From Gillisia hiemivivida (GTDB lineage Bacteria > Bacteroidota > Bacteroidia > Flavobacteriales > Flavobacteriaceae): a stretch of DNA of 64,000 nucleotides. The stretch spans positions 1 through 64,000 of the forward strand of contig NZ_VORY01000019.1 of the NCBI RefSeq assembly GCF_007997295.1, in the 5' to 3' direction. The notes under the pieces are model-generated. The model saw nothing but the letters and a program-made list of their open reading frames with translations, was not told the origin of the DNA and did no database searches. Shown piece by piece: positions 1-64,000 of this stretch (positions are counted from its first letter, which is position 1; the number at the start of each line of letters is the position of its first letter). The position numbers were made by a program, and so were the translations under genes.

Positions 1-620
1 ATCAAAATGATCCACTAAGAATTGTGGCAATACAAGCTTAATTAAATCTAGGTAGTTATCCAAACCTCTTTTTTTGGCAAATATCGAACTACATTTTCAA
101 TTCACACACAACTTTTGAGATTGATCCCTTTTTATTAACATTAGTATTGAATTAATTGCCAACCTACTACTGGCATTTTAATGATTACTATCAATTTAAG
201 CTAGCCAAGTTTATGAAGAACTAGTCAAAATGCTAGTAGTTTAATTCACAGCTAAATTAATTGCTCTGCTATTTTTCAATTATCATTTTATTTGCAAATA
301 TTATCCATGTGTTGTTAGAACTGCATTTTACATTGTCGGCCATATAGATGAAGGCTTTTGGAAATTATAAAGAAAACCCTGAGAAGAAATTTATTGATAG
401 TTTAATACCTTGAAAACATCAATAGAAAAGGGATCATTTGCTTACTAAGCGAATCATTGTGAAATAACTAAATAACCAACCTGTTTTTCAAATGCTTCAG
501 CCTAAAACTGAGGCATTCGATTTTTGATAATATTAGTAACTTGCGTTAAACCTTCTATAAAATGAATTGATGTTTAAGGGATTAAAGTAAATTTATCTTC
601 TAAATCAAAATTTATAATCT
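1..620. other. 620 bp without a recognisable gene
   Basis: AT-rich sequence with no open reading frame of credible length or composition on either strand. The only structure seen is an imperfect inverted repeat (167-179 against 227-239, one mismatch), too weak to call a terminator or element end. The last 60 bp probably hold the promoter of the small gene at 621. Confidence 0.5.
567..595 (+). promoter_or_regulatory. Candidate Bacteroidota promoter for the small gene at 621
   Basis: TTG at 567-569 and TAAATTTA at 588-595 are separated by 18 bases. This matches the flavobacterial -33 TTG / -7 TAnnTTTG layout with one mismatch in the last base. The start codon lies 25 bases further on. Confidence 0.4.
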
Positions 621-986
621 ATGACAACCTACTACAACAAGTTCGAAATTGAAGATGCTATGAAAGTAATTGTTGAAGATTATTTGAAAGATTGCATTGA
701 ATGTGAAGAATTACCTGAAGACTTTATAGATCTAATTAAGTATAATTTTCTAGCAAAGTATGTGTCTTTTAATAAGGAAGAGAAAGCAATAGAAATTGGG
801 GTGGAAGATACAACTGTAACCGATTCTCATTATCCAGTAATAGAGATTTTCTCTTTTCCAATTGAAAAATCGAATAAATGGTTAGATAATTCTTTTAAAT
901 ATGAAAATGATGATTTTGCTTTTTATGGAAAATTATTGAATAAAAGAAAATATAACCATAGTGATGTTGAAGTTGTGGTATTGTAA
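621..986 (+). CDS. Unrecognised small acidic protein (121 aa)
   Basis: I do not recognise this protein. It begins at an ATG with no in-frame alternative nearby. It is acidic, rich in Glu, Asp, Lys and Tyr, and has no signal peptide, membrane segment or cysteine cluster; a single CxxC-like CIEC occurs near residue 35. A short cytosolic alpha/beta domain is plausible but is only an inference from composition. It stands alone: the upstream 620 bp are empty, and a strong bidirectional terminator follows 21 bases after the stop. The next gene is convergent. A plausible promoter and a perfect terminator argue that it is a real monocistronic gene. Confidence 0.65.
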   Translation: MTTYYNKFEIEDAMKVIVEDYLKDCIECEELPEDFIDLIKYNFLAKYVSFNKEEKAIEIGVEDTTVTDSHYPVIEIFSFPIEKSNKWLDNSFKYENDDFAFYGKLLNKRKYNHSDVEVVVL

Positions 987-1006
987 ATAACAAAATAAAA
1001 ACAATT

Positions 1007-1046
1007 AAAAAAGAGAGAAACTTAAATTTGAGTTTCTCTCTTTTTT
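1007..1046. terminator. Bidirectional intrinsic terminator
   Basis: A perfect 16-bp stem (1007-1022 with 1031-1046) closes an 8-base loop and is flanked by A and T runs on the two sides. It separates the small plus-strand gene from the convergent ypdA-like gene and can serve both strands. Confidence 0.88.
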
Positions 1047-1110
1047 AATCCCTTATTGAGGGTTAAATTCCCCGTACTGATAGTTGTCGGGATTCATTGA
1101 AATTTTGAAG

Positions 1111-2136
1111 TTATTTCACTCCCGAACCATCGGAATATACCTCATTGCCCCGAGGTTCTTGATTTGTTTTCGCAATGTCGTCAAGGATCATTTTTGCATG
1201 AATTCTGGAATTCTCTATAAACCACTTATGAGTTTCCATTCCTCCACAAATTACTCCCGCCAGATAAATCCCGGGAATATTGGTTTCCATCGTGTTTTCA
1301 TTATAGGTTGGAATTCTTTTTTCGTCTGGAGAGAGGGATATCCCCATTGATTTTAAAAACTCAAAGTTTGGACGATATCCTGTGAGCAACACGACAAAAT
1401 CATTTTCTATTCTTATTTGTCCGTCTGGGGTATTAATAAGAACATCTTTTTCGGTAATTTCTTTTATTGCCGAAGAGAAATATGCCTTTACACTACCTTC
1501 TTCTACACGATTTATTATATCTGGTCTCACCCAATATTTTACTCGCTCCCCTATAGTTTTTTCTCGTACTACCATAGTAACATCTCCTCCTTTACGGTAG
1601 ATCTCCAAGGCGGCATCTACTGCAGAATTACTAGCACCCACTACAATGGTTTTTTGAGTTGCATAGTAATGAGGGTCGTTGTAATAATGACTCACTTTTG
1701 GGAGATCTTCTCCGAGAATATTTAAATAATTTGGAATGTCATAAAAGCCTGTGGCAACAATTATATTTTTGGATGTATAAGAAGCTTTTGTGGTTGTTAC
1801 TTTGTGAAGCTTATTTTCCAAGGTTTCTACAGAATTCACTTTTTCAAATAAATGAATATTCAATTCATTGGAAGTCGTGATCCTTCGATAGTATTCTAGA
1901 GCTTCAGCTTTATGCGGCTTTGGATTGGTGCTTATAAAAGGTATATTGTCTAATTCTAATTTTTCAGAAGTAGAAAAGAATGTCATATTAGTAGGGTAGT
2001 GATAAATGGAATTTACCAAGCATCCTTTTTCTAAAATAACATAGCTTAGTCCATGTTTTTTAGCTTCCAGTGCACAAGCAATTCCAATTGGACCTCCTCC
2101 AATGATAATTATGTCTAATGTTTTATGAATTTGCAA
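1111..2136 (-). CDS. ypdA: YpdA/Bdr-family flavin disulfide reductase
   Basis: A 341-residue two-dinucleotide-fold flavoprotein related to thioredoxin reductase. In Firmicutes YpdA (Bdr) reduces bacillithiol disulfide with NADPH. The FAD-binding GGGPIG lies at residues 13-18. The NADPH fold carries VVGASNSAVDAAL near residue 165, and a C-terminal ATG-like FAD contact (YLAGVICGG) is present. The classic CxxC of thioredoxin reductase is absent, as in YpdA. The cysteine used by staphylococcal YpdA in GGGPCG is Ile17 here; Cys21 is nearby. The start is a TTG that overlaps the rpe stop by 14 bases, with AAGGA just upstream, which points to translational coupling with rpe. The family call is firm; the substrate in this organism is unknown. 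Confidence 0.85.
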   Translation of the reverse strand: MQIHKTLDIIIIGGGPIGIACALEAKKHGLSYVILEKGCLVNSIYHYPTNMTFFSTSEKLELDNIPFISTNPKPHKAEALEYYRRITTSNELNIHLFEKVNSVETLENKLHKVTTTKASYTSKNIIVATGFYDIPNYLNILGEDLPKVSHYYNDPHYYATQKTIVVGASNSAVDAALEIYRKGGDVTMVVREKTIGERVKYWVRPDIINRVEEGSVKAYFSSAIKEITEKDVLINTPDGQIRIENDFVVLLTGYRPNFEFLKSMGISLSPDEKRIPTYNENTMETNIPGIYLAGVICGGMETHKWFIENSRIHAKMILDDIAKTNQEPRGNEVYSDGSGVK

Positions 2137-2785
2137 TTTCCTTAAGTCCTTTAATTGTTTCTATTTGGTTAGAAGCTTTAAACACATAGCTTCCAGCAAC
2201 CAGAACATCTGCTCCAGCTTTGGTAAGTTTTGCTGCATTTTTATCAGTCACTCCACCATCAACTTCAATAAGTGTTTTGGCACCGGCATTTTCAATGATC
2301 GTTTTTAATTGTTTCACTTTATTATAAGTGTTTTCAATAAAACTCTGACCACCAAATCCCGGGTTAACGCTCATTATAAGAACTAGGTCGATATCTTTAA
2401 TGGTATCTTTCAATAAATCTACATTAGTATGAGGATTTAGAGCAACACCCGCTTTCATTCCTTCAGCTTTAATAGCCTGAATTGTTCTATGAAGATGCGT
2501 GCATGCTTCATAATGTACCGTTAGGATATCAGATCCAAGCTCAGCAAATTCTTTGATGTATCTGTCAGGATCTACTATCATTAAGTGAACATCTATAGTT
2601 TTCTTTGCGTGTTTTGTGATAGCCTTTAAGATGGGCATCCCGTAAGAAATATTTGGAACAAAAACACCATCCATAATATCAATATGAAACCAGTCAGCTT
2701 CACTTTTATTGATCATTTCAAGGTCTCTTTGTAAATTTCCAAAGTCGGCTGCTAATACAGAAGGGGCAATTAATTTTGAGCTCAT
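2123..2785 (-). CDS. rpe: Ribulose-phosphate 3-epimerase
   Basis: Interconverts ribulose 5-phosphate and xylulose 5-phosphate in the pentose phosphate pathway, as a cytosolic TIM barrel. At 220 residues it is the usual length. The family signatures are all visible: APSVLAADF at the N-terminus, the metal-binding HIDIMDGVFVPN near residue 35, HLMI near 67, MSVNPGFGGQSF near 139, and EVDGGV near 175 with the second catalytic Asp neighbourhood. It has an ATG start. It overlaps the ypdA-like gene downstream by 14 bases, so the two are probably one transcript. A degenerate copy of the first 120 bp or so of this gene is found at 3525-3657. Confidence 0.97.
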   Translation of the reverse strand: MSSKLIAPSVLAADFGNLQRDLEMINKSEADWFHIDIMDGVFVPNISYGMPILKAITKHAKKTIDVHLMIVDPDRYIKEFAELGSDILTVHYEACTHLHRTIQAIKAEGMKAGVALNPHTNVDLLKDTIKDIDLVLIMSVNPGFGGQSFIENTYNKVKQLKTIIENAGAKTLIEVDGGVTDKNAAKLTKAGADVLVAGSYVFKASNQIETIKGLKEIANS

Positions 2786-2844
2786 AAGTATTGGTTGTCG
2801 TTATAGTGCGCACAAAAATAGCAAGAAAAATAGGTTCCCTCTTT

Positions 2845-3249
2845 CTAAATAGGTAAAAAAACCTTCAATATATTTTCTACTGCTATTTGAGCACTCTTCT
2901 CCAAAACCTTTGTCTGATTTAAATAATGTTGAAATTTCTCTTGGTCATAATCAGCAGAATCTAAAACAAAATCAGAAGCGTATCCATCATAGGCCTCTTT
3001 ATGAATATCTTTTCCAAATATCTGTATGATATCATGATGGCGCTTATCTTTTTTTATATCCTCAAATAGTTCAGAAATTTTCTTTTTTTCACCTTCTATA
3101 ATTTGAAAAAAATTACCCTCAGAAAAAAGCAAAAGACCGGTTACGTCATTTTCGTTATTCCAAGTTTTACTTGAATTCAAAATTCTTTCAATTTCTTTTT
3201 TCTCCAAGTCTTTAGAGGCTGTACTTACATAGACTATAGCGTATCTCAT
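2845..3249 (-). CDS. BLUF-domain blue-light sensor, copy 1
   Basis: A 134-residue stand-alone BLUF (FAD-binding blue-light sensor) protein with a short helical C-terminal cap and no output domain. By spacing to AppA and Slr1694, the flavin-pocket residues are Tyr7, Asn31 and Gln49, all present in YVS, WNN and FFQIIEG. The later strand that normally carries Trp and Met (WxM) reads YASDF at 90-94, so Tyr90 and Ser92 replace them. It is the paralogue of the protein encoded at 3690-4100, and the stretch between the two is a duplication scar. Output is presumably by protein-protein contact, since there is no effector domain. The promoter was not identified. Confidence 0.9.
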   Translation of the reverse strand: MRYAIVYVSTASKDLEKKEIERILNSSKTWNNENDVTGLLLFSEGNFFQIIEGEKKKISELFEDIKKDKRHHDIIQIFGKDIHKEAYDGYASDFVLDSADYDQEKFQHYLNQTKVLEKSAQIAVENILKVFLPI

Positions 3250-3340
3250 CTGTTTATTATTTAGTGAGAGTATAATTTAAGAAAAATAAAAGCGGTAGAT
3301 TGAGGTTTAGATATTAAAGAATTCTTAAAAAAATAACTCT

Positions 3341-3490
3341 CATTCAATACTCTGGGTTAATTCATCAATCAAAAACCGTTATTCTGATAGAGATATAGAT
3401 TATCCTGTTATCATCTCAATGGGAGATTATTCCAGTTAAGTTTTAAAATTTCACTTCTAGAAGTGTGTGCTTGAACCTTCTGTTTTCTGC
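3341..3490 (-). pseudogene. Relic of the rpoD 3' end and trailer
   Basis: Aligned by eye with 4231-4380. Shared stretches include TTCATCAATCAAAAA (3360-3374 against 4250-4264), a TATxCTGTTxTCATC segment, and CTTCTAGAAGT close to what would be the last rpoD codons. Substitutions and one-base indels break the reading frame, so this is a non-functional copy of the final sigma-factor codons plus untranslated trailer. Confidence 0.8.
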
Positions 3491-3524
3491 TAATACTTGA
3501 TGTCAGAAAAAATGAGAAGAACCA

Positions 3525-3657
3525 GCTTATCTATGCTATCCATGTGAAACCAAGAAACTTCAGTCTTATTTATCATTTCTCAATCTTGATGGAATTTGGC
3601 AAAATCGGCTTCTGGAACTGAAGGAATTAAAAATGTATTTTTCATAAGTATAGTTTG
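3525..3657 (-). pseudogene. Relic of the rpe 5' end
   Basis: Aligned by eye with 2672-2799. TGAAACCA, CTTATTTATCATTTC, AAATCGGCT, ACTGAAGG and TTCATAAGTAT correspond to the opening codons and start region of rpe, on the same strand and in the same order. Indels and substitutions destroy the frame. It lies directly 3' of the second BLUF gene, just as real rpe lies 3' of the first. Confidence 0.8.
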
Positions 3658-3675
3658 GAATTAATTTCCAAACTA
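3651..3675 (-). terminator. Hairpin just after the second BLUF gene
   Basis: A perfect 10-bp stem (3651-3660 with 3666-3675) and a 5-base loop start 14 bases past the stop at 3690. No U-run follows on the minus strand, so it may be a weak terminator or a 3'-end stabiliser. Confidence 0.4.
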
Positions 3676-3689
3676 AAACAGTATTATAA

Positions 3690-4100
3690 TTACTTGATAC
3701 CCTCGGCAAAATTGTTTAAAATATAACGCACAGAACTCTGAATTTTGGGATTCAGTTTTTCAATTTGAGATAAATACATTTCTATATTTTCAGACTGAAA
3801 GCGAGTATCTAAGGAAATGAAATCTGATTGATAGTCGTCAAATTTAGTTTCGGATCCTTCTTTTTCGAAAATCACCATAACATTAGTATGTCTTTTATCC
3901 TTAATGATCCGTGATAACAGAGATTTTAGAATTTCTTTTTCACCTTCGAGTACCTGGAAAAAATTTCCATCAGAATATAGAAGTATTCCGGTGATACCAT
4001 GCTCGTTGTTCCAGTTCCTCGTGTATTTAAGTACTTTCAGAATATCATCTTCAGTAAGATTGGAATTTACAGAACTTACATAGCTAATTGCATAACGCAT
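3690..4100 (-). CDS. BLUF-domain blue-light sensor, copy 2
   Basis: A 136-residue stand-alone BLUF protein, clearly paralogous to the one at 2845-3249. It keeps the flavin-pocket Tyr7, Asn31 and Gln49 at identical positions (YVS, WNN, FFQVLEG) and has the same substitution of the Trp/Met strand: YQSDF at residues 90-94. The C-terminal 40 residues form a predicted helical cap. It sits between rpoD and the duplication scar. Because rpoD is immediately upstream and has its own terminator, the gene is probably transcribed separately. It could tune gene expression or motility in response to blue light, but no partner is encoded nearby. Confidence 0.9.
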   Translation of the reverse strand: MRYAISYVSSVNSNLTEDDILKVLKYTRNWNNEHGITGILLYSDGNFFQVLEGEKEILKSLLSRIIKDKRHTNVMVIFEKEGSETKFDDYQSDFISLDTRFQSENIEMYLSQIEKLNPKIQSSVRYILNNFAEGIK

Positions 4101-4220
4101 AATTTGAGCATATAGGTTGGGAAAAGAAAATTAATAAAAAAAGCAATCTAATTAATTAAATACAACCTATTTGAAAGCTAAGCTTATAATTTATATAATA
4201 TTATTAGAAATCATAAAATG

Positions 4221-4248
4221 AAAAAACCCCGGTCATCACTCCGAGGTT
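4221..4248 (-). terminator. Intrinsic terminator of rpoD
   Basis: On the minus strand an 8-bp stem (AACCUCGG paired with CCGGGGUU, one G-U pair) and an 8-base loop are followed directly by UUUUUU. A second small hairpin (CCCGAT-AAGA-ATCGGG, 4277-4292) lies between the rpoD stop and this terminator. Confidence 0.85.
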
Positions 4249-4319
4249 ATTCATCAATCAAAAAACGAACAGTTATCCCGATAAGAATCGGGTATACTGT
4301 TGTCATCGTTATGGGAAAT

Positions 4320-5183
4320 TTATCCCAAGTATGTTTTTAAGATTTTGCTTCTAGAAGTATGTTTTAATCTTCTAATAGCTTTCTCTTTAATTTGTCTAAC
4401 TCTCTCACGAGTAAGATCAAATGTTTCTCCTATTTCTTCTAATGTCATTGGGTGTTGATCACCAAGACCAAAATACAATCTAATAACATCGGCCTCACGA
4501 GGAGTAAGCGTTTCTAAAGCGCGTTCTATTTCTGTTCTAAGAGATTCATGTAATAATTCTCTATCCGGATTAGGAGACTCCCCAGAACGTAAAACGTCAT
4601 ACAGGTTAGAGTCTTCACCTTCTACCAAAGGAGCGTCCATAGATACGTGACGGCCAGAATTTTTCATAGATTCCTTCACGTCATTAATAGTCATATCCAA
4701 TTCCTTTGCAATTTCTTCAGCACTTGGTGGGCGCTCATGAGATTGTTCAAGAAAAGCAAATGTTTTATTGATCTTGTTTATAGAACCAATTTTATTCAAT
4801 GGCAAACGTACAATACGAGATTGCTCTGCCAATGCTTGCAGGATAGATTGTCTAATCCACCATACTGCGTAGGATATAAATTTAAAACCACGAGTTTCAT
4901 CAAAACGTTTCGCAGCTTTAATTAATCCTAAATTTCCTTCGTTAATAAGATCGGGAAGAGTTAATCCCTGATTTTGATATTGCTTTGCTACCGAAACCAC
5001 AAAACGCAAGTTAGCTTTTGTTAATTTCTCTAGTGCACGGTCATCACCCGCTTTAATTTTTTGTGCTAATTCTACCTCTTCTTCAGCAGTAATTAAGTCT
5101 ACTTTACCAATTTCTTGCAAATACTTATCTAGCGAAGCGGTTTCTCTGTTAGTTACCTGCTTCGTAATTTTAAGTTGTCTCAT
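4320..5183 (-). CDS. rpoD: Primary RNA polymerase sigma factor (RpoD/SigA)
   Basis: Housekeeping sigma-70 factor of 287 residues, the short Bacteroidota form that lacks region 1.1 and the long non-conserved insert. Region 1.2 is at about 17-43. Region 2, with the -10-reading [11 protein letters not shown], is at 56-120. Region 3 is at about 130-210 and region 4 at 215-285, with the -35-contacting helix-turn-helix [19 protein letters not shown] at 247-265. In this phylum the factor reads TTTG / TAnnTTTG promoters, in keeping with the boxes seen here upstream of nqrA and trkA. The ATG is preceded by AGGGAGAAG, one of the few Shine-Dalgarno-like sites in the window. A relic of the gene's 3' end lies at 3341-3490. 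Confidence 0.97.
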
Positions 5184-5188
5184 CTATC

Positions 5189-5197
5189 TTCTCCCTG
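5189..5197 (-). promoter_or_regulatory. Shine-Dalgarno-like site of rpoD
   Basis: On the minus strand AGGGAGAAG places GGAG (5191-5194) seven bases before the rpoD ATG. This is noteworthy because most genes in this window have AT-rich leaders with no such site, as is usual in Bacteroidota. Confidence 0.55.
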
Positions 5198-5280
5198 GAT
5201 TTTTAATTGTGAATAGCTCTTGTATTAGTTTATACGTAAGAATTCATTAAAATGTTACAAAAGTCCTACTAATTCTTTTT

Positions 5281-5392
5281 GGGCGCTCCCCCTCAATCCA
5301 TAAAAAATGGATTTCGCGGTCGGGCTTTTCGCTCCAAGGCCTCACTCCCTTTGGTCGCTGCGGGCTTTTCGCTGCAATCCCTAACGCAAATA
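5281..5392. repeat. GC-richer REP-like intergenic repeat
   Basis: A patch visibly richer in G+C than its surroundings, between rpoD and the pnp terminator. It contains two direct copies of CGGGCTTTTCGCT (5321-5333 and 5361-5373), 40 bases apart, and a small hairpin TCCAT-AAAAA-ATGGA. No coding potential. It looks like one member of a dispersed intergenic repeat family; other copies cannot be tested within this window. Confidence 0.55.
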
Positions 5393-5413
5393 CATTTATT
5401 TAAAAATTTGCAC

Positions 5414-5447
5414 AAAAAAAGAGGCCGATTTTTCAATCGACCTCTTT
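5414..5447 (-). terminator. Intrinsic terminator of pnp
   Basis: A 13-bp stem (5418-5430 with 5435-5447, one G-U pair on the transcript) has a 4-base GAAA loop in the minus-strand RNA and is followed by a U-run of about seven. Confidence 0.9.
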
Positions 5448-5466
5448 AAACTAGTATTCAAACAGC

Positions 5467-7707
5467 TTAATCTCTATTTTCTCTAGGCTTGCGATCTCTA
5501 TCATCGCGTCCTCTGGAATCTCTAGATCCTCTGTTATCACGACCTCTGTCGTTATTTTCTCTTGGCTTAGGTGCAACATAACCTTCTGGCTTGTCCATCA
5601 GGGCCTTACGAGAAACTTTATCTTTACGCGTACGTTTGTCTAGGCCAAAGTATTTTACATCAAACTTATCACCCATGTTTACAACATCACTTACGTTTTC
5701 TGTACGTTCCCAAGCTAACTCAGATACGTGTAATAATACCTCGTTTCCTGGTGCATCCAAATATTCAACAACAGCACCAAAATCTAACATCTTGATTACT
5801 TTTACTTCATATACAGATCCCACTTCTGGCTTAAAGGTTATAGAATCAATCTTCGCTAAGACTTTATCGATTCCTTCTCGTCCTGTTCCCAAAATTTCAA
5901 CAATACCTTCTTCGGTTACTGGATCTTCGTTAATAACGATGGTACATCCAGTTTCTTTTTGAAGTTCTTGAATAACTTTTCCTCCTGGCCCAATTAATGC
6001 ACCAATAAATTCATTTTTAATACGAACGGAAACCATTTTTGGAGCATATTCTTTCACATCTTCTCTAGGCTTAGCGATAGTGTCAGTCAATTTCTCAAGA
6101 ATGTGTAAACGACCTTCTCTTGCTTGCTTTAATGCACTCACAAGAATCTCGTAACCTAATCCTTTAACTTTAATATCCATCTGGCAAGCGGTAATTCCAT
6201 CTGCCGTTCCAGTTACTTTAAAGTCCATATCTCCCAAGTGATCTTCATCACCAAGAATATCAGATAATACAGCATATTTTCCAGATTTAGCATCAGAAAT
6301 TAATCCCATTGCAATCCCAGAAACTGGTTTCTTCATCTGTATCCCTGCATCCATCATTGCCATTGTTCCAGCGCAAACAGTTGCCATAGAAGAAGAACCG
6401 TTGGATTCTAGAACTTCAGAAACTATACGTACTGTGTAAGGACAATCATCTGGTACCATTCCTTTTAATCCGCGTTGAGCCAAGTTACCGTGACCAACTT
6501 CTCTACGAGATGTTCCACGAATAGGTCGTGCTTCACCTGTACAGAAAGGAGGGAAGTTATAGTGAAGATAGAAACTCTCTTCTCCCTCATAAGATGGCAT
6601 ATCAATTTTATTTGCCTCTCTAGAAGTCCCTAAAGTTACTGTAGCCAACGCCTGAGTTTCTCCACGTGTGAAGATTGCAGATCCGTGAACAGAAGGTAAA
6701 TAATCAATCTCACACCAGATATCACGTACTTCGTCAGTCTTACGACCGTCTAAACGTAAGCCTTCGTTAAGTGTAAGGTCACGAACTGCAGCTTTTTCAG
6801 CTTTGCGATAGTAGTCAGAGACTAAGCCACCATATTCTTCTAATTCCTCTTCAGAGAATGATGCTTTTACTTCGTCTTTAATGTTAGCGAATGCGGTTGT
6901 ACGTTCTTGCTTAGAAGAACCAGCTTTTGCAACAGCATAGACTTTATCATAAGCCATGTCATGAACTTTCTTCGCTAAACTTTCATTTTCAACAGCGCGG
7001 TCATACTCACGTACTTCTTTTCTTCCGAATGCATCAGCTAAACGGTGTTGTGCCTCAATCTGAAGTTTTATAGCTTCATGGGCGAACTTAATGGCTTCTG
7101 TCATTTCCTCTTCAGAAATTTCGTCCATTTCACCTTCCACCATCATCACAGAATCAGCCGAAGCTCCAATCATCATATCAATGTCAGATTCTGCTAACTG
7201 TGCTCTAGTTGGGTTGATTACAAACTCACCATTTACACGTCCTACTCTTGCTTCAGAGATAGCACATTCAAAAGGGAAATCTGATAATTGGATTGCTGCA
7301 GAAGCGGCAAGACCTGCCATAGCATCTGGCATCACGTCTTCATCATGAGACATTAACTGAATCATTACTTGTGTTTCAGCGCTGTAATCTTTCGGGAATA
7401 ATGGACGTAGTACACGATCCACTAAACGCATTGTTAAAACTTCACCATCACTAGGGCGTGCTTCTCTTTTAAAGAAACCACCTGGGTAACGTCCTGCTGC
7501 TGCAAATTTTTCACGGTAATCTACCGTTAATGGTAAGAATGGCAAATCCTTTTGCTCGTAGTTAGAAACTACAGTGCAAAGCATCATACATTTTCCAGAC
7601 TGAACCACTACGGATCCGTGTGCCTGTTTTGCTAATTTTCCGGTTTCGATAGAAATTTCTCTACCATCCCCAAGATCGATAACCTCTTTAAAAACTTTTG
7701 GTATCAT
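5467..7707 (-). CDS. pnp: Polynucleotide phosphorylase
   Basis: A 3'-5' phosphorolytic exoribonuclease of the RNA-decay machinery, 746 residues from the chosen ATG. Two RNase PH cores come first, about 10-230 and 320-555, the second with the metal-binding GDMDFKV. A KH domain (IGPGGK) follows at about 566-620 and an S1 domain at about 629-700. The C-terminal 30 residues are a disordered tail rich in Arg, Asp and Gly. The frame is open for 26 codons upstream, but the family N-terminus [16 protein letters not shown] begins at 7707 and the upstream codons hold a palindromic leader, so 7707 is preferred. rpsO lies upstream, as in many bacteria, but a terminator separates the two. Confidence 0.96.
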
Positions 7708-7727
7708 ATTGTTTTTTTTCAATTCCA

Positions 7728-7745
7728 ATTTGCATGAATGCAAAT
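7728..7745. promoter_or_regulatory. Palindrome in the pnp leader
   Basis: ATTTGCAT-GA-ATGCAAAT is an 8-bp perfect inverted repeat 20 bases upstream of the pnp start. It is a candidate leader hairpin or protein-binding site. Upstream of it the leader transcript is a CA-rich unstructured run (7788-7811). Confidence 0.35.
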
Positions 7746-7898
7746 CGTGTGTTATACAATGGTCTTCGTCTTTCTGGACGAACAAGTTGTGTTGTTGTGT
7801 GGTTGTTGTGTGACCAATGAAAAACTACTCTTCGACTTTGCTAAGAGTAAAATTTTAAAATAATTCTAAAGACAGTGAGAAGTTATGTTAATACGAAT

Positions 7899-7925
7899 AA
7901 AAAAAAGGGAGCATAAAGCTCCCTT
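7899..7925 (-). terminator. Intrinsic terminator of rpsO
   Basis: An 8-bp stem (7905-7912 with 7918-7925) and a 5-base loop are followed on the minus strand by eight U residues, directly after the rpsO stop. Confidence 0.88.
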
Positions 7926-7930
7926 GAAAA

Positions 7931-8200
7931 TTATTTTCTTAATCCTAATTCTTTTACGATAGCACGGTATCTTAAGATATCTTTCTTCATTAAATAATCA
8001 AGTAGATTTCTTCTTTTCCCTACCAATCTTACAAGAGATCGCTCAGTATTATAATCTTTACGATTTGTTTTTAAATGTCCAGAAAGGTGTGAAATACGTT
8101 GTGTGAATAATGCGATTTGACCTTCTGCGGATCCAGTGTTTTTGGCACTATTTCCATGCTTTTTAAAAAGCTCTTGCTTTTCTTCCTTAGTTAAATACAT
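7931..8200 (-). CDS. rpsO: 30S ribosomal protein S15
   Basis: Small-subunit protein that binds the central domain of 16S rRNA. At 89 residues it has the standard length. The family core GSAEGQIALFTQRISHLSGH lies at residues 22-41, followed by the basic LVRLVGKRRNLLDYL helix and the closing RYRAIVKELGLRK. ATG start at 8200. It has its own -7 box upstream and its own terminator, and pnp follows on the same strand. A short stem in its leader (GACAG-TATTT-CTGTC, 8233-8247) might take part in S15 autoregulation, which is known in other bacteria, but that is only an inference. Confidence 0.97.
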   Translation of the reverse strand: MYLTKEEKQELFKKHGNSAKNTGSAEGQIALFTQRISHLSGHLKTNRKDYNTERSLVRLVGKRRNLLDYLMKKDILRYRAIVKELGLRK

Positions 8201-8253
8201 TCCAATATTAATTTTAATGATTTTTATGTACAGACAGTATTTCTGTCAAGCCG

Positions 8254-8261
8254 CAAATATA
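8254..8261 (-). promoter_or_regulatory. -7 promoter box of rpsO
   Basis: The minus strand reads TATATTTG, a perfect TAnnTTTG, 53 bases upstream of the rpsO ATG. No TTG at the expected -33 spacing was found. Confidence 0.5.
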
Positions 8262-8336
8262 CTATATTTTTATTAAAAGTTATAGAAGTGAAATCATTTA
8301 TTAATCAAGCAATTGGAATTACTAAAACATCCTAAT

Positions 8337-9194
8337 TTAACTTCTAACTGGCTGATTTAAAATTAAGTCCAAATATAAATTCACTCTATCTTTTAATTCA
8401 GATCTTGGGGTAATGAAGTCCAAAAACCCATGATCTTTTAGATACTCTGCAGTCTGAAAATCCTTTGGTAGATCTTGCCCTGTGGTATCTTTTACAATTC
8501 TTGGTCCTGCAAATCCAATAAGCGCTCCGGGTTCAGAAATATTAATATCTCCTAACATTGCGAAAGAGGCTGTAGTTCCTCCTGTAGTTGGATCTGTACA
8601 TAAAGAAATATAAGGAATATTAGCATCTGCCAATTGAGCTAATTTCACAGATGTTTTTGCCATTTGCATTAAAGATAAAGCAGCTTCCATCATTCTTGCA
8701 CCTCCAGATTTCGAGATGATCATGAATGGAATATTATTTATTAAGGCGTGATTTGCTGCTCGGGCAATTTTTTCACCTACTACAGAACCCATAGATCCCC
8801 CTATAAAACTAAAGTCCATACAGGCAACTACTAGTTCATTACCTTTAGACTTTCCAACTGCGGTTCTTACAGCATCTGTAAGTCCAGTTTTTTCTTGCGC
8901 AGCTTTTAATCTCTCGGTATATTTTTTAGTGTCCGTAAATTTTAATGGATCTTTAGATTCTATATTTTTATCAAGCTCTTTGAATTTGTTGTCGTCAAAA
9001 AGAATTTTGAAATATTCTTTGCTTCCAATTCTAACATGATATCCATCTTCTGGGCTTACATAGAAATTTTTCTCTAATTGGTCCGCATCTACTATCTTCC
9101 CTGTAGGTGATTTATACCATAAACCTTTTGGTACATCTTTCTTGTCTTCAGTGGCAGTTTGAATTCCTTTTTGTGTTCTTTTAAACCAAGCCAT
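8337..9194 (-). CDS. accD: Acetyl-CoA carboxylase carboxyltransferase beta subunit
   Basis: Transfers the carboxyl group from carboxybiotin to acetyl-CoA to give malonyl-CoA, the first committed step of fatty acid synthesis. It is 285 residues of the crotonase-like carboxyltransferase fold; [18 protein letters not shown] and SGGARMMEA are clear. The N-terminal C4 zinc ribbon of the E. coli protein has lost every cysteine: the four positions are Ser29, Gly32, Ser47 and Asp50 (KSPTGK and VSPEDG). The gene follows fbaA by 58 bases, with a strong hairpin in the gap and only 18 bases between hairpin and ATG, so it probably depends on read-through from fbaA or on a promoter inside it. Confidence 0.95.
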
Positions 9195-9212
9195 AATTTA
9201 TGTTCTAATTAA

Positions 9213-9245
9213 AAAACTGAAATAATTATTAATTATTTCAGTTTT
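9213..9245 (-). terminator. Strong hairpin between fbaA and accD
   Basis: A perfect 15-bp stem (9213-9227 with 9231-9245) with a 3-base loop is followed by UUUUUUAAUUAG on the minus strand. It begins 7 bases after the fbaA stop and ends 18 bases before the accD start, so it is either a leaky terminator or an attenuator. Confidence 0.85.
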
Positions 9246-9252
9246 CGTTTTA

Positions 9253-10320
9253 TTAAAGTGTATTTACGTTATTAAGGTCTTCAAATGCTTGTTTAAGTCT
9301 ATTCTTAAAAGTGACTTCTCCGGAACGTAACCAAACTCTTGGGTCGTAATATTTCTTATTAGGCACTTCTGCTCCGTCAGGATTTCCGATTTGGGCTTTC
9401 AAATATTCTTTTTTGTCTCCCATATAATCACGAATTCCTTCAGCATACGCATATTGAAGATCGGTGTCAATATTCATTTTTATAACTCCATAACCAATAG
9501 CTTCTCTAATTTCTTCTACGGAAGATCCACTTCCACCGTGAAAAACAAAATCTATATGATTATCTCCTAATCCATGCTTCTTACTTAGATATTCTTGAGA
9601 ATTCTTAAGAATTTTTGGAGTTAGTTTTACATTCCCTGGTTTGTAAACTCCATGCACATTTCCAAAGGCTGCAGCAATAGTAAATTGATCACTCACTTTG
9701 CTCAGCTCTTCAAAAGCATAAGCTACTTCTTCGGGTTGTGTGTATAATTTAGAATCATCTACATCGGTGTTGTCCACTCCATCTTCTTCACCTCCTGTGA
9801 TCCCTAATTCAATTTCAAGGGTCATTCCCATCTTACTCATTCTCTCTAAGTACGTTTTGCAGATCTCGATGTTCTCTTCTAAAGATTCTTCAGAAAGATC
9901 AATCATATGAGAACTGTACAATGGTTTTCCATGCTCCTTGAAAAATTTCTCTCCTGCATCCAAAAGTCCATCTATCCAAGGCAATAATTTTTTAGCGCAA
10001 TGATCTGTATGTAAGATCACGGTTGCTCCATAGGCCTTTGCAAGCTCGTGGATGTGTAAAGCTCCTGCAACCCCACCAGCAATAGCTGCTTTTTGATTTT
10101 CATTAGAAAGTCCTTTCCCTGCATTAAACTGTGAACCTCCATTTGAGAACTGAATAATAACCGGAGAGTTTAGATCTGCTGCAGTTTCCATAACGGCATT
10201 TATGGTGCTAGAACCAACCACATTTACTGCGGGAAGAGCAAATCCTTTTTCTTTTGCATACTTAAAAATTTCCTGCACTTCCTTTCCAGTAGCAACCCCT
10301 GGTTTTATATTATGACTCAT
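9253..10320 (-). CDS. fbaA: Class II fructose-bisphosphate aldolase
   Basis: Zinc-dependent aldolase that splits fructose 1,6-bisphosphate into dihydroxyacetone phosphate and glyceraldehyde 3-phosphate in glycolysis and gluconeogenesis. It is 355 residues, the long class IIA type. The zinc and substrate motifs are present: LHTDHCAKK near 105-113, GGEEDGVDN near 180, a His in AAFGNVHGVYKPGN near 225, VFHGGSGSS near 260 and the NIDTDLQYAY phosphate loop near 285. ATG start. A TATTTTTG box lies 25 bases upstream, in the 48-base gap to tamL, and suggests its own promoter. The accD gene follows after a hairpin. Confidence 0.97.
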   Translation of the reverse strand: MSHNIKPGVATGKEVQEIFKYAKEKGFALPAVNVVGSSTINAVMETAADLNSPVIIQFSNGGSQFNAGKGLSNENQKAAIAGGVAGALHIHELAKAYGATVILHTDHCAKKLLPWIDGLLDAGEKFFKEHGKPLYSSHMIDLSEESLEENIEICKTYLERMSKMGMTLEIELGITGGEEDGVDNTDVDDSKLYTQPEEVAYAFEELSKVSDQFTIAAAFGNVHGVYKPGNVKLTPKILKNSQEYLSKKHGLGDNHIDFVFHGGSGSSVEEIREAIGYGVIKMNIDTDLQYAYAEGIRDYMGDKKEYLKAQIGNPDGAEVPNKKYYDPRVWLRSGEVTFKNRLKQAFEDLNNVNTL

Positions 10321-10345
10321 ATCAAATAGTTTAAATTAAGATTTA

Positions 10346-10353
10346 CAAAAATA
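10346..10353 (-). promoter_or_regulatory. -7 promoter box of fbaA
   Basis: The minus strand reads TATTTTTG, a perfect TAnnTTTG, 25 bases before the fbaA ATG in the tamL-fbaA gap. No clear -33 TTG was seen. Confidence 0.4.
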
Positions 10354-10368
10354 AGAAAATTAGTTTGT

Positions 10369-12933
10369 TTAGAACGGATAATTGATGCCTACGTTATAAA
10401 CAGCATGGGATAGATTGTAATCTTTAAACCATCTAGCACCCAGAGCTCTTGACGGATCATAAGTTTTAAGACCAACATCGAATCGCAAAACGAAAAAATT
10501 GAAATCGTATCTCAAGCCAGCTCCAGAACCAATCGCAATATCTTTAAGATCTGATAAAGAAGTGAAAGTGGCGGCAGGATCTTCCACGATATCCAGCACA
10601 TTCCAGATGTTTCCAACATCTATAAAAAATGCACTATTTAAGGCTCCAAAAAGATTATATCTATACTCTGCATTAAACGCCAATTTTAAATTAGCTTCAT
10701 TAAATTCGTTTTTTCCTCCAGTACTACCTGGGCCCAGGTCATAGGCTTGCCAAGCTCTGTTATCATTAGGTCCTCCTGCGAAAAAACTTCTAATAAATGG
10801 TATACTATTCGCGTTTCCATAAGGAATGGCAATACCTGAAAATGCTCTTATTGCAAAAATATTTTTGTTTCCCCAATCCCAATGTTTTATATAGTCTATT
10901 TCAGTTTTAACGTATTGTGAATAATTTACTCCCAAGACATCGTATCTACCCTGATCATCTTTTTTTGCCCCTGTTAGACTTGAAAAAGCAGCTAGAAAAT
11001 TTCCTGCAGTTTCAATCTTAAACCGAAATCGCGAAAAATCATCGTCATACAAATTCTCTTTGTTGTTACTTACATAAGTGAAATTTGATCCAAAAATCAA
11101 ATTATTTTCTGTTAGTCTATTTTTGCGCTCGCTTATATTATTAACTAATTGTCTTTGATCTGTTGAAACCCCAGAGGTATTAGGATCGTTTTGGATTACA
11201 TCACTAATAAAATTTTCTGCACCAGTAGGAATAATTAATCTCCCGTTTTCATTAATATAGCTCGGGTTTGTAACTACATCTCCTGATTGAACAATTTCAT
11301 TTAGGTTATTATAGGAATTCTGATATACATTAAAATAATTGTCTGTATTTAAATTTCGAACATATTGAATGTTCAAAAGATCTAGTTTATGTGAAAGTAT
11401 CTTCGAAGGATTCCATTTGTAATTTAGAATACCGTTTAAGTTACGTTTGTCTAATCCTATATTATTCTGCGTGCTAATTCCTAAACTTAATGTTGTAAAC
11501 GGAGACATGTACTTTGGAATAAATTTCTCTGTATTAAAAGGCATGAAAATCCGGGGAAAAATAAGCTTGATATCTGCACCAATTTCAGAAATATTGAAGA
11601 ACTGATCCTGCGAGCTTCCTCTAGCAGCATCTGAAGAAGATCCAACACTTCCTCTAGCTGAAATTTCAAAATTTTCGGCACCCTTAAAAACATTTCGTAT
11701 TAAAAGCGAACCTCCAAAGCCGACTCCAAAATCTTGGATATTACTTTGAGAAATATCAAAATCGAATCCTAAGGAATATTTAGGCTGCGGACTCAAAAAG
11801 ATATTTGCTATCAAATCGGTGTTTGTGGTATCAGTAGGATCTAATGAGTATTCAATATTAGGATATTTAAATACTCGTAATGAACTCATTCTGTTATAAG
11901 TTCGGGTTCTGTCTGTATCTTTAAAAATCTCTCCAGGTTTTATAAAAATGGCATCTGTAATAGCACGAGGTTTATATTCAAGCTCATCAAAACTATAAAT
12001 ATTATAGCCTTTATAGTTAGCGCTATCGGTTACAGGTTTATAACGGTTATTAAAAGTGTAATCTGTAAATACATTTACTTTACTTATGGTGTGTATTTTA
12101 AAAGGGACCCTTGCTGTGGTATCCCCTTGAGTAACTTGTCTGTTATTAATTATAACTGTGGCATTTACCTTATGTTTAGTTCCTACAGTATCAGCCTCAA
12201 AACTTATATATTCTTGATCGAAATAGTAAACACCATTATTTCTGAATAATCTGGACAATCGATCCCTTTCCGCATTAAAATCCAAGGTTTTATATTGTAC
12301 GCCCGAAGTGATTAAGGAACTGGCTGAATATGCATTGTAAATGGAATCTATTACTACAGAACCGATTCTTTGATTGATGGAATCTACAATATAGGGCTCA
12401 TAGGAAGTGACAAAATAATCTATTTCTCCTCTTTTGTTTTCTTGAGGTTTTATCTCATAATCTATTTCAGCATCAAACCATCCATTATTAAAATACCAAG
12501 CTTGAAGTCTGTTTTTAGATTTTTTGGTTAATTCTTCTTCTATAATTACAGGTGCTTCTCCTGTTTTTTTGATCCAATTATTTAGGCCTACGTATGATTC
12601 TTCAATGTTATTCACCTGTTTTTGAGAATAAATATTCTCTAATCGCTTAATTCTATTTGGTTTTTTCTGAAGCCAATTTTGGAAAACTGAATCTGGATTT
12701 TTTTTAGCAAGATTATAAAAATGAAGCTTTATTGGTGAGCCTAATAGCTTTGCATTAGGCTCCTGGTATACTTGGTTGTAAATTCTAGATTCCTTGATTT
12801 TTTCACCATTAAGAAAAATGGTGTTTTCCGTAAGTAGTAATTCGTCGTTTTTAACTCTTTTTACAGCATCACAAGAAATGAAAAATGCCAAGGTTAAAAA
12901 TAATAACGATATTTTTGCAGGATAGCGTTTCAA
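10369..12933 (-). CDS. tamL: TamL-type outer membrane BamA/TamA-family lipoprotein
   Basis: An 854-residue Omp85-superfamily protein with a lipoprotein signal (LAFFISC, lipid-acceptor Cys21), the combination that defines Bacteroidota TamL. Residues of about 30-400 form periplasmic POTRA-like domains. The remainder is a beta-barrel with many aromatic-Asn strands and a closing YNVGINYPF, a typical C-terminal strand signature. In relatives TamL partners with TamB in outer-membrane assembly. The start is a TTG: it is the only start codon that leaves the lipoprotein signal intact. It is divergent from the RNA methyltransferase gene, with only 37 bases between the two start codons. Confidence 0.88.
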   Translation of the reverse strand: MKRYPAKISLLFLTLAFFISCDAVKRVKNDELLLTENTIFLNGEKIKESRIYNQVYQEPNAKLLGSPIKLHFYNLAKKNPDSVFQNWLQKKPNRIKRLENIYSQKQVNNIEESYVGLNNWIKKTGEAPVIIEEELTKKSKNRLQAWYFNNGWFDAEIDYEIKPQENKRGEIDYFVTSYEPYIVDSINQRIGSVVIDSIYNAYSASSLITSGVQYKTLDFNAERDRLSRLFRNNGVYYFDQEYISFEADTVGTKHKVNATVIINNRQVTQGDTTARVPFKIHTISKVNVFTDYTFNNRYKPVTDSANYKGYNIYSFDELEYKPRAITDAIFIKPGEIFKDTDRTRTYNRMSSLRVFKYPNIEYSLDPTDTTNTDLIANIFLSPQPKYSLGFDFDISQSNIQDFGVGFGGSLLIRNVFKGAENFEISARGSVGSSSDAARGSSQDQFFNISEIGADIKLIFPRIFMPFNTEKFIPKYMSPFTTLSLGISTQNNIGLDKRNLNGILNYKWNPSKILSHKLDLLNIQYVRNLNTDNYFNVYQNSYNNLNEIVQSGDVVTNPSYINENGRLIIPTGAENFISDVIQNDPNTSGVSTDQRQLVNNISERKNRLTENNLIFGSNFTYVSNNKENLYDDDFSRFRFKIETAGNFLAAFSSLTGAKKDDQGRYDVLGVNYSQYVKTEIDYIKHWDWGNKNIFAIRAFSGIAIPYGNANSIPFIRSFFAGGPNDNRAWQAYDLGPGSTGGKNEFNEANLKLAFNAEYRYNLFGALNSAFFIDVGNIWNVLDIVEDPAATFTSLSDLKDIAIGSGAGLRYDFNFFVLRFDVGLKTYDPSRALGARWFKDYNLSHAVYNVGINYPF

Positions 12934-12952
12934 TAAAGCTGAATTAAGGATT

Positions 12953-12960
12953 CAAAAATA
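12953..12960 (-). promoter_or_regulatory. -7 promoter box of tamL
   Basis: The minus strand reads TATTTTTG, a perfect TAnnTTTG, 19 bases before the tamL TTG start. It lies inside the 37-base divergent gap, so the two promoters of this pair must overlap. Confidence 0.5.
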
Positions 12961-12970
12961 CATTAATTGC

Positions 12971-13705
12971 ATGGTTAGCAAAAGCCAAATTAAGTTAATA
13001 ACAAGTCTTGAGCAAAAAAAACATCGAACCAAAATGGGTCTGTTTGTTGTTGAAGGAAAAAAAGGAATTGAGGAGGTTTTAGGATCAAATTTCGAATTGC
13101 ATTCTCTCTTTACTACACAAGATATTTTTAACGCCCCTCAAGACAAAACGCATCTAATATCTGAAGCTGAATTAAAGAAAATAAGCCGATTAAAAACCGC
13201 GCAAATAGGTTTGGCTGTTTTTGAAATTCCAGTTCAAACTGAAATAAAATTAGACGGATTGGTTATTGCTTTAGACGGGGTAAGGGATCCAGGAAATTTG
13301 GGAACTATAATTAGACTTTGTGATTGGTTCGGGGTGCAAACCTTGTTGTGTTCTTTAGATACAGTAGATTGTTACAATTCTAAAGTGGTTCAAGCTAGCA
13401 TGGGAAGTATTACACGAGTAAAGATTGATTATGTAGACTTGCCATTATTTTTGAAGGAAAATAATTCCCATCTTAAAGCAGGAACTTTTCTTGAAGGTGA
13501 GAATTTATTTGTTTCAGAAATACCTAAAGACTCTATTCTTATTTTAGGAAATGAGGCCAAGGGGATTTCAGAAGGCATTGAGAAGTTAGTGGAAAAGAAA
13601 ATTAATATTCCTCAATTCAGCAATGTAAAAAACACAGAGAGTTTAAATGTTGCAACAGCAACTGCTATTTTATTAAGTGAATTTAGACGGAAGGAAAATT
13701 ATTGA
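12971..13705 (+). CDS. SpoU/TrmH-family RNA 2'-O-methyltransferase
   Basis: A 244-residue SPOUT methyltransferase that methylates a ribose 2'-OH in rRNA or tRNA. The N-terminal substrate-binding domain (about 1-85) begins with a typical KLITSLEQKKHRTKMGLFVV. The knotted catalytic domain carries motif 1 ALDGVRDPGNLGTIIRLCDW near 92, motif 2 LILGNEAKGIS near 185 and motif 3 NTESLNVATATAILLSEFRR at the end. It resembles RlmB and related TrmH proteins, but the exact target nucleotide cannot be assigned. ATG start. The 3' end overlaps the convergent porT gene by 7 bases. Confidence 0.9.
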   Translation: MVSKSQIKLITSLEQKKHRTKMGLFVVEGKKGIEEVLGSNFELHSLFTTQDIFNAPQDKTHLISEAELKKISRLKTAQIGLAVFEIPVQTEIKLDGLVIALDGVRDPGNLGTIIRLCDWFGVQTLLCSLDTVDCYNSKVVQASMGSITRVKIDYVDLPLFLKENNSHLKAGTFLEGENLFVSEIPKDSILILGNEAKGISEGIEKLVEKKINIPQFSNVKNTESLNVATATAILLSEFRRKENY

Positions 13706-14406
13706 AAAGTAAAATTTAAAAATATACCTCTCGTTCTCATTTGTTCCACATTACCTGTATATATACTATTTGGATCTGCATCTCTAACCAATTCATCATT
13801 TATAGCAAACACTCCTCTTAGCGAAGGTGAAAATTTGAAATATGGCAAATATAGATCTAACCCAACACCAAATTCATAATAAAATGTATTGGTTTTCATT
13901 CTAAACTGGCCAACACTATTATCATCTGGATTATTTTCGTTACTAGATAAATTTAATGAAGTAGAAGCCCCTGCTAATACAAATGGCCTAAAATTGTTGA
14001 GTCTGTCCGCAGAAAATTTAATCAATAAAGGGATATGTACATAGGTTGAATTGATCTCCCGGATAGTATTTTGATCGGCTTTTGTAACTTGAAAATTTCG
14101 GGTATTAAAGGTGACACCAGGTTCTAAACGAAGATCGAAATTATGGTTTAGTTTTAAGCTTCCAACTAAACCCACATTAAACCCAATTGTTTGTTCAATA
14201 TCAAAATCTTTTCCTAAAACAGGACTCGGATTATATTTTTTATAATCAAAATCAAAATCGTAGGTATTAAAGCCCAAGTAGTATCCCCAAGACCATCTCT
14301 TGTTGTCTATGTTTTCTTGATTAATAATGCTTTCTCCTGAAAAGAACTGGGCATTCGCTTGAGCACAGAACAAACAAAGCCCTAAAATGGCAACAATTTT
14401 TTTCAT
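13699..14406 (-). CDS. porT: T9SS/gliding protein PorT (SprT)
   Basis: A 235-residue envelope protein with a signal peptide (MKKIVAILGLCLFCAQANAQ) and an outer-membrane beta-barrel pattern of alternating strands (YYLGFNTYDFDFDY, LRLEPGVTF, FYYEFGVGLDLYLP), ending in FLNFTFQ. PorT/SprT is required for type IX secretion and gliding in Porphyromonas and Flavobacterium. The assignment rests on fold, size and position next to ubiE, the neighbourhood of sprT in Flavobacterium. An upstream in-frame ATG would add 19 residues before the signal peptide, so 14406 is preferred; this leaves 4 bases after the ubiE stop. The cargo of this system includes the three giant proteins at 21327-46435. Confidence 0.85.
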   Translation of the reverse strand: MKKIVAILGLCLFCAQANAQFFSGESIINQENIDNKRWSWGYYLGFNTYDFDFDYKKYNPSPVLGKDFDIEQTIGFNVGLVGSLKLNHNFDLRLEPGVTFNTRNFQVTKADQNTIREINSTYVHIPLLIKFSADRLNNFRPFVLAGASTSLNLSSNENNPDDNSVGQFRMKTNTFYYEFGVGLDLYLPYFKFSPSLRGVFAINDELVRDADPNSIYTGNVEQMRTRGIFLNFTFQ

Positions 14407-14410
14407 ATAA

Positions 14411-15139
14411 TTATTTAGAAGCAGTGTATATAGTTGCGACACCAAATGTTTGAGGTTTATCATCTATATCTATAAACCCAATTTTACTTAAAATATTGTT
14501 GAACTTTGCTCCATATGGAAAAACTGCTGCACTTTCACTTAAATAAGAGTAGGCTGCTTTGTCCTTCGAAAATAATTTTCCAATCACTGGTAACAATTTC
14601 GAGGAATAAAATTTATAACCTTGTTTGTAGGGGAATTTGGTAGGTACAGAGGTTTCCAAAACTACAAAAATTCCATTAGGTTTTAAAACCCGATAAATCT
14701 CTGAAAGTCCTTTTTCTAAATTTTCAAAATTTCTAACCCCAAATGCTACAGTAATAGCATCAAAAGTTCCGTCTTCGAAAGGAAGGGCTTCAGAATCTGC
14801 TTGAACCATTTTTATTTTTTCAGAAAGATGCTTAGCTCCAATCTTTTTTCTTCCTACTTCCAGCATTCCTTCAGAAATATCTAATCCAATTATATCTTTA
14901 GCGCCCGTTTCTACTAAGTTAATAGCCAAATCTCCAGTTCCAGTAGCAATGTCAAGAATATTTTCTGGATTTCTTTCCTTTATTAAGTCAACAACTTTTT
15001 TGCGCCATTTAATATCTATACCAAAAGAAATAACACGATTAAGTCCGTCGTAATTTTCAGAAATATTATCAAACATTTGAGTTACCTGCTCTTTTTTGTT
15101 AAGCGAAGAATCTTTGTAGGGCGTTACTTTTTTATCCAT
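14411..15139 (-). CDS. ubiE: Demethylmenaquinone methyltransferase UbiE/MenG
   Basis: SAM-dependent C-methyltransferase for the last step of menaquinone synthesis, 242 residues. It has [20 protein letters not shown] at the N-terminus, the SAM site [12 protein letters not shown] near 70 and the family motif FGVRNFENL near 140. In a flavobacterium menaquinone is the expected quinone, and it is the electron acceptor of the NQR complex encoded at 52278-58269. The ATG at 15139 fits the family start better than one six codons upstream. It is co-directional with porT, with 4 bases between them. Confidence 0.95.
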
Positions 15140-15239
15140 CAGAAAAATTTGATTCAAAGATAGGGGATATCCAATAAAAGAGTTGATAAGATTGTATAAT
15201 TATTAAGAAACTACCTAAAAACAGTTGTATAAAATAACT

Positions 15240-15247
15240 TATCTTTG
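15240..15247 (+). promoter_or_regulatory. -7 promoter box of trkA
   Basis: TATCTTTG is a perfect TAnnTTTG, 26 bases before the trkA ATG. The nearest TTG (15225-15227) is only 12 bases away, shorter than the usual spacing, so the -33 element is uncertain. Confidence 0.5.
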
Positions 15248-15273
15248 ATTTTTCATATAACTGGAATACAAGT

Positions 15274-16623
15274 ATGAAGATTATTATTGCCGGAGCTGGA
15301 GAAGTTGGATTTCATCTGGCAAAACTCCTATCCTACGAATCTCAAGATATTACCCTTATAGATAATAATAGGAATAATTTAGTATATGCAGATACTCATC
15401 TGGATATACGCACTTTAAAAGGTGATGCTACTTCAATTCATATTTTAAAAGAAGCTCAAGTAAAAAATGTAGATCTTGTGATTGGTGTGACTTCTAGTGA
15501 AGCTACAAATATTACGGTTTGTGTTTTGGCAAAGCAACTTGGAGCAAAACGTACAATTGCCCGTATTTCTAATACTGAGTTTTTAGATTATAAAAAGGAG
15601 ATTGGATTTGATAAATTTGGAATAGATGAGCTAATTTCACCAGAAGCACTTGCCGCTCGTGAGATTGCGTTATTGTTAAATCAATCTGCATTTGATGATA
15701 GTTATGAATTTGAAGATGGCGCTTTAACTATGATAGGTCTTAGCCTTTCTAGAACCGCTACTTTTGTAGGTAAAACAGTGAAAGAAGCAGCTAAAATTTT
15801 CCCCCAACTTCACTTTGTTCCAATTGCAATTCAGCGGTTTGGAACTCAATATACGCTTATACCAAGAGGAGATACCCAGTTTAAAGAAGGCGATCAAGTT
15901 TATTTTATTACTGTTGCTAGTGGTGTAGATGAGCTTTATAAGCTTACAGGGAAGGTAAAGCAAACAATTAAAAATGTAATGATTCTTGGTGGAAGCAAAA
16001 TCGGAAAGAAAACAGCTTTAGATCTATCCTTAAACAATTTCAACGTTAAATTGATAGAAAATAATCGTGAAAAAGCCTTTGATCTTGCAGATGAGCTACC
16101 TAATACTTTGGTTATAAATAGCGATGGTAGAAATGTAGAGCTTTTAGAAGAAGAGAATATTCATGATATGGATGCTTTTATAGCGGTAACAGGTAATTCT
16201 GAAACCAACATCATGTCTTGCCTTGTAGCCAAATCGAAAAGTGTTAAAAAGACTATTGCTTTGGTAGAAAATATGGATTATTTTCAATTAAGCCATTCTA
16301 TTGGGATAGATACACTAATTAATAAAAAACTTTTAGCAGCAAATAATATTTTCAGATTTATAAGAAAAGGAGAAGTGGTAGCTATGACCAAGCTCAATAA
16401 TATGAATGCTGAATTATTAGAGTTTATAGTGAAGCAAACTTCTGAAGTTTGCGACAAAAAAATAAAAGATTTAGATTTTCCTAGATCTGCAATTATTGGA
16501 GGAATTATCCGTGATGGCGAAGGAATAATTGCTTTAGGAGATTTCATGATTCTCGCTGGCGATAGAATTGTAGTATGCTGCTTACCAAGATCTATAAATA
16601 AAGTCGAAAAACTTTTTCTATAA
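15274..16623 (+). CDS. trkA: Trk potassium uptake regulatory protein TrkA
   Basis: Peripheral NAD(H)-binding gating subunit of the Trk K+ uptake system, 449 residues. It has the duplicated architecture of full-length TrkA: RCK-N 1 with IIAGAGEVGFHLAKLL at the start, RCK-C 1 to about 225, RCK-N 2 with VMILGGSKIGKKTALDLS near 232, and RCK-C 2 to the end. The TASGDAT-like LKGDATS near 45 fits the NAD fold. Its TAA stop and the trkH ATG share one base (TAATG), indicating translational coupling with the channel subunit. Confidence 0.95.
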   Translation: MKIIIAGAGEVGFHLAKLLSYESQDITLIDNNRNNLVYADTHLDIRTLKGDATSIHILKEAQVKNVDLVIGVTSSEATNITVCVLAKQLGAKRTIARISNTEFLDYKKEIGFDKFGIDELISPEALAAREIALLLNQSAFDDSYEFEDGALTMIGLSLSRTATFVGKTVKEAAKIFPQLHFVPIAIQRFGTQYTLIPRGDTQFKEGDQVYFITVASGVDELYKLTGKVKQTIKNVMILGGSKIGKKTALDLSLNNFNVKLIENNREKAFDLADELPNTLVINSDGRNVELLEEENIHDMDAFIAVTGNSETNIMSCLVAKSKSVKKTIALVENMDYFQLSHSIGIDTLINKKLLAANNIFRFIRKGEVVAMTKLNNMNAELLEFIVKQTSEVCDKKIKDLDFPRSAIIGGIIRDGEGIIALGDFMILAGDRIVVCCLPRSINKVEKLFL

Positions 16624-18119
16624 TGCCTAAAATGAATTATAAAATCATCTCGCACATTATGGGGTTACTCCTTTTGTGCAATGGTGGGTTTATGCTATTG
16701 GCTGTAGTTGTAAGTTGGTATTATGAAGATGGAGTTGCCATGCAAATCTCATCGGCTGCATTACTTACTATGTTTGTAGGAACTGTTCTCATGTTTTTTA
16801 CGAGAGGGCATAGAAAAGAAATCAAAAAAAGAGAAGGATATATTGTTGTTACTTTTGGCTGGATTTTTATGGCTTTAAGTGGATCACTACCATATATTTT
16901 TTCTGAAGCAATCCCAGATTTCACCAATGCTTTTTTCGAAACAATGTCTGGGTATACTACTACAGGTGCAACCATTATTAAGGATATTGAATCTATTCCA
17001 AAAGGAATTTTATTTTGGAGAAGCCTTACACATTGGATAGGGGGAATGGGGATTATTGTGTTAGCCATTGCGATCCTGCCATTATTAGGTATAGGAGGGA
17101 TGCAGCTTTTTTCTGCGGAAGCACCAGGTCCAAGTGCCGATAAGTTAAAGCCGCGTATTACCGATACAGCAAAGAGATTATGGCTTATTTATTTCTTATA
17201 TACAGTAGCCGAAACAATATTACTTAAGGTAGCAGGGATGAGCTTCTTTGATGCAATTAATCATTCTTTGAGCACGCTTTCTACCGGAGGTTTTTCAACT
17301 AAAAATGCTAGCCTTGCCTATTGGAATAACCAGCCCATTATTCAGTATATAATTATAGTTTTTATGTTCTTGGCGGGTTCTAATTTCGTTTTGAGTTATT
17401 TCAGTTTTAAAGGGAAATTTCAGAAAGTGTTGCATGACGATGAGTTTAAATGGTATTGCATCTTTATCGCTACATGTACTTTTGTTGCTTCATTGATTAT
17501 TTATTATCAGGCAGATGTTTCTCTATCTTCTATAGCTCACCCAATGGTTTGGGGTGAGGGAGAAAGTGCTTTTAGACATTCCTTGTTTCAGGTACTTACG
17601 ATCATTACTACTACAGGATTTATTAGTGCAGATTATACATTATGGACTCCATTTTTAACTGTAATGTTCTTTGGGTTAATGTTTTTAGGTGGCTCAGCGG
17701 GATCTACTGCGGGTGGGGTAAAGGTAATGCGTCACTTGATTTTAATAAGGAATGGAGTCACAGAATTTAAGCGTAGTCTGCACCCAAATGCTATATTGCC
17801 GGTTCGTTATAATAAGAGATCTATAAAACAGGAAATTGTGTTTAATATCCTTGGATTTTTTATTCTATATATGTTATCCTTTATAATTGGAGCTTTGGTA
17901 TTTGCTTTTATGGGAATAGATTTTATGACGGCAATTGGAGGTGCGGCATCTTCTTTGGGTAATATTGGCCCTGCACTTGGAGGACTTGGACCTGTTAATA
18001 ATTATGACATTTTACCAGCTGCGGGAAAGTGGTGGTCGGCTTTTTTGATGCTTATTGGTAGACTGGAATTGTTTACAGTCTTAATATTATTAACTCCATT
18101 TTTCTGGAGAAATAGATAA
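16623..18119 (+). CDS. trkH: Trk potassium uptake channel subunit TrkH
   Basis: A 498-residue K+ channel-like transporter with about 10 to 12 membrane segments arranged as four pore repeats. The selectivity-filter glycines are visible in TMSGYTTTGATI, STLSTGGFST, TIITTTGFIS and SSLGNIGPAL. It acts in the inner membrane with TrkA. The start overlaps the trkA stop by one base; a second ATG three codons in is also possible. A bidirectional terminator follows 22 bases after the stop. Confidence 0.95.
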   Translation: MPKMNYKIISHIMGLLLLCNGGFMLLAVVVSWYYEDGVAMQISSAALLTMFVGTVLMFFTRGHRKEIKKREGYIVVTFGWIFMALSGSLPYIFSEAIPDFTNAFFETMSGYTTTGATIIKDIESIPKGILFWRSLTHWIGGMGIIVLAIAILPLLGIGGMQLFSAEAPGPSADKLKPRITDTAKRLWLIYFLYTVAETILLKVAGMSFFDAINHSLSTLSTGGFSTKNASLAYWNNQPIIQYIIIVFMFLAGSNFVLSYFSFKGKFQKVLHDDEFKWYCIFIATCTFVASLIIYYQADVSLSSIAHPMVWGEGESAFRHSLFQVLTIITTTGFISADYTLWTPFLTVMFFGLMFLGGSAGSTAGGVKVMRHLILIRNGVTEFKRSLHPNAILPVRYNKRSIKQEIVFNILGFFILYMLSFIIGALVFAFMGIDFMTAIGGAASSLGNIGPALGGLGPVNNYDILPAAGKWWSAFLMLIGRLELFTVLILLTPFFWRNR

Positions 18120-18141
18120 AAACAACAAAAATAAAACGTAA

Positions 18142-18173
18142 AAAAAAGCTCCGTATTTCTATGGAGCTTTTTT
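18142..18173. terminator. Bidirectional terminator between trkH and the aminotransferase gene
   Basis: An 11-bp perfect stem (18142-18152 with 18163-18173), which can extend by three pairs, has A and T runs on both sides. It serves the two convergent genes. Confidence 0.9.
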
Positions 18174-18192
18174 GATTAATATACTCTTAGCT

Positions 18193-19380
18193 TTAAGAAA
18201 CAGCTTCTTTAATTCTTTTTAAAGCTTCTGTTATCTGATCTTCACTTGCGGCATAGGATATTCGAATACAATTTGGATTTCCAAAAGCATCTCCTGTAAC
18301 CGTTGCTACTAATGCTTCTTCTAGCAGAAACATAGAAAAATCTGTTGCGTTATTTATCTTATGACCTTTTAATGTTTTTCCGAAGAAATAAGAAATGTTT
18401 GGAAACACATAAAAAGCACCTTCAGGTTCTGGTGTTTTAAAACCTTTAATAGTGTCCATTAGTGATATAATTAATTTACGACGTTCCTTGAAGGTGTCTA
18501 CCATAAATTTAATTTCACTCACAGGAGCAAGTAATGCTGTAATTACAGCTCGTTGAGCAATACAGTTCGCACCACTTGTAATTTGTCCTTGCATTTTATT
18601 GCAAGCTCTTGCAATCCATTCTGGTGCTCCAATGTAACCAATTCTCCAGCCTGTCATGGCGAAGGCTTTAGAAACTCCATTGACAGTGACGGTACGATCA
18701 TACATATCAGGAAAATCTGCCATAGACGCATGCTCACCTACAAAATTTATATGTTCATAAATTTCATCACTTAAAATAATAATATTTGGATAATCTACAA
18801 GTACATCTGCCAAGGCTCTTAACTCTTGCTTGCTATATACCATTCCACTTGGATTACAAGGAGAACTGTACCAGATCATTTTAGTTTTAGGAGTGATTGA
18901 ATCTCTCAGTTGCTGAGGCGTAATTTTAAAATTACTCTCTACAGTAGTTGGAACTTCTACAGGGACACCTTCTGCAAGTTTCACTATTTCAGCATAGCTT
19001 ACCCAGTAAGGGCATGGTAAAAGGACTTCATCTCCTGGATTCAGCAATACCATAGCAGCATTTGCTAAGGATTGTTTGGCACCGGTAGATACTACAATCT
19101 GTGCTCTATTATAAGTAAGATTGTTATCTCTTTTAAATTTAGTGATAATGGCGTCCTTCAACTCTACATAACCATCTACAGGAGTGTAGCTATTATAATT
19201 ATCATTGATTGCCTGAATTGCGGCATCTTTAATAAAATCGGGTGTATTGAAGTCCGGCTCACCTAGACTTAATCCAATTATATCTTTCCCTTCCTCTCTC
19301 AGTTCTCTGGTTTTTGCTGCCATAGCCAAGGTTTGAGATGTTGCCAAATTATTAATACGGTCAGATAAATGTTTTTGCAT
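18193..19380 (-). CDS. Class I PLP-dependent aminotransferase (aspartate type)
   Basis: A 395-residue fold-type I aminotransferase of the AspC/AspB group. PLP-site residues are visible: Asn176 in SSPCNPSG, Asp205 and Tyr208 in SDEIYEH, the Schiff-base Lys238 in NGVSKAFAMTGWRIGY, and an Arg in the closing NCIRISYAAS segment that would bind the substrate carboxylate. Probable substrates are aspartate and 2-oxoglutarate, but related enzymes act on other amino acids, so no gene symbol is given. ATG start. It is convergent with trkH, with a shared terminator, and follows the desaturase gene by 21 bases on the same strand. Confidence 0.92.
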   Translation of the reverse strand: MQKHLSDRINNLATSQTLAMAAKTRELREEGKDIIGLSLGEPDFNTPDFIKDAAIQAINDNYNSYTPVDGYVELKDAIITKFKRDNNLTYNRAQIVVSTGAKQSLANAAMVLLNPGDEVLLPCPYWVSYAEIVKLAEGVPVEVPTTVESNFKITPQQLRDSITPKTKMIWYSSPCNPSGMVYSKQELRALADVLVDYPNIIILSDEIYEHINFVGEHASMADFPDMYDRTVTVNGVSKAFAMTGWRIGYIGAPEWIARACNKMQGQITSGANCIAQRAVITALLAPVSEIKFMVDTFKERRKLIISLMDTIKGFKTPEPEGAFYVFPNISYFFGKTLKGHKINNATDFSMFLLEEALVATVTGDAFGNPNCIRISYAASEDQITEALKRIKEAVS

Positions 19381-19401
19381 AAAATAGAAGATTAAATTTT
19401 T

Positions 19402-20505
19402 TTAAGCGGAAAGAGGTTTAGCACCCATTTCTTTTAAGTATTTAAAGTGAGCAGCAATCGCTCCTCGAGTAGTCTTGAATTCATTATAAGGTAAATTACA
19501 CTCCCTTGCAGTTTGTTTTACGATTTCAGCAATTTTTGTATAATGAATATGACTTATATTAGGGAAGATATGATGCTCTACCTGATGATTAAGTCCGCCT
19601 GTAAACCAATTAACCAATCTATTCTTGGTGGCAAAATTTACCGTAGTGAATAATTGATGGATCGCCCATGTATTTTTCATAGAGCCAGTTTCGTCTGGTA
19701 AGGGCATTTGGGTTTCCTTTACAACATGTGCAAGTTGAAAAACAATACTTAAGATAAGACCTGCTGTATAATGCATTACAAAAAAGCCAATTAAGATCTT
19801 CCACCAAGCAATAGAAACAAAAAGCATAGGAATTACAATCCAAACAGATAGGTATATTATTTTTGTGATAGCAATTATGCTCCACTGTTTTGTTGGTGAT
19901 GGCATTTTTCCATAGGAAAGTTTTCTAGCCAAATAATTCTTAGTTTGTTTAAAATCTGTAGTAAGAGCCCAATTAAATGTTAGTAAGCCATAAAGGAATA
20001 CGGAATAATAATGCTGAAACTTATGGATTTTATGCCATTTGGAGTGTTTAGAAAAACGTATAACCCTTCCAGCATCTAGATCTTCATCATGCCCATGAAT
20101 ATTTGTATATGTATGGTGCAAAACATTGTGCTGTACCTGCCAGTTATAAACGTTTCCGGCTAGAACATAGATTGTTCCTCCCATAAAATTATTTATCCAT
20201 TTTTTAGAAGAATAAGACCCATGATTTCCATCATGCATAACATTCATTCCTACACCTGCCATTCCTGCTCCCATGATAATTGTAAGAACTAGCATCCACC
20301 ATTGCGAGATGTCTAAACTTAAAATTAAAAAGTAAGGCGCAAGGAATAAGGAAAACATTACAATTGTTTTTAAATGTAGTTTCCAATTTCCAGTTTTGGG
20401 AATATTATTATCCTTAAAATAGGCGTTTACACGTTTATTTAGGGTTTTGAAAAATTTTACTGAATCTACTCGAGAAAATTTAATTTGATTTTTATCTACT
20501 GCCAT
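19402..20505 (-). CDS. Membrane fatty acid desaturase
   Basis: A 367-residue integral-membrane di-iron desaturase with the three histidine boxes: HDGNHG at 91-96, HNVLHH at 126-131 and QVEHH near 310, between hydrophobic segments. The Gln in QVEHH is typical of the delta-5/delta-6-like (front-end) group, but no cytochrome b5 domain is fused. It introduces double bonds into acyl chains of membrane lipids, using an electron carrier that is not encoded nearby. The ATG at 20505 (MAVDKNQIKF) is preferred to one 13 codons upstream. It is divergent from rsmG across 109 bases. The position of the double bond cannot be predicted. Confidence 0.9.
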   Translation of the reverse strand: MAVDKNQIKFSRVDSVKFFKTLNKRVNAYFKDNNIPKTGNWKLHLKTIVMFSLFLAPYFLILSLDISQWWMLVLTIIMGAGMAGVGMNVMHDGNHGSYSSKKWINNFMGGTIYVLAGNVYNWQVQHNVLHHTYTNIHGHDEDLDAGRVIRFSKHSKWHKIHKFQHYYSVFLYGLLTFNWALTTDFKQTKNYLARKLSYGKMPSPTKQWSIIAITKIIYLSVWIVIPMLFVSIAWWKILIGFFVMHYTAGLILSIVFQLAHVVKETQMPLPDETGSMKNTWAIHQLFTTVNFATKNRLVNWFTGGLNHQVEHHIFPNISHIHYTKIAEIVKQTARECNLPYNEFKTTRGAIAAHFKYLKEMGAKPLSA

Positions 20506-20614
20506 TTTATATATCTCTAATTCCAAAGGTAAAACATTCTGCAATGAGCATGCCTTAATTGGGGAAAATTAACGCGATAATTTTAATTACTTTAGCATCT
20601 TAAAATATAAAACC

Positions 20615-21241
20615 TTGGATTTAATAAAAAAATACTTTCCAGATCTAACACCTCATCAATTAGACCAATTCCAGGCGATGCAGGCATTATATAAGGACTG
20701 GAACCTTAAAATAAATGTTGTTTCAAGAAAGGATATAGAAGAATTGTATCTTAGACATGTACTACATTCTCTTGGAATTGCCAAAATTCAAAAATTTAAT
20801 CCGGGCGCTAAAATTTTAGACGTGGGCACCGGTGGAGGGTTTCCAGGTATTCCTTTAGCAATTCTTTTTCCTGAATCTCAATTTCATTTAGTAGACTCTA
20901 TTGGAAAAAAAATAAAAGTGGTGGATGAAGTAGTGGAAGGCTTGCAGTTAAAGAATGTTAAAACCACTAATTCACGAGTGGAAGAAATTAAAGGAGAGTA
21001 CGATTTTATAATTAGTAGGGCAGTAGCTGTTATGCCTTCGTTTGTTTCTTGGGTAAAAGGAAAAACCGCTAAGAACAGTAATCATGATTTAAAAAATGGA
21101 ATTTTATATTTGAAAGGTGGAGATCTATCTGAAGAACTAAAAACCTATAAAACAGCAAGTATTTATGATCTAACAGATTATTTTGAAGAAGAATTCTTTG
21201 AAACTAAAAAAGTGGTTCATCTTCCATTAAAATATAAATAA
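20615..21241 (+). CDS. rsmG: 16S rRNA (guanine-527-N7)-methyltransferase
   Basis: RsmG (GidB) methylates the N7 of G527 in 16S rRNA, the site whose loss gives low-level streptomycin resistance. It is 208 residues, the standard length. It has LYKDWNLKINVVSRKD near residue 25, LYLRHVLHSL near 44, the SAM loop ILDVGTGGGFPGIPLA near 68 and FIISRAVAVM near 130. The start is a TTG at 20615; no ATG or GTG is available upstream, and a downstream one would remove the conserved N-terminal helix. A strong shared terminator follows. Confidence 0.95.
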   Translation: MDLIKKYFPDLTPHQLDQFQAMQALYKDWNLKINVVSRKDIEELYLRHVLHSLGIAKIQKFNPGAKILDVGTGGGFPGIPLAILFPESQFHLVDSIGKKIKVVDEVVEGLQLKNVKTTNSRVEEIKGEYDFIISRAVAVMPSFVSWVKGKTAKNSNHDLKNGILYLKGGDLSEELKTYKTASIYDLTDYFEEEFFETKKVVHLPLKYK

Positions 21242-21266
21242 TGGAATTAAAAAATGGTGCAATATG

Positions 21267-21305
21267 AAAAGGGTTGATTTTTAAATAAATCAACCCTTTT
21301 TTTTT
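21267..21305. terminator. Bidirectional terminator between rsmG and the first giant gene
   Basis: A perfect 14-bp stem (21267-21280 with 21287-21300) with a 6-base loop is followed by T residues on the plus strand and is A-rich on the other side, so it can terminate both convergent genes. Confidence 0.92.
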
Positions 21306-21326
21306 GTATAAAACCGCCCTTCACTA

Positions 21327-24300
21327 TTACTTCATTAAAATAATATTTTTAGACATTTCCCCTTTTTCTGAATACATTTTTACTAGGTAAACGGCCATAG
21401 GAAATTCTTTAACTCCTAATGTCATCATTTTTTTATTTTCTATATTCTCATATTCCTGAATTTTTTGTCCCAAGAGATTATAAATAACAACCTTTTGTAT
21501 AGCTATATTGTCAGGATTTATAATTGCCAATTCTCGATTTGTAGTCATAAAAACAATATCCAGACTTGTATCGAGGTCTTCCCCATCTTTTGGATCTACA
21601 GACCCTTCTTCTTCAACATCAGGATTTGATTCTTCTTCAGTTTCCCCTTCTTCGGCTTCTTCAGATTCATCATCTTTTTTCTCGAATACTATTTGAAAAC
21701 GTTCATAATATGCTCCAGGCTCTATTTCCATAGTGAATCCCGACTTTCTCAAATCGAAATATTCTTCCGTTTCTAAATCCAATAAATAAATATTGGTTTC
21801 TTCAGGTACACTTTCTAGTTTATTAATTTCAATTTTAAACTCTCCTTTTTTGGAAATATAGATTCCAATAGGTAATACCTGGTTGGGATTAAAATTTTCA
21901 ACCCCTTGGATAACATATTCATAATTATTAATTAACCAAAAGAAATCTTCTTCACTATAATCATTTAAAGCTGCGTCATATCCTAGGTCGAAGCCATTAG
22001 TTGCATATTCACTGGTACCAACCAGTATTTGTCTATGATAGCCCATGGGAGACCTAAAGTCCAGTCTAATTTTTGACCGTTTTCCTTTAATATCTTCTTT
22101 TCCAATTTGAGTTTCCTGACTTAGAAATTGAGAGTTTGGATCAGTAGATATTGATTCTTCCTGAAAAATCCTTTGACTATTTTTAAACACTATCTTTCCA
22201 GTGCTAAAATCCTGCACTACTCCCATTATTGAATCTATAGTGGTGTTTACAAAGAAACCTTGCCCTACAGGAATGTAAGGCCCAGGGATCTTATTGCTAG
22301 AATTGCCATTTGAATCTATTCTGTCATCCGTAGAGATAGCTGGAACCCCATCTAAGATATTCCTTACAGCATACCCGCCTACATATTCCCGTAATATGTG
22401 AGTGCTTCCACCAAAATGATCCCAAAGATAGATGGCGCCGTTCATAAGGTTATTTTCATTTCGTCCAGCACCAACTTTTATGTTATCTAGAATAAATTCT
22501 TCAACGCTTATTGCACTGGGATAAGGATTACCCAATAAATAATTTTGATTTGGCTTTATATCCTTAACGGCTATAATTCCATTATTGGGAAACCCCTTAA
22601 ATGTATAATTTTGCAAATCAGAAATTGGAATTAAATTTCCAGAATTGTTTCTACCAGAAGTACCTTTCATTGTGTATCCTTCACCAGGAAATAATTCACC
22701 ATCCTTTCCGAGATAACTCCAAGCACTATATTCATCTGCCTTATCAAGAAAACTATATAACCATCTTCCACTTATTTTTCTAGGAGAAGCATATGCTCCA
22801 TCTGCAAAAGTTACATCCCCGGGAGGCCCGATATTAAGTTTTTCGCTTTTGTCGAGATCAGTACCATCCATCATAACAGAAGCAATGGTATATGTGTTTT
22901 TGCCAAGGGATACAACGGGAGAACTCCAATAATTATAATTAAAACTACTAGCAGTTCCTTGTTGATCTCGTTCTAAGCTACCTGAACCTTCTATTATGCT
23001 TCCTTCAGTTTGGACTAACTGGGATTCACCATTAAGATCTATTTGGCCGTCTAGTTTAAGGTAGTGAGTTATGGTGAGACTATTCCCTGAGCTATTATTT
23101 TCTCCTTTCATATTTAAGTGGCCGCCATCGTCCAGCAATCCTAATAGGGTAATACTGTTTGAATTATCAGTTGTTGCAGTATTGGTTAACGTCTTTCCGT
23201 CTAATTTAGCAATATTCCAATTAATTTTCTCGCCATTTACACCAGTGCTATTTGGAGTATCCCATACCTGGGGCTGTTTCCACGAGTTTATATTCCACCA
23301 ATCTCCTCCAGTAGCAATATATGGCAGAGGAGCAGTGTTTTGTTGTGTACTTTGAATGTTTTTCAATCGGCCGTCAATACCATTTGGTATTTTGTTTTTG
23401 GTAATACCGTTGGTAGCTTCAGAAGTTATAAGTCTATAGTATCCAGTTAAATTTTCCCATTTTAAATTGTTAGGAACATCTAAATCTATAATTTCCCCTC
23501 TAACATTAGTATTATTTTTAATTCTCTGGTTCATCATAAATTTAAGTTGGACTAAATCTAACGAAGTATTCCAGACTCTAATTTCTTCAATCCAACCGTG
23601 AAAAAAGTGGTTGGGAAGCGGTTCTGAAGTACTATCGTGCATAGCCCCAATTAAAAACCTTTTATCAATATTGTTGGGGGTTCCGGGAGCACTTTCACTC
23701 GCTTTAATACCATCTATGTATATTCCGGCATCATTTCCACCCTGAACTACCGCGATGTGGTACCAGCGGTCAGAATCAATTTGATGAGTTGAGGAAATAG
23801 TCTCATTATTCCATCTAAATTTAGGCGTATTGTTTTCAATAATTAAATCGTATCCTCCGGTACTAAGATTAGCATTATCTCTTTTAGAGAGAATAGTTTT
23901 TATTGAAGTGCTAGCGTTTTGATCTTGTTTTACCCAGGCTTCTAATGTAAACCCGGAAGAAAGATTTAGGTTATTTCCAAAATCTATATAATCATCAACC
24001 CCATCAAAATCTATAGTGCTGCAGTTACTGAATATGATTTTAACTCTATCGGTGCTTCCACAAGGGATAGTCCATTCCAGGGTATAAGTACCCGTTGTGG
24101 TAATTGTGAAGAGACTTTCCGGATTGTTTGGTTCTGAAATCGCAGCTCCACCCGGCCCATTAATAATTCGCCAGTTTCCAAATTCTTCTTCTCCGGTCCT
24201 TGGATTAGTGTAACCATTAAAAACTCCTCCTAATTTTACCTGGTTTACACCACATCCCAATACTTGATCATTACCTGCATTTGCAAACAGTTCTTCTGGT

Positions 24301-27300
24301 TCTGCTATTTCGAAAAGGTAGTCACTTTTACATCCATAGGCATCTATAACCTCTACAGAATGTACGCCAGAGGGTAAGTTGCTAACCGTGCTTTCCGTTG
24401 TAGTTGAAGATTGTCCATTACTCCAAATTATAGTATAGGGAGCTGTGCCTCCGGAAACCCTTACAGAAACTTCAGCATCTTTACCATTATAGCATGCCAA
24501 TAAACTTCTATTTGTTTCAGTTAAGGTTAGTGGAGTGGAGGGTTGGTTAATTTCTAAAACTTCGGTTTCAAAAGTATTTTGAGGATCACTGGAATCGGAA
24601 ATAATGACTCTATAACTCCCCGCTTCTAGCTCTTCAAAAATTTCAGAAGATGGATTATCTCGTATTACAGAATCATCTACTGCGGATATTAATTTGTAAG
24701 AATATGTAGGGCTGCCTCCAGAAGCTTTTACGGTTATTTTACCATTACTGGCACCATTACAAAGAAGCTCATTAGCGTAAGCGTTGGCATACAGTGGGAT
24801 GATAATTTCCCCTTGATCATTGGATCCGTAACATTTGGGACTTGAACCTTCACCGCAAGCCCGGTTTTTATTTTGAGAAAAAAGAATAAGCACATTTTCC
24901 AGTTGGATGTCGTCCCCGCAATTCCAATTTACTTGAGCTAACTTAACAAGTTCTGGTACCTCTTCATATTCATATAAACAAAGCGTTTCCGGTTCTTCTC
25001 TAATTTCGCCTGTATCACCATTGGTTACTGTATAAATATATTCAATATATAATGAATAAACTTTGCGGTTTGACAGATTTCGAAAATAAAGGAATTTAGT
25101 TACGTTCTCAGAGCAGTTGTCAGCAGTAATTTTTTTACCGCTCGAATCTCCCAGGTAAATATTTTCTATATCAAACGAACCATCAGATGATCCGCAATTA
25201 ATTTCGAAACATTCTCCCACATACTGCTGAATTATAGTTTGAAATTCATTACCCAACTGGTCAGTTACTGTTAGTTTTATAGTCTTGCTACCAGTAGTTT
25301 TATATTTTACTTGAATTAGGTTAGGTCCATTCTCAGTAGGTGGGTTTACCAAATCAGATGGATCTCCAAAATCCCAGTCATAGGAATAGGAGCCATATCC
25401 TCCGACAGCAGTATTATTTTCAACTCTAAAGTAAGAAGTTCTTCGTTCCTCATTTTCACCGTCACAGATAGAAGTTGGGACTATTATAGCAGATATTGGA
25501 TCTATAATTATTACTTCAGCATCATCATGACATCCATTGGAATCAGTTACAGTTACAGTATACATTCCGGCTGGAAGGTTGCTTGCTGTCTGATCCGTTT
25601 TTCCGTTGGACCACTCGAATGAATAACCTGGTGTGCCTCCTTTTACGAGCACGGTAGCTGTTCCTGTTGCAGAACCAAAACTAGTTGTTTCAGTATTTAT
25701 TACTTCTGTAATTTCTAATTTTTCTGGTGCATTTAAAATAATGTTTTCTTCTATTGAACATCCATTTTCATCGGTAATAGTTAAAGTAAGATTGTTTGAA
25801 GGGGATGAGTTATTTACATTATTAATTGTCGCTCCTGTTTGTCCATTACTCCAGATGTAAGTTAATTCGCCCGTTCCTCCTTGAACATCAACAGTAACTG
25901 AGGCGTTATCTTCTTCAAAGCATCCTTTATTGACGTCGATACTAGTAATTTCAATAAAACTATCTGGCTCGCTTATGGTAAATTCTTTCATTGTAGAACA
26001 TCCATTTACATCGGTTGCAGTTACTGAATAGGTGCCGGGGCCTAGTCCATCTTTTGCAGTCCCATTTCCTAATTCTCCCCAGTCATAAGTAATTGCACCA
26101 ACTCCACCGGTAACTATGGCCTGGGCTTCGCCGGAAGCAAACCCATTACATAAAATATCATCAACCTGAACATTTAATTCTATTTGATTTATAGTAACAG
26201 TTTGTTCTATACTATCAGAATTCCCTGAAGCATCAGTAAAAGTCCAGGTAATAGTACCTGTTTCGGTAAACGTAGTAGACCTGTTCGGTTCACCAATAAT
26301 TTCCCCATCGCAATTATCCAATGCAACCGCCGGTTCTACGGTGTATTCACATCCCCAGGTAATATTGTCTACGGTAGGTAAAATAGGTTTAATATTGTCT
26401 TCCACCGTTATAGTTGCTGTTCCTGTATTAGAATTATCATTATTATCTATTACGCTAAGTGTAACGGTATTAGATCCAATATTAGTACAATCAAAATTGG
26501 TAATATCTAAAGCAGTCGATTGAATTCCGCAGGCATCGTTCGAGTCATTATCTATTTGACTGGGAGTAATGTTCGCTGTTCCATTAGAATCGAGTTGAAT
26601 GGTAATATTTTTCGTAATTACATTAGGTGCAATCTTGTCTTCCACCTTAACTATGGCTGTCTTTTTATCTGTATTGCCATTACTATCAGTTACAGTTAAT
26701 TCCACACTATTGGGTCCAACATTAGTACAGTCAAAACTGGTAATATTCGTATCGTACACAAGTCCACCACAAGCATCAGCAGAGCCATTGTTTACAGCGT
26801 TTTCGGCAATAGTTCCATTTCCTGAGGCATCCAATTGAACTGTAATGTCTTTAGTGATTACATTTGGTGCGATTTTATCTTCTACAGTAACTACAGCATT
26901 TGCGCTGGAAGAATTCCTGTTTACATCGGTCACAGTTAATTCAACGGTATTGGCTCCAACATCGGTACAGTCAAAACTGGTAATATTAGTAGCAAAACTA
27001 AGTCCGGCACAGGCATCATAAGAGCCATTATTCACTGAGTCTTCGGCAATAGTTGCATTTCCTGAGGCATCCAGTTGAATGGTAATATCTTTAGTGATTA
27101 CATTTGGTGCGATTTTATCTTCTACAGTAACTACAGCATTTGCGCTGGAAGAATTCCCGTTTGCATCAGTCACTGTAAGTTCAACGGTATTGGCTCCAAC
27201 ATCAGTACAGTCAAAACTGGTAATATTCGTATCGTACACAAGTCCACCACAAGCATCAACAGAGCTATTATTCACTGCGACTTCGGCAATAGTAGCATTT

Positions 27301-28286
27301 CCTGAAGCATCAAGTTGAACCGTAATATCTTTAGTGATTACATTTGGTGCGATTTTATCTTCTACCGTAACTACAGCATTTGCGCTGGAAGAATTCCCGT
27401 TTGCATCAGTCACTGTAAGTTCAACGGTATTGGCTCCAACATCAGTACAGTCAAAACTGGTGATATTGGTGTCATAGGTTAGTCCGGCACAGGCATCAGA
27501 AGAGCCGCTATTCACTGTGTCTTCAGCAATTGTAGCATTTCCTGAAGCATCCAATTGAATCGTAATGTTTTTGGTGATTACATTTGGAGGATTTACATCT
27601 TGCACTGTTACCGTTGCATTTCCAGTAGCTGATTGATTATTGGCATCTGTTACGGTAAGAATTACAGTGTTTACCCCAACATCTGTACAATCAAAAGCGG
27701 TAATATTTGTTGCATAAGTTAAGCCACCACAAGTATCCGTTGATCCATTATTCACTGCGTCTTCAGCAATAGAAACATTTCCTGAGGCACCCAATTGAAT
27801 CGTAATATCTTTGGTAAGTACGGTCGGGTTTTGGGAATCCGTAAAGCTTAAAGTGGTCGTTTTAGATTGAGTGACATTATTGTCATTGACATCTGTTACC
27901 TGTACAGTATAACTGCCAGGTTTAAGGTTATTTATTGTAGCGCCTGTTGCTGTAAAATTATCTGGCCCCGTCCATTTATAGGAATAGGAGGATTGACCCC
28001 CAGAAACAGTGGCACTTAAAGAACCATCGGCTTTGTCACTGCAGCTAGCGTCTGTGATGGTAATAGAAATAGAGAATTCCGCAGCCTTATCGTTAAAATT
28101 ATCATTATTTCGATAATCTGGACCAAGCTGACTTAATGTTGGAGCTTCCATAAAAACATAGCATATTCCTTCTCCATAATTTTCATTGAAATTATTAGGA
28201 GTAGAACTGAAAGAATATATTTGGGATGTAAAACCAAAAAGAAATAAAAAGATATTGATTTTTACCCACAGAGTAATTTTTCCCAT
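21327..28286 (-). CDS. Giant T9SS-secreted surface protein with HYR-like repeats (2319 aa)
   Basis: A probable adhesin or surface-layer protein exported by type IX secretion. A signal peptide covers about 1-26 and a SprB-like repeat lies at 72-147. Six HYR-like (Ig-fold) repeats of exactly 80 residues lie at 153-632, with a divergent seventh to about 700. Next come two or three SprB-like repeats (to about 925), a PKD-like domain starting with PTSIC (about 930-1020), a module with conserved cysteines (YVGECF to CYG, about 1020-1165), two more SprB-like repeats, an Ig-like domain, and a LamG lectin-like fold (about 1422-1575). A shared region of about 600 residues follows, then an acidic linker and the type A sorting tail (about 2245-2319). 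It is one of three adjacent paralogues. Ligand unknown. Confidence 0.93.
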   Translation of the reverse strand: MGKITLWVKINIFLFLFGFTSQIYSFSSTPNNFNENYGEGICYVFMEAPTLSQLGPDYRNNDNFNDKAAEFSISITITDASCSDKADGSLSATVSGGQSSYSYKWTGPDNFTATGATINNLKPGSYTVQVTDVNDNNVTQSKTTTLSFTDSQNPTVLTKDITIQLGASGNVSIAEDAVNNGSTDTCGGLTYATNITAFDCTDVGVNTVILTVTDANNQSATGNATVTVQDVNPPNVITKNITIQLDASGNATIAEDTVNSGSSDACAGLTYDTNITSFDCTDVGANTVELTVTDANGNSSSANAVVTVEDKIAPNVITKDITVQLDASGNATIAEVAVNNSSVDACGGLVYDTNITSFDCTDVGANTVELTVTDANGNSSSANAVVTVEDKIAPNVITKDITIQLDASGNATIAEDSVNNGSYDACAGLSFATNITSFDCTDVGANTVELTVTDVNRNSSSANAVVTVEDKIAPNVITKDITVQLDASGNGTIAENAVNNGSADACGGLVYDTNITSFDCTNVGPNSVELTVTDSNGNTDKKTAIVKVEDKIAPNVITKNITIQLDSNGTANITPSQIDNDSNDACGIQSTALDITNFDCTNIGSNTVTLSVIDNNDNSNTGTATITVEDNIKPILPTVDNITWGCEYTVEPAVALDNCDGEIIGEPNRSTTFTETGTITWTFTDASGNSDSIEQTVTINQIELNVQVDDILCNGFASGEAQAIVTGGVGAITYDWGELGNGTAKDGLGPGTYSVTATDVNGCSTMKEFTISEPDSFIEITSIDVNKGCFEEDNASVTVDVQGGTGELTYIWSNGQTGATINNVNNSSPSNNLTLTITDENGCSIEENIILNAPEKLEITEVINTETTSFGSATGTATVLVKGGTPGYSFEWSNGKTDQTASNLPAGMYTVTVTDSNGCHDDAEVIIIDPISAIIVPTSICDGENEERRTSYFRVENNTAVGGYGSYSYDWDFGDPSDLVNPPTENGPNLIQVKYKTTGSKTIKLTVTDQLGNEFQTIIQQYVGECFEINCGSSDGSFDIENIYLGDSSGKKITADNCSENVTKFLYFRNLSNRKVYSLYIEYIYTVTNGDTGEIREEPETLCLYEYEEVPELVKLAQVNWNCGDDIQLENVLILFSQNKNRACGEGSSPKCYGSNDQGEIIIPLYANAYANELLCNGASNGKITVKASGGSPTYSYKLISAVDDSVIRDNPSSEIFEELEAGSYRVIISDSSDPQNTFETEVLEINQPSTPLTLTETNRSLLACYNGKDAEVSVRVSGGTAPYTIIWSNGQSSTTTESTVSNLPSGVHSVEVIDAYGCKSDYLFEIAEPEELFANAGNDQVLGCGVNQVKLGGVFNGYTNPRTGEEEFGNWRIINGPGGAAISEPNNPESLFTITTTGTYTLEWTIPCGSTDRVKIIFSNCSTIDFDGVDDYIDFGNNLNLSSGFTLEAWVKQDQNASTSIKTILSKRDNANLSTGGYDLIIENNTPKFRWNNETISSTHQIDSDRWYHIAVVQGGNDAGIYIDGIKASESAPGTPNNIDKRFLIGAMHDSTSEPLPNHFFHGWIEEIRVWNTSLDLVQLKFMMNQRIKNNTNVRGEIIDLDVPNNLKWENLTGYYRLITSEATNGITKNKIPNGIDGRLKNIQSTQQNTAPLPYIATGGDWWNINSWKQPQVWDTPNSTGVNGEKINWNIAKLDGKTLTNTATTDNSNSITLLGLLDDGGHLNMKGENNSSGNSLTITHYLKLDGQIDLNGESQLVQTEGSIIEGSGSLERDQQGTASSFNYNYWSSPVVSLGKNTYTIASVMMDGTDLDKSEKLNIGPPGDVTFADGAYASPRKISGRWLYSFLDKADEYSAWSYLGKDGELFPGEGYTMKGTSGRNNSGNLIPISDLQNYTFKGFPNNGIIAVKDIKPNQNYLLGNPYPSAISVEEFILDNIKVGAGRNENNLMNGAIYLWDHFGGSTHILREYVGGYAVRNILDGVPAISTDDRIDSNGNSSNKIPGPYIPVGQGFFVNTTIDSIMGVVQDFSTGKIVFKNSQRIFQEESISTDPNSQFLSQETQIGKEDIKGKRSKIRLDFRSPMGYHRQILVGTSEYATNGFDLGYDAALNDYSEEDFFWLINNYEYVIQGVENFNPNQVLPIGIYISKKGEFKIEINKLESVPEETNIYLLDLETEEYFDLRKSGFTMEIEPGAYYERFQIVFEKKDDESEEAEEGETEEESNPDVEEEGSVDPKDGEDLDTSLDIVFMTTNRELAIINPDNIAIQKVVIYNLLGQKIQEYENIENKKMMTLGVKEFPMAVYLVKMYSEKGEMSKNIILMK
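26391..27830 (-). repeat. Six tandem 240-bp units encoding HYR-like domains
   Basis: Six units of exactly 240 bp (80 codons) with no length variation, inside the first giant gene. The segment ending in GTGATTACATTTGGTGCG recurs in register at 26821, 27061 and 27301 (plus strand). The inner units are almost identical at DNA level, while the first and last have diverged, the pattern of ongoing unequal exchange or gene conversion in the middle. Confidence 0.93.
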
Positions 28287-28309
28287 GCAAAATTTGTTAC
28301 AGATGTTTC

Positions 28310-28358
28310 CAAATGTACGTAGTTTACATGAAACTAGTTTTGATAAAGAGCAAAAATA
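28310..28358 (-). promoter_or_regulatory. Candidate -7 boxes upstream of the first giant gene
   Basis: Two perfect TAnnTTTG boxes occur on the minus strand in the 148-base gap: TACATTTG (28310-28317) and TATTTTTG (28351-28358). Neither has a clear -33 TTG at 17-23 bases. Confidence 0.35.
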
Positions 28359-28434
28359 TTAGTTAAAACGCATAAATACTGTGATTTAGCTAGTTTTTAT
28401 TGTCGGAAATCTAATATATGTACGAATTTTAATA

Positions 28435-31400
28435 CTAATTTTTCATAATGATCTTTTGAGTGATTATCTCATTGGCAGTTTTTAATTTAACAATGTATAC
28501 TCCAGATGGATAGTTCTTAATGCTAATCCGAGCTTCTTTAACATTCGGGATAGATGAATGATCTTCTAACAATTTTCCGTTTAGATCATACAAATAAAGA
28601 TGGGAAATTAAAATTTCGTCCTTATTTAAGATCTGTATTTCATTATCTCTATAATTATGTTTCAAACTTAAAAGGAAATCTTTAGGTTCTTCCTTAACTA
28701 TTTGAACTGTATCTGTTGGAGTCTCTTGCTCTTTAAAGAAGATCAATGCAAATCTATCTACTATATAACCTGGCTTCGTAGTAGTTTCATATGCAACTTC
28801 TTTTATATCATGTATACTATCATTCAATTTATCATGAATATAAACTTCTTTATCTTCAGGTAGATTCTCCCAGGATTTTAAACTAATAGTTATAGGTCCT
28901 TCTTTATCTATCATCATTCCAATTGGAAGAACTTGTTCTTTATCAAAATTAGATACTCCTTGAATTACAAATTCATGTTCTTTTATTAGCCAGAACATAT
29001 CCTCCACATTATATTCATTTAGAGGTGCATCATACCCAAGATCAAAACCATTAGTTGCATATGGGCTTATTCCAACCAGCAGCTCTCTTCGATAACCTTT
29101 AGGAGAATGGAAATTTATTCTGATTTTTCCGAGTGGCGCAGCCTCCTTAGAAGTTTCTTCGGTTTTCTCTTGCGCTAAAAATTGAGAACTTCCCACCGCT
29201 TCCCTTGCAAAAACTCTCTGGCTATTTTTAAATACCACATCTCCGCCTACAATCGTTTCAACTCCAGAAAGAGATGGATCGGGCATAGAATTCACAAAGA
29301 AGCCTTGTCCCACAGGAATATATTGCCCTGGTGTTTTGCTGGCAACAGCATCTGTGTTACTGTTAATTCTATCGTCCATTGCGATGGCTTTAACACCATC
29401 AATAAGATTATAGGTTGCATAACCTCCAACATATTCTCTTAGAATATGAGTCTTTCCTGCAAAATGATCCCAGAAATATACGGCTCCGGTAAATACATTT
29501 TTACTGTTTAAACCTCCGCTATCCTTAATGTTATCTAAAATGAATTTTTTAGCATCAATAGCAGAAGGGTAGGGGTTTCCTAAAAGATAATTCTGGTCCT
29601 GTCCTATATTCAAGGTAATGGTTCCGTTATTAGGTCTTCCTTTATAAACATAATTCTGTCTGTCTGCAATGGATGCATCTCCAGAAGTTCCTTTCATAGT
29701 ATAACCTTCTCCCTGTTTTAAAACTCCATTGCTTCCAATATGTTTCCATTCTGAGTATTCATCTGCGGTTCCTCTAAATTTCCAGATCCAATAATTGCTT
29801 ATTTTTCTTGGATTAGAATAGTTTCCGTCGGCAAAGGTTACGCCATTTCCAAATAATATATTTTTAGTGTTATCAGTATCGGTTCCATCCAACATAACCT
29901 TGGAGATCATATAGTTGGTATCTAAGGTGCCTTGATCTACCACGGGTGATGACCAATAATTATAGTTGTAGCTACTCGCTGTTCCTTGTTGATCACGTTC
30001 TATAAATCCAGCACTGCTTGGTGCTAAAATACTTCCTTCAGTTTGAACTAATTGAGATTCCCCAACCAAGTCTATACTTCCGTTTAGATCTAAATAGTGG
30101 GTAATAGTAATTCCTTGTCCCGAATTATTTTCGTCTAAGCTTTGATTTGGATTTGCCATATTCAGCTCACCAATTTGAGAAAGTAGGCCAAGCATGTAGA
30201 TATCTTTTCCTCCTGAAGTGATATCATGTGCTATTTGCGCAATATTCCAATTAATAGGCTCTCCATTAATTCCTAAACTATTAGGAGCATCCCATACATC
30301 TGGGCGTTTCCAAGTGTTTTTATTTCTCCATTGACCAGTAGCTTTAGAAATGTAAGGTAGGGGAGCCGAATTTTCTTGAGTAGTTTCAATATTCTTTAAT
30401 TGTCCATCTGCTTTTGTAGTAGCTTTATCTAGAGTAAATCCATTCACTAGTTCATTTCCTATAAGTTGATAATAACCTGATAGATTTGCAAATGGAAGAT
30501 CTCCAGGAACAACCAATGGAAGTACAGTTCCTTTAACTGGGCTTACATTCACTTCTAAACGTTGATTCATCATGAATCTTAATTGTTCTTCTTGTAATGC
30601 ATTTTGCCATATTCTAACTTCTTCTATCCAACCGTGAAAATAATTCACCGGATTTTCCGGTTTATTTCCTCTAAAAATTGCTCCAATAAGAAAGGGACTA
30701 GAGGTTGCTGTAGGATTGCTGGCACTTCCATTTCCTACTTTAATTCCGTCTACATATAATTTAGCTTGGCCATCAGTAAATATGACCGCAACATGATACC
30801 ATCTTGAAGTGGTTAATTTATAGGAAGATGTTACTGTTGAATTTCCCCATTTAAATGTTGGAGATCCACTATTTATTGAAAGATCATAGCCTCCAGCAGA
30901 AATATTTTGAGAATCCCTTTTTGAAACTATTGTACGTTGTCCATTCACTGAATTTAATTTAACCCAAGCTTCAACAGTAAAATTGCCTGAGTCCAAGTTA
31001 TAATTATCTCCCATGCTAATATGATCATCTATTCCATCAAAATCTAACGTACTACAATCAGCAGTAAAGGAAATTATCATCTCATCACTAGTTGTACAGG
31101 TATTGGATTCATTCGCAATAGTCCATTTTAGAGTATAGCTTCCAGTTGTTCCTGTAAAATAAGATTGAGCATTATTCGGTTCAATAATTTGTCCTCCCGC
31201 TCCAGAGACAATGGTCCATGTTCCAGTTCCTTCCAAAGGAACATTTCCTAAAAGATTGGTTCCATTGAATCCGCAACTAAAATTTTGATCTTCTCCCGCC
31301 GTTGCTAATGTTATTTGAGCTGGTTCTACTATGGTTACTGTTTCAATTGCTTGACAACCATTTTTATCTATTACTGTAATTGTATATTCACCACCTGTTA

Positions 31401-34400
31401 AATTTGTAGCAGTACCGGTTGTTTGCTCACTTGCATCATTCCATAAGTAAGTATAATAACTACCTCCTGTTTCAGAAACAAAAGGAGTTCCACCATTTGG
31501 TGTAACAGTAGCTTCTCCAGTTTGACCAAAACAAATAGGATTAGTAGAATTAACTGAAAGAGTAATTGGTGAAAGTGGCTGATCAATAGTTACAGGTGCT
31601 GCTTGAAACACAGTTCCCTCATTATCCTTAACCCAAACTGTATGGCTTCCTGCGGTTAAATTGTGAAATTCATTGCTACTTTGATATCCAGAGGTAGCAT
31701 TAGTTATACTGTATTGATATGGGCCGTAACCACCATTTGCTTTTACGGTAACAATTCCAGTGTTAGATCCATTACATAATAATTCATTTGGAGTTGCTCT
31801 GGCATAAAGTGGTGTAATTACAACCTCATTATTATTTGTGGAATAACATTTAGGGTTAGGCCCTTGTCCACATTTCCATTTAATATTGTTAGAGAAGGTC
31901 ATATATACATTCTCAATTGTCAATAGATCTCCACACTCCCAATCCAATTGAATTGTTTGCACTTTTTGGGGAATTGCTTGATTTTCATAGAAACATAAAC
32001 CTTTGTTTATATGAGTAGAAGTACCGTCGGCATGTTCTACAGAAAATATATACTCGATGTACATGGAGTATCTATCAGATTGAGTAGGTAAATCAAAGTA
32101 TAGGAATTTTGGTTGCCCATCTCCACAGGTTTCCGCAGTCACTTTATTTCCATTGGCATCTGCCATGTAAAACGTGTTGATTCCAAAATCGTTCGATCCA
32201 CAATCATCTTTGAAACACTCCCCAACATATTGAACTATAGATTCTGTTTTGCTTATACCAGTAGCATCTGTTACCGTTACCGTTATAGTTCTGTTTCCTG
32301 TAGAAGAATAATTTACAGTATGAGAACCTGGACCAGTTGCGGTAAGAGGAGTAGCACCATCACCAAAGTTCCATGAATAAGTGTAGGGGCCAACTCCACC
32401 AATAGCAGTGCGATCTTCAACTTCAAAATACGAAGTCCTAATCACGTCTATGTCCTCTGGGCAAATAGATGTTGGGATGATTGGCGCTTTTATAGCTTCT
32501 ATTATAGTTAGTTCTGCGGTTTGAGAACATCCTTTCTGATCTGTTACAGTAACCACATAATTACCGGAAGCTAATCCGTTAGCAGTCTTTGTAGTTTGCA
32601 GAACATTTGTTTCATTTTGTTTTCTCCAAGCATATGTAAAACCTGGAGTCCCTCCGGAAGCGTTTGCAGTTGCCGTTCCTGTTGAGGTGCCATAAGAAGT
32701 AGTTCTAGTTGTTGCAACCTGAACGCTTATTGGAGCAGTTGGTTGAGAAATAATTGTATTGGTGCTTAGAGTCTTCTCACAAGTTGGATAATCAAGATCT
32801 CTAATTCTAATAGTATATGTTCCGGCAATTAGGGAGGTAAATATCGAATCAGTTTGCCAGGTGGATCCATCTATACTATATTCAAAAGCTCCGTGTCCTC
32901 CAGTTGCATTATTTATGGACAAAGTCCCGTCAGATCCATTAAAACAATTTACATTGGTGATAACTATAGTAGCATCTAATGCTTCAGGAGCAGCTACTAT
33001 AACATCAGACTGGGTTGCACAGCCTTTGCTGTCTTTTATGAAAATGGTATAAGAGCCTTCAGCAACATCCGTAAATATCCCTGTATTATTAAAATCAGTA
33101 TTGTCTATTGAGTATAAAAATCCACCATTTCCACCAGATACTGTACCTGCAGTGATGGTTCCATCATTATTTCCAACACAAGAAGCTTCAGTAGAGGTAG
33201 CGGGGGTGTAAGCTAGTGGGTCTGGCTCGTGTATTTCTACAACTCTTTCTATTTTACAGCCGTTTAGATCTCGTACAGTTAGTGTGTATGTTCCTGCATA
33301 TAGTACATGAAAAGTAGTTTCTGAACCAAAATTTACACCATCTATAGAATATTGATAACCTGTTGTACCTCCTCTAACCGCTCCTGCGGTTACGGTAGCA
33401 TCAGACGCACCATTACAGCTAATGTCCGTTTTCGTTGCTGGATCCATTTCTAATATCTGAGGCCCGGTAAGAGTAACAGTTTCTGATGCAGTACAACCTT
33501 TAGCATCTCTAACTGTAATAGTATGATCACCTACATTAAGTTCATTAAATGTATTGCTAGGATTGAAATTTATCCCATCTAGAGAATATTCATATTCACC
33601 ATTTCCACCAGTAACAAGTCCTGCAATAATTTCGCCGTCTCCAGAATCGTAACATTTGACATGGAAAAGTTCTGCAGGTTCCATTTTTAGGGTTGAAGGT
33701 TCAGCTATTTCAATATCTTCAGAAATTAAACATCCTTTAGCATCTCTAACGATAAGTGTATAATTTCCTCCGCTTAACCCTGTAAAAGTTCCATTGCTTT
33801 GAAATGTGGTTCCATTAATAGAATACTCATAATTAGCATTTCCCCCGGAAACTATTCCTGCGGTAATGTTACCATCAGCTGCTCCAGCACAACCTACAAC
33901 CTCAAATGTAGCTGCCTGCATTGTAAGTGCAATAGGTTCCATTACTTCAACAATTTCAGTAATAGTACAAGCTTTAGCATCTTTTGCCGTTATGGTATAA
34001 ATCCCGGCAGAAAGATTAGAGAAGTTTTTGTTGGATTGGTAGTCGGTTCCATTAATAGAATATTCATATCCATTATTCCCTCCGGAAACAGCTCCAGCTA
34101 CTATTGCTCCATCTGCTTCACCAAAACAAGTTACAGCTGTTAGGGTGGCAGCTTGCATACTCAATACTGAAGGTTGGGTAATTGTAACACTTTCTGTTAT
34201 TAAACAAGCTTTTGAATCTTTAGCAGTTATTATGTAATTACCAGCAGCCAAACCAGTGAAGTTTTTTCTGGTTTGGAAGTTACTCCCATCTATAGAATAT
34301 TCATATCCAGAATTACCTCCAGAAACAGTTCCCGCTGTAATTGTTCCATCCGATGTTCCATTACAACTTGTTGGAGTAAGGGAAGCAGATGTCATAGTTA

Positions 34401-35439
34401 AAGCAGAAGGTTCGGTGACTGTAATAGTTTCTGTGGCCGTGCACCCTTTGGAGTCTCTAACACTAATAGTATACGTGCCAGCACTTTGGCCTGAGAAAGA
34501 AGTATTGGTTTGAAAGTTACTCCCATCTATAGAATATTCATATCCAGAATTACCTCCAGAAACAGTTCCTGCCGTAATAGTTCCATTTGCTCCACCATTA
34601 CAAGAAACTGTAGTTGTGGAGGAAGCATTTATAGTTAATGCTGAAGGTTCAGAAATTGTGATATTGCCTGATATTTTACAGTCATTTGCATCTTTTACAG
34701 TTATAGGATAACTACCTGCAGCTAGATTATTAAATGTTCTGGTAGACTTAAAATTAATTCCATCTATAGAATATACGTGAGTGCCACTTCCACCAGCTGC
34801 AATTCCAACAGTTATAGATCCATCACTCTCTCCATTGCAACTAACAGCTGTAAAGCTAGAATTCTGCATTGTTAATTGGGTAGGTTGTGTTAAGGAAATG
34901 CTATTAGAAGTCCTACAGTTATTAGCATCTTTAACAGTAATGGTGTAATTCCCTGCTGCTAGATTTGAAAATATATTACTACTCTGAAAATTTGTCCCAT
35001 CAATAGAATATTCATAAACATTATTTCCACCCGAAACCGAACCTGCTGTAATTACGCCGTCATTTCCGCTAAAGCAAGAGACATTAGTTTTAGAAGAAGG
35101 ATTCATGGTAATTGGAGTAGGATTATTTATTACAAATGTTTTAGACGCAGTTACGGAAAGAGCATCAGTAACATCAATAGTATAGGTTCCAGCATATAGA
35201 TTAGTTCTGTTTTTAGAGGTATTAGAATCACTCCACAAATAAGAATAGGGAGCAGTTCCACCATCTACAGATATTGTTATGGCTGCATTGTTAACACTAT
35301 TACAATTTAATTCTGAAATAGTTCCAGTAATAGTAATAGCCTCACTAGTAGTGAATGCGTTCGAATTTATAAAAAGGGAAGAACCAAGAAAGAGTAAAAT
35401 AAATAATGGAGTTCTTCCCATTAAAGTAATTTTTCCCAT
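28435..35439 (-). CDS. Giant T9SS-secreted surface protein with SprB repeats (2334 aa)
   Basis: A probable secreted surface adhesin related to gliding adhesin SprB in repeat type. The signal peptide is about 1-28 and the first SprB-like repeat 33-110. Nine SprB repeats of exactly 79 residues lie at 111-821, with cores such as SGGNSGYEYSIDGSNFQ and closing EPSAL, followed by two divergent ones to about 985. Then come a PKD-like domain starting with PTSIC (to about 1075), the cysteine-patterned module (YVGECF to CYS, about 1075-1210), two SprB-like repeats, an Ig-like domain, and LamG (about 1460-1625). The shared C-terminal region follows, with GYTMKGTSG, LLGNPYPSAI and LREYVGGYA, then the sorting tail ending in GVYIVKL...IIMKN. 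From PTSIC onward it parallels the protein at 21327-28286. Confidence 0.93.
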   Translation of the reverse strand: MGKITLMGRTPLFILLFLGSSLFINSNAFTTSEAITITGTISELNCNSVNNAAITISVDGGTAPYSYLWSDSNTSKNRTNLYAGTYTIDVTDALSVTASKTFVINNPTPITMNPSSKTNVSCFSGNDGVITAGSVSGGNNVYEYSIDGTNFQSSNIFSNLAAGNYTITVKDANNCRTSNSISLTQPTQLTMQNSSFTAVSCNGESDGSITVGIAAGGSGTHVYSIDGINFKSTRTFNNLAAGSYPITVKDANDCKISGNITISEPSALTINASSTTTVSCNGGANGTITAGTVSGGNSGYEYSIDGSNFQTNTSFSGQSAGTYTISVRDSKGCTATETITVTEPSALTMTSASLTPTSCNGTSDGTITAGTVSGGNSGYEYSIDGSNFQTRKNFTGLAAGNYIITAKDSKACLITESVTITQPSVLSMQAATLTAVTCFGEADGAIVAGAVSGGNNGYEYSINGTDYQSNKNFSNLSAGIYTITAKDAKACTITEIVEVMEPIALTMQAATFEVVGCAGAADGNITAGIVSGGNANYEYSINGTTFQSNGTFTGLSGGNYTLIVRDAKGCLISEDIEIAEPSTLKMEPAELFHVKCYDSGDGEIIAGLVTGGNGEYEYSLDGINFNPSNTFNELNVGDHTITVRDAKGCTASETVTLTGPQILEMDPATKTDISCNGASDATVTAGAVRGGTTGYQYSIDGVNFGSETTFHVLYAGTYTLTVRDLNGCKIERVVEIHEPDPLAYTPATSTEASCVGNNDGTITAGTVSGGNGGFLYSIDNTDFNNTGIFTDVAEGSYTIFIKDSKGCATQSDVIVAAPEALDATIVITNVNCFNGSDGTLSINNATGGHGAFEYSIDGSTWQTDSIFTSLIAGTYTIRIRDLDYPTCEKTLSTNTIISQPTAPISVQVATTRTTSYGTSTGTATANASGGTPGFTYAWRKQNETNVLQTTKTANGLASGNYVVTVTDQKGCSQTAELTIIEAIKAPIIPTSICPEDIDVIRTSYFEVEDRTAIGGVGPYTYSWNFGDGATPLTATGPGSHTVNYSSTGNRTITVTVTDATGISKTESIVQYVGECFKDDCGSNDFGINTFYMADANGNKVTAETCGDGQPKFLYFDLPTQSDRYSMYIEYIFSVEHADGTSTHINKGLCFYENQAIPQKVQTIQLDWECGDLLTIENVYMTFSNNIKWKCGQGPNPKCYSTNNNEVVITPLYARATPNELLCNGSNTGIVTVKANGGYGPYQYSITNATSGYQSSNEFHNLTAGSHTVWVKDNEGTVFQAAPVTIDQPLSPITLSVNSTNPICFGQTGEATVTPNGGTPFVSETGGSYYTYLWNDASEQTTGTATNLTGGEYTITVIDKNGCQAIETVTIVEPAQITLATAGEDQNFSCGFNGTNLLGNVPLEGTGTWTIVSGAGGQIIEPNNAQSYFTGTTGSYTLKWTIANESNTCTTSDEMIISFTADCSTLDFDGIDDHISMGDNYNLDSGNFTVEAWVKLNSVNGQRTIVSKRDSQNISAGGYDLSINSGSPTFKWGNSTVTSSYKLTTSRWYHVAVIFTDGQAKLYVDGIKVGNGSASNPTATSSPFLIGAIFRGNKPENPVNYFHGWIEEVRIWQNALQEEQLRFMMNQRLEVNVSPVKGTVLPLVVPGDLPFANLSGYYQLIGNELVNGFTLDKATTKADGQLKNIETTQENSAPLPYISKATGQWRNKNTWKRPDVWDAPNSLGINGEPINWNIAQIAHDITSGGKDIYMLGLLSQIGELNMANPNQSLDENNSGQGITITHYLDLNGSIDLVGESQLVQTEGSILAPSSAGFIERDQQGTASSYNYNYWSSPVVDQGTLDTNYMISKVMLDGTDTDNTKNILFGNGVTFADGNYSNPRKISNYWIWKFRGTADEYSEWKHIGSNGVLKQGEGYTMKGTSGDASIADRQNYVYKGRPNNGTITLNIGQDQNYLLGNPYPSAIDAKKFILDNIKDSGGLNSKNVFTGAVYFWDHFAGKTHILREYVGGYATYNLIDGVKAIAMDDRINSNTDAVASKTPGQYIPVGQGFFVNSMPDPSLSGVETIVGGDVVFKNSQRVFAREAVGSSQFLAQEKTEETSKEAAPLGKIRINFHSPKGYRRELLVGISPYATNGFDLGYDAPLNEYNVEDMFWLIKEHEFVIQGVSNFDKEQVLPIGMMIDKEGPITISLKSWENLPEDKEVYIHDKLNDSIHDIKEVAYETTTKPGYIVDRFALIFFKEQETPTDTVQIVKEEPKDFLLSLKHNYRDNEIQILNKDEILISHLYLYDLNGKLLEDHSSIPNVKEARISIKNYPSGVYIVKLKTANEIITQKIIMKN
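32977..35109 (-). repeat. Nine tandem 237-bp units encoding SprB repeats
   Basis: Nine consecutive units of exactly 237 bp (79 codons) without a single length change, inside the second giant gene. Each encodes the order x-C-NG-DG-I-AG-V-GG-Y-YSIDG-NF-AG-Y-I-KD-C-EP. Units four and five are the most alike at DNA level (the TCTATAGAATATTCATATCC segment recurs). Confidence 0.93.
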
Positions 35440-35651
35440 AAGTCAATTGTTTTAACAGAAGTTTTGTAAAACTACATTAAAATAATTGAAAAAGCGCGTT
35501 GAAATACCTTATTAATCGATGTAATACATTAAACTTTAACTTTGTACGAATAATTTTATCTAATGTGTAGGAAAAAACCTAAGAATTTTCAGTCAATTAT
35601 ATATATGCCTAACCAACTAATACTTTAATAATGTATAGTGCTGAATTATAA

Positions 35652-35843
35652 TTATTTAGAAACATTTTTATTCATTTTGAGTTTTTTACTTTGAGTGCCT
35701 GATTTAACTTTCTCTAAATAAACAGAACTGGTGTTTTCTTTAAAACTTTTCCAAGACTGAAAAGTTTTAAACCCATTGCAAGTTTTATTTCCATTAAATT
35801 CTAATAAATAGAGTACGTTAAAGCATGCTTCAGGATTTTTCAA
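35652..35843 (-). CDS. Doubtful 63-aa reading frame
   Basis: I do not recognise this product. It is Lys- and Asn-rich, with two Cys in the first 30 residues and a basic C-terminus (KKLKMNKNVSK). No promoter box or ribosome site is evident, and it may be a fragment of a lost gene or chance. It has the ATG, size and basic charge of a small nucleic-acid-binding protein, but that is not evidence of function. Confidence 0.2.
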   Translation of the reverse strand: MKNPEACFNVLYLLEFNGNKTCNGFKTFQSWKSFKENTSSVYLEKVKSGTQSKKLKMNKNVSK

Positions 35844-35973
35844 ACCCTAAACAAAATTTCGATTGGCAATTTTAAGTTTGATTTTAGCAGAAGGTAATCC
35901 AAGAAGCTATATGTTTTCTGTAAACCAGCAACTTCTATTTCTTAAATTTAAATAGGGAAGTAGTCTTATATTT

Positions 35974-36022
35974 ATAAGTAGGCCTTTAATAAAATTATTA
36001 GTTTTATTAAAGGCCTACTTAT
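35974..36022. repeat. Perfect 21-bp inverted repeat with 7-base loop
   Basis: ATAAGTAGGCCTTTAATAAAA at 35974-35994 is exactly complementary to 36002-36022. It lies 97 bases past the stop of the 3438-residue gene, with no U-run on either strand. It may end that 10-kb transcript or be a small mobile-element remnant. Confidence 0.8.
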
Positions 36023-36118
36023 TTAAGGAGTTCTCATATTTTATTTTAAACAGCTTTCAGTTAAATTGTCAAATGATCTATAACCAATGAGATATATTTA
36101 AATATGATGATGTGATTT

Positions 36119-39100
36119 TTATTTTTTTATAATTATTTTTCTAGTTATGATCTCTTCATCAGTATGCATTTTTAAAATATAAATCCCTTCACTATAATTA
36201 GAAACCTTAAGTCTAATCTCTGTTTCTGAAGGTACTTCATCAAATATTTCTATCAATTTCCCATTCAGGTCGAACAAATGAATCACAGAAATCTCAAGTT
36301 CTTTAGGATTTAATACCATCATCTCATTAGCTGAATAAGAGTGAAGAAGACTTATCTCTGAAAAATCGTCTATGATAGGTTCTTCCACCACAATAGGATC
36401 TGGAGTGGCCTGCTCTTTATAGAATATCAACTGGAATCTATCGGTAATTTCACCTGGTTCTGAAGTGGAGGTATAAGGACCAGCTCGAAGATCATGAATA
36501 GTATCTAAAACAATATCTTTTAAATAGATAGTATGATCATCGCTCATATTTTCTAGCTCATCAATTTTAATTTTAAATTCTCCTTCTTGATCTATTCTAA
36601 TTCCTATTGGTAATACTTGTTCTTTACCAAAATCGGGTACTCCTTGAATTACAAGGAAGTTTCCTTCTTGAAGCCAATACATGTCCTCCAGATTATATTC
36701 TATCATAGGGGCATCATATCCAAGATCAAATCCATTTGTTGTATTTGGATCTGCACCTACTAAAAGTTGTCTATTATATCCTTTTGGAGATTTAAACGCA
36801 ATTCGAATTTTTGGAGTAACATTTTTAGTTTCTTCTTTTCCTGTTTTTGAAATATTCTCGGGTCTTAAAAAGATTGAATTTTCGGCACCTTCACTTTCAA
36901 ATATGCGTTGACTATTTTTGAAGGTAATTTGTCCGCCATCTGGTGTAAAAATTACTTCATTATTGATATTTACCACTTCGCCGGAATTGATGAAAAAACC
37001 TTGGGAAACAGGTATAAATTGTTTAGGAGTTTTCCCGTAAGTTCCAGTAGAATTAATTCTATCATCTGTGGCTATTGAACGAACTCCTCCAGTTATATTT
37101 AATACCGCATAGCCTCCAATATATTCTCTTAAAACATGTGTAGCTCCGGAGAAATGATCCCAGAAATAGATAGCTCCATCGAATACATTAATAATATTAC
37201 GCCCTCCTGGAGTATCTTTTAAATTATCCTTAATAAACTCCTTAGAATCTATGGAAGAAGTATATGGATTACCAACTAAGTAATTTCGTTTCTTATCCAA
37301 AGTTAAAGTGATATCTCCATTGTTAGGTTTGCCTCTATAGACATAGTTTTGTGATTGTGCAATTGCATTAACGCCACCTAAACCAGAAACCCCTTTCATC
37401 GTGTGGCCTTCTCCTGCTTTTAAAACACCAGTACTTCCAATATGTTGCCAGGAATCATAATCATCTGCTGTGCGATTATCAAATTTAAAAATCCAATAAT
37501 CACTCTTAGTAATTGGATTTGTTTTTTGTCCATCAGCCGCGGGATATCCCGGTTGATAATTTATTGATATAGGACTGTTAGAATCGGTTCCATCCCACAT
37601 TACACTACGCATTGTAAATCCAGAGTTGTTTGCTGCTCCTTGAACACTTACAGGGGAAGTCCAGTAATTATAATTGAAACTACTTAAAGTCCCTTGTTGG
37701 TCCCTCTCTAAATAGCCTGTGCTGCTTTCAGCAACAATGCTACGGACAGGTTGGACAAGTTGTGATTCACCATTTAGATCGATGATACCATTTAAAAGTA
37801 AATAGTGAGAAATGAATAATTCATTTCCGCTTCCACTCGTTCCATTTTCCCAATCTGTAGGATTTGCACCTTCCATATCAAGTGTTTCTTTTTCAGAAAT
37901 TAAACCTAAAACTTTTATGTCTCTTTCTCCAGAAGTTATATTGTGCGAAGTTTTAACGATATTCCATTCTATTGGAGCGGTATGTGGTGGATCCCAAACA
38001 GCTGGTCTTGCCCAGGTTCCGTCTGTTCCCCATGGACCATTATTTCCGGAAAAGTAGGGAAGGGGAGCAGTGTTTTCTTGATTGGTTGTCATGTTCAATA
38101 ATCTACCGGGAATTGCTGCATTTACCAAATTTGGTGTAACACCATTTACTGGCATAAGATTTACATCAAATTCCACAAGGTTTAGAGGATCAGGCACTGC
38201 TGAAATTAACCTATAATAGCCTACGAGAGCAGAAAATTGTAGGTTACCCGGTGCTGGCATTGGAATTTGTTCTCCAATATTTGCTCCCGCCTGAAGACGT
38301 TGGTTCATCATAAAACGAATTTGCTCTACGGTAAGTTCTTCCTTCCACAATCTTACCTCTTCTATCCAGCCGGAGAAGTGGTTAGTAGTTGCGCCATCAA
38401 TCCAATCAGCACCTATTAGGGTTTTTGTTCCACCAGTTCCAAGAGAAAGGGCTCTTTTATCTATTCCATCTATATAAAGTCTTCCACCGCTAACAGCAAT
38501 ATGATACCATCTTGAATTTGGTGTGATCTCGGTTGGCGTGGAAATTCGGAAATTAGGCCCGGAGATAATAGTTCCACCAGCTACTTCAGGCCTAATCCAG
38601 GCTTCAATGCTTACAACATCGGAGTAGGGATTGGCAACAACTATAACATCATCTTCACCGTCAAAATCTAAGGTAGTACAATCAGTAAAGACAGGAGTGA
38701 CAGGTATAGAAACCGGAGGACATGCAGGGTTTTCTACAGGCAGACCTTGTAGTTCTACAATTGAATAATCATCTGGATATACCGCAGTTGGTTTCAACTC
38801 CCAGGTAATAGTGAAGTCTGAATTGCTGCCAGATTCAAAAATTACATGTGGATCATATTTAGGTTCTAATCCGCTGCTTACATCTTGATTTATTAGAGTG
38901 TAGTTATCTCCTTCTGGAATTATTTTCCATTCTCCTCGATATCCATCAAAAGTAACTTCTGTTTCATCTAATTCTTCTCCCTGAAGAGCTGCACTAATTG
39001 ATGCATCTAATGTGGCAGAATAGCTACCACAACCTGCAGGTATGACTGCTACACTAGTCTCATAAGTGTCAAAAACAAATACTCTTATCCTCTCAATATT

Positions 39101-42100
39101 ATCTAAACTCTCACAGGCATTGCCATTGCTATCCAGTAGTAAAGCTGTTTTTACCTCAAAGTCATTCCAGCCAATTTTTCTGGGCGTAAAGGATACTTTC
39201 TCTTCATTATCAACGCCTATTTGTTCCAGGCTATTATTTGTATCACTTGGATCGTCATCATAGAACCATTGCAATAAAACTCCCTGAGGCCCTTCAGGGA
39301 CTTTAATGTTATCCACCGCCCACACATCACCGCGCCTTACGCCGGTATATTCGAAACGGACTTTTAAATTAGCTTCTCCTAAATAGCTGCCCAGGTCATA
39401 GGACATATCATTAACATTGGGTGTTCCACTTCCAAAACCTTCATAGTTCCCGCTACTTGCCGGTCCAGTTATTTTATCAAGCTCTTTATATTCTACGCCG
39501 TTTTTTAATAAAACCACTCGAATTGTGGCACCCGTTGTGAGGTTATATGCCTGGTCGAATGTCACCTTGGCCTCATCCATTCCCGTTAAGGTGAAAGGGG
39601 GAGTGTCCATATTCGATGAAAAAGCCCCTTGTGTAATGGCAAAATGCTCATTTGTTTTCCCATCGGAGAGCGGATTCCACCACCTATCTGTTAAAGTATA
39701 TGGAGAATTTATAGCTGCAGTTTCAAATTTCCATTTTGGCTGTGTCTTGTGCCAATGTATAGGTGTTCCCGAGTTTGCAGAGGCGTCAAAAGGAATTTCA
39801 TTTCCGTTGGGATCAGTAAAATTCCATCCATTATTTTTTATCCCGGCATTGGTAAAGTCTCCGCCTTCAAAATATCCAAAGCCTTCGCCATATCCGGTTT
39901 TGGAACTTAAGGAAATATCTGTACCAAAACAAACTATAGTGGGCTCGGCTTCCACGGGTGAAGGTTTTATGTCAGAAGGAATTACACTTACAATAGCCGT
40001 GGCAGAAAAGGTATTAGTATTACAGGTCCCATTTGAAATTTTTGCTCTAATAACAGTGGAGGTATTGTTAACCAGATCTTCAACCTCATCACTACTTAAC
40101 TGAGCATCCTGGCTGTTATAAATTGACCAGATTGAAGAGGTAGCAGTTTTATACTGCCACTCTACTACTTGTCCGGTTTCACCTGTTAAAACCAGTGGAG
40201 CTGCATAGCCGTCAACAGCATTTTCACAAGTTGTAAATACCCGGCCGACTCCCGTAAAATTTACGACGCCTCCAACTGGAAGAGCATCTATACTAATAGT
40301 TTCGGAATAGGAAACTTCCTCGCAAACTGTTCCTGCAGGTACTTTGTATGTTACAACATAACTTCCGGCTACGCCATCTGCCGCAGTCCAAGTAAGTTGA
40401 CCGTTTGAGGAATTTACTGTAACTAACGCACTCGGGCCACTAATTGAGTATGTTCCTCCTGTATCAGGAGTTGTGTCAATAGTTGCTCCCAAATTTGAAA
40501 TACAAAAGCTTTTTTCAGCACTTATTCCTGCATAACTAAAAGAAGCCACAGGTAACTTATCAATGGTTATAGTAAATTCCGCAGAAACTGCATCACAACC
40601 ATCTTCTTCAGTGTCTAGGGTGTTTTTAATTGTATAAGTTCCTTCATCACTTGTAGTGATGTTTATTTTTCCATCGGAATCCATAACCAGATTAGCTCCT
40701 GTTGGAGTAGAGGTATAGCTAAAAATACCTTGAACAGCATTGGTTTCCCAAACAGGATCTATAGAAACGGTAGCAGCAGGATCTGAACAATATTCTGTAA
40801 CTGAATAAGTGAAATCGGGAATTGGTCTGTCATTTATAGTTAAGTTAAATTCAGCAGTAACCGGCTGACAGCCATCTTCATCAGTTCCGGTATAATCAAC
40901 CGTTCTTGTAATCTTATAGATTCCCGCAGTACTGGCAGAGAGGTCTATACTTCCCGTTGCTTCGTCTAAAACCAATCCAGCATCATCAGCAACAAAACTA
41001 TCAGCGTTTTCGTGTCCGTCTTCAGTAAAAGAAATTATCGGAGCTGTATTGAAAGTATTATCCCGGGTATCTCTGCAATAAATTGTATTGTCGTACTCAA
41101 AAGTAGCTACCGGATTTGCGCCTATGGTTACTGTAAAGTCTCTGGACACCTCAGTACAAACCGCTGTAGTGGAAGTGGCATTAAAAGTATAGGTTATAAT
41201 ATAAACTCCGGGATCAGTATCATTTGGAGTAAATTCACCTGTCTGGGAATCGAGTGTTAATTCCGTCTTATCTACTGTAAAGACTCCGGTTCCATTTCCA
41301 AGATTGTTTCCTTCTATCGTAGGAGATTTTACAGCGGTATCTGTTTCACAGAATTCGGTAGCAGTATCTGCTAATGTGGAAGTATAGGTAAATGCGGTAA
41401 GTTCCGGCTGTGAAATTATAGTAATTTCCTTTGTATCTGCAGCATCTTCACAAATTTGAACTCCTTCTACTTCAAGAATTCCGCTAAGAGTAAAGATCAA
41501 GGTCACTCCAAGATCTGCCGCTACCGGAGCATAGGTTGCCTCGGTTAAATTGGTTGCATTCGAAATTGTTCCAGCTCCGGTTGTAGTCCAAATAAGGGAG
41601 GTTTGATTGGAAGCTGTAGCTCCTTCTCCTATGGCAATGGAATTTTCAGTGCTGCAAATTTCAAAATTTTCACCTGCATTTGCGGTTGGAGCTTCGTAGG
41701 TAGTGACCTTTACAATCTGTGAAAATCCGGTGTCACAGGAAAAGCCGTCAGGGCCATCAATTCGGACCCGGTATTCTCCAGCCTGTCCGGTAGAAATTTC
41801 TGAAAAAGTATCACCTGTCTGGCTAGCTCCAGAGTCGCTCCAGGCATCTTGTGAAGTTGCTCTAAACTGCCATTGATATTGTATTGTAGTGTTGTCTCCC
41901 GAGGCCGTAGCTGAAACTCTCAAAGTTGCTTCATTACCCGAACATATATTCTGGCTTTGGGGCTGATCTTCTGCTGCGATGACAATATTTTCATCTACGG
42001 TTACAGTCACAAATTCAGATGTAGCAGAGCCGCAGGCATTGTCTCCACTAATAACTACATAATAATCACCCGCATTTACAGCTGTGATATTGTTGAGCTC

Positions 42101-45100
42101 TAATATTGGAGAATTGTTACCAACCTCAGCATCAGTGGCACCTACTTTAAACCATTGATATCTAAGATCATCTCCCGTTGCAGCCACCTCAAGTTGGGTG
42201 CTGTTCGCAGTACAAGCCGCTACAGGAAAGGGTTCAGAGGTTATTTTTACATTTTCGTATATAATAATGTCCAAAGTCGCACCGAGATCAGAACAACCTC
42301 CTGCACCTGTTAAAAAATATTTTAAAACATAGTTACCCGCGGCTGTGTTGGCCGGAGAAAATGAACCATCATTAGGATCGACAGTAAGGCCTTCTGCAGA
42401 GAATATTCCATTGGTAAACGCTCCTGAACCTTGTAAATTTGGTGTAAAGGAACCCTGGGTGGTATCATTGCAAAACGTGATCTGGTCGTTTTCAAAAGAG
42501 ACATTTGCTTCAGGGGTAGGATTTACTGTAACTACAGCTGAACCGGATACATTGTTCGTGCAATCTGGTGCGTCCGGATACATTACACTTACCAGTCCAT
42601 AGGTGAAAGTGGTAATTTCATTGTTGGTAACATTCAAACTACCTGTTGATAAGACAGCTTCCCCGGAAGCATTCAGCGTTATGGTTTGTGAGCTTCCGTT
42701 ATTAATTGTATAAGTAACTATAGCATTGGGTGTCCCAGTGGTAAAAAATATTTCTGTATCTCCTGCATCGCATATCTCAGTAGTTCCTGAAATTTCTACT
42801 ATCGGGGTATCCCTAACTGAAAGAACAGCAGTTTGTGAAGTTACAGGATCACAAATAAAATCCTCAGGGCCACTAATCACTACATAGTAATTTGCACTAT
42901 CATTAAGAGTTGCTCCAGATATCACGAGAGAGGCAGAATTTGTGCCTAAAGCTGTCCCAGATCCTGGCGCTCCTTTATACCATTGGTAATTCAAAGCTTT
43001 ACTCCCCGCAGAAGCGGCTACATTTAAAGTTGCTGTGCCACCAACACAAATTGCTGTGTTAGCTGGTTGAGTATTAATTTCAATGTCCTCATCTATCACC
43101 AACTCCACAACCTGAGATGGAACTTTGGCACAAGGGGATGTTCCGCTGACTTCCACATAATAACTTCCAGCATTTGAAATGGTGACATTGTTTAAAGTCA
43201 GAACAGAAGTTGTTCCTCCTGTTACAGCAGTACCGGATCCGACAGTTCCTTTGAACCATATATAAGTCAGCCCTTCCCCGGTGGCTGAAACCGAAAATTG
43301 AACATTTTCTCCTTCACAAACCCTATCCCCTGCTGGTTGCGAGGTTATAGCTACTTTTTCGGATATTTTAACCTGAGTTGTTGCAATTACTGCTTCACAT
43401 CCTCCGGATGCAGGAATGGTATATGTTACCGTATATGTACCTGGTGTGCCGGGAGTAATTGCTCCTGTAGTTGGGTTTATTGTTAATCCAGAGGAAGCAG
43501 AAAATTGTGCCCCTGTTACTGTTCCGGTGGTGTTTAAAGTTACTGATTGAGCAGTTTCTGTAGAACTACAAAATGGTGTAGCATAGGAGATATTAGCAGT
43601 TGGTTTGGGGGTTACTGTTACCGTAGTAGAGCCCGAAATAGTTTTAGAACAAGAAGGAGTGTTTTGATATTGAACGCTTCTTAAATTATAAGTTGTATTA
43701 CCGGTTAATATCCCGGTATTTATGACCGCAGTACCACCTGCACCTATGTTTAAAGTTTGATCTCCACCGGTACCTATCCTATAAGTGACTACAGTATTGG
43801 GTGTCGCTGTGATATTGAGTGTGGTAGAACCTCCCGAACATATGGCCGCAGGAGTAACAATACTGGCGGTGGGATCGGGCCTGAAAAAGATCGTCATTTC
43901 ATCTTTTCCTGCCTGGCAAGCACCGCCGGGGCTTTGAGTGGTTAAAATAATTGTCACCTGTCCATTGGAAAGGTCGGTGGATGACGGAGTGTAGTTAAAA
44001 GTATAAGAATTTGAATTACTGTTCGGAACGGAGAGGTTTTGGCCTGAAGACGATCTAATGGTCTCTAATTTTAAATTTTTTCCTCCAAAATCGTAATTAG
44101 CAGTTATTGAAATAGGAGAAGTGGAAGAACATACCGTTTTATCTTCTCCCAAATTCACGAAAACAAAATCACTTACTGCAATAGCATTTGCATCGTTAAT
44201 GTTGGAAGATGTATTGCGTCTGGTACTATTACCACAATTATTTTTAGCTTCAACTCCTATCACAGTGGGATTCGAATAGTTGGAAGATGCATTTATTTTT
44301 ACTGTTATAGTGCGTGTTCCTGCGCCATTGGTTACTTCCCAACCTGTTGGTAAAAACCATTGATAACTGTCTGCATCGGTAGCTTGCGGTACACTTAATT
44401 TGAAACCAGTTTCTGGAGGACATACGGTATATTTGCTAGCTGTAATTGTTCCAGGTTGAGCGGGTAAACCACTAGCAACATTTATACTAAATGATTTAGC
44501 AGTACTTGTTCCACAGGAATTAACGGCTGAAACCGACATGTTTAGTGATCCAGAAGTGGTAGCGGTATAAGATAAACTTGGAGTAGTTGTAGATTGGGTG
44601 GTTCCGTTTGGTAATGTCCACAAATAACCAGTAGCATTAGAAACAGCCGGTATTGAATATGTTTCTGGTATATTAACACAAGCTTTATCTGTGCCATCAG
44701 AAAAAGTTATAGCACCGGGAATTACCGGCGGCGGCGGATTTAATCCTACAGTTATACTTTTTGAAGCACTATCTCCACAACCATTAATAGCCTTCACAGA
44801 AATTGTACCTCCTGCGGTTCCTGCTGTAACTGTAATTTCTTTTGTTCCTGAACCAGATGTAATAGTCCATCCGGAAGGGATTGACCATTCATAACTTGAT
44901 GCATTTGTAATAGTCGGAATAGAATATTTTAATCCCGGAGTACTTGCGCAAACCCCTGTTGATCCGGTGATATCGTCAGTTAAAACAGGTTTTGGTGGAT
45001 TTATGTCAATTGCTTTTGATTGCGCTGGTCCTGTATCGCAATCGTTACTAGCTGATACTGTTATGCTCCCCGAACCATTACTTCCTGCGGTAACAACAAG

Positions 45101-46435
45101 TGTAGGGTTGGAGGTGGTCAAATTTGACGCTGAAAAACCCGTAGGTAAGGTCCATATATAACTTGTCGCACCTGTTACAGGTGGAACTGAATAAGTTTCC
45201 TGTGTCCCAGGGCAAAGGTTAGCGGGACCTGTAAATGATCCTGGCTGAACAGGAGTTCCTGGTTTAACACTAATAGCTAAGATTTTTGCTTGGCTGGTTC
45301 CACAATCGTTGCCTGCTGTTACAGAAAGGTTTCCGTTTACAGCAGTTCCTGCAGTGGGAGTTAAAGTAATAGAATTCGAAGTGCTGGTTCCTGTCCATCC
45401 CGTAGGTTTATCCCAGGTATAGTTCACCCCCGAGACATTAGGTACAGAAAAAGTCTGTGCAATGCCAGGACATGCCTGGGCTGTACCCGAAATTATTCCC
45501 GGAGTAGCCGGAGTCCCTGCTTTTACTGAAACAGCTAAGGAACGGGCTGCACTGGTTCCGCAACTATTTTTTGCTATAACAGTTATATCTCCACTTCCAG
45601 AGTTCCCTGTGGTAACTGTGATAGAATTTGTAGTACTAGATCCGCTCCATCCCGAAGGTAATGTCCAGATATATTCTGAAGCCATATTGTCATTGGGAAC
45701 TGTATATGTTTTGGAAAGTCCGGGACATACTTCTGTCTCGACGCTAGTAAAAGCAGCAGGGGTATCTGGAGTACCTGCTTTTTCTGTAAAAGTAATTATA
45801 TTGCTTTCCACAGGATCTACGCAGGGCACAGTAGAATTAACCAAAAGGCGAATTTGATCTCCCGCTTGCAACATATTATTGGAGAACGAGGCTGCAGTAC
45901 TAATCGTGCTTATACTGCCATTTCTCGTTAACTCCCATTTGTATGATGGGCTGGCACCCAAATTTCCTGGATTGGAAGTCATAAAACTAACATTCTCTCC
46001 CGGGCAAATATTTGTATTGCTGGCATTTATTGTTATTTTTCCTTCTTTCTTTTCATAAACGGTAATGATTCCAGATTCAGGACTATTTACTGTTGCTACC
46101 TCTGGAGCCCCACTACAGTAGGTCACATTCAGTCTAAATCTATTGGTACCAATTGCAGGCGAATAATTATTCAGACTGGAACTGGTTTGACCGCTTATAT
46201 TGGTATAATTACCGGCGCCTAATTTCACTTGCCATTGATAGGCGTAATTGACGGAAGGATTATTTGGAGAAACATTAGAGCTAAAAGTTATTGTTCCATC
46301 GTTACATAAGGTTGAACCTGTACTTGTAGAAATAGTAACGGTAGGCGCAGTATCACTGCACTGCCCAAACCCACTCCAAGAGCTTAATAAAAATAAGGAA
46401 AACAGTAAGAATACAGAAAGTAATTTTTTTCCCAT
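36119..46435 (-). CDS. Giant T9SS-secreted surface protein with PKD-like and Ig-like repeats (3438 aa)
   Basis: The largest gene in the window, encoding a probable secreted adhesin. The signal peptide ends at about 24 (SWSGFGQ). Two Ig-like domains are followed by six PKD-like repeats of about 85-90 residues (about 220-760), with CPG...Y.W.LP.GW cores. A long alternation of Ig-like (CxGxxxxLxVxA...YQWYKG) and PKD-like domains runs to about 2170. A jelly-roll-like domain (about 2180-2400; GYGEGFGYFEGGDF, DVWAVDNIKVPEG) follows, then a region of unclear fold, and LamG from about 2585 (LDFDGEDDVIVV). The C-terminal region shared with the two neighbouring giants comes next, then the type A sorting tail (GIYILKM...KIIIKK). 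It lacks the PTSIC/cysteine module. Ligand and role are unknown. Confidence 0.92.
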   Translation of the reverse strand: MGKKLLSVFLLFSLFLLSSWSGFGQCSDTAPTVTISTSTGSTLCNDGTITFSSNVSPNNPSVNYAYQWQVKLGAGNYTNISGQTSSSLNNYSPAIGTNRFRLNVTYCSGAPEVATVNSPESGIITVYEKKEGKITINASNTNICPGENVSFMTSNPGNLGASPSYKWELTRNGSISTISTAASFSNNMLQAGDQIRLLVNSTVPCVDPVESNIITFTEKAGTPDTPAAFTSVETEVCPGLSKTYTVPNDNMASEYIWTLPSGWSGSSTTNSITVTTGNSGSGDITVIAKNSCGTSAARSLAVSVKAGTPATPGIISGTAQACPGIAQTFSVPNVSGVNYTWDKPTGWTGTSTSNSITLTPTAGTAVNGNLSVTAGNDCGTSQAKILAISVKPGTPVQPGSFTGPANLCPGTQETYSVPPVTGATSYIWTLPTGFSASNLTTSNPTLVVTAGSNGSGSITVSASNDCDTGPAQSKAIDINPPKPVLTDDITGSTGVCASTPGLKYSIPTITNASSYEWSIPSGWTITSGSGTKEITVTAGTAGGTISVKAINGCGDSASKSITVGLNPPPPVIPGAITFSDGTDKACVNIPETYSIPAVSNATGYLWTLPNGTTQSTTTPSLSYTATTSGSLNMSVSAVNSCGTSTAKSFSINVASGLPAQPGTITASKYTVCPPETGFKLSVPQATDADSYQWFLPTGWEVTNGAGTRTITVKINASSNYSNPTVIGVEAKNNCGNSTRRNTSSNINDANAIAVSDFVFVNLGEDKTVCSSTSPISITANYDFGGKNLKLETIRSSSGQNLSVPNSNSNSYTFNYTPSSTDLSNGQVTIILTTQSPGGACQAGKDEMTIFFRPDPTASIVTPAAICSGGSTTLNITATPNTVVTYRIGTGGDQTLNIGAGGTAVINTGILTGNTTYNLRSVQYQNTPSCSKTISGSTTVTVTPKPTANISYATPFCSSTETAQSVTLNTTGTVTGAQFSASSGLTINPTTGAITPGTPGTYTVTYTIPASGGCEAVIATTQVKISEKVAITSQPAGDRVCEGENVQFSVSATGEGLTYIWFKGTVGSGTAVTGGTTSVLTLNNVTISNAGSYYVEVSGTSPCAKVPSQVVELVIDEDIEINTQPANTAICVGGTATLNVAASAGSKALNYQWYKGAPGSGTALGTNSASLVISGATLNDSANYYVVISGPEDFICDPVTSQTAVLSVRDTPIVEISGTTEICDAGDTEIFFTTGTPNAIVTYTINNGSSQTITLNASGEAVLSTGSLNVTNNEITTFTYGLVSVMYPDAPDCTNNVSGSAVVTVNPTPEANVSFENDQITFCNDTTQGSFTPNLQGSGAFTNGIFSAEGLTVDPNDGSFSPANTAAGNYVLKYFLTGAGGCSDLGATLDIIIYENVKITSEPFPVAACTANSTQLEVAATGDDLRYQWFKVGATDAEVGNNSPILELNNITAVNAGDYYVVISGDNACGSATSEFVTVTVDENIVIAAEDQPQSQNICSGNEATLRVSATASGDNTTIQYQWQFRATSQDAWSDSGASQTGDTFSEISTGQAGEYRVRIDGPDGFSCDTGFSQIVKVTTYEAPTANAGENFEICSTENSIAIGEGATASNQTSLIWTTTGAGTISNATNLTEATYAPVAADLGVTLIFTLSGILEVEGVQICEDAADTKEITIISQPELTAFTYTSTLADTATEFCETDTAVKSPTIEGNNLGNGTGVFTVDKTELTLDSQTGEFTPNDTDPGVYIITYTFNATSTTAVCTEVSRDFTVTIGANPVATFEYDNTIYCRDTRDNTFNTAPIISFTEDGHENADSFVADDAGLVLDEATGSIDLSASTAGIYKITRTVDYTGTDEDGCQPVTAEFNLTINDRPIPDFTYSVTEYCSDPAATVSIDPVWETNAVQGIFSYTSTPTGANLVMDSDGKINITTSDEGTYTIKNTLDTEEDGCDAVSAEFTITIDKLPVASFSYAGISAEKSFCISNLGATIDTTPDTGGTYSISGPSALVTVNSSNGQLTWTAADGVAGSYVVTYKVPAGTVCEEVSYSETISIDALPVGGVVNFTGVGRVFTTCENAVDGYAAPLVLTGETGQVVEWQYKTATSSIWSIYNSQDAQLSSDEVEDLVNNTSTVIRAKISNGTCNTNTFSATAIVSVIPSDIKPSPVEAEPTIVCFGTDISLSSKTGYGEGFGYFEGGDFTNAGIKNNGWNFTDPNGNEIPFDASANSGTPIHWHKTQPKWKFETAAINSPYTLTDRWWNPLSDGKTNEHFAITQGAFSSNMDTPPFTLTGMDEAKVTFDQAYNLTTGATIRVVLLKNGVEYKELDKITGPASSGNYEGFGSGTPNVNDMSYDLGSYLGEANLKVRFEYTGVRRGDVWAVDNIKVPEGPQGVLLQWFYDDDPSDTNNSLEQIGVDNEEKVSFTPRKIGWNDFEVKTALLLDSNGNACESLDNIERIRVFVFDTYETSVAVIPAGCGSYSATLDASISAALQGEELDETEVTFDGYRGEWKIIPEGDNYTLINQDVSSGLEPKYDPHVIFESGSNSDFTITWELKPTAVYPDDYSIVELQGLPVENPACPPVSIPVTPVFTDCTTLDFDGEDDVIVVANPYSDVVSIEAWIRPEVAGGTIISGPNFRISTPTEITPNSRWYHIAVSGGRLYIDGIDKRALSLGTGGTKTLIGADWIDGATTNHFSGWIEEVRLWKEELTVEQIRFMMNQRLQAGANIGEQIPMPAPGNLQFSALVGYYRLISAVPDPLNLVEFDVNLMPVNGVTPNLVNAAIPGRLLNMTTNQENTAPLPYFSGNNGPWGTDGTWARPAVWDPPHTAPIEWNIVKTSHNITSGERDIKVLGLISEKETLDMEGANPTDWENGTSGSGNELFISHYLLLNGIIDLNGESQLVQPVRSIVAESSTGYLERDQQGTLSSFNYNYWTSPVSVQGAANNSGFTMRSVMWDGTDSNSPISINYQPGYPAADGQKTNPITKSDYWIFKFDNRTADDYDSWQHIGSTGVLKAGEGHTMKGVSGLGGVNAIAQSQNYVYRGKPNNGDITLTLDKKRNYLVGNPYTSSIDSKEFIKDNLKDTPGGRNIINVFDGAIYFWDHFSGATHVLREYIGGYAVLNITGGVRSIATDDRINSTGTYGKTPKQFIPVSQGFFINSGEVVNINNEVIFTPDGGQITFKNSQRIFESEGAENSIFLRPENISKTGKEETKNVTPKIRIAFKSPKGYNRQLLVGADPNTTNGFDLGYDAPMIEYNLEDMYWLQEGNFLVIQGVPDFGKEQVLPIGIRIDQEGEFKIKIDELENMSDDHTIYLKDIVLDTIHDLRAGPYTSTSEPGEITDRFQLIFYKEQATPDPIVVEEPIIDDFSEISLLHSYSANEMMVLNPKELEISVIHLFDLNGKLIEIFDEVPSETEIRLKVSNYSEGIYILKMHTDEEIITRKIIIKK

Positions 46436-46710
46436 AGCAGTAAATATTTAGAGCTAACTAAATTACGTAGGGGGTAATCGAGTAATTATTTATATAGTGA
46501 ACAAAACTTTGGGGAAGTTTTGTGGGTATTAGTTTGGTCTTTAGTGAGTTAACAATCTAAATTACGTTATTACATCTAACTTTTGATAACTATTCGGTGA
46601 AAGGACGTTTAAATCGTTAAAATGTCAATTTATCGTTTACAATAAGTTTTAAAAGAAGCTTTTAACCTACAAAGATTAAAAGATTATGATCTAAGTGCTT
46701 AATTTTCAGG
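46436..46710. other. Leader region of the 10-kb gene
   Basis: About 275 bp with no gene. It contains a 9-bp perfect inverted repeat at 46501-46523 upstream of the 3438-residue gene and otherwise only AT-rich sequence. Confidence 0.5.
46501..46523. promoter_or_regulatory. Palindrome upstream of the 10-kb surface-protein gene
   Basis: ACAAAACTT-TGGGG-AAGTTTTGT is a perfect 9-bp inverted repeat 65 bases before the start of the 3438-residue gene. The half-site AAGTTTTGT also occurs at 35459-35467 upstream of the second giant gene, which makes an operator possible. Confidence 0.4.
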
Positions 46711-46745
46711 AAAAAAAAAGCCGCAAACTTTAAAATTTGCGGCTT
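46711..46745 (-). terminator. Intrinsic terminator of pruA
   Basis: A perfect 10-bp GC-rich stem (46718-46727 with 46736-46745) and an 8-base loop are followed on the minus strand by a run of eight U residues, 23 bases after the pruA stop. Confidence 0.9.
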
Positions 46746-46768
46746 ATATAAATTTATTTGAGTATTAA

Positions 46769-48397
46769 TTATTCTCCCATAAACGGATATCTGTAATCTG
46801 TTGCAGGAACAAAAGTTTCCTTGATCAACCTTGGAGAGATCCATCTTAATAAATTCAATTTAGAACCTGCTTTATCGTTAGTTCCACTGGCTCTTGCTCC
46901 TCCAAATGGTTGTTGCCCAACTACGGCTCCAGTACATTTGTCGTTAATATAGAAGTTACCAGCTGCATTTTGCAAGGCTTGTGTTGCTTGTGTTGCGGCA
47001 TATCTATCTCCAGAAAGAACAGCACCAGTTAATGCATAAATACTGGTTTCATCAACTAGCTTTAAGGTTTCTTCCCATTTATTATCATCATATACATAAA
47101 TAGTAATTACCGGTCCGAACAATTCTGTTTCCATAGTTGTGTATTTAGGGTCTGTTGTAAGGATAACAGTTGGTTCAATAAACCATCCTTCAGATTTATC
47201 ATAATTTCCTCCAACAACTATTTCAGCATTTTTATCCTTTTTAGCTTGGTCTATATACTTCGCTAACTTGTCAAAAGAACCTTCGTGGATCACTGCAGTA
47301 ATAAAATTGCTCATGTCTTCCGGAGAGCCCATTTTAAATGAATTCACATCTTCAACTAAAAATTCTTTTACCTCTGCCCAAAGGCTTTTTGGAATATAGG
47401 CTCTGGATGCAGCACTACATTTCTGACCTTGGAATTCGAAAGCTCCTCTTGCAATAGCGGTTGCAACTTGCTTTGCATTTGCTGTTTTGTGCGCCAAGAT
47501 AAAATCTTTACCACCAGTTTCTCCAACAATACGTGGGTAGGTCTTATACTTATCTATATTTGCACCAATTTTTCCCCAAATTCCTTTAAAAACACTTGTG
47601 CTTCCAGTAAAGTGAATTCCGGCGAAATCTGGACTAGCCAATACAGTGTCTGTAATCATAACAGGGTCTCCCATTACCATATTTATAACACCATCTGGCA
47701 CCCCAGCTTCTTTAAAAACTTCCATGATTACCTGTGCAGAAAAAACCTGACTATCACTTGGTTTCCATACTACTGTATTCCCCATTAAAGCGGCACTTGC
47801 AGGAAGATTTCCGGCAATAGCTGTAAAGTTAAAAGGTGTAATTGCGTACACAAAGCCTTCTAATGGACGGTATTCCAATCTATTCCAAACTCCCGGAGAA
47901 GATTCTGGTTGATCTTCATAAATCTGAGCCATATATTCTACATTGAATGTCAAGAAATCTATCAATTCGCATGCAGAATCAATTTCAGCTTGAAAGATCG
48001 TTTTAGATTGTCCGATCATTGTTGCTGCATTTATTCTTGATCTGTATGGTCCAGCAATTAAGTCGGCAGCTTTTAAAAATACTGCAGCTCTTTGTTCCCA
48101 AGGCAAATCTGCCCAAGCAGTTCTTGCTTCAAGACAAGATTCAATTGCTTGTTCTATATGTTTTTTCTTAGCTAAATGAAATTTACCAAGATCATGTTTG
48201 TGATTATGTGGAGGATGCATACTCATAGTATCTCCAGTGCGTATCTCTTCAGAACCTATGTACAATGGAACGTCCATTTTTTTGTTGTACATGTCTTTAT
48301 AAGTAAGTAACACTTCCTCTCTTTCAGGCGTTCCCGGAGCATAAGTCTTAATAGGCTCATTTATAGCTGTTGGAACTTGAAAAAATCCTTTTCCCAT
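46769..48397 (-). CDS. pruA: 1-pyrroline-5-carboxylate dehydrogenase
   Basis: Oxidises glutamate gamma-semialdehyde (open-chain P5C) to glutamate with NAD+, the second step of proline catabolism. It is a 542-residue aldehyde dehydrogenase of the stand-alone P5CDH type, without a fused proline dehydrogenase. It shows ITPFNFTAIAGNLPASAALM near 210, the catalytic glutamate region RIVGETGGKDF, the nucleophile Cys in GAFEFQGQKCSAASR near 350 and the closing FGGARASGTNDKAGS. An open frame extends 26 codons upstream, but MGKGFFQVPTAINEP at 48397 is the expected family start. It has a strong terminator and is divergent from the NRDE gene. Confidence 0.95.
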   Translation of the reverse strand: MGKGFFQVPTAINEPIKTYAPGTPEREEVLLTYKDMYNKKMDVPLYIGSEEIRTGDTMSMHPPHNHKHDLGKFHLAKKKHIEQAIESCLEARTAWADLPWEQRAAVFLKAADLIAGPYRSRINAATMIGQSKTIFQAEIDSACELIDFLTFNVEYMAQIYEDQPESSPGVWNRLEYRPLEGFVYAITPFNFTAIAGNLPASAALMGNTVVWKPSDSQVFSAQVIMEVFKEAGVPDGVINMVMGDPVMITDTVLASPDFAGIHFTGSTSVFKGIWGKIGANIDKYKTYPRIVGETGGKDFILAHKTANAKQVATAIARGAFEFQGQKCSAASRAYIPKSLWAEVKEFLVEDVNSFKMGSPEDMSNFITAVIHEGSFDKLAKYIDQAKKDKNAEIVVGGNYDKSEGWFIEPTVILTTDPKYTTMETELFGPVITIYVYDDNKWEETLKLVDETSIYALTGAVLSGDRYAATQATQALQNAAGNFYINDKCTGAVVGQQPFGGARASGTNDKAGSKLNLLRWISPRLIKETFVPATDYRYPFMGE

Positions 48398-48538
48398 AAT
48401 TATTTTTTTGATGTTTTTATTCGGTTTTATGGTCGTAAATATAAAAAAAATTAACCGAGATACCTTGAGTTTCAACTAGAGAAGTTCAACTGAAGATTTG
48501 GAGGAGATGTTGTAAATTAGCATTTATATCATTAATCT

Positions 48539-49246
48539 ATGTGTACGGTTACATTACTTCCTATTTCAGCTAAAAAAAACGGTTTTATACTTACATCCAA
48601 CAGGGATGAATCTGCAGAAAGGGAAGCGCTTCCTCCAGATTTCTATTCTGAAAATGGTATAAAAATGCTTTATCCAAAAGATAAACTGGCTGGTGGAACC
48701 TGGATTGGTTTAAGTGAGCAAAAAAGATTGATCTGTTTACTTAATGGAGAGTTTAAGCCACATGTTAGAGAAACTAGTTATAGATTAAGTAGAGGGGTGG
48801 TGGTGAAAGATCTTTTAGCGGCAATCTCTATTGATGAAGCTGTAGAGAACTACAATTTTAAAAATATTGAACCTTTTACTATTGTTGCAGTAGATTGGAA
48901 TTCCGGTTTGCGTTTTTTGGAACTTGTTTGGGATGGTAAAATAAAGCACTTTAAAGATCTGGATTTGAAATCTCATATCTGGTCTTCTTCTCCTTTGTAT
49001 TCTTCTGAAATGAAAACAATTAGAGAGCAATGGTTTCTAGAATTTCAAAATGATAAATCCTTAAGTGCCGAAGCTTTATGGGAGTTTCATACTTCAGCCG
49101 GAATTGGAGATGCTAATATTGATGTAATTATGGATAGAGGATTTGTGAAAACTCAAAATATCTCTCAAATTGAGAAGACTTCAGAAGAAATAAAAATGAA
49201 ATTTATGGATTTAAAGGATCGAGATATCATCGAAATAGAATTCTAA
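48539..49246 (+). CDS. NRDE-family (TANGO2-like) protein
   Basis: A 235-residue Ntn-hydrolase-like protein named for its conserved N-R-D-E. MCTVTLLP at the start supplies the expected N-terminal Cys2, and TSNRDES places Asn21, Arg22, Asp23 and Glu24. The eukaryotic relative TANGO2 is linked to heme and lipid homeostasis; the bacterial role is not settled. It ends without an obvious hairpin about 100 bases before the apaG stop on the other strand. ATG start fixed by the family N-terminus. Confidence 0.88.
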   Translation: MCTVTLLPISAKKNGFILTSNRDESAEREALPPDFYSENGIKMLYPKDKLAGGTWIGLSEQKRLICLLNGEFKPHVRETSYRLSRGVVVKDLLAAISIDEAVENYNFKNIEPFTIVAVDWNSGLRFLELVWDGKIKHFKDLDLKSHIWSSSPLYSSEMKTIREQWFLEFQNDKSLSAEALWEFHTSAGIGDANIDVIMDRGFVKTQNISQIEKTSEEIKMKFMDLKDRDIIEIEF

Positions 49247-49354
49247 ATCAAGAATTCCTCGACAAACCCGAGAGCTAAGTAACGTTGGTTCTGGAGGTAA
49301 ATATTTTAAAAATAAGAGGTGTCCCGATGGCAATCTGGACCGCTAATTAAATCT

Positions 49355-49741
49355 TTAATTTAATGCAAAGGGAGCGCTTAGTTTAAAAGCGGGGATCGCA
49401 ACTTTGAATTTTTTTGAGGTCGTAAAATTGACCATATTGTAATAGCCACTCATAGATCCAAATGGAGCAGAAAGTAGACATCCACTGCTATAAGTATGAG
49501 TTTCACCAGGCATTAAAACAGGTTTTTTACCTATAACCCCTTCTCCCTGTACAATTTCGGTATCCTTGAGAGCATCTTTGATGTTCCAGAATCTGGATGT
49601 TAATTGTACAGAATCTTTACTCTGGTTCTCAATAGTTACTCTGTAACCAAAAGCAAAGTGGATCTTATAATTTTTATAAAATGTGCCTTCGAAATTGGTC
49701 TCTACGGAAATTTTAATTCCACATGTAACTTTTTGAACCAT
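49355..49741 (-). CDS. apaG: ApaG-family protein
   Basis: A 128-residue single-domain immunoglobulin-like beta sandwich. Signatures are GIKISVETNF, HFAFGYRVTIENQSKDSVQL, SRFWNIKD, GEGVIGKKPVLMPGETHTYSSGC and GSMSGYYNM. ApaG was named from an association with Co2+ resistance and Mg2+ efflux in enteric bacteria, but its biochemical role is unclear; the domain also occurs in eukaryotic F-box proteins. It lies 2 bases after the DUF3667 gene on the same strand and is therefore probably co-transcribed. Confidence 0.93.
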   Translation of the reverse strand: MVQKVTCGIKISVETNFEGTFYKNYKIHFAFGYRVTIENQSKDSVQLTSRFWNIKDALKDTEIVQGEGVIGKKPVLMPGETHTYSSGCLLSAPFGSMSGYYNMVNFTTSKKFKVAIPAFKLSAPFALN

Positions 49742-49743
49742 AT

Positions 49744-50838
49744 TTATCTAATTGCAAAAAATGTAAGAGCTGAAATAAATGCCGCTATTATAGCTAATGT
49801 AAGAAATATAAAATTTAGAGCCAGAAATTTAACAATTGTTACAAATCTTCTTTCATTATAAAAATTCCGAAGGGCTTTATAAAGGTAGAACAGAAAAATT
49901 ATAAGCGCAATTGTGCTGAACACTTCCGATTTAAAAATAAGGTCTATGATTAAACCAATTAATACAAACACAAAAAACGTGCTTTGTACATGAAAAGTAA
50001 AAACTAAATGCTCCATATAATTAATTGGCTTATAGAAATAAAAAAGCCAAATGATTAGCGCAAAAACCGGTAAAAAGAAGAATATAATAAAGGGTGATTT
50101 ACTAATTAGATAGTCAAAAAACACTTTCGGGTTGTTCCTTATGATCTCAGTATCTACTGCTTTTCTATATAAATATCTATTCCAGAATTTATTGGAATGA
50201 TCTAAACTATCTATTGCTTCTTCTGGATTTAGAATACTTGTTTGATTGTAAAATTCTGAATAAAGGCTTATTTGCTTAAAAGATGATTCTACTAAATTTA
50301 AAGTGTCCAGTTGCCTTTGTGTAAGATGACGATCCTTATAATTTTTAGTTATTTCTGCGGGTTTAATGCCCAAGATAGTGTCTAGGTCTATCTCCTTTCC
50401 AAAAGGAACTTTCTGAAGCTCTTCTTTTAATTCTTCTTTTTCCTTTTCTGAAAATTGATCTAGTTCTGCAACTGTTTGGTTATCTGAAACCCCGCCGAAG
50501 TTATTAGACTGAAAAGTAAAGCTCCAAATAATAAAAAATATAATTGAAATACTTAAGAAGAATCGAAACGGATTGGCATATTTTGTTCTTATTCCATTTA
50601 TATAATCTCTCGAGATCTTACCGGGATAAAAAATCAGAGTAGCTAAAGTTCTGTTCATTCTGGAATCATAAGAAAAGATCCCGCCGAAGAATTCTAAAAA
50701 AAAATCATTGAAAGATAATTTTTTGGTGTTGTTTGTTTGCCCACAGTTTGAGCAAAATTTATCGCTTATGTCTAGTGGATGGCCGCAATTTAAGCAACAT
50801 AAACCACGGTATTTAGTTAAGGAGATTTCGCTCTTCAT
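49744..50838 (-). CDS. DUF3667 membrane protein with N-terminal zinc ribbon
   Basis: A 364-residue protein of the Bacteroidota-typical DUF3667 family. A C4 zinc ribbon opens it (CLNC at Cys15/Cys18 and CSNC at Cys29/Cys32), then a conserved soluble part with SRMNRTLATLIFYPGKISRDY and GIRTKYANPFRFF. Next come a hydrophobic segment near 100, a long soluble loop rich in Lys, Glu and Leu, and a cluster of about four membrane segments in the last 130 residues. The function is not known. It sits between the T9SS plug gene and apaG on the same strand: 23 bases to the former's stop and 2 to apaG. Confidence 0.85.
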   Translation of the reverse strand: MKSEISLTKYRGLCCLNCGHPLDISDKFCSNCGQTNNTKKLSFNDFFLEFFGGIFSYDSRMNRTLATLIFYPGKISRDYINGIRTKYANPFRFFLSISIIFFIIWSFTFQSNNFGGVSDNQTVAELDQFSEKEKEELKEELQKVPFGKEIDLDTILGIKPAEITKNYKDRHLTQRQLDTLNLVESSFKQISLYSEFYNQTSILNPEEAIDSLDHSNKFWNRYLYRKAVDTEIIRNNPKVFFDYLISKSPFIIFFFLPVFALIIWLFYFYKPINYMEHLVFTFHVQSTFFVFVLIGLIIDLIFKSEVFSTIALIIFLFYLYKALRNFYNERRFVTIVKFLALNFIFLTLAIIAAFISALTFFAIR

Positions 50839-50861
50839 CAGCTAAGTATATTGAGAGTTGA

Positions 50862-52109
50862 TTAGTTCGAAATATTCAGGGAACTCGCATTTCCGTAACC
50901 AATAATTTGATCGAATCTCGCTCCCAGATCTCTAAAGTACACTAAAACTTGATATTCATTCTCGGTCACTTCAAAATCTCCGCTAATAAATCCCTCATCT
51001 AAAAATCCGTCCTTATTTAAAAGCACATATTTGTAATTATAAAACCCTTGTTTTATAAGTAAAGTGTTTTCATATAAACCAGATTCCTTGTTGTATTTCA
51101 TCAAAGTAGAATCATCTAGTACAAAATTATTGAATGCTCCATATAAATGTAGTTCTCCTCCTTCTAACGGGTCGTAATTCTGAAGTTTAAAATGTGTCCA
51201 AACATACTCAGCTTCAATAGAGGAATTTTCACCCTGTAAGGTGCGAATCACAAATTGACCGTTGATGTCCGGGTTGTATGTATATGGTTCAGTAGCTCTA
51301 GATCTGTCGGTAAAAAGAAAGTGACTGTAGAGTTCATTCAATTCGATTCTTCCAATATCTAAAGTGGTTGAGCGAATATCTTTACTGTCAAATTGTAGAT
51401 ATTCGTTGCTTGCTTGAAAAGAAGTTTCCTGATCGTATTTATAGATCAACTCATTTCCAATGGTGTATTGTGGTTTTAAAACTTCTATACTAGACTTTAA
51501 ATTATGGTTTTTAGTGATGAGTACTTTTACAGTGGACTCTGGATTCCTAATTAAAAAGTCTGGAGAATTAATACTGAAATTAACTACCTGCCTTGAATTA
51601 ATATACTTGAGATCACGTGATCTTTTTATAGCAACTTTTACTTGAGCAATTGGCCTATATACCATAAATTTTCTAGAAAAAACTAACTCGTCATTCACAT
51701 TAAGAATTTTAAGCATATAATTCCCGCTAACCTTCAAAGATTTGGTATCTTTATTTGGAATTTTGAGATTGTAATGGGTAAATCCTTGAAGCGTATTGTA
51801 GGAATTCATATAGTTGATAATCCTAAGGTTGTCAAAGCCAGTTAAATATTCAGTTTTTATTAAGTCTGATGGCGTCCAATCGTAATTAAAATGTTCCAAA
51901 GTGTAATAATAATCGGCTTCGTCACCAATAATATCATCGAATTCTAAAGTTAAGGATTGTCCTAATTGAATTACGGGATTGCCAGATATGTCTGAATTTC
52001 CTTTTAGAATAATGCTTTTTATATAATTGGGAGGTAAAACTTCTACTTGCACTTGGGCAATGGAAAGTGTTACGCACAGAAAACAAAATAAGCTAAGAAT
52101 ATTATTCAT
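50862..52109 (-). CDS. T9SS translocon plug protein (DUF5103)
   Basis: A 415-residue periplasm-facing protein of the DUF5103 family. In Flavobacterium johnsoniae this protein plugs the periplasmic end of the giant SprA channel of type IX secretion. A signal peptide (MNNILSLFCFLCVTLSIAQ) starts at 52109; an earlier in-frame ATG 15 codons upstream would bury it. The mature protein is beta-rich, with YYYTLEHFNYDWTPSDL and GELHLYGAFNNF typical of the family. It is a component of the same pathway that should export the giant proteins at 21327-46435. It is divergent from nqrA. Confidence 0.85.
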   Translation of the reverse strand: MNNILSLFCFLCVTLSIAQVQVEVLPPNYIKSIILKGNSDISGNPVIQLGQSLTLEFDDIIGDEADYYYTLEHFNYDWTPSDLIKTEYLTGFDNLRIINYMNSYNTLQGFTHYNLKIPNKDTKSLKVSGNYMLKILNVNDELVFSRKFMVYRPIAQVKVAIKRSRDLKYINSRQVVNFSINSPDFLIRNPESTVKVLITKNHNLKSSIEVLKPQYTIGNELIYKYDQETSFQASNEYLQFDSKDIRSTTLDIGRIELNELYSHFLFTDRSRATEPYTYNPDINGQFVIRTLQGENSSIEAEYVWTHFKLQNYDPLEGGELHLYGAFNNFVLDDSTLMKYNKESGLYENTLLIKQGFYNYKYVLLNKDGFLDEGFISGDFEVTENEYQVLVYFRDLGARFDQIIGYGNASSLNISN

Positions 52110-52205
52110 TTGATTAGTTATTAGAATAAAGGCGAATACAAATTTTATTCCCATTATTTTGCAGTATTACTTTAACAAGTGTTACATTGAAAATTATCCA
52201 ATTTC

Positions 52206-52239
52206 TTTGGGAATTATAGGGTTAAAATTAGTAAATTTG
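52206..52239 (+). promoter_or_regulatory. Promoter of the nqr operon
   Basis: TTTG at 52206-52209 and TAAATTTG at 52232-52239 are 22 bases apart, an excellent match to the flavobacterial housekeeping promoter. A start of transcription near 52246 would give a leader of about 30 bases before the nqrA ATG. Confidence 0.75.
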
Positions 52240-52277
52240 CACACTTTAAAAAACAAATTTAATATACACTTCATCCT

Positions 52278-53621
52278 ATGTCAAAAGACATTCGAATAAA
52301 AAGAGGGCTTACCCTACGTTTAAAAGGGGAAGCGGAAAAACAAGTTCTTGAGGCTCCTAGGTCTAAGACTTACGCTATTAAGCCCCCAGATTTCCACTCT
52401 GTAGTACCAAAAGTAACTCTTAAAGAAGGAGCAACAGTTTTAGCCGGTGATGTGCTTTTCTTTTCTAAGTACGACGAGAAATTAACATTTACATCTCCAG
52501 TTAGTGGAACTCTAAAAGAAATTAAACGTGCAGAAAAGCGCCGAATAATTGAAGTTATCGTGGATGCAGATCCTACCGATAGTTTTAAGGATTTCGGAAA
52601 AATGGATGCTACAAGTTCTACTGCGGAAGCTGTGAAAAGCCGGGTATTTGAGAGCGGTTGTGGTGCATTTTTAAACCAACGTCCTTACGATATTGTTGCT
52701 TCTCCGGAGGACACTCCAAAAGCGGTCTTTATTTCAGCGGTAAGTACAGCTCCTTTGTCAGCAGATATTGGTTTTTTGCTGAAAGATAAAATTGCAGCTT
52801 TTCAAGAAGGAGTCAATGCACTTCAGAAATTAACTTCAGGAAAAGTACATCTTTCAGTAGATGCTTCTTCCGAAGCAATTTTAAAAGGAATTACAGGAGT
52901 AGAGCTTCATAAAGTTACCGGGCCGCATCCTGCAGGGAATGTTGGTGTTCAGATCCATAAAATTGATCCTATTAATATTGGTGAAAGAGTTTGGGCTGTT
53001 GGGGCAGAGGATGTTTCTATTATTGGAAATGTTTTCTTAACAGGGCAATACCATCCAGATAGAACTATTGCTTTATCTGGTAGTGAAGCTAAAGAGAATA
53101 AATATTATAAGATCAAGATTGGAGCTAATGTTTCAGATCTAATTGGTCAGGTATCAGATGATGTTAGAATTATTTCTGGAGATGTTTTAACCGGGACTAA
53201 GCTTTCTAACAATCAATATATTGGATTTTATAATACTAGCCTTACATTAATTCCAGAAGGAAATAAATTTAGAATGTTAGGATGGTTGCCATTCACGTAC
53301 AATAATATTCATTCCACTTCTAGAACTTCTCTTTCTTGGTTATTTCCAAAAAAGAAGTACGATCTAAATACCAATTTAAATGGGGAAGAACGTGCATTGG
53401 TTGTTACTGGAGAAATGGAAGATGTGTTGCCTATGGATGTTTATCCTATGCAATTGCTAAAAGCTTGTATCGCGGGAGATATTGAGAAGATGGAAAATCT
53501 TGGGATATATGAAGTAGTTCCAGAAGATTTCGCATTGATAGATTATGTAAACACCTCAAAACTAGAGGCTCAAGATATTATTCGTCTTGGCTTGGATTTA
53601 ATGATTACAGAAGTAGGCTAA
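52278..53621 (+). CDS. nqrA: Na+-translocating NADH:quinone reductase subunit A
   Basis: Cytosolic subunit of the six-subunit Na+-pumping NADH:quinone oxidoreductase, implicated in quinone reduction. It is 447 residues, the usual length. It opens with the typical IRIKRGLTLRLKGEAE and has the KPPDFHSVVPKVTLKEG and SPVSGTLKEIKRAEKR segments of the N-terminal barrel-sandwich fold. It is the first gene of nqrABCDEF under a strong promoter, 10 bases before nqrB. The complex links NADH oxidation to menaquinone and a sodium gradient, as expected in a marine flavobacterium. Confidence 0.97.
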   Translation: MSKDIRIKRGLTLRLKGEAEKQVLEAPRSKTYAIKPPDFHSVVPKVTLKEGATVLAGDVLFFSKYDEKLTFTSPVSGTLKEIKRAEKRRIIEVIVDADPTDSFKDFGKMDATSSTAEAVKSRVFESGCGAFLNQRPYDIVASPEDTPKAVFISAVSTAPLSADIGFLLKDKIAAFQEGVNALQKLTSGKVHLSVDASSEAILKGITGVELHKVTGPHPAGNVGVQIHKIDPINIGERVWAVGAEDVSIIGNVFLTGQYHPDRTIALSGSEAKENKYYKIKIGANVSDLIGQVSDDVRIISGDVLTGTKLSNNQYIGFYNTSLTLIPEGNKFRMLGWLPFTYNNIHSTSRTSLSWLFPKKKYDLNTNLNGEERALVVTGEMEDVLPMDVYPMQLLKACIAGDIEKMENLGIYEVVPEDFALIDYVNTSKLEAQDIIRLGLDLMITEVG

Positions 53622-53631
53622 AAGTTGAACT

Positions 53632-54834
53632 ATGGAATGGATTAGACAAAAATTAGATAAATTTAGAGAGCCTTTTAATAAAGGTAATAAATTCGAAAAG
53701 TATGCTCCTGCAATTAATGCCTTGGATACTTTTTTATACACTCCAAATCATACTACTCAAAAAGGAGCCCATGTTAGGGATGCTGTAGATTTGAAGAGAA
53801 CCATGATAACTGTGGTGCTCGCTTTAGTTCCTGCGCTTATTTTTGGGATGTGGAATGGAGGATATCAATATCTACATCAACTACCTGAATATGCTGACGG
53901 TGTGCCTTTCTTGGAAGCTTTTATGCATGGAGCATGGAAAATTCTTCCAATGATCGCTGTTTCTTACGGAGTTGGTTTAGGAATAGAATTCGCTTTCGCG
54001 ATCTTTAGAGGACACGAGGTAAACGAAGGCTATTTGGTTACAGGACTTTTGATCCCTATGATTATGCCGATAGATATTCCATTATGGATGGTTGCTCTTT
54101 CTGTAATATTTGCAGTAGTAATAGGAAAGGAAGCTTTTGGAGGGACAGGAATGAATATTCTGAATCCTGCGCTAACGGCTCGTGCTTTTGCTTTCTTTGC
54201 TTATCCAACGTATATGTCTGGAAACCAGGTATGGGTAAGTGAGGCCACAACTGTAGACGGTGTTTCTGGAGAAACTATTTTAGGGACACTAGCCTCAGCA
54301 GGAAAAGGAGTGGCAGAGGTGCCTTATAGTGTAATGGATATGTTCTCGGGTGTTATTCCCGGGTCTATCGCAGAGACTTCTACAATATGTGTGCTTGCTG
54401 GTGCTTTAGTTTTAGTACTTACCAAGGTAGGAAGTTGGAGAATTATTTTAAGTGGATTTGTAGGTGCAGCTGTAATGGCCTTAATCTTTAATGCACTTCC
54501 AAATATGGGGATAGAAGGAAATGCTTTAACAAACTTTCCTTGGTATCAACATTTAATAATTGGTGGATTATCTTTTGGAATTGTGTTTATGGCAACAGAT
54601 CCTGTTTCTGCAGCACAAACCTTAAGAGGAAAATGGATTTACGGGTTTTTAATTGGATTATTCGGGGTAATGATTCGTGTGTTCAATCCAGCGTATCCAG
54701 AAGGAATAATGTTGGCCATATTATTGATGAATGTTTTTGCTCCGGTAATAGATCATTATGTAATTGAAGCGAATATTAATAGACGAAAGAAAAGAGCGGT
54801 AAGCGTTTCAGGACAAATTAAAACAGCAGCTTAG
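53632..54834 (+). CDS. nqrB: Na+-translocating NADH:quinone reductase subunit B
   Basis: Integral-membrane subunit (400 residues, about ten helices) that holds covalent FMN, riboflavin and the sodium path. The flavinylation site is best placed at Thr215 in DGVSGET (209-215). This differs from the usual D-x-x-SGAT by Glu in place of Ala at 214. The helix with NEGYLVTGLLIPMIMP and the GKEAFGGTGMNILNPALTAR segment are conserved. It overlaps nothing and is followed 2 bases later by nqrC. FMN attachment would need the ApbE encoded at 58703. Confidence 0.96.
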   Translation: MEWIRQKLDKFREPFNKGNKFEKYAPAINALDTFLYTPNHTTQKGAHVRDAVDLKRTMITVVLALVPALIFGMWNGGYQYLHQLPEYADGVPFLEAFMHGAWKILPMIAVSYGVGLGIEFAFAIFRGHEVNEGYLVTGLLIPMIMPIDIPLWMVALSVIFAVVIGKEAFGGTGMNILNPALTARAFAFFAYPTYMSGNQVWVSEATTVDGVSGETILGTLASAGKGVAEVPYSVMDMFSGVIPGSIAETSTICVLAGALVLVLTKVGSWRIILSGFVGAAVMALIFNALPNMGIEGNALTNFPWYQHLIIGGLSFGIVFMATDPVSAAQTLRGKWIYGFLIGLFGVMIRVFNPAYPEGIMLAILLMNVFAPVIDHYVIEANINRRKKRAVSVSGQIKTAA

Positions 54835-54836
54835 TT

Positions 54837-55580
54837 ATGGAAGAAAAACCAGTAAATAAAACGAACACCAACGGCTACACATTCATGTTTTCCATTATAA
54901 TGGTGGTAGTGGTAGCAAGTGTGTTAGCTTTTACAGCTACAACACTTCAGCCAATTCAAAATGAAAATGTACGTCAGGAAAAAATGCAAAATATCCTGGC
55001 AACGGTTGGAATTGAGACCGAAAGAAGCGAAGCAGAAGAATTATATAATGAATATATAACTGAAACTATTGCTTTAAACGAAGACGGTAGCGTTGCAGAA
55101 GGAACAGATGCTTTTACCGTGGATCTTGCAAAAGAATTGAAAAAGCCAGGTGCAGAGCAATTATATCCTTTATATATAGCAAATGTTGAAGGAGCCAAAT
55201 ATTATATAATTCCGTTAAGAGGAAAAGGACTTTGGGATGCTATCTTCGGATATATATCTTTAAAAGATGATGTGAATACTATTAAAGGTGCTGTTTTCGA
55301 TCATAAAGGAGAAACACCTGGATTGGGAGGAGAAATTACTCAAATGTGGTTTAAACAGAGTTTTGCGGATGAAAAGATCTTTGATAGTAGTGGAAATTTA
55401 ATTGGAGTTTCTGTAGTTAAAGGAAACGTTGATCCAACTAATAAAGATGATAATAAAGTAGATGCTATTTCTGGAGCTACAATTACCGGGGATGGAGTTT
55501 CAGATATGATTTCTGAAAGATTACTGCGTTATCTCCCATATTTTAAAAAGCAAACGGATATTAAAGTAGCAATTCAGTAA
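54837..55580 (+). CDS. nqrC: Na+-translocating NADH:quinone reductase subunit C
   Basis: A 247-residue subunit with one N-terminal membrane helix (about 13-37) and a periplasmic domain that carries covalent FMN. The attachment threonine is Thr215 in DAISGAT (209-215), a perfect match to the flavinylation motif recognised by ApbE. The [10 protein letters not shown] segment near 158 is also conserved. It is the third gene of the operon, 2 bases from both neighbours, which suggests tight translational coupling. Confidence 0.96.
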
Positions 55581-55582
55581 TT

Positions 55583-56329
55583 ATGTCTATAGATACTAAA
55601 ATAGCTTCTGAAGCAAAGGAAGCAAAGAAACAAGAAATGATCTTATTTCTTTCTAATACTGAAGAAAGAGAACATTTCTTATCGAAGAACAATCGTAAGT
55701 TATTAAGCGACCCCTTAGATGATAACAACCCGATTACTGTACAAGTTTTAGGTATTTGTTCGGCATTGGCAATTACGGTTCAATTAGAACCTGCAATTGT
55801 GATGGCATTAGCAGTTACTGCAGTAATGGCATTCTCTAACATGATCGTTTCTTTAATTAGAAACCTGATCCCAAATAGAATTAGAATTATCGTTCAATTG
55901 GTAATCGTTGCTTCTTTGGTGGTCTTGGTAGACCAAATACTAAAAGCTTATGCCTACGATGTAAGTAAGCAACTTTCTGTATTCGTTGGGCTTATTATTA
56001 CCAACTGTATTGTAATGGGACGTTTGGAAGCATTTGCTTTAGGGAATGGAGTTTACAAATCTTTTCTTGATGGAATAGGTAACGCAGCAGGATACGGAAT
56101 TATCTTGATTATTGTTGCTTTTTTCAGAGAGCTTCTAGGAAGTGGAAAATTATTCGGATTCGAAGTCCTTGGAAACAATGCAGCTGTAGCATCGGAAGCT
56201 ACAGGATTGTACGCTTATGGATATGAGGATAACGGACTAATGTTATTGTCTCCAATGGCACTTATCGTGGTGGGAATCATTATCTGGGTACAACGTGCAA
56301 GAAACCGTAAATTAATAGAACAAAACTAA
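55583..56329 (+). CDS. nqrD: Na+-translocating NADH:quinone reductase subunit D
   Basis: Integral-membrane subunit that together with NqrE binds a [2Fe-2S] cluster inside the membrane. Both cysteine ligands are present: Cys59 in LGICSAL and Cys142 in ITNCIVMG, 83 residues apart as in Vibrio. At 248 residues it is longer than the roughly 210 of the Vibrio protein, because of a charged N-terminal extension of about 27 residues (through [17 protein letters not shown]) and a short loop insertion near the C-terminus. The start is an ATG directly after nqrC. Confidence 0.96.
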
Positions 56330-56349
56330 CAGCGTTAAAGCACTATAAA

Positions 56350-56964
56350 ATGGATTATATAAATTTATTTGTTAGAAGTATTTTCATAGAAAATATGATT
56401 TTTGCCTACTTTTTAGGAATGTGTTCCTATTTAGCAGTATCAAAAACAGTAAAAACAGCAGTTGGTCTAGGTACAGCGGTTATTTTTGTACTTGCCATCA
56501 CGGTACCAATTAACTTTTTGCTGGATCAATACTTGCTGGCGCCAGGAGCTCTACAATGGATAAATCCAGAATATGCAAATGTAGATCTTAGTTTCTTAAG
56601 TTTCATAATGTTCATTGCAGTAATAGCTTCAATGGTACAATTGGTGGAAATGATAGTAGAAAAATTTGCTCCAGCTTTATATGGTGCCTTAGGGATCTTT
56701 TTACCACTTATCGCAGTAAACTGTGCTATTTTGGGTGGATCTTTATTTATGCAGCAAAAAAGCTTTACTGCGGTATCTGAGGCTATAACCTATGGTTTAG
56801 GAAGTGGAATTGGATGGTTCTTAGCAATTATTGCTATTGCAGCTATTAGAGAAAAAATTGCTTATTCAAATGTTCCTGCTCCTTTAAAAGGACTAGGGAT
56901 TACCTTTATTATTACAGGGTTAATGGCAATTGGGTTTATGAGTTTTATGGGAATTGAATTATAA
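56350..56964 (+). CDS. nqrE: Na+-translocating NADH:quinone reductase subunit E
   Basis: A 204-residue membrane subunit homologous to NqrD in inverted topology. Its two [2Fe-2S] ligands are Cys25 in [11 protein letters not shown] and Cys125 in AVNCAILGG. It has six predicted helices and the standard length. It follows nqrD by 20 bases and precedes nqrF by 15. Confidence 0.97.
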
Positions 56965-56979
56965 TAAAAAGACAAAACA

Positions 56980-58269
56980 ATGACAGTTATTATAGCAAGT
57001 GTAATTGTATTTTTAGTACTTATACTCTTATTAGTTTCCATATTACTGGGCGCTAAAGCAAAATTAGTACCTTCTGGTCCCGTTACTATTAAAGTAAATG
57101 GTGAGAAAGACATAGAAGTAGGATCTGGTGGAACTCTTTTATCCACTCTTGGTGAGCAAAAATTATTTTTACCGTCCGCCTGTGGTGGAGGTGGAACATG
57201 TATTCAGTGTAAATGTATAGTTACTGAAGGTGGTGGATCTATTCTACCAACAGAAGAACCTCATTTTACAAGAAAAGAGATCGCTCTAGGATGGAGACTT
57301 GGTTGCCAGGTTAAAGTTAAAGAAGACATGAAGATCCAGATACCGGAAGAAATTTTTGGTATTAAGAAATGGGAAGCAACGGTAATGCGTAACTATAACG
57401 TAGCATCCTTTATCAAGGAATTCGTAGTAGAGATCCCTGAGGATATGGGTTATAAAGCAGGTGGATATATTCAAATCGAGATTCCTAAATGTGAGGTGAA
57501 ATTTGAAGATATGGATATTACTGCGCATCCAGATGAACATCCTGGAGAACCAGATAAATTTAAAGATGAATGGGATAAGTTTAAGCTTTGGCCTTTAGTG
57601 ATGAAAAATCCTGAAACGGTAGAGCGTGCATATTCTATGGCTTCTTATCCTGCAGAAGGTCGTGAGATCATGTTGAATGTACGTGTTGCAGCACCGCCAT
57701 TCGATAGAGCTAAGAACGGTTGGATGGATGTAAATCCAGGAGTAGCCTCTTCTTATATCTTTTCAAGAAAAGAAGGTGATAAAGTTGTAATTTCTGGGCC
57801 TTATGGAGAATTCTTCATAAATGAAAGTGAATCAGAAATGCTTTATGTAGGTGGTGGAGCTGGTATGGCACCAATGCGTTCTCACTTATATCATCTATTC
57901 AGAACCCTTCAAACAGGAAGAAAAGTAAGTTACTGGTATGGTGGACGTTCTAAAAGAGAATTATTCTATTCAGAACACTTTAGAGCTTTAGAAAGAGATT
58001 TTCCAAACTTTAAATTTTACTTAGCTTTATCTGAACCTATGGAAGAGGATAACTGGAAAGTAAAAGATGGAATTGATGGAGAAGGAGATGGATTTATAGG
58101 ATTTATTCACCAAGTGGTAATAGATAACTATTTACAATATCACGAAACTCCTGAAGATGTCGAGTATTATTTCTGTGGACCACCTTTAATGAACAAGGCG
58201 GTAGAAAAAATGACCGAAGATCTTGGAGTTCCTCCAGAAAATGTAAGATTTGATGATTTTGGTGGATAA
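56980..58269 (+). CDS. nqrF: Na+-translocating NADH:quinone reductase subunit F
   Basis: NADH-oxidising entry subunit, 429 residues. One N-terminal membrane helix (about 3-24) is followed by a plant-type [2Fe-2S] ferredoxin domain with Cys68, Cys74, Cys77 and Cys109. The ferredoxin reductase-like part has the FAD motif RAYSMAS near 225, the NADH-binding [12 protein letters not shown] near 290, and a C-terminal [13 protein letters not shown]. It is the last structural gene of the operon; a strong hairpin follows 24 bases after its stop. Confidence 0.97.
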
Positions 58270-58293
58270 GCCATAATCTAGATTAAGTATATT

Positions 58294-58331
58294 AAAGACC
58301 GACCTATGAAAATAGTCGGTCTTTTTTTTAT
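58294..58331 (+). terminator. Intrinsic terminator after nqrF
   Basis: A perfect 10-bp stem (58294-58303 with 58315-58324) is followed by seven further T residues. It shows that an ATG at 58306, inside the loop, is not a real start, and it places the next two genes behind a terminator. Confidence 0.88.
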
Positions 58332-58351
58332 TAGCTATTTAGCAATAATCG

Positions 58352-58359
58352 TATTTTTG
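58352..58359 (+). promoter_or_regulatory. -7 box before the small gene at 58366
   Basis: TATTTTTG is a perfect TAnnTTTG ending 6 bases before the ATG at 58366. Transcription would then begin at or next to the start codon, that is, leaderless or nearly so. No TTG was found at the -33 position, where the nqrF terminator lies. Confidence 0.35.
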
Positions 58360-58365
58360 AATACT

Positions 58366-58725
58366 ATGAAAGATAAATTAACAGATCAAGAACTTCATAA
58401 CCTTGCAATGAATATTGTAGGCAAGCAATTGGAAGATGAGGGATATGAGTTTCTTGGAGTGAACAGCCAATTGAAACGAAATCCTCAATTTGTTGCGTTG
58501 AAAGATCAAAAATTGAATTTCGTGATCGTTAAGGCTATTCCATATCCTGTAGACCCTAAATATTATGATCCTCAATTTATGAAGGGAATCAAGGATCACG
58601 CGTTAAAGTTCAATGCTAAAACTTTTTATGCAGGAGTCGGTATTGCAAATTCCGGGGATTATGATAAACCAGTTTTAAAAGATGATGCTTACACCGTTAA
58701 TTATGAAGGATTACAAGAGATTTAA
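58366..58725 (+). CDS. Small protein between nqrF and apbE, degenerate YraN-like fold (119 aa)
   Basis: No certain identification. The ATG at 58366 is chosen because the upstream in-frame ATG lies in the nqrF terminator loop. The stretch from GYEFLGVN (27-34) to QFVALKDQKLNFVIVKA (41-57) parallels the nuclease-like core of the YraN/UPF0102 family (GY..L..N...DLIA...LVFVEVK). The catalytic Asp and Glu are replaced by Gln41 and Ile54, and only Lys56 remains, so it would be inactive as a nuclease. The second half (ALKFNAKTFYAGVGIAN) has no known motif. Position suggests a link to NQR flavinylation or assembly. The apbE start overlaps its end by 23 bases. Confidence 0.7.
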   Translation: MKDKLTDQELHNLAMNIVGKQLEDEGYEFLGVNSQLKRNPQFVALKDQKLNFVIVKAIPYPVDPKYYDPQFMKGIKDHALKFNAKTFYAGVGIANSGDYDKPVLKDDAYTVNYEGLQEI

Positions 58726-59737
58726 ATTGAAGACAATACTACCCATATTTATAAGTGCTATCCTGCTTTCTGGCTGTTCCAAAAATCAGGAGGCTCAAAT
58801 ATTCGTTGGGGAAGCCCTGGGAACAACCTACCAGGTGAAATTCTTTCATAAAACCGAGTTGCCACTCCAAAAGGGATTAGACTCTATTTTTGAGGTGATT
58901 AATAGATCTATGAGTACCTATCAAACAGACTCGGATATATCTAAAATAAACGCCGGAGATACTTCAATTGTAGTAGATGATAATTTCAGGGAAGTATTAA
59001 AAGCTTCAGAAAAAATATACTCTGAGAGCAGAGGCTTTTTCGATCCAACTGTTGGGAATTTAGTGAACGCCTATGGATTTGGTCCAGAAAAAAGGAATAA
59101 CAGCTTAAATAGCCGCGTAATAGATTCTATGTTGCAGTATGTGGGCTTAAACAAGATCAAACTTTCCGCAGAGAATAGGATTATCAAGGATCTCCCGGGA
59201 ATCTATTTGGATTTTAATGCTATTGCTAAAGGATATACAGTAGATGTGATCGCTGAATATTTAAATTCTAAAAAAGTACAGAACTATTTGGTGGAAGTAG
59301 GAGGAGAGCTTGTGGCAAAAGGGACTAATATAAAATCTGAGGAGCCATGGATAGTGGCTATTGATGATCCATTACAAACTGAAGGGAATCGTGTTTTTGA
59401 AGCTACACTGTTCTTAAAAAATAGAGGCATGGCAACTTCAGGGAATTACAGAAAATTCAGATTGGATTCCTCAACCGGTCAGCGGTATGTTCACACCATC
59501 AATCCTAAATCGGGAAAGTCTGAAAAAAGTAATTTATTAAGCGCGTCCGTTCTTGCTAAGAACTGCACTTTGGCTGATGGTTATGCAACTGCATTTATGG
59601 CTTTAGGGCTTGAACGCTCTCAAGAAATGCTATCCAGAATTGAGGATGTGGATGTGTATTTTATTTATGCGGAAGAAAATGAAGAAGTGAAAGTTTTTAG
59701 TACTTCTGGATTTAAGGACGTTTTGAGGCAAGAATAA
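58703..59737 (+). CDS. apbE: FAD:protein FMN transferase
   Basis: Transfers FMN from FAD to a threonine of target proteins, here most likely NqrB Thr215 and NqrC Thr215. It is 344 residues, a lipoprotein by its N-terminus (ISAILLSGC, Cys25), exported and membrane-anchored as in other ApbE proteins. Motifs are MSTYQTDSDISKIN near 70, GFFDPTVG near 112, the Mg/FAD site LDFNAIAKGYTVD near 165, ATSGNYRKF near 245, HTINPKSG near 265 and the Asp of DGYATAFMALG near 295. The ATG at 58703 overlaps the small upstream gene by 23 bases; two earlier in-frame ATGs would displace the signal. Confidence 0.95.
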   Translation: MKDYKRFKLKTILPIFISAILLSGCSKNQEAQIFVGEALGTTYQVKFFHKTELPLQKGLDSIFEVINRSMSTYQTDSDISKINAGDTSIVVDDNFREVLKASEKIYSESRGFFDPTVGNLVNAYGFGPEKRNNSLNSRVIDSMLQYVGLNKIKLSAENRIIKDLPGIYLDFNAIAKGYTVDVIAEYLNSKKVQNYLVEVGGELVAKGTNIKSEEPWIVAIDDPLQTEGNRVFEATLFLKNRGMATSGNYRKFRLDSSTGQRYVHTINPKSGKSEKSNLLSASVLAKNCTLADGYATAFMALGLERSQEMLSRIEDVDVYFIYAEENEEVKVFSTSGFKDVLRQE

Positions 59738-59742
59738 TCATC

Positions 59743-60510
59743 TTATTTAGTACAAACAGGAATAATTTCTCCTTTTGCTAAACGATATTTATCTATTTCT
59801 GAAGGATCTAAAGAATTAGTGTAAGCTACTTCTTGCACTTTAAAACCAATGCTTCTTAGCTTATCAAAATAATCCCGCCCATAAACCCGGACGTGATCAT
59901 ATTGCCCAAAGATCTTAGCTCTTTCTTTTCTAGAGGTAATAGAATTATCTTCAAAAGTAACAGCTCTGCTTAGATCTTGAGGGATCTGTAAAATCGCGGT
60001 TCCACCAGGTGCCAAAACTCTGTAAAGTTCTTGCATCGCCTTCGTATCATCAGGAATATGCTCCAAAACGTGATTACAAAGAATAAAATTGAAAGAATTA
60101 TCTTTAAAAGGGAGATTGCGAATATCGGCTTTTACATCTGCTAAAGGAGAATTGAGGTCTGTAGTAGTGTACTCCAGATTTTCCATTTTCTTAAACAGCT
60201 TATGAAAAGCTTGTTCCGGGGCAAAATGCAACAATTTTATTTTTTTAGTAAACAGCCCGGTTTCATTTTTTAAATACAGCCATAATAAGCGATGACGCTC
60301 CAGGGAGAGGGTAGAAGGAGAAAGCACATTCTCTCGTTGTTGCTCATAACCATAAGGTAAAAACTTCCGAAAGGATTTACCGTCTATTGGATCTGTGTAT
60401 TTTGAGCCTCTTAAACTGAAAGCTATTAACGGTCTAATTAAATAACTAGCTCTAATTAATAGGGGACGAGGAATTTTATTCAGAAAAAATTTAAATGCCT
60501 TTTGGATCAT
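59743..60510 (-). CDS. Class I SAM-dependent methyltransferase with lost zinc ribbon
   Basis: A 255-residue Rossmann-fold methyltransferase. LHFAPEQAFHKLF is the SAM-binding loop near 95, TTDLNSPLADVKADI follows, and NFILCNHVLEHIPDD near 140 is motif IV. The N-terminal part matches relatives that begin with a C4 zinc ribbon (CPxCGKxF...CPxCLSLERHR), but here all four positions differ: Asp40, Asp43, Ser64 and Thr67. The substrate is unknown; relatives are often tied to cell-surface sugars. The ATG overlaps the NUMOD4 gene stop by 4 bases, so it is translated with that gene at the end of the map operon. Confidence 0.82.
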   Translation of the reverse strand: MIQKAFKFFLNKIPRPLLIRASYLIRPLIAFSLRGSKYTDPIDGKSFRKFLPYGYEQQRENVLSPSTLSLERHRLLWLYLKNETGLFTKKIKLLHFAPEQAFHKLFKKMENLEYTTTDLNSPLADVKADIRNLPFKDNSFNFILCNHVLEHIPDDTKAMQELYRVLAPGGTAILQIPQDLSRAVTFEDNSITSRKERAKIFGQYDHVRVYGRDYFDKLRSIGFKVQEVAYTNSLDPSEIDKYRLAKGEIIPVCTK

Positions 60511-61070
60511 ACTTCAATATCACCCCAATTTTCTCCAGATTTTATTCTGTATAACTGCATTTCTGAAACACCAAATTGCTTAGCTAGTATTCGTATTCTG
60601 GTTTTTCTATTTGGATCTAATAATTTCTTTTTCAAAACTACTGCTTGTGCATAGCTCAATTTAGAATAGGAGGTTACCTGTCTTAGCTTACGCTTCATTT
60701 TGTTCTCCTTAACGTTAGGATTGCCAAATTGATGTTTCGTCCATTCTTCTTTATTGGTCCAGGCTAAATTGGAAACATGATTTTCCTGTTTTATGTAATT
60801 TTTATGGATTACAAACAGATCGTCATCTTTCTTTTCAAGAAAACAAGCAGCGATAATTCTATGGAAATAGTAATTCTTCTTTTTTCCATTTTTTAAATTC
60901 ACTACAAAAGATAGATATCCTGCAGTTCTACCACCTTTAATAAGTTCTCCTTCTGGGTTTTTAACGAAACTTATTACTCTTCCATAATTGGAAATTTTAT
61001 ACACAAACCTTTCCTGCCATGATTCATCATGATAGGTTACCCATTGCTCTTGTCGGAAATTCTTAACCAT
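60507..61070 (-). CDS. NUMOD4/HNH-like DNA-binding protein
   Basis: A 187-residue protein with the layout of a phage-type homing endonuclease. A NUMOD4 motif (W...YKISNYGRVIS, about 18-34) is followed by an HNH_3-like segment (FHRIIAACFLE ... VIHKNY ... NLAW, 69-104) and a C-terminal helix-turn-helix (ILAKQFGVSEMQLYRIKSGENW, about 158-181). The HNH core is altered: the usual NHIDGNK reads IHKNYIK, so cleavage activity is doubtful. It overlaps map by 8 bases and the methyltransferase gene by 4. Fixed in a housekeeping operon, it may be a domesticated DNA-binding protein rather than a mobile endonuclease. Confidence 0.75.
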   Translation of the reverse strand: MVKNFRQEQWVTYHDESWQERFVYKISNYGRVISFVKNPEGELIKGGRTAGYLSFVVNLKNGKKKNYYFHRIIAACFLEKKDDDLFVIHKNYIKQENHVSNLAWTNKEEWTKHQFGNPNVKENKMKRKLRQVTSYSKLSYAQAVVLKKKLLDPNRKTRIRILAKQFGVSEMQLYRIKSGENWGDIEV

Positions 61071-61878
61071 AAACTTTAGATCTAAATTTGTCTTCTTCGT
61101 TACTTGTAATTCCTAATGCCTCGTAGATATAATTAAAAGTAGAAAGCAACTCTGGCTTTCCATCTACCAAAGCTACATTATGCTCAAAATGTGCGCTAGG
61201 TTTATTATCTGCAGTGAGAATTGTCCAGCCATCGTTAAGCTGATTTATATTTTTTGTTCCCAGATTGATCATAGGCTCAATAGCTACAACCATTCCTTCA
61301 ATAAATTTTTTACCACGTCCTCTCTTGCCATAATTTGGCATTTCGGGATCCTCATGCATGGTTTTACCCAAACCATGACCTACCAGCTCTCTAACAACTC
61401 CATAGCCATGATCTTCGCAATATTTTTGAATAGCATAACCAACATCTCCCACTCTCTTACCAGCTCTAAATTCATTGATGCCCACGTAAAGTGATTCCTT
61501 GGTTACTTGTAATAATTTTTTGGTTTCCTCTGCCACTTCTCCAATTGGAAATGTGTATGCATGGTCGCCATAAAATCCATTTTTTACGGCTCCACAATCT
61601 ATAGAGATAATATCACCTTCAACTAATGGATTGTTATTTGGGATCCCGTGAACTACTTGTGCATTTGGACTCATACATAATGTATTTGGAAAGTCATACA
61701 AGCCTAAAAATCCCGGAATTGCATTTTGTTCTCTAATATACTCTTCCGCTAATTTGTCTAATTTCAAAGTGGTTACCCCTGGTTTTATTTCTGAAGCTAA
61801 CATTCCCAATGTTCTGGAAACTACCAAAGCACTCTCTCGCATTAATTCAATTTCTTCTTTGGATTTGGATATAATCAT
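61063..61878 (-). CDS. map: Methionine aminopeptidase, type I
   Basis: Removes the initiator methionine from nascent proteins. It is a 271-residue metallo-aminopeptidase of the pita-bread fold without an N-terminal extension. Metal and substrate motifs: VHGIP near 78, the metal-ligand Asp in SIDCGAVKNGFYGDHAYTF near 93-105, the His in ELVGHGLGKTMHEDPEMPNY near 168, and Glu in AIEPMINLG near 204 and FEHNVAL near 235. The ATG overlaps the stop of the upstream phosphatase-like gene by 4 bases (ATGA). It is translationally coupled to the NUMOD4 gene downstream. Confidence 0.96.
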   Translation of the reverse strand: MIISKSKEEIELMRESALVVSRTLGMLASEIKPGVTTLKLDKLAEEYIREQNAIPGFLGLYDFPNTLCMSPNAQVVHGIPNNNPLVEGDIISIDCGAVKNGFYGDHAYTFPIGEVAEETKKLLQVTKESLYVGINEFRAGKRVGDVGYAIQKYCEDHGYGVVRELVGHGLGKTMHEDPEMPNYGKRGRGKKFIEGMVVAIEPMINLGTKNINQLNDGWTILTADNKPSAHFEHNVALVDGKPELLSTFNYIYEALGITSNEEDKFRSKVYG

Positions 61879-62306
61879 AATTTCGATTTAATATAATTCA
61901 GGATACGCTTCCCTGATTTTTCTTTTTTCTTTTTATTTGTAAACTTTGCTTTCTCTGGGGAGGATGATAATTCATGATAAATTTCACCCCAACCACGAAG
62001 TCCACCAATATTCCTGTCGTCTATAAAAATGTCTGCCTGAATTTTTCTACTCAGGGATTCATCGTATAACTCTTCGGGGTAACTTTTATTTACAGCATAA
62101 AAAACAATTCCTTTTTGCTTACAGAATTCTACGGCTTCTTGTAATTCTTTACCAGACCTGTAGGTCCAAAGGATCAATAAATGCCCTTCTTTCTGCAAAT
62201 GGAGTAAGGTTTCTAAAGCAAAAAGTATAGGTTTGCCTATTTTAGGATACCTGTTTTCTACTATAGTTCCATCAAAATCTACAGCAATCGTTTTGTTATT
62301 ATGCAT
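61875..62306 (-). CDS. HAD-like phosphatase (BT0820-type)
   Basis: A 143-residue minimal HAD-superfamily hydrolase without a large cap. Motif I is VDFDGTIVE (nucleophile Asp9 or so, general acid two residues on), motif II is ILWTYRSGKEL near 45 and motif IV DIFIDDRNIGG near 92. The C-terminus is a basic tail (KFTNKKKKEKSGKR). Small Bacteroidota enzymes of this group are phosphatases of uncertain substrate. It overlaps map by 4 bases and forms an operon with it. Confidence 0.85.
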   Translation of the reverse strand: MHNNKTIAVDFDGTIVENRYPKIGKPILFALETLLHLQKEGHLLILWTYRSGKELQEAVEFCKQKGIVFYAVNKSYPEELYDESLSRKIQADIFIDDRNIGGLRGWGEIYHELSSSPEKAKFTNKKKKEKSGKRILNYIKSKL

Positions 62307-62370
62307 GCTGTAAAATTAAAAATATGCGTTAATAATATTCACAATATTGTAGGGATATTCGTCTTATTTA

Positions 62371-62976
62371 TTAGTCAGCATAGGAGTTCTTATACTCTTC
62401 TCCAGAAACGATTTTAGCAAAATCTTCTTCTATAGATTCTCTTGGATATTCTACAAAACGATTTGCCTCTTTTCCGTCCTTTAAAAAGATCACGGTTGGA
62501 ACTCTGTTTAAATCAAATTCTTTTTCAATATTATCTGTTGTGGTCTTTTGTCTATTCACTCCATAAAAAGTAAGATTAGACATATCATAACCAGCTTCAT
62601 CTAAGATCTTGAATACTTTTGGGGTTTCTCTTCTACTATCTGGACACCAAGTTCCCATAAAAGCAATTATTTCATAATCTGAAATGTTCTTTTTAATTGT
62701 AGCCATTGCTTCAGCAGATGGATTGAATTCATCATATCCTTCATTGAACCATTTAGAAAATGCTTCTTGTTCAAGATCTGCTTTATCAAATTCTCCTACT
62801 AACATTCCTTGTTGCATATTTGATTTAGTTTTAGTCTCTACAGCCATTTCCGAAGAACTGCTTGTGGAAGACGATGTTGTATTTGTGGTAGTGGTGGCAG
62901 CAGTATTTGTTGATTTATTACTGTTTCCACAACTTGCTAAAAATGCGAATGCTAAAAGGTATAAACTAATTTTCAT
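62371..62976 (-). CDS. Thioredoxin-like lipoprotein with CxxS motif
   Basis: A 201-residue exported protein. The lipoprotein signal ends in LASC (Cys16). It is followed by a low-complexity Thr/Ser/Asn linker (17-43) and a thioredoxin fold from about 70. The active site is WCPDS (Cys111, Ser114), a monothiol variant, followed by the cis-proline segment RVPTVIFLKDGKE. With only one active cysteine it is more likely a thiol-binding or isomerase-like protein than a dithiol reductant. It lies 15 bases after gpmI and 64 before the phosphatase-like gene on the same strand. Confidence 0.85.
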   Translation of the reverse strand: MKISLYLLAFAFLASCGNSNKSTNTAATTTTNTTSSSTSSSSEMAVETKTKSNMQQGMLVGEFDKADLEQEAFSKWFNEGYDEFNPSAEAMATIKKNISDYEIIAFMGTWCPDSRRETPKVFKILDEAGYDMSNLTFYGVNRQKTTTDNIEKEFDLNRVPTVIFLKDGKEANRFVEYPRESIEEDFAKIVSGEEYKNSYAD

Positions 62977-62991
62977 ATTCTTGTATTTGTT

Positions 62992-64000
62992 TTAGATTAA
63001 AGGTTCTTGGGTCATTAGCTCTGGCTTGGTGATTCCCATCAACTTAAGGATAGTCGGTGCTATATCACCTAAATTACCATTTTTTATGGATTTTATATCA
63101 TCGTCTACCAATATTACCGGCACTGGACTAATAGTATGAGATGTATTTGGCGACCCATCTGCATTCATCATTACTTCACAATTCCCGTGATCTGCAATTA
63201 ACAAAATACTGTACTCATTTTCAATAGCGGTTTCTACTACCTTTTGTGCACATTCATCTACAACCTCACAAGCTTTTATTGCCGCTTCCATAATCCCGGT
63301 ATGGCCTACCATATCTGGATTAGCAAAATTTAGACATATAAAATCTGTTTTTTTAGATTTTAGCTCAGGAATTATTTTATCCCGAATTTCATAAGCACTC
63401 ATTTCTGGCTGTAGATCGTAGGTAGCTACCTTTGGAGAATTACACATGATGCGTGTTTCTCCCTTAAATGGTTTTTCCCTTCCACCAGAAAAGAAAAAAG
63501 TAACGTGAGGATATTTTTCTGTTTCGGCTATTCTAATTTGAGTTTTGCCCATGTATTCCAATACTTCCCCTAATGTGGTTTTAATATTCTCTTTTTTGAA
63601 GACAATATTTATATTGGTGAATTGATCATCGTATTTAGTAAGAGTTACATAATACAAAGGCATTTTATTCATAGAAAACTCAGGCATATCTTCCTGAGAC
63701 AAAACCTTAGTTAATTGGCGACCTCTGTCTGTTCTAAAGTTGAAGAAAATTACAATTTCGTCATTTTTTAAAGTAGCAACTGGTTGCCCAGATTCATTTG
63801 TGAGCACAATTGGCTCAATAAATTCGTCTGTAACTCCGTTTTTATAACTTTCTGAAATTGCTTCAACAGCATTGGTGGTTTTGTGTCCTTTTCCAGAAAC
63901 AATAAGATCATAGGCTTTCTTAACCCGTTCCCAACGCTTATCCCTATCCATTGCAAAGTATCTTCCAATTACTGAAGCTAATTTGCTATTTGTTTTTTCT
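62992..64000 (-). CDS. gpmI: 2,3-bisphosphoglycerate-independent phosphoglycerate mutase (5' part missing)
   Basis: Interconverts 3- and 2-phosphoglycerate with two Mn2+ ions. Only the C-terminal 336 or so codons are present: the frame stays open to the window edge, and the codons before the in-frame ATG at 63951 read SVIGRYFAMDRDKRWERVKK, a family signature, so the ATG is internal. The metal-binding phosphatase-domain motifs are visible: FICLNFANPDMVGHTG, then LIADHGNCE and NTSHTISPVPVIL. The catalytic serine lies in the missing N-terminal part. The thioredoxin-like gene follows 15 bases after the stop. Confidence 0.95.
   Translation of the reverse strand, partial: EKTNSKLASVIGRYFAMDRDKRWERVKKAYDLIVSGKGHKTTNAVEAISESYKNGVTDEFIEPIVLTNESGQPVATLKNDEIVIFFNFRTDRGRQLTKVLSQEDMPEFSMNKMPLYYVTLTKYDDQFTNINIVFKKENIKTTLGEVLEYMGKTQIRIAETEKYPHVTFFFSGGREKPFKGETRIMCNSPKVATYDLQPEMSAYEIRDKIIPELKSKKTDFICLNFANPDMVGHTGIMEAAIKACEVVDECAQKVVETAIENEYSILLIADHGNCEVMMNADGSPNTSHTISPVPVILVDDDIKSIKNGNLGDIAPTILKLMGITKPELMTQEPLI

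What the first reader, a model, noticed from the sequence alone, without database searches (positions are those of the whole stretch)
2672..4380. Fossil tandem duplication: rpe end, BLUF gene and rpoD end duplicated, with both partner fragments decaying
The gap between the two BLUF genes is not random. 3341-3490 aligns with the rpoD 3' end and trailer (4231-4380), and 3525-3657 aligns with the rpe 5' end (2672-2799), both in the original orientation. This is what a tandem duplication of [rpe 5' end - BLUF - rpoD 3' end] leaves behind: the junction fragments rot while both BLUF copies stay open. Selection has therefore kept two sensors.
Basis: seen in the sequence. Interest (0 to 1): 0.75.

Follow-up and report, generated by a model that had tools for sequence, protein, structure and literature searches.

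The report
Two light-sensor alleles stacked in tandem
Between two housekeeping genes of a flavobacterium sit two blue-light sensor genes that look like a simple duplication, but the decayed scar between them resembles another lineage's copy of the neighbouring gene, so recombination between relatives seems to have stacked two rival versions of the locus end to end.

Summary
The gap between the two BLUF genes is made of two relics whose alignment ends meet: rpe leader and 5' end (window 3505-3688) and rpoD 3' end, trailer and BLUF upstream region (3252-3504), in original order and orientation, far above shuffles. BLUF1 and BLUF2 are about 40% identical, belong to different clades, and each occurs alone at the same place in congeners; sisterhood is rejected (p-AU 1.1e-5). 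The rpe relic resembles rpe of G002/G014/G015 (67-71%), not the genome's own (62%); simulated decay of own-type rpe never reproduces this (0 of 1000 in each of three settings), though a GTR+G4 tree could not decide. G006 keeps the same order with a more decayed scar; G001 stacks three haplotypes with two scars, one young. Best reading: alternative rpoD-BLUF-rpe haplotypes were joined in tandem by recombination with a relative's DNA, one end by homology, the other illegitimately. The kind of event is known, this serial use of the locus appears new; the mechanism is inferred.

The parts
2123..2785 (-). rpe, ribulose-phosphate 3-epimerase (intact, own 'A-type' allele)
   Evidence: ORF; Pfam PF00834 6e-78; groups with G006/G008/G012, then G005
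2845..3249 (-). BLUF1, short BLUF photoreceptor, 134 aa
   Evidence: Pfam PF04940 2.2e-26; clade with genes of G008, G012, G014, G015, G006 and the second BLUF of G001
3252..3504 (-). rpoD' relic: about the last 20 codons of rpoD, its trailer with decayed terminators, and the BLUF upstream region
   Evidence: score 88 with G004, 82 with own; source lineage not resolved
3504..3505 (.). probable illegitimate junction: alignment ends of rpoD' and rpe' meet here
3505..3688 (-). rpe' relic: BLUF2-rpe leader and about the first 50 codons of rpe, stop at codon 22, B-type (G002/G014/G015-like)
3690..4100 (-). BLUF2, short BLUF photoreceptor, 136 aa
   Evidence: Pfam PF04940 3.5e-25; clade with genes of G002, G006, G010, the third BLUF of G001, Salinimicrobium and Salegentibacter
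4200..4319 (-). rpoD trailer (two hairpins around a strongly conserved 23-mer) and start of the BLUF2 upstream region; the part duplicated in the relic
   Evidence: BLUF2 upstream matches that of G002 (z 8.8)
4320..5183 (-). rpoD, primary sigma factor (intact)
   Evidence: ORF; Sigma-70 regions

Best explanation
The locus holds two alternative haplotypes of the rpoD-BLUF-rpe interval joined in tandem. One haplotype (rpoD-BLUF2-rpe of the type now found alone in G002) was fused, at a point inside its rpe 5' end, to the rpoD 3' end of the other haplotype (rpoD'-BLUF1-rpe of the type found in G008/G012 and, with another rpe allele, in G014/G015). Both intact housekeeping genes survive at the outer ends; the inner rpe 5' end and rpoD 3' end are functionless stubs that decay. 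Shown: order, position of the joint, class of each BLUF, non-own type of the rpe stub, the same order with an rpoD stub in G006, and two further joints in G001. Inferred: that the joint arose when DNA of a relative was taken up and recombined by homology in one housekeeping gene and by an illegitimate joint (or by circularisation and single crossover) at the other end; which haplotype was resident cannot be told. The stack could also collapse back to one allele by recombination between the direct repeats, which may explain the patchwork of single alleles (inference). Both products should be flavin-binding blue-light sensors acting through partner proteins (inference from the family); their partners are unknown.
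For: Relics above every shuffle, alignment ends meeting. BLUF1/BLUF2 in two supported clades (98/95 and 99/93), each found singly at the same site in relatives; sisterhood rejected, p-AU 1.1e-5. rpe relic: 71, 70, 67% to G002, G015, G014 versus 62% to own rpe and at most 64% to any other rpe compared; of 7 fixed diagnostic sites 6 are B type, 0 A type, 1 neither (binomial p 0.031); placement on own rpe rejected under JC, K2P, HKY (p-AU 0.00096, 1.5e-6, 0.00078); decay simulations 0 of 1000 from A-type at each of three settings, 941-959 of 1000 from B-type. BLUF2 upstream matches G002's (z 8.8), and G006's BLUF2 upstream matches G002's too (z 11.7). Where held, seven flanking genes put G000 nearest to G006/G004/G014/G002/G015/G012 (identities; trees of six joined genes and of FADox), while Rpe splits these. 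G006 gap holds the rpoD' relic (95 versus shuffle maximum 49.5 of 500, against G015). G001: two rpe stubs and an rpoD stub between three BLUF genes (rpe5 z 28.5, rpoD3 z 18.5); its young stub is an 88-column repeat of own rpe with 4 differing columns and a different leader.
Against: A GTR+G4 tree gives the relic a branch of length 10 and does not decide its place: clade with G002/14/15 p-AU 0.483, with G000/6/8/12 p-AU 0.546, with G000 alone 0.305. In one search the placement on the stem of the A-type clade was not among the rows printed; only the placement on G000 itself was. Pairwise versions of the diagnostic test run from p 0.013 to 0.17. The rpoD' relic shows no clear source (G004 71.6%, own 68.8%, G002 67.6%). 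In G001 the regions upstream of the second and third BLUF match no relative clearly (best z 1.8 and 2.9). Protein trees put G006 BLUF2 nearer G002 and G006 BLUF1 nearer G015 than G000's, though G000+G006 as sisters is not rejected (p-AU 0.235 and 0.18), so one shared event or two is open. The rpe stub of G006 is hardly detectable (6 of 500 shuffles reach it). The conflict of Rpe with the species tree is only weakly significant alone (p-AU 0.042). No transfer was observed; one genome per species only.
Confidence: 0.82

Rival explanations
1. One reading: a simple in-lineage tandem duplication of [rpe 5' - BLUF - rpoD 3'], followed by divergence of both BLUF copies and decay of the junction.
For: The topology fits exactly.
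Against: BLUF copies are not sisters and each has single-copy orthologs at the site; the rpe stub is of another allele type.
Confidence: 0.05
2. Two steps: an ordinary tandem duplication first, then replacement of one BLUF and its rpe stub by a relative's DNA through homologous recombination (gene conversion). It overlaps with the best explanation in its end product.
For: Both steps are common in bacteria (general knowledge); the fixed diagnostic sites lie only in the first 64 bases of the stub, so the part next to the junction could be of own type.
Against: Needs two events where one suffices; the alignment to G002 runs to the junction. In G001 three BLUF classes are stacked with three different rpe leaders, which would need the double step repeatedly.
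Confidence: 0.12
3. An ancient BLUF1-BLUF2 array was present in the genus ancestor; most species lost one copy, and scars are leftovers of that old duplication.
For: Both clades are old; the BLUF2 clade includes Salegentibacter and Salinimicrobium.
Against: An old unselected stub should be hard to recognise when dS between most BLUF orthologs compared already exceeds 1; the second G001 stub is young; the stub in G000 falls inside a living rpe clade under equal-rate models; the joints of G000 and G001 differ.
Confidence: 0.08
4. The relics are kept for a function (for example a duplicated terminator or regulatory RNA) and are not just rotting.
For: The relic keeps the piece TTTTTGATTGATGAA of the conserved rpoD-trailer motif.
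Against: The scan finds a terminator-like stem in the real trailer but none in the relic; the G006 relic has lost that piece in part.
Confidence: 0.04

Closest known systems
Serial displacement arrays of T6SS effector-immunity modules in Vibrio cholerae (PMC5361080; passages read)
   Same: Diverged alleles from other strains accumulate in tandem at one site; left-over ends of displaced genes mark the joints; the authors propose a mechanism akin to homology-facilitated illegitimate recombination.
   Different: There a toxin gene is displaced and immunity genes pile up; here a complete sensor gene is added between two housekeeping genes that both stay intact, and the stubs are of the housekeeping genes.
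Homology-facilitated illegitimate recombination, and circularisation plus single crossover (PMC3240628; abstract and outline read)
   Same: One end integrates by homology, the other by an illegitimate joint; or a linear fragment is ligated to a circle and integrates by one crossover. Both would give the observed joint.
   Different: Laboratory events; here an inferred natural event between diverged species.
Merodiploids made by natural transformation in Streptococcus pneumoniae (PMC3784515; abstract and outline read)
   Same: Uptake of DNA creates tandem duplications that keep both alleles of an essential gene.
   Different: Those are about 100-900 kb and rest on repeats; here the unit is about 0.9 kb by my estimate from the alignments.
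Multiple BLUF paralogs in Acinetobacter (PMC3554667; passages read)
   Same: Several BLUF genes per genome with patchy distribution, explained by duplications, losses and possible transfer among species.
   Different: No joint or scar is described in the passages read; here the joint itself points to the origin.

Membership tests
BLUF photoreceptors (PF04940) | Match to the domain over the curated cut-off | tested here: met
   92.2 and 88.4 bits, cut-off 25; solved relatives include photoactivated adenylyl cyclases, Slr1694, AppA
BLUF photoreceptors (PF04940) | Conserved Tyr, Asn, Gln of the flavin pocket (roles recalled) | tested here: met
   Y7, N31, Q49 invariant in the 6 rows aligned, one of them the truncated copy; that these are the pocket residues is recalled
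BLUF photoreceptors (PF04940) | Flavin binding and light-induced red shift | not testable with these tools
   needs protein
Haplotype stacking by homology-facilitated illegitimate recombination | Tandem alleles derive from different lineages | tested here: met
Haplotype stacking by homology-facilitated illegitimate recombination | Truncated ends of the flanking genes meet at an illegitimate joint | tested here: met
   near 3504/3505; two further joints in G001 (read by eye)
Haplotype stacking by homology-facilitated illegitimate recombination | A homologous crossover point at the other end | tested here: inconclusive
   not visible in G000; in G001 the repeat begins inside rpe after a diverged leader
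In-lineage tandem duplication | The two copies are each other's closest relatives | tested here: not met
   p-AU 1.1e-5 against
In-lineage tandem duplication | Junction fragments are copies of the genome's own flanking genes | tested here: not met
   rpe stub of another type (GTR+G4 undecided); rpoD stub undecided

The most novel reading that the evidence does not exclude
In the Gillisia group the rpoD-rpe interval works as an integrase-free cassette site: light-sensor alleles from relatives are stacked there again and again by recombination anchored in two housekeeping genes, and stacks later collapse to one allele through the direct repeats, so that the stack is the visible intermediate of allele switching. 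At least three joints are seen (one in G000/G006, two in G001, where three haplotype classes sit in a row).
Probability: 0.4. Interest if true: 0.65.

Novelty: new variant of a known kind. Interest (0 to 1): 0.5.

Why it matters
A gene pair that annotation would call tandem paralogs is shown by its scar to be, most likely, two alleles from different lineages put side by side. Such scars let one tell duplication from stacking and read the breakpoints. The locus offers a graded series (young scar in G001, older in G000, almost erased in G006) for studying how allele exchange between species leaves extra genes behind, and it suggests that strains differ in their set of blue-light sensors by recombination rather than by slow divergence alone.

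Tried and rejected
Rejected: simple tandem duplication. Relic placement with GTR+G4 was uninformative, in my view because the stub breaks conserved sites (length-10 branch); diagnostic sites, equal-rate models and simulations were used after seeing that result. rpoD' source: not resolved. dN/dS between the two copies: dS saturated; YN00 failed in all 11 BLUF pairs and in 3 of 6 rpe pairs. Scar search in 91 rpoD-rpe intervals (77 named, from the 80 best Rpe matches, and 14 of the genus; L039 and G015 are the same contig, counted twice): 64 long enough to test, 27 too short, 25 rows printed. Clear signals: G001, L091, G000, L079, G006. L079 is a false positive (short tandem repeats) and L091 a repeat of the rpoD trailer without recognisable rpe or BLUF remains. 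L035, L113, L088, L036 and L099 exceed the best of only 60 shuffles slightly (z 2.7-4.5) and were not followed up. Of the other tandem BLUF intervals, L078 gave no signal (z at most 1.8), L099 the weak one just named, and L054 and L058 are not among the printed rows. Rfam: nothing above gathering in 1-10000 but the S15 leader; Yfr8 at E 0.011 in 3250-4400 is below its gathering score and taken as chance. Literature: of the papers listed (no hit), no title or abstract start describes BLUF stacking at rpoD-rpe; PMC4603819, which holds both Gillisia and BLUF, was not opened, and the library lacks most subscription journals. For the side finding, the second motif variant (24 loci) proved to lie inside long open frames and was dropped.
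Full report
What is there. On the minus strand the window reads rpoD (4320-5183), BLUF2 (3690-4100), a 440-base gap, BLUF1 (2845-3249), rpe (2123-2785). The genome (G000) belongs to the genus of G015; G015's contig has the same length and gene positions as a record titled Gillisia sp. LH_M83, so I call it the Gillisia group (16 genomes held).

The observation. The gap aligns with the rpoD 3' end and trailer (score 63, best of 1000 shuffles 24) and with the rpe 5' end (48, best of 1000 shuffles 22). Against the best-matching relatives the two relics fill nearly the whole gap: leader plus about the first 50 codons of rpe at 3505-3688 and rpoD end, trailer and BLUF upstream at 3252-3504.

It is not a plain duplication: the BLUF genes. 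Among 14 genomes of the group with a complete rpoD-rpe interval, 9 carry one BLUF (G002, G003, G005, G008, G009, G012, G013, G014, G015), 4 carry two (G000, G006, G007, G010) and G001 carries three, one broken. BLUF1 orthologs stand alone in G008, G012, G014, G015; a BLUF2 ortholog stands alone in G002. The tree of 39 proteins of at least 125 residues puts BLUF1 and BLUF2 in different clades (98/95 and 99/93; the BLUF2 clade also holds Salinimicrobium and Salegentibacter genes). Holding G000's two genes together costs 145 log units, p-AU 1.1e-5 (17 rows).

It is not a plain duplication: the scar. The rpe stub is 71, 70 and 67% identical to rpe of G002, G015 and G014 but 62% to the genome's own rpe, over 135 positions; no other of the 22 rpe genes compared exceeds 64%. 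At the 7 sites where G000/G006/G008/G012 differ uniformly from G002/G014/G015 the stub has the second type 6 times, the first never (binomial p 0.031; pairwise versions p 0.013-0.17). Under JC, K2P and HKY the best placements are in the G002/G014/G015 clade and placement on own rpe is rejected (p-AU at most 0.001; the stem of the own-type clade was not printed). Against this, GTR+G4 gave no decision. Decaying copies of own-type rpe reached the observed excess in 0 of 1000 runs at each of three base compositions; copies of the other type did in 941-959 of 1000. The region upstream of BLUF2 also matches that of G002 (z 8.8). The rpoD stub could not be assigned.

Gene trees around the locus. Identities of seven flanking genes, where held (not every gene is held for every genome), put G000 nearest to G006, G004, G014, G002, G015, G012; a tree of six joined genes (14 genomes) and one of FADox (15) agree. 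Only rpe puts G000/G006/G008/G012 (with G005) apart from G002/G014/G015 (the conflict test alone p-AU 0.042). Two rpe alleles and at least two BLUF alleles are thus scattered over the species tree, as expected if haplotypes of this interval are exchanged.

Other stacks. G006, sister of G000, has the same order; its gap holds the rpoD relic (95 against shuffle maximum 49.5 of 500 with the G015 sequence) while the rpe stub is nearly gone (6 of 500 shuffles reach it). G001 has rpoD, two oxidoreductase genes, a broken BLUF, an rpe stub joined to an rpoD stub, a BLUF1-class gene, a second rpe stub, a BLUF2-class gene and rpe. The second stub and the true rpe share an 88-column repeat with 4 differing columns, while their leaders differ. 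The leader of stub 2 is most like those of G000, G006, G005, G015, G012 and G008 (z 5.0-6.9; all BLUF1-class but G005), that of stub 1 most like G003 (z 7.3), whose interval has the same two oxidoreductase genes, and that of the true rpe most like G011 and G007 (4.8, 4.4), then G002 (2.9). So the three units carry three different leaders; their upstream regions match no relative clearly (z at most 2.9 for the two tested). The oxidoreductase families (NAD-binding NmrA-like; FAD oxidase-like) were checked on the G010 copy only. G007 and G010 have two BLUF genes without detectable scar, so other routes exist as well.

How it most likely arose. A fragment of a relative's rpoD-BLUF-rpe interval entered; one side recombined by homology, the other was joined illegitimately inside the dispensable part of the resident copy, or the fragment was ligated into a circle and integrated by one crossover. 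Both routes are described for laboratory bacteria (PMC3240628, abstract and outline read) and a similar series is proposed for V. cholerae immunity arrays (PMC5361080, passages read). If rpoD and rpe must stay whole, only joints that leave them outside survive, which would explain why the scars hold rpe 5' and rpoD 3' ends. This paragraph is inference.

Function. Both proteins keep the Tyr, Asn and Gln of the flavin pocket (roles recalled). BLUF1 and BLUF2 each show purifying selection among orthologs (rough because most dS exceed 1), so both were functional in most of their history; whether G000 needs both is open. A third BLUF in G000 (contig C15) has an in-frame TAA.

Novelty and score. The kind of event is known; a scarred, serial stack of photoreceptor alleles between two housekeeping genes did not appear in the listings of the searches made. 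New variant of a known kind, interest 0.5.

Side finding. The rpoD trailer contains a 23-mer between two hairpins, identical in 59 of 77 named Flavobacteriaceae loci and present with up to 2 mismatches somewhere in 181 of 249 family genomes, the reversed control giving none in the rows printed. One variant occurs 14 times in 13 of 199 genomes; 13 of these 14 lie, on the opposite strand, 1 base (11) or 15 bases (2) before the ATG of an ORF of at least 140 aa. Of 8 such proteins scanned, 2 are DUF2807 and 3 MacB-like; 3 have no family over its cut-off. It may be a 3'-end small RNA with antisense targets, but RNAalifold also folds part of the 23-mer on itself and no RNA data were seen.

Noticed in passing
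window 4225-4310 (minus strand), rpoD trailer: Noncoding 23-mer ACTGTTCGTTTTTTGATTGATGA between two hairpins; the second hairpin covaries (5 of 16 predicted pairs, all in it, show changes on both sides in the 34 sequences given, of 64 named ones available plus the window). Identical in 59 of 77 named rpoD loci. A variant is complementary to the leader just before the ATG in 13 of 14 copies (DUF2807 and MacB-like among them): candidate conserved rpoD 3'-end small RNA with envelope-gene targets. No Rfam family reaches its cut-off there.
   Followed up: partly
L115 (G001:C2:1083000-1089600): Three BLUF genes (first one broken) with two rpe stubs and one rpoD stub: three haplotypes of the interval in a row.
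   Followed up: yes
L117, L120, L123, L127, L115 (G003, G007, G010, G013, G001): One BLUF class is preceded by an NmrA-like NAD-binding gene and an FAD oxidase-like gene, suggesting a linked module (seen by eye; families checked on G010 only).
   Followed up: partly
L003 (G000:C15:5617-5874): Third BLUF gene of the window's genome with one in-frame TAA, upstream of what looks by eye like a histidine-kinase ORF.
   Followed up: no
L091, 2775-2986 (Flavobacteriaceae bacterium RhTr2): A second, partly near-identical copy of the rpoD trailer between rpoD and a BLUF gene, perhaps another stack whose first cargo is lost.
   Followed up: partly
L054, L058, L078, L099: Two or three BLUF genes between rpoD and rpe also in Aquimarina and a Flavobacteriaceae MAG; BLUF-like hits occur in 23 of 76 named linked rpoD-rpe intervals.
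   Followed up: partly
window 8198-8261 (minus strand): S15-Flavobacteria ribosomal leader before rpsO; ordinary.
   Followed up: no
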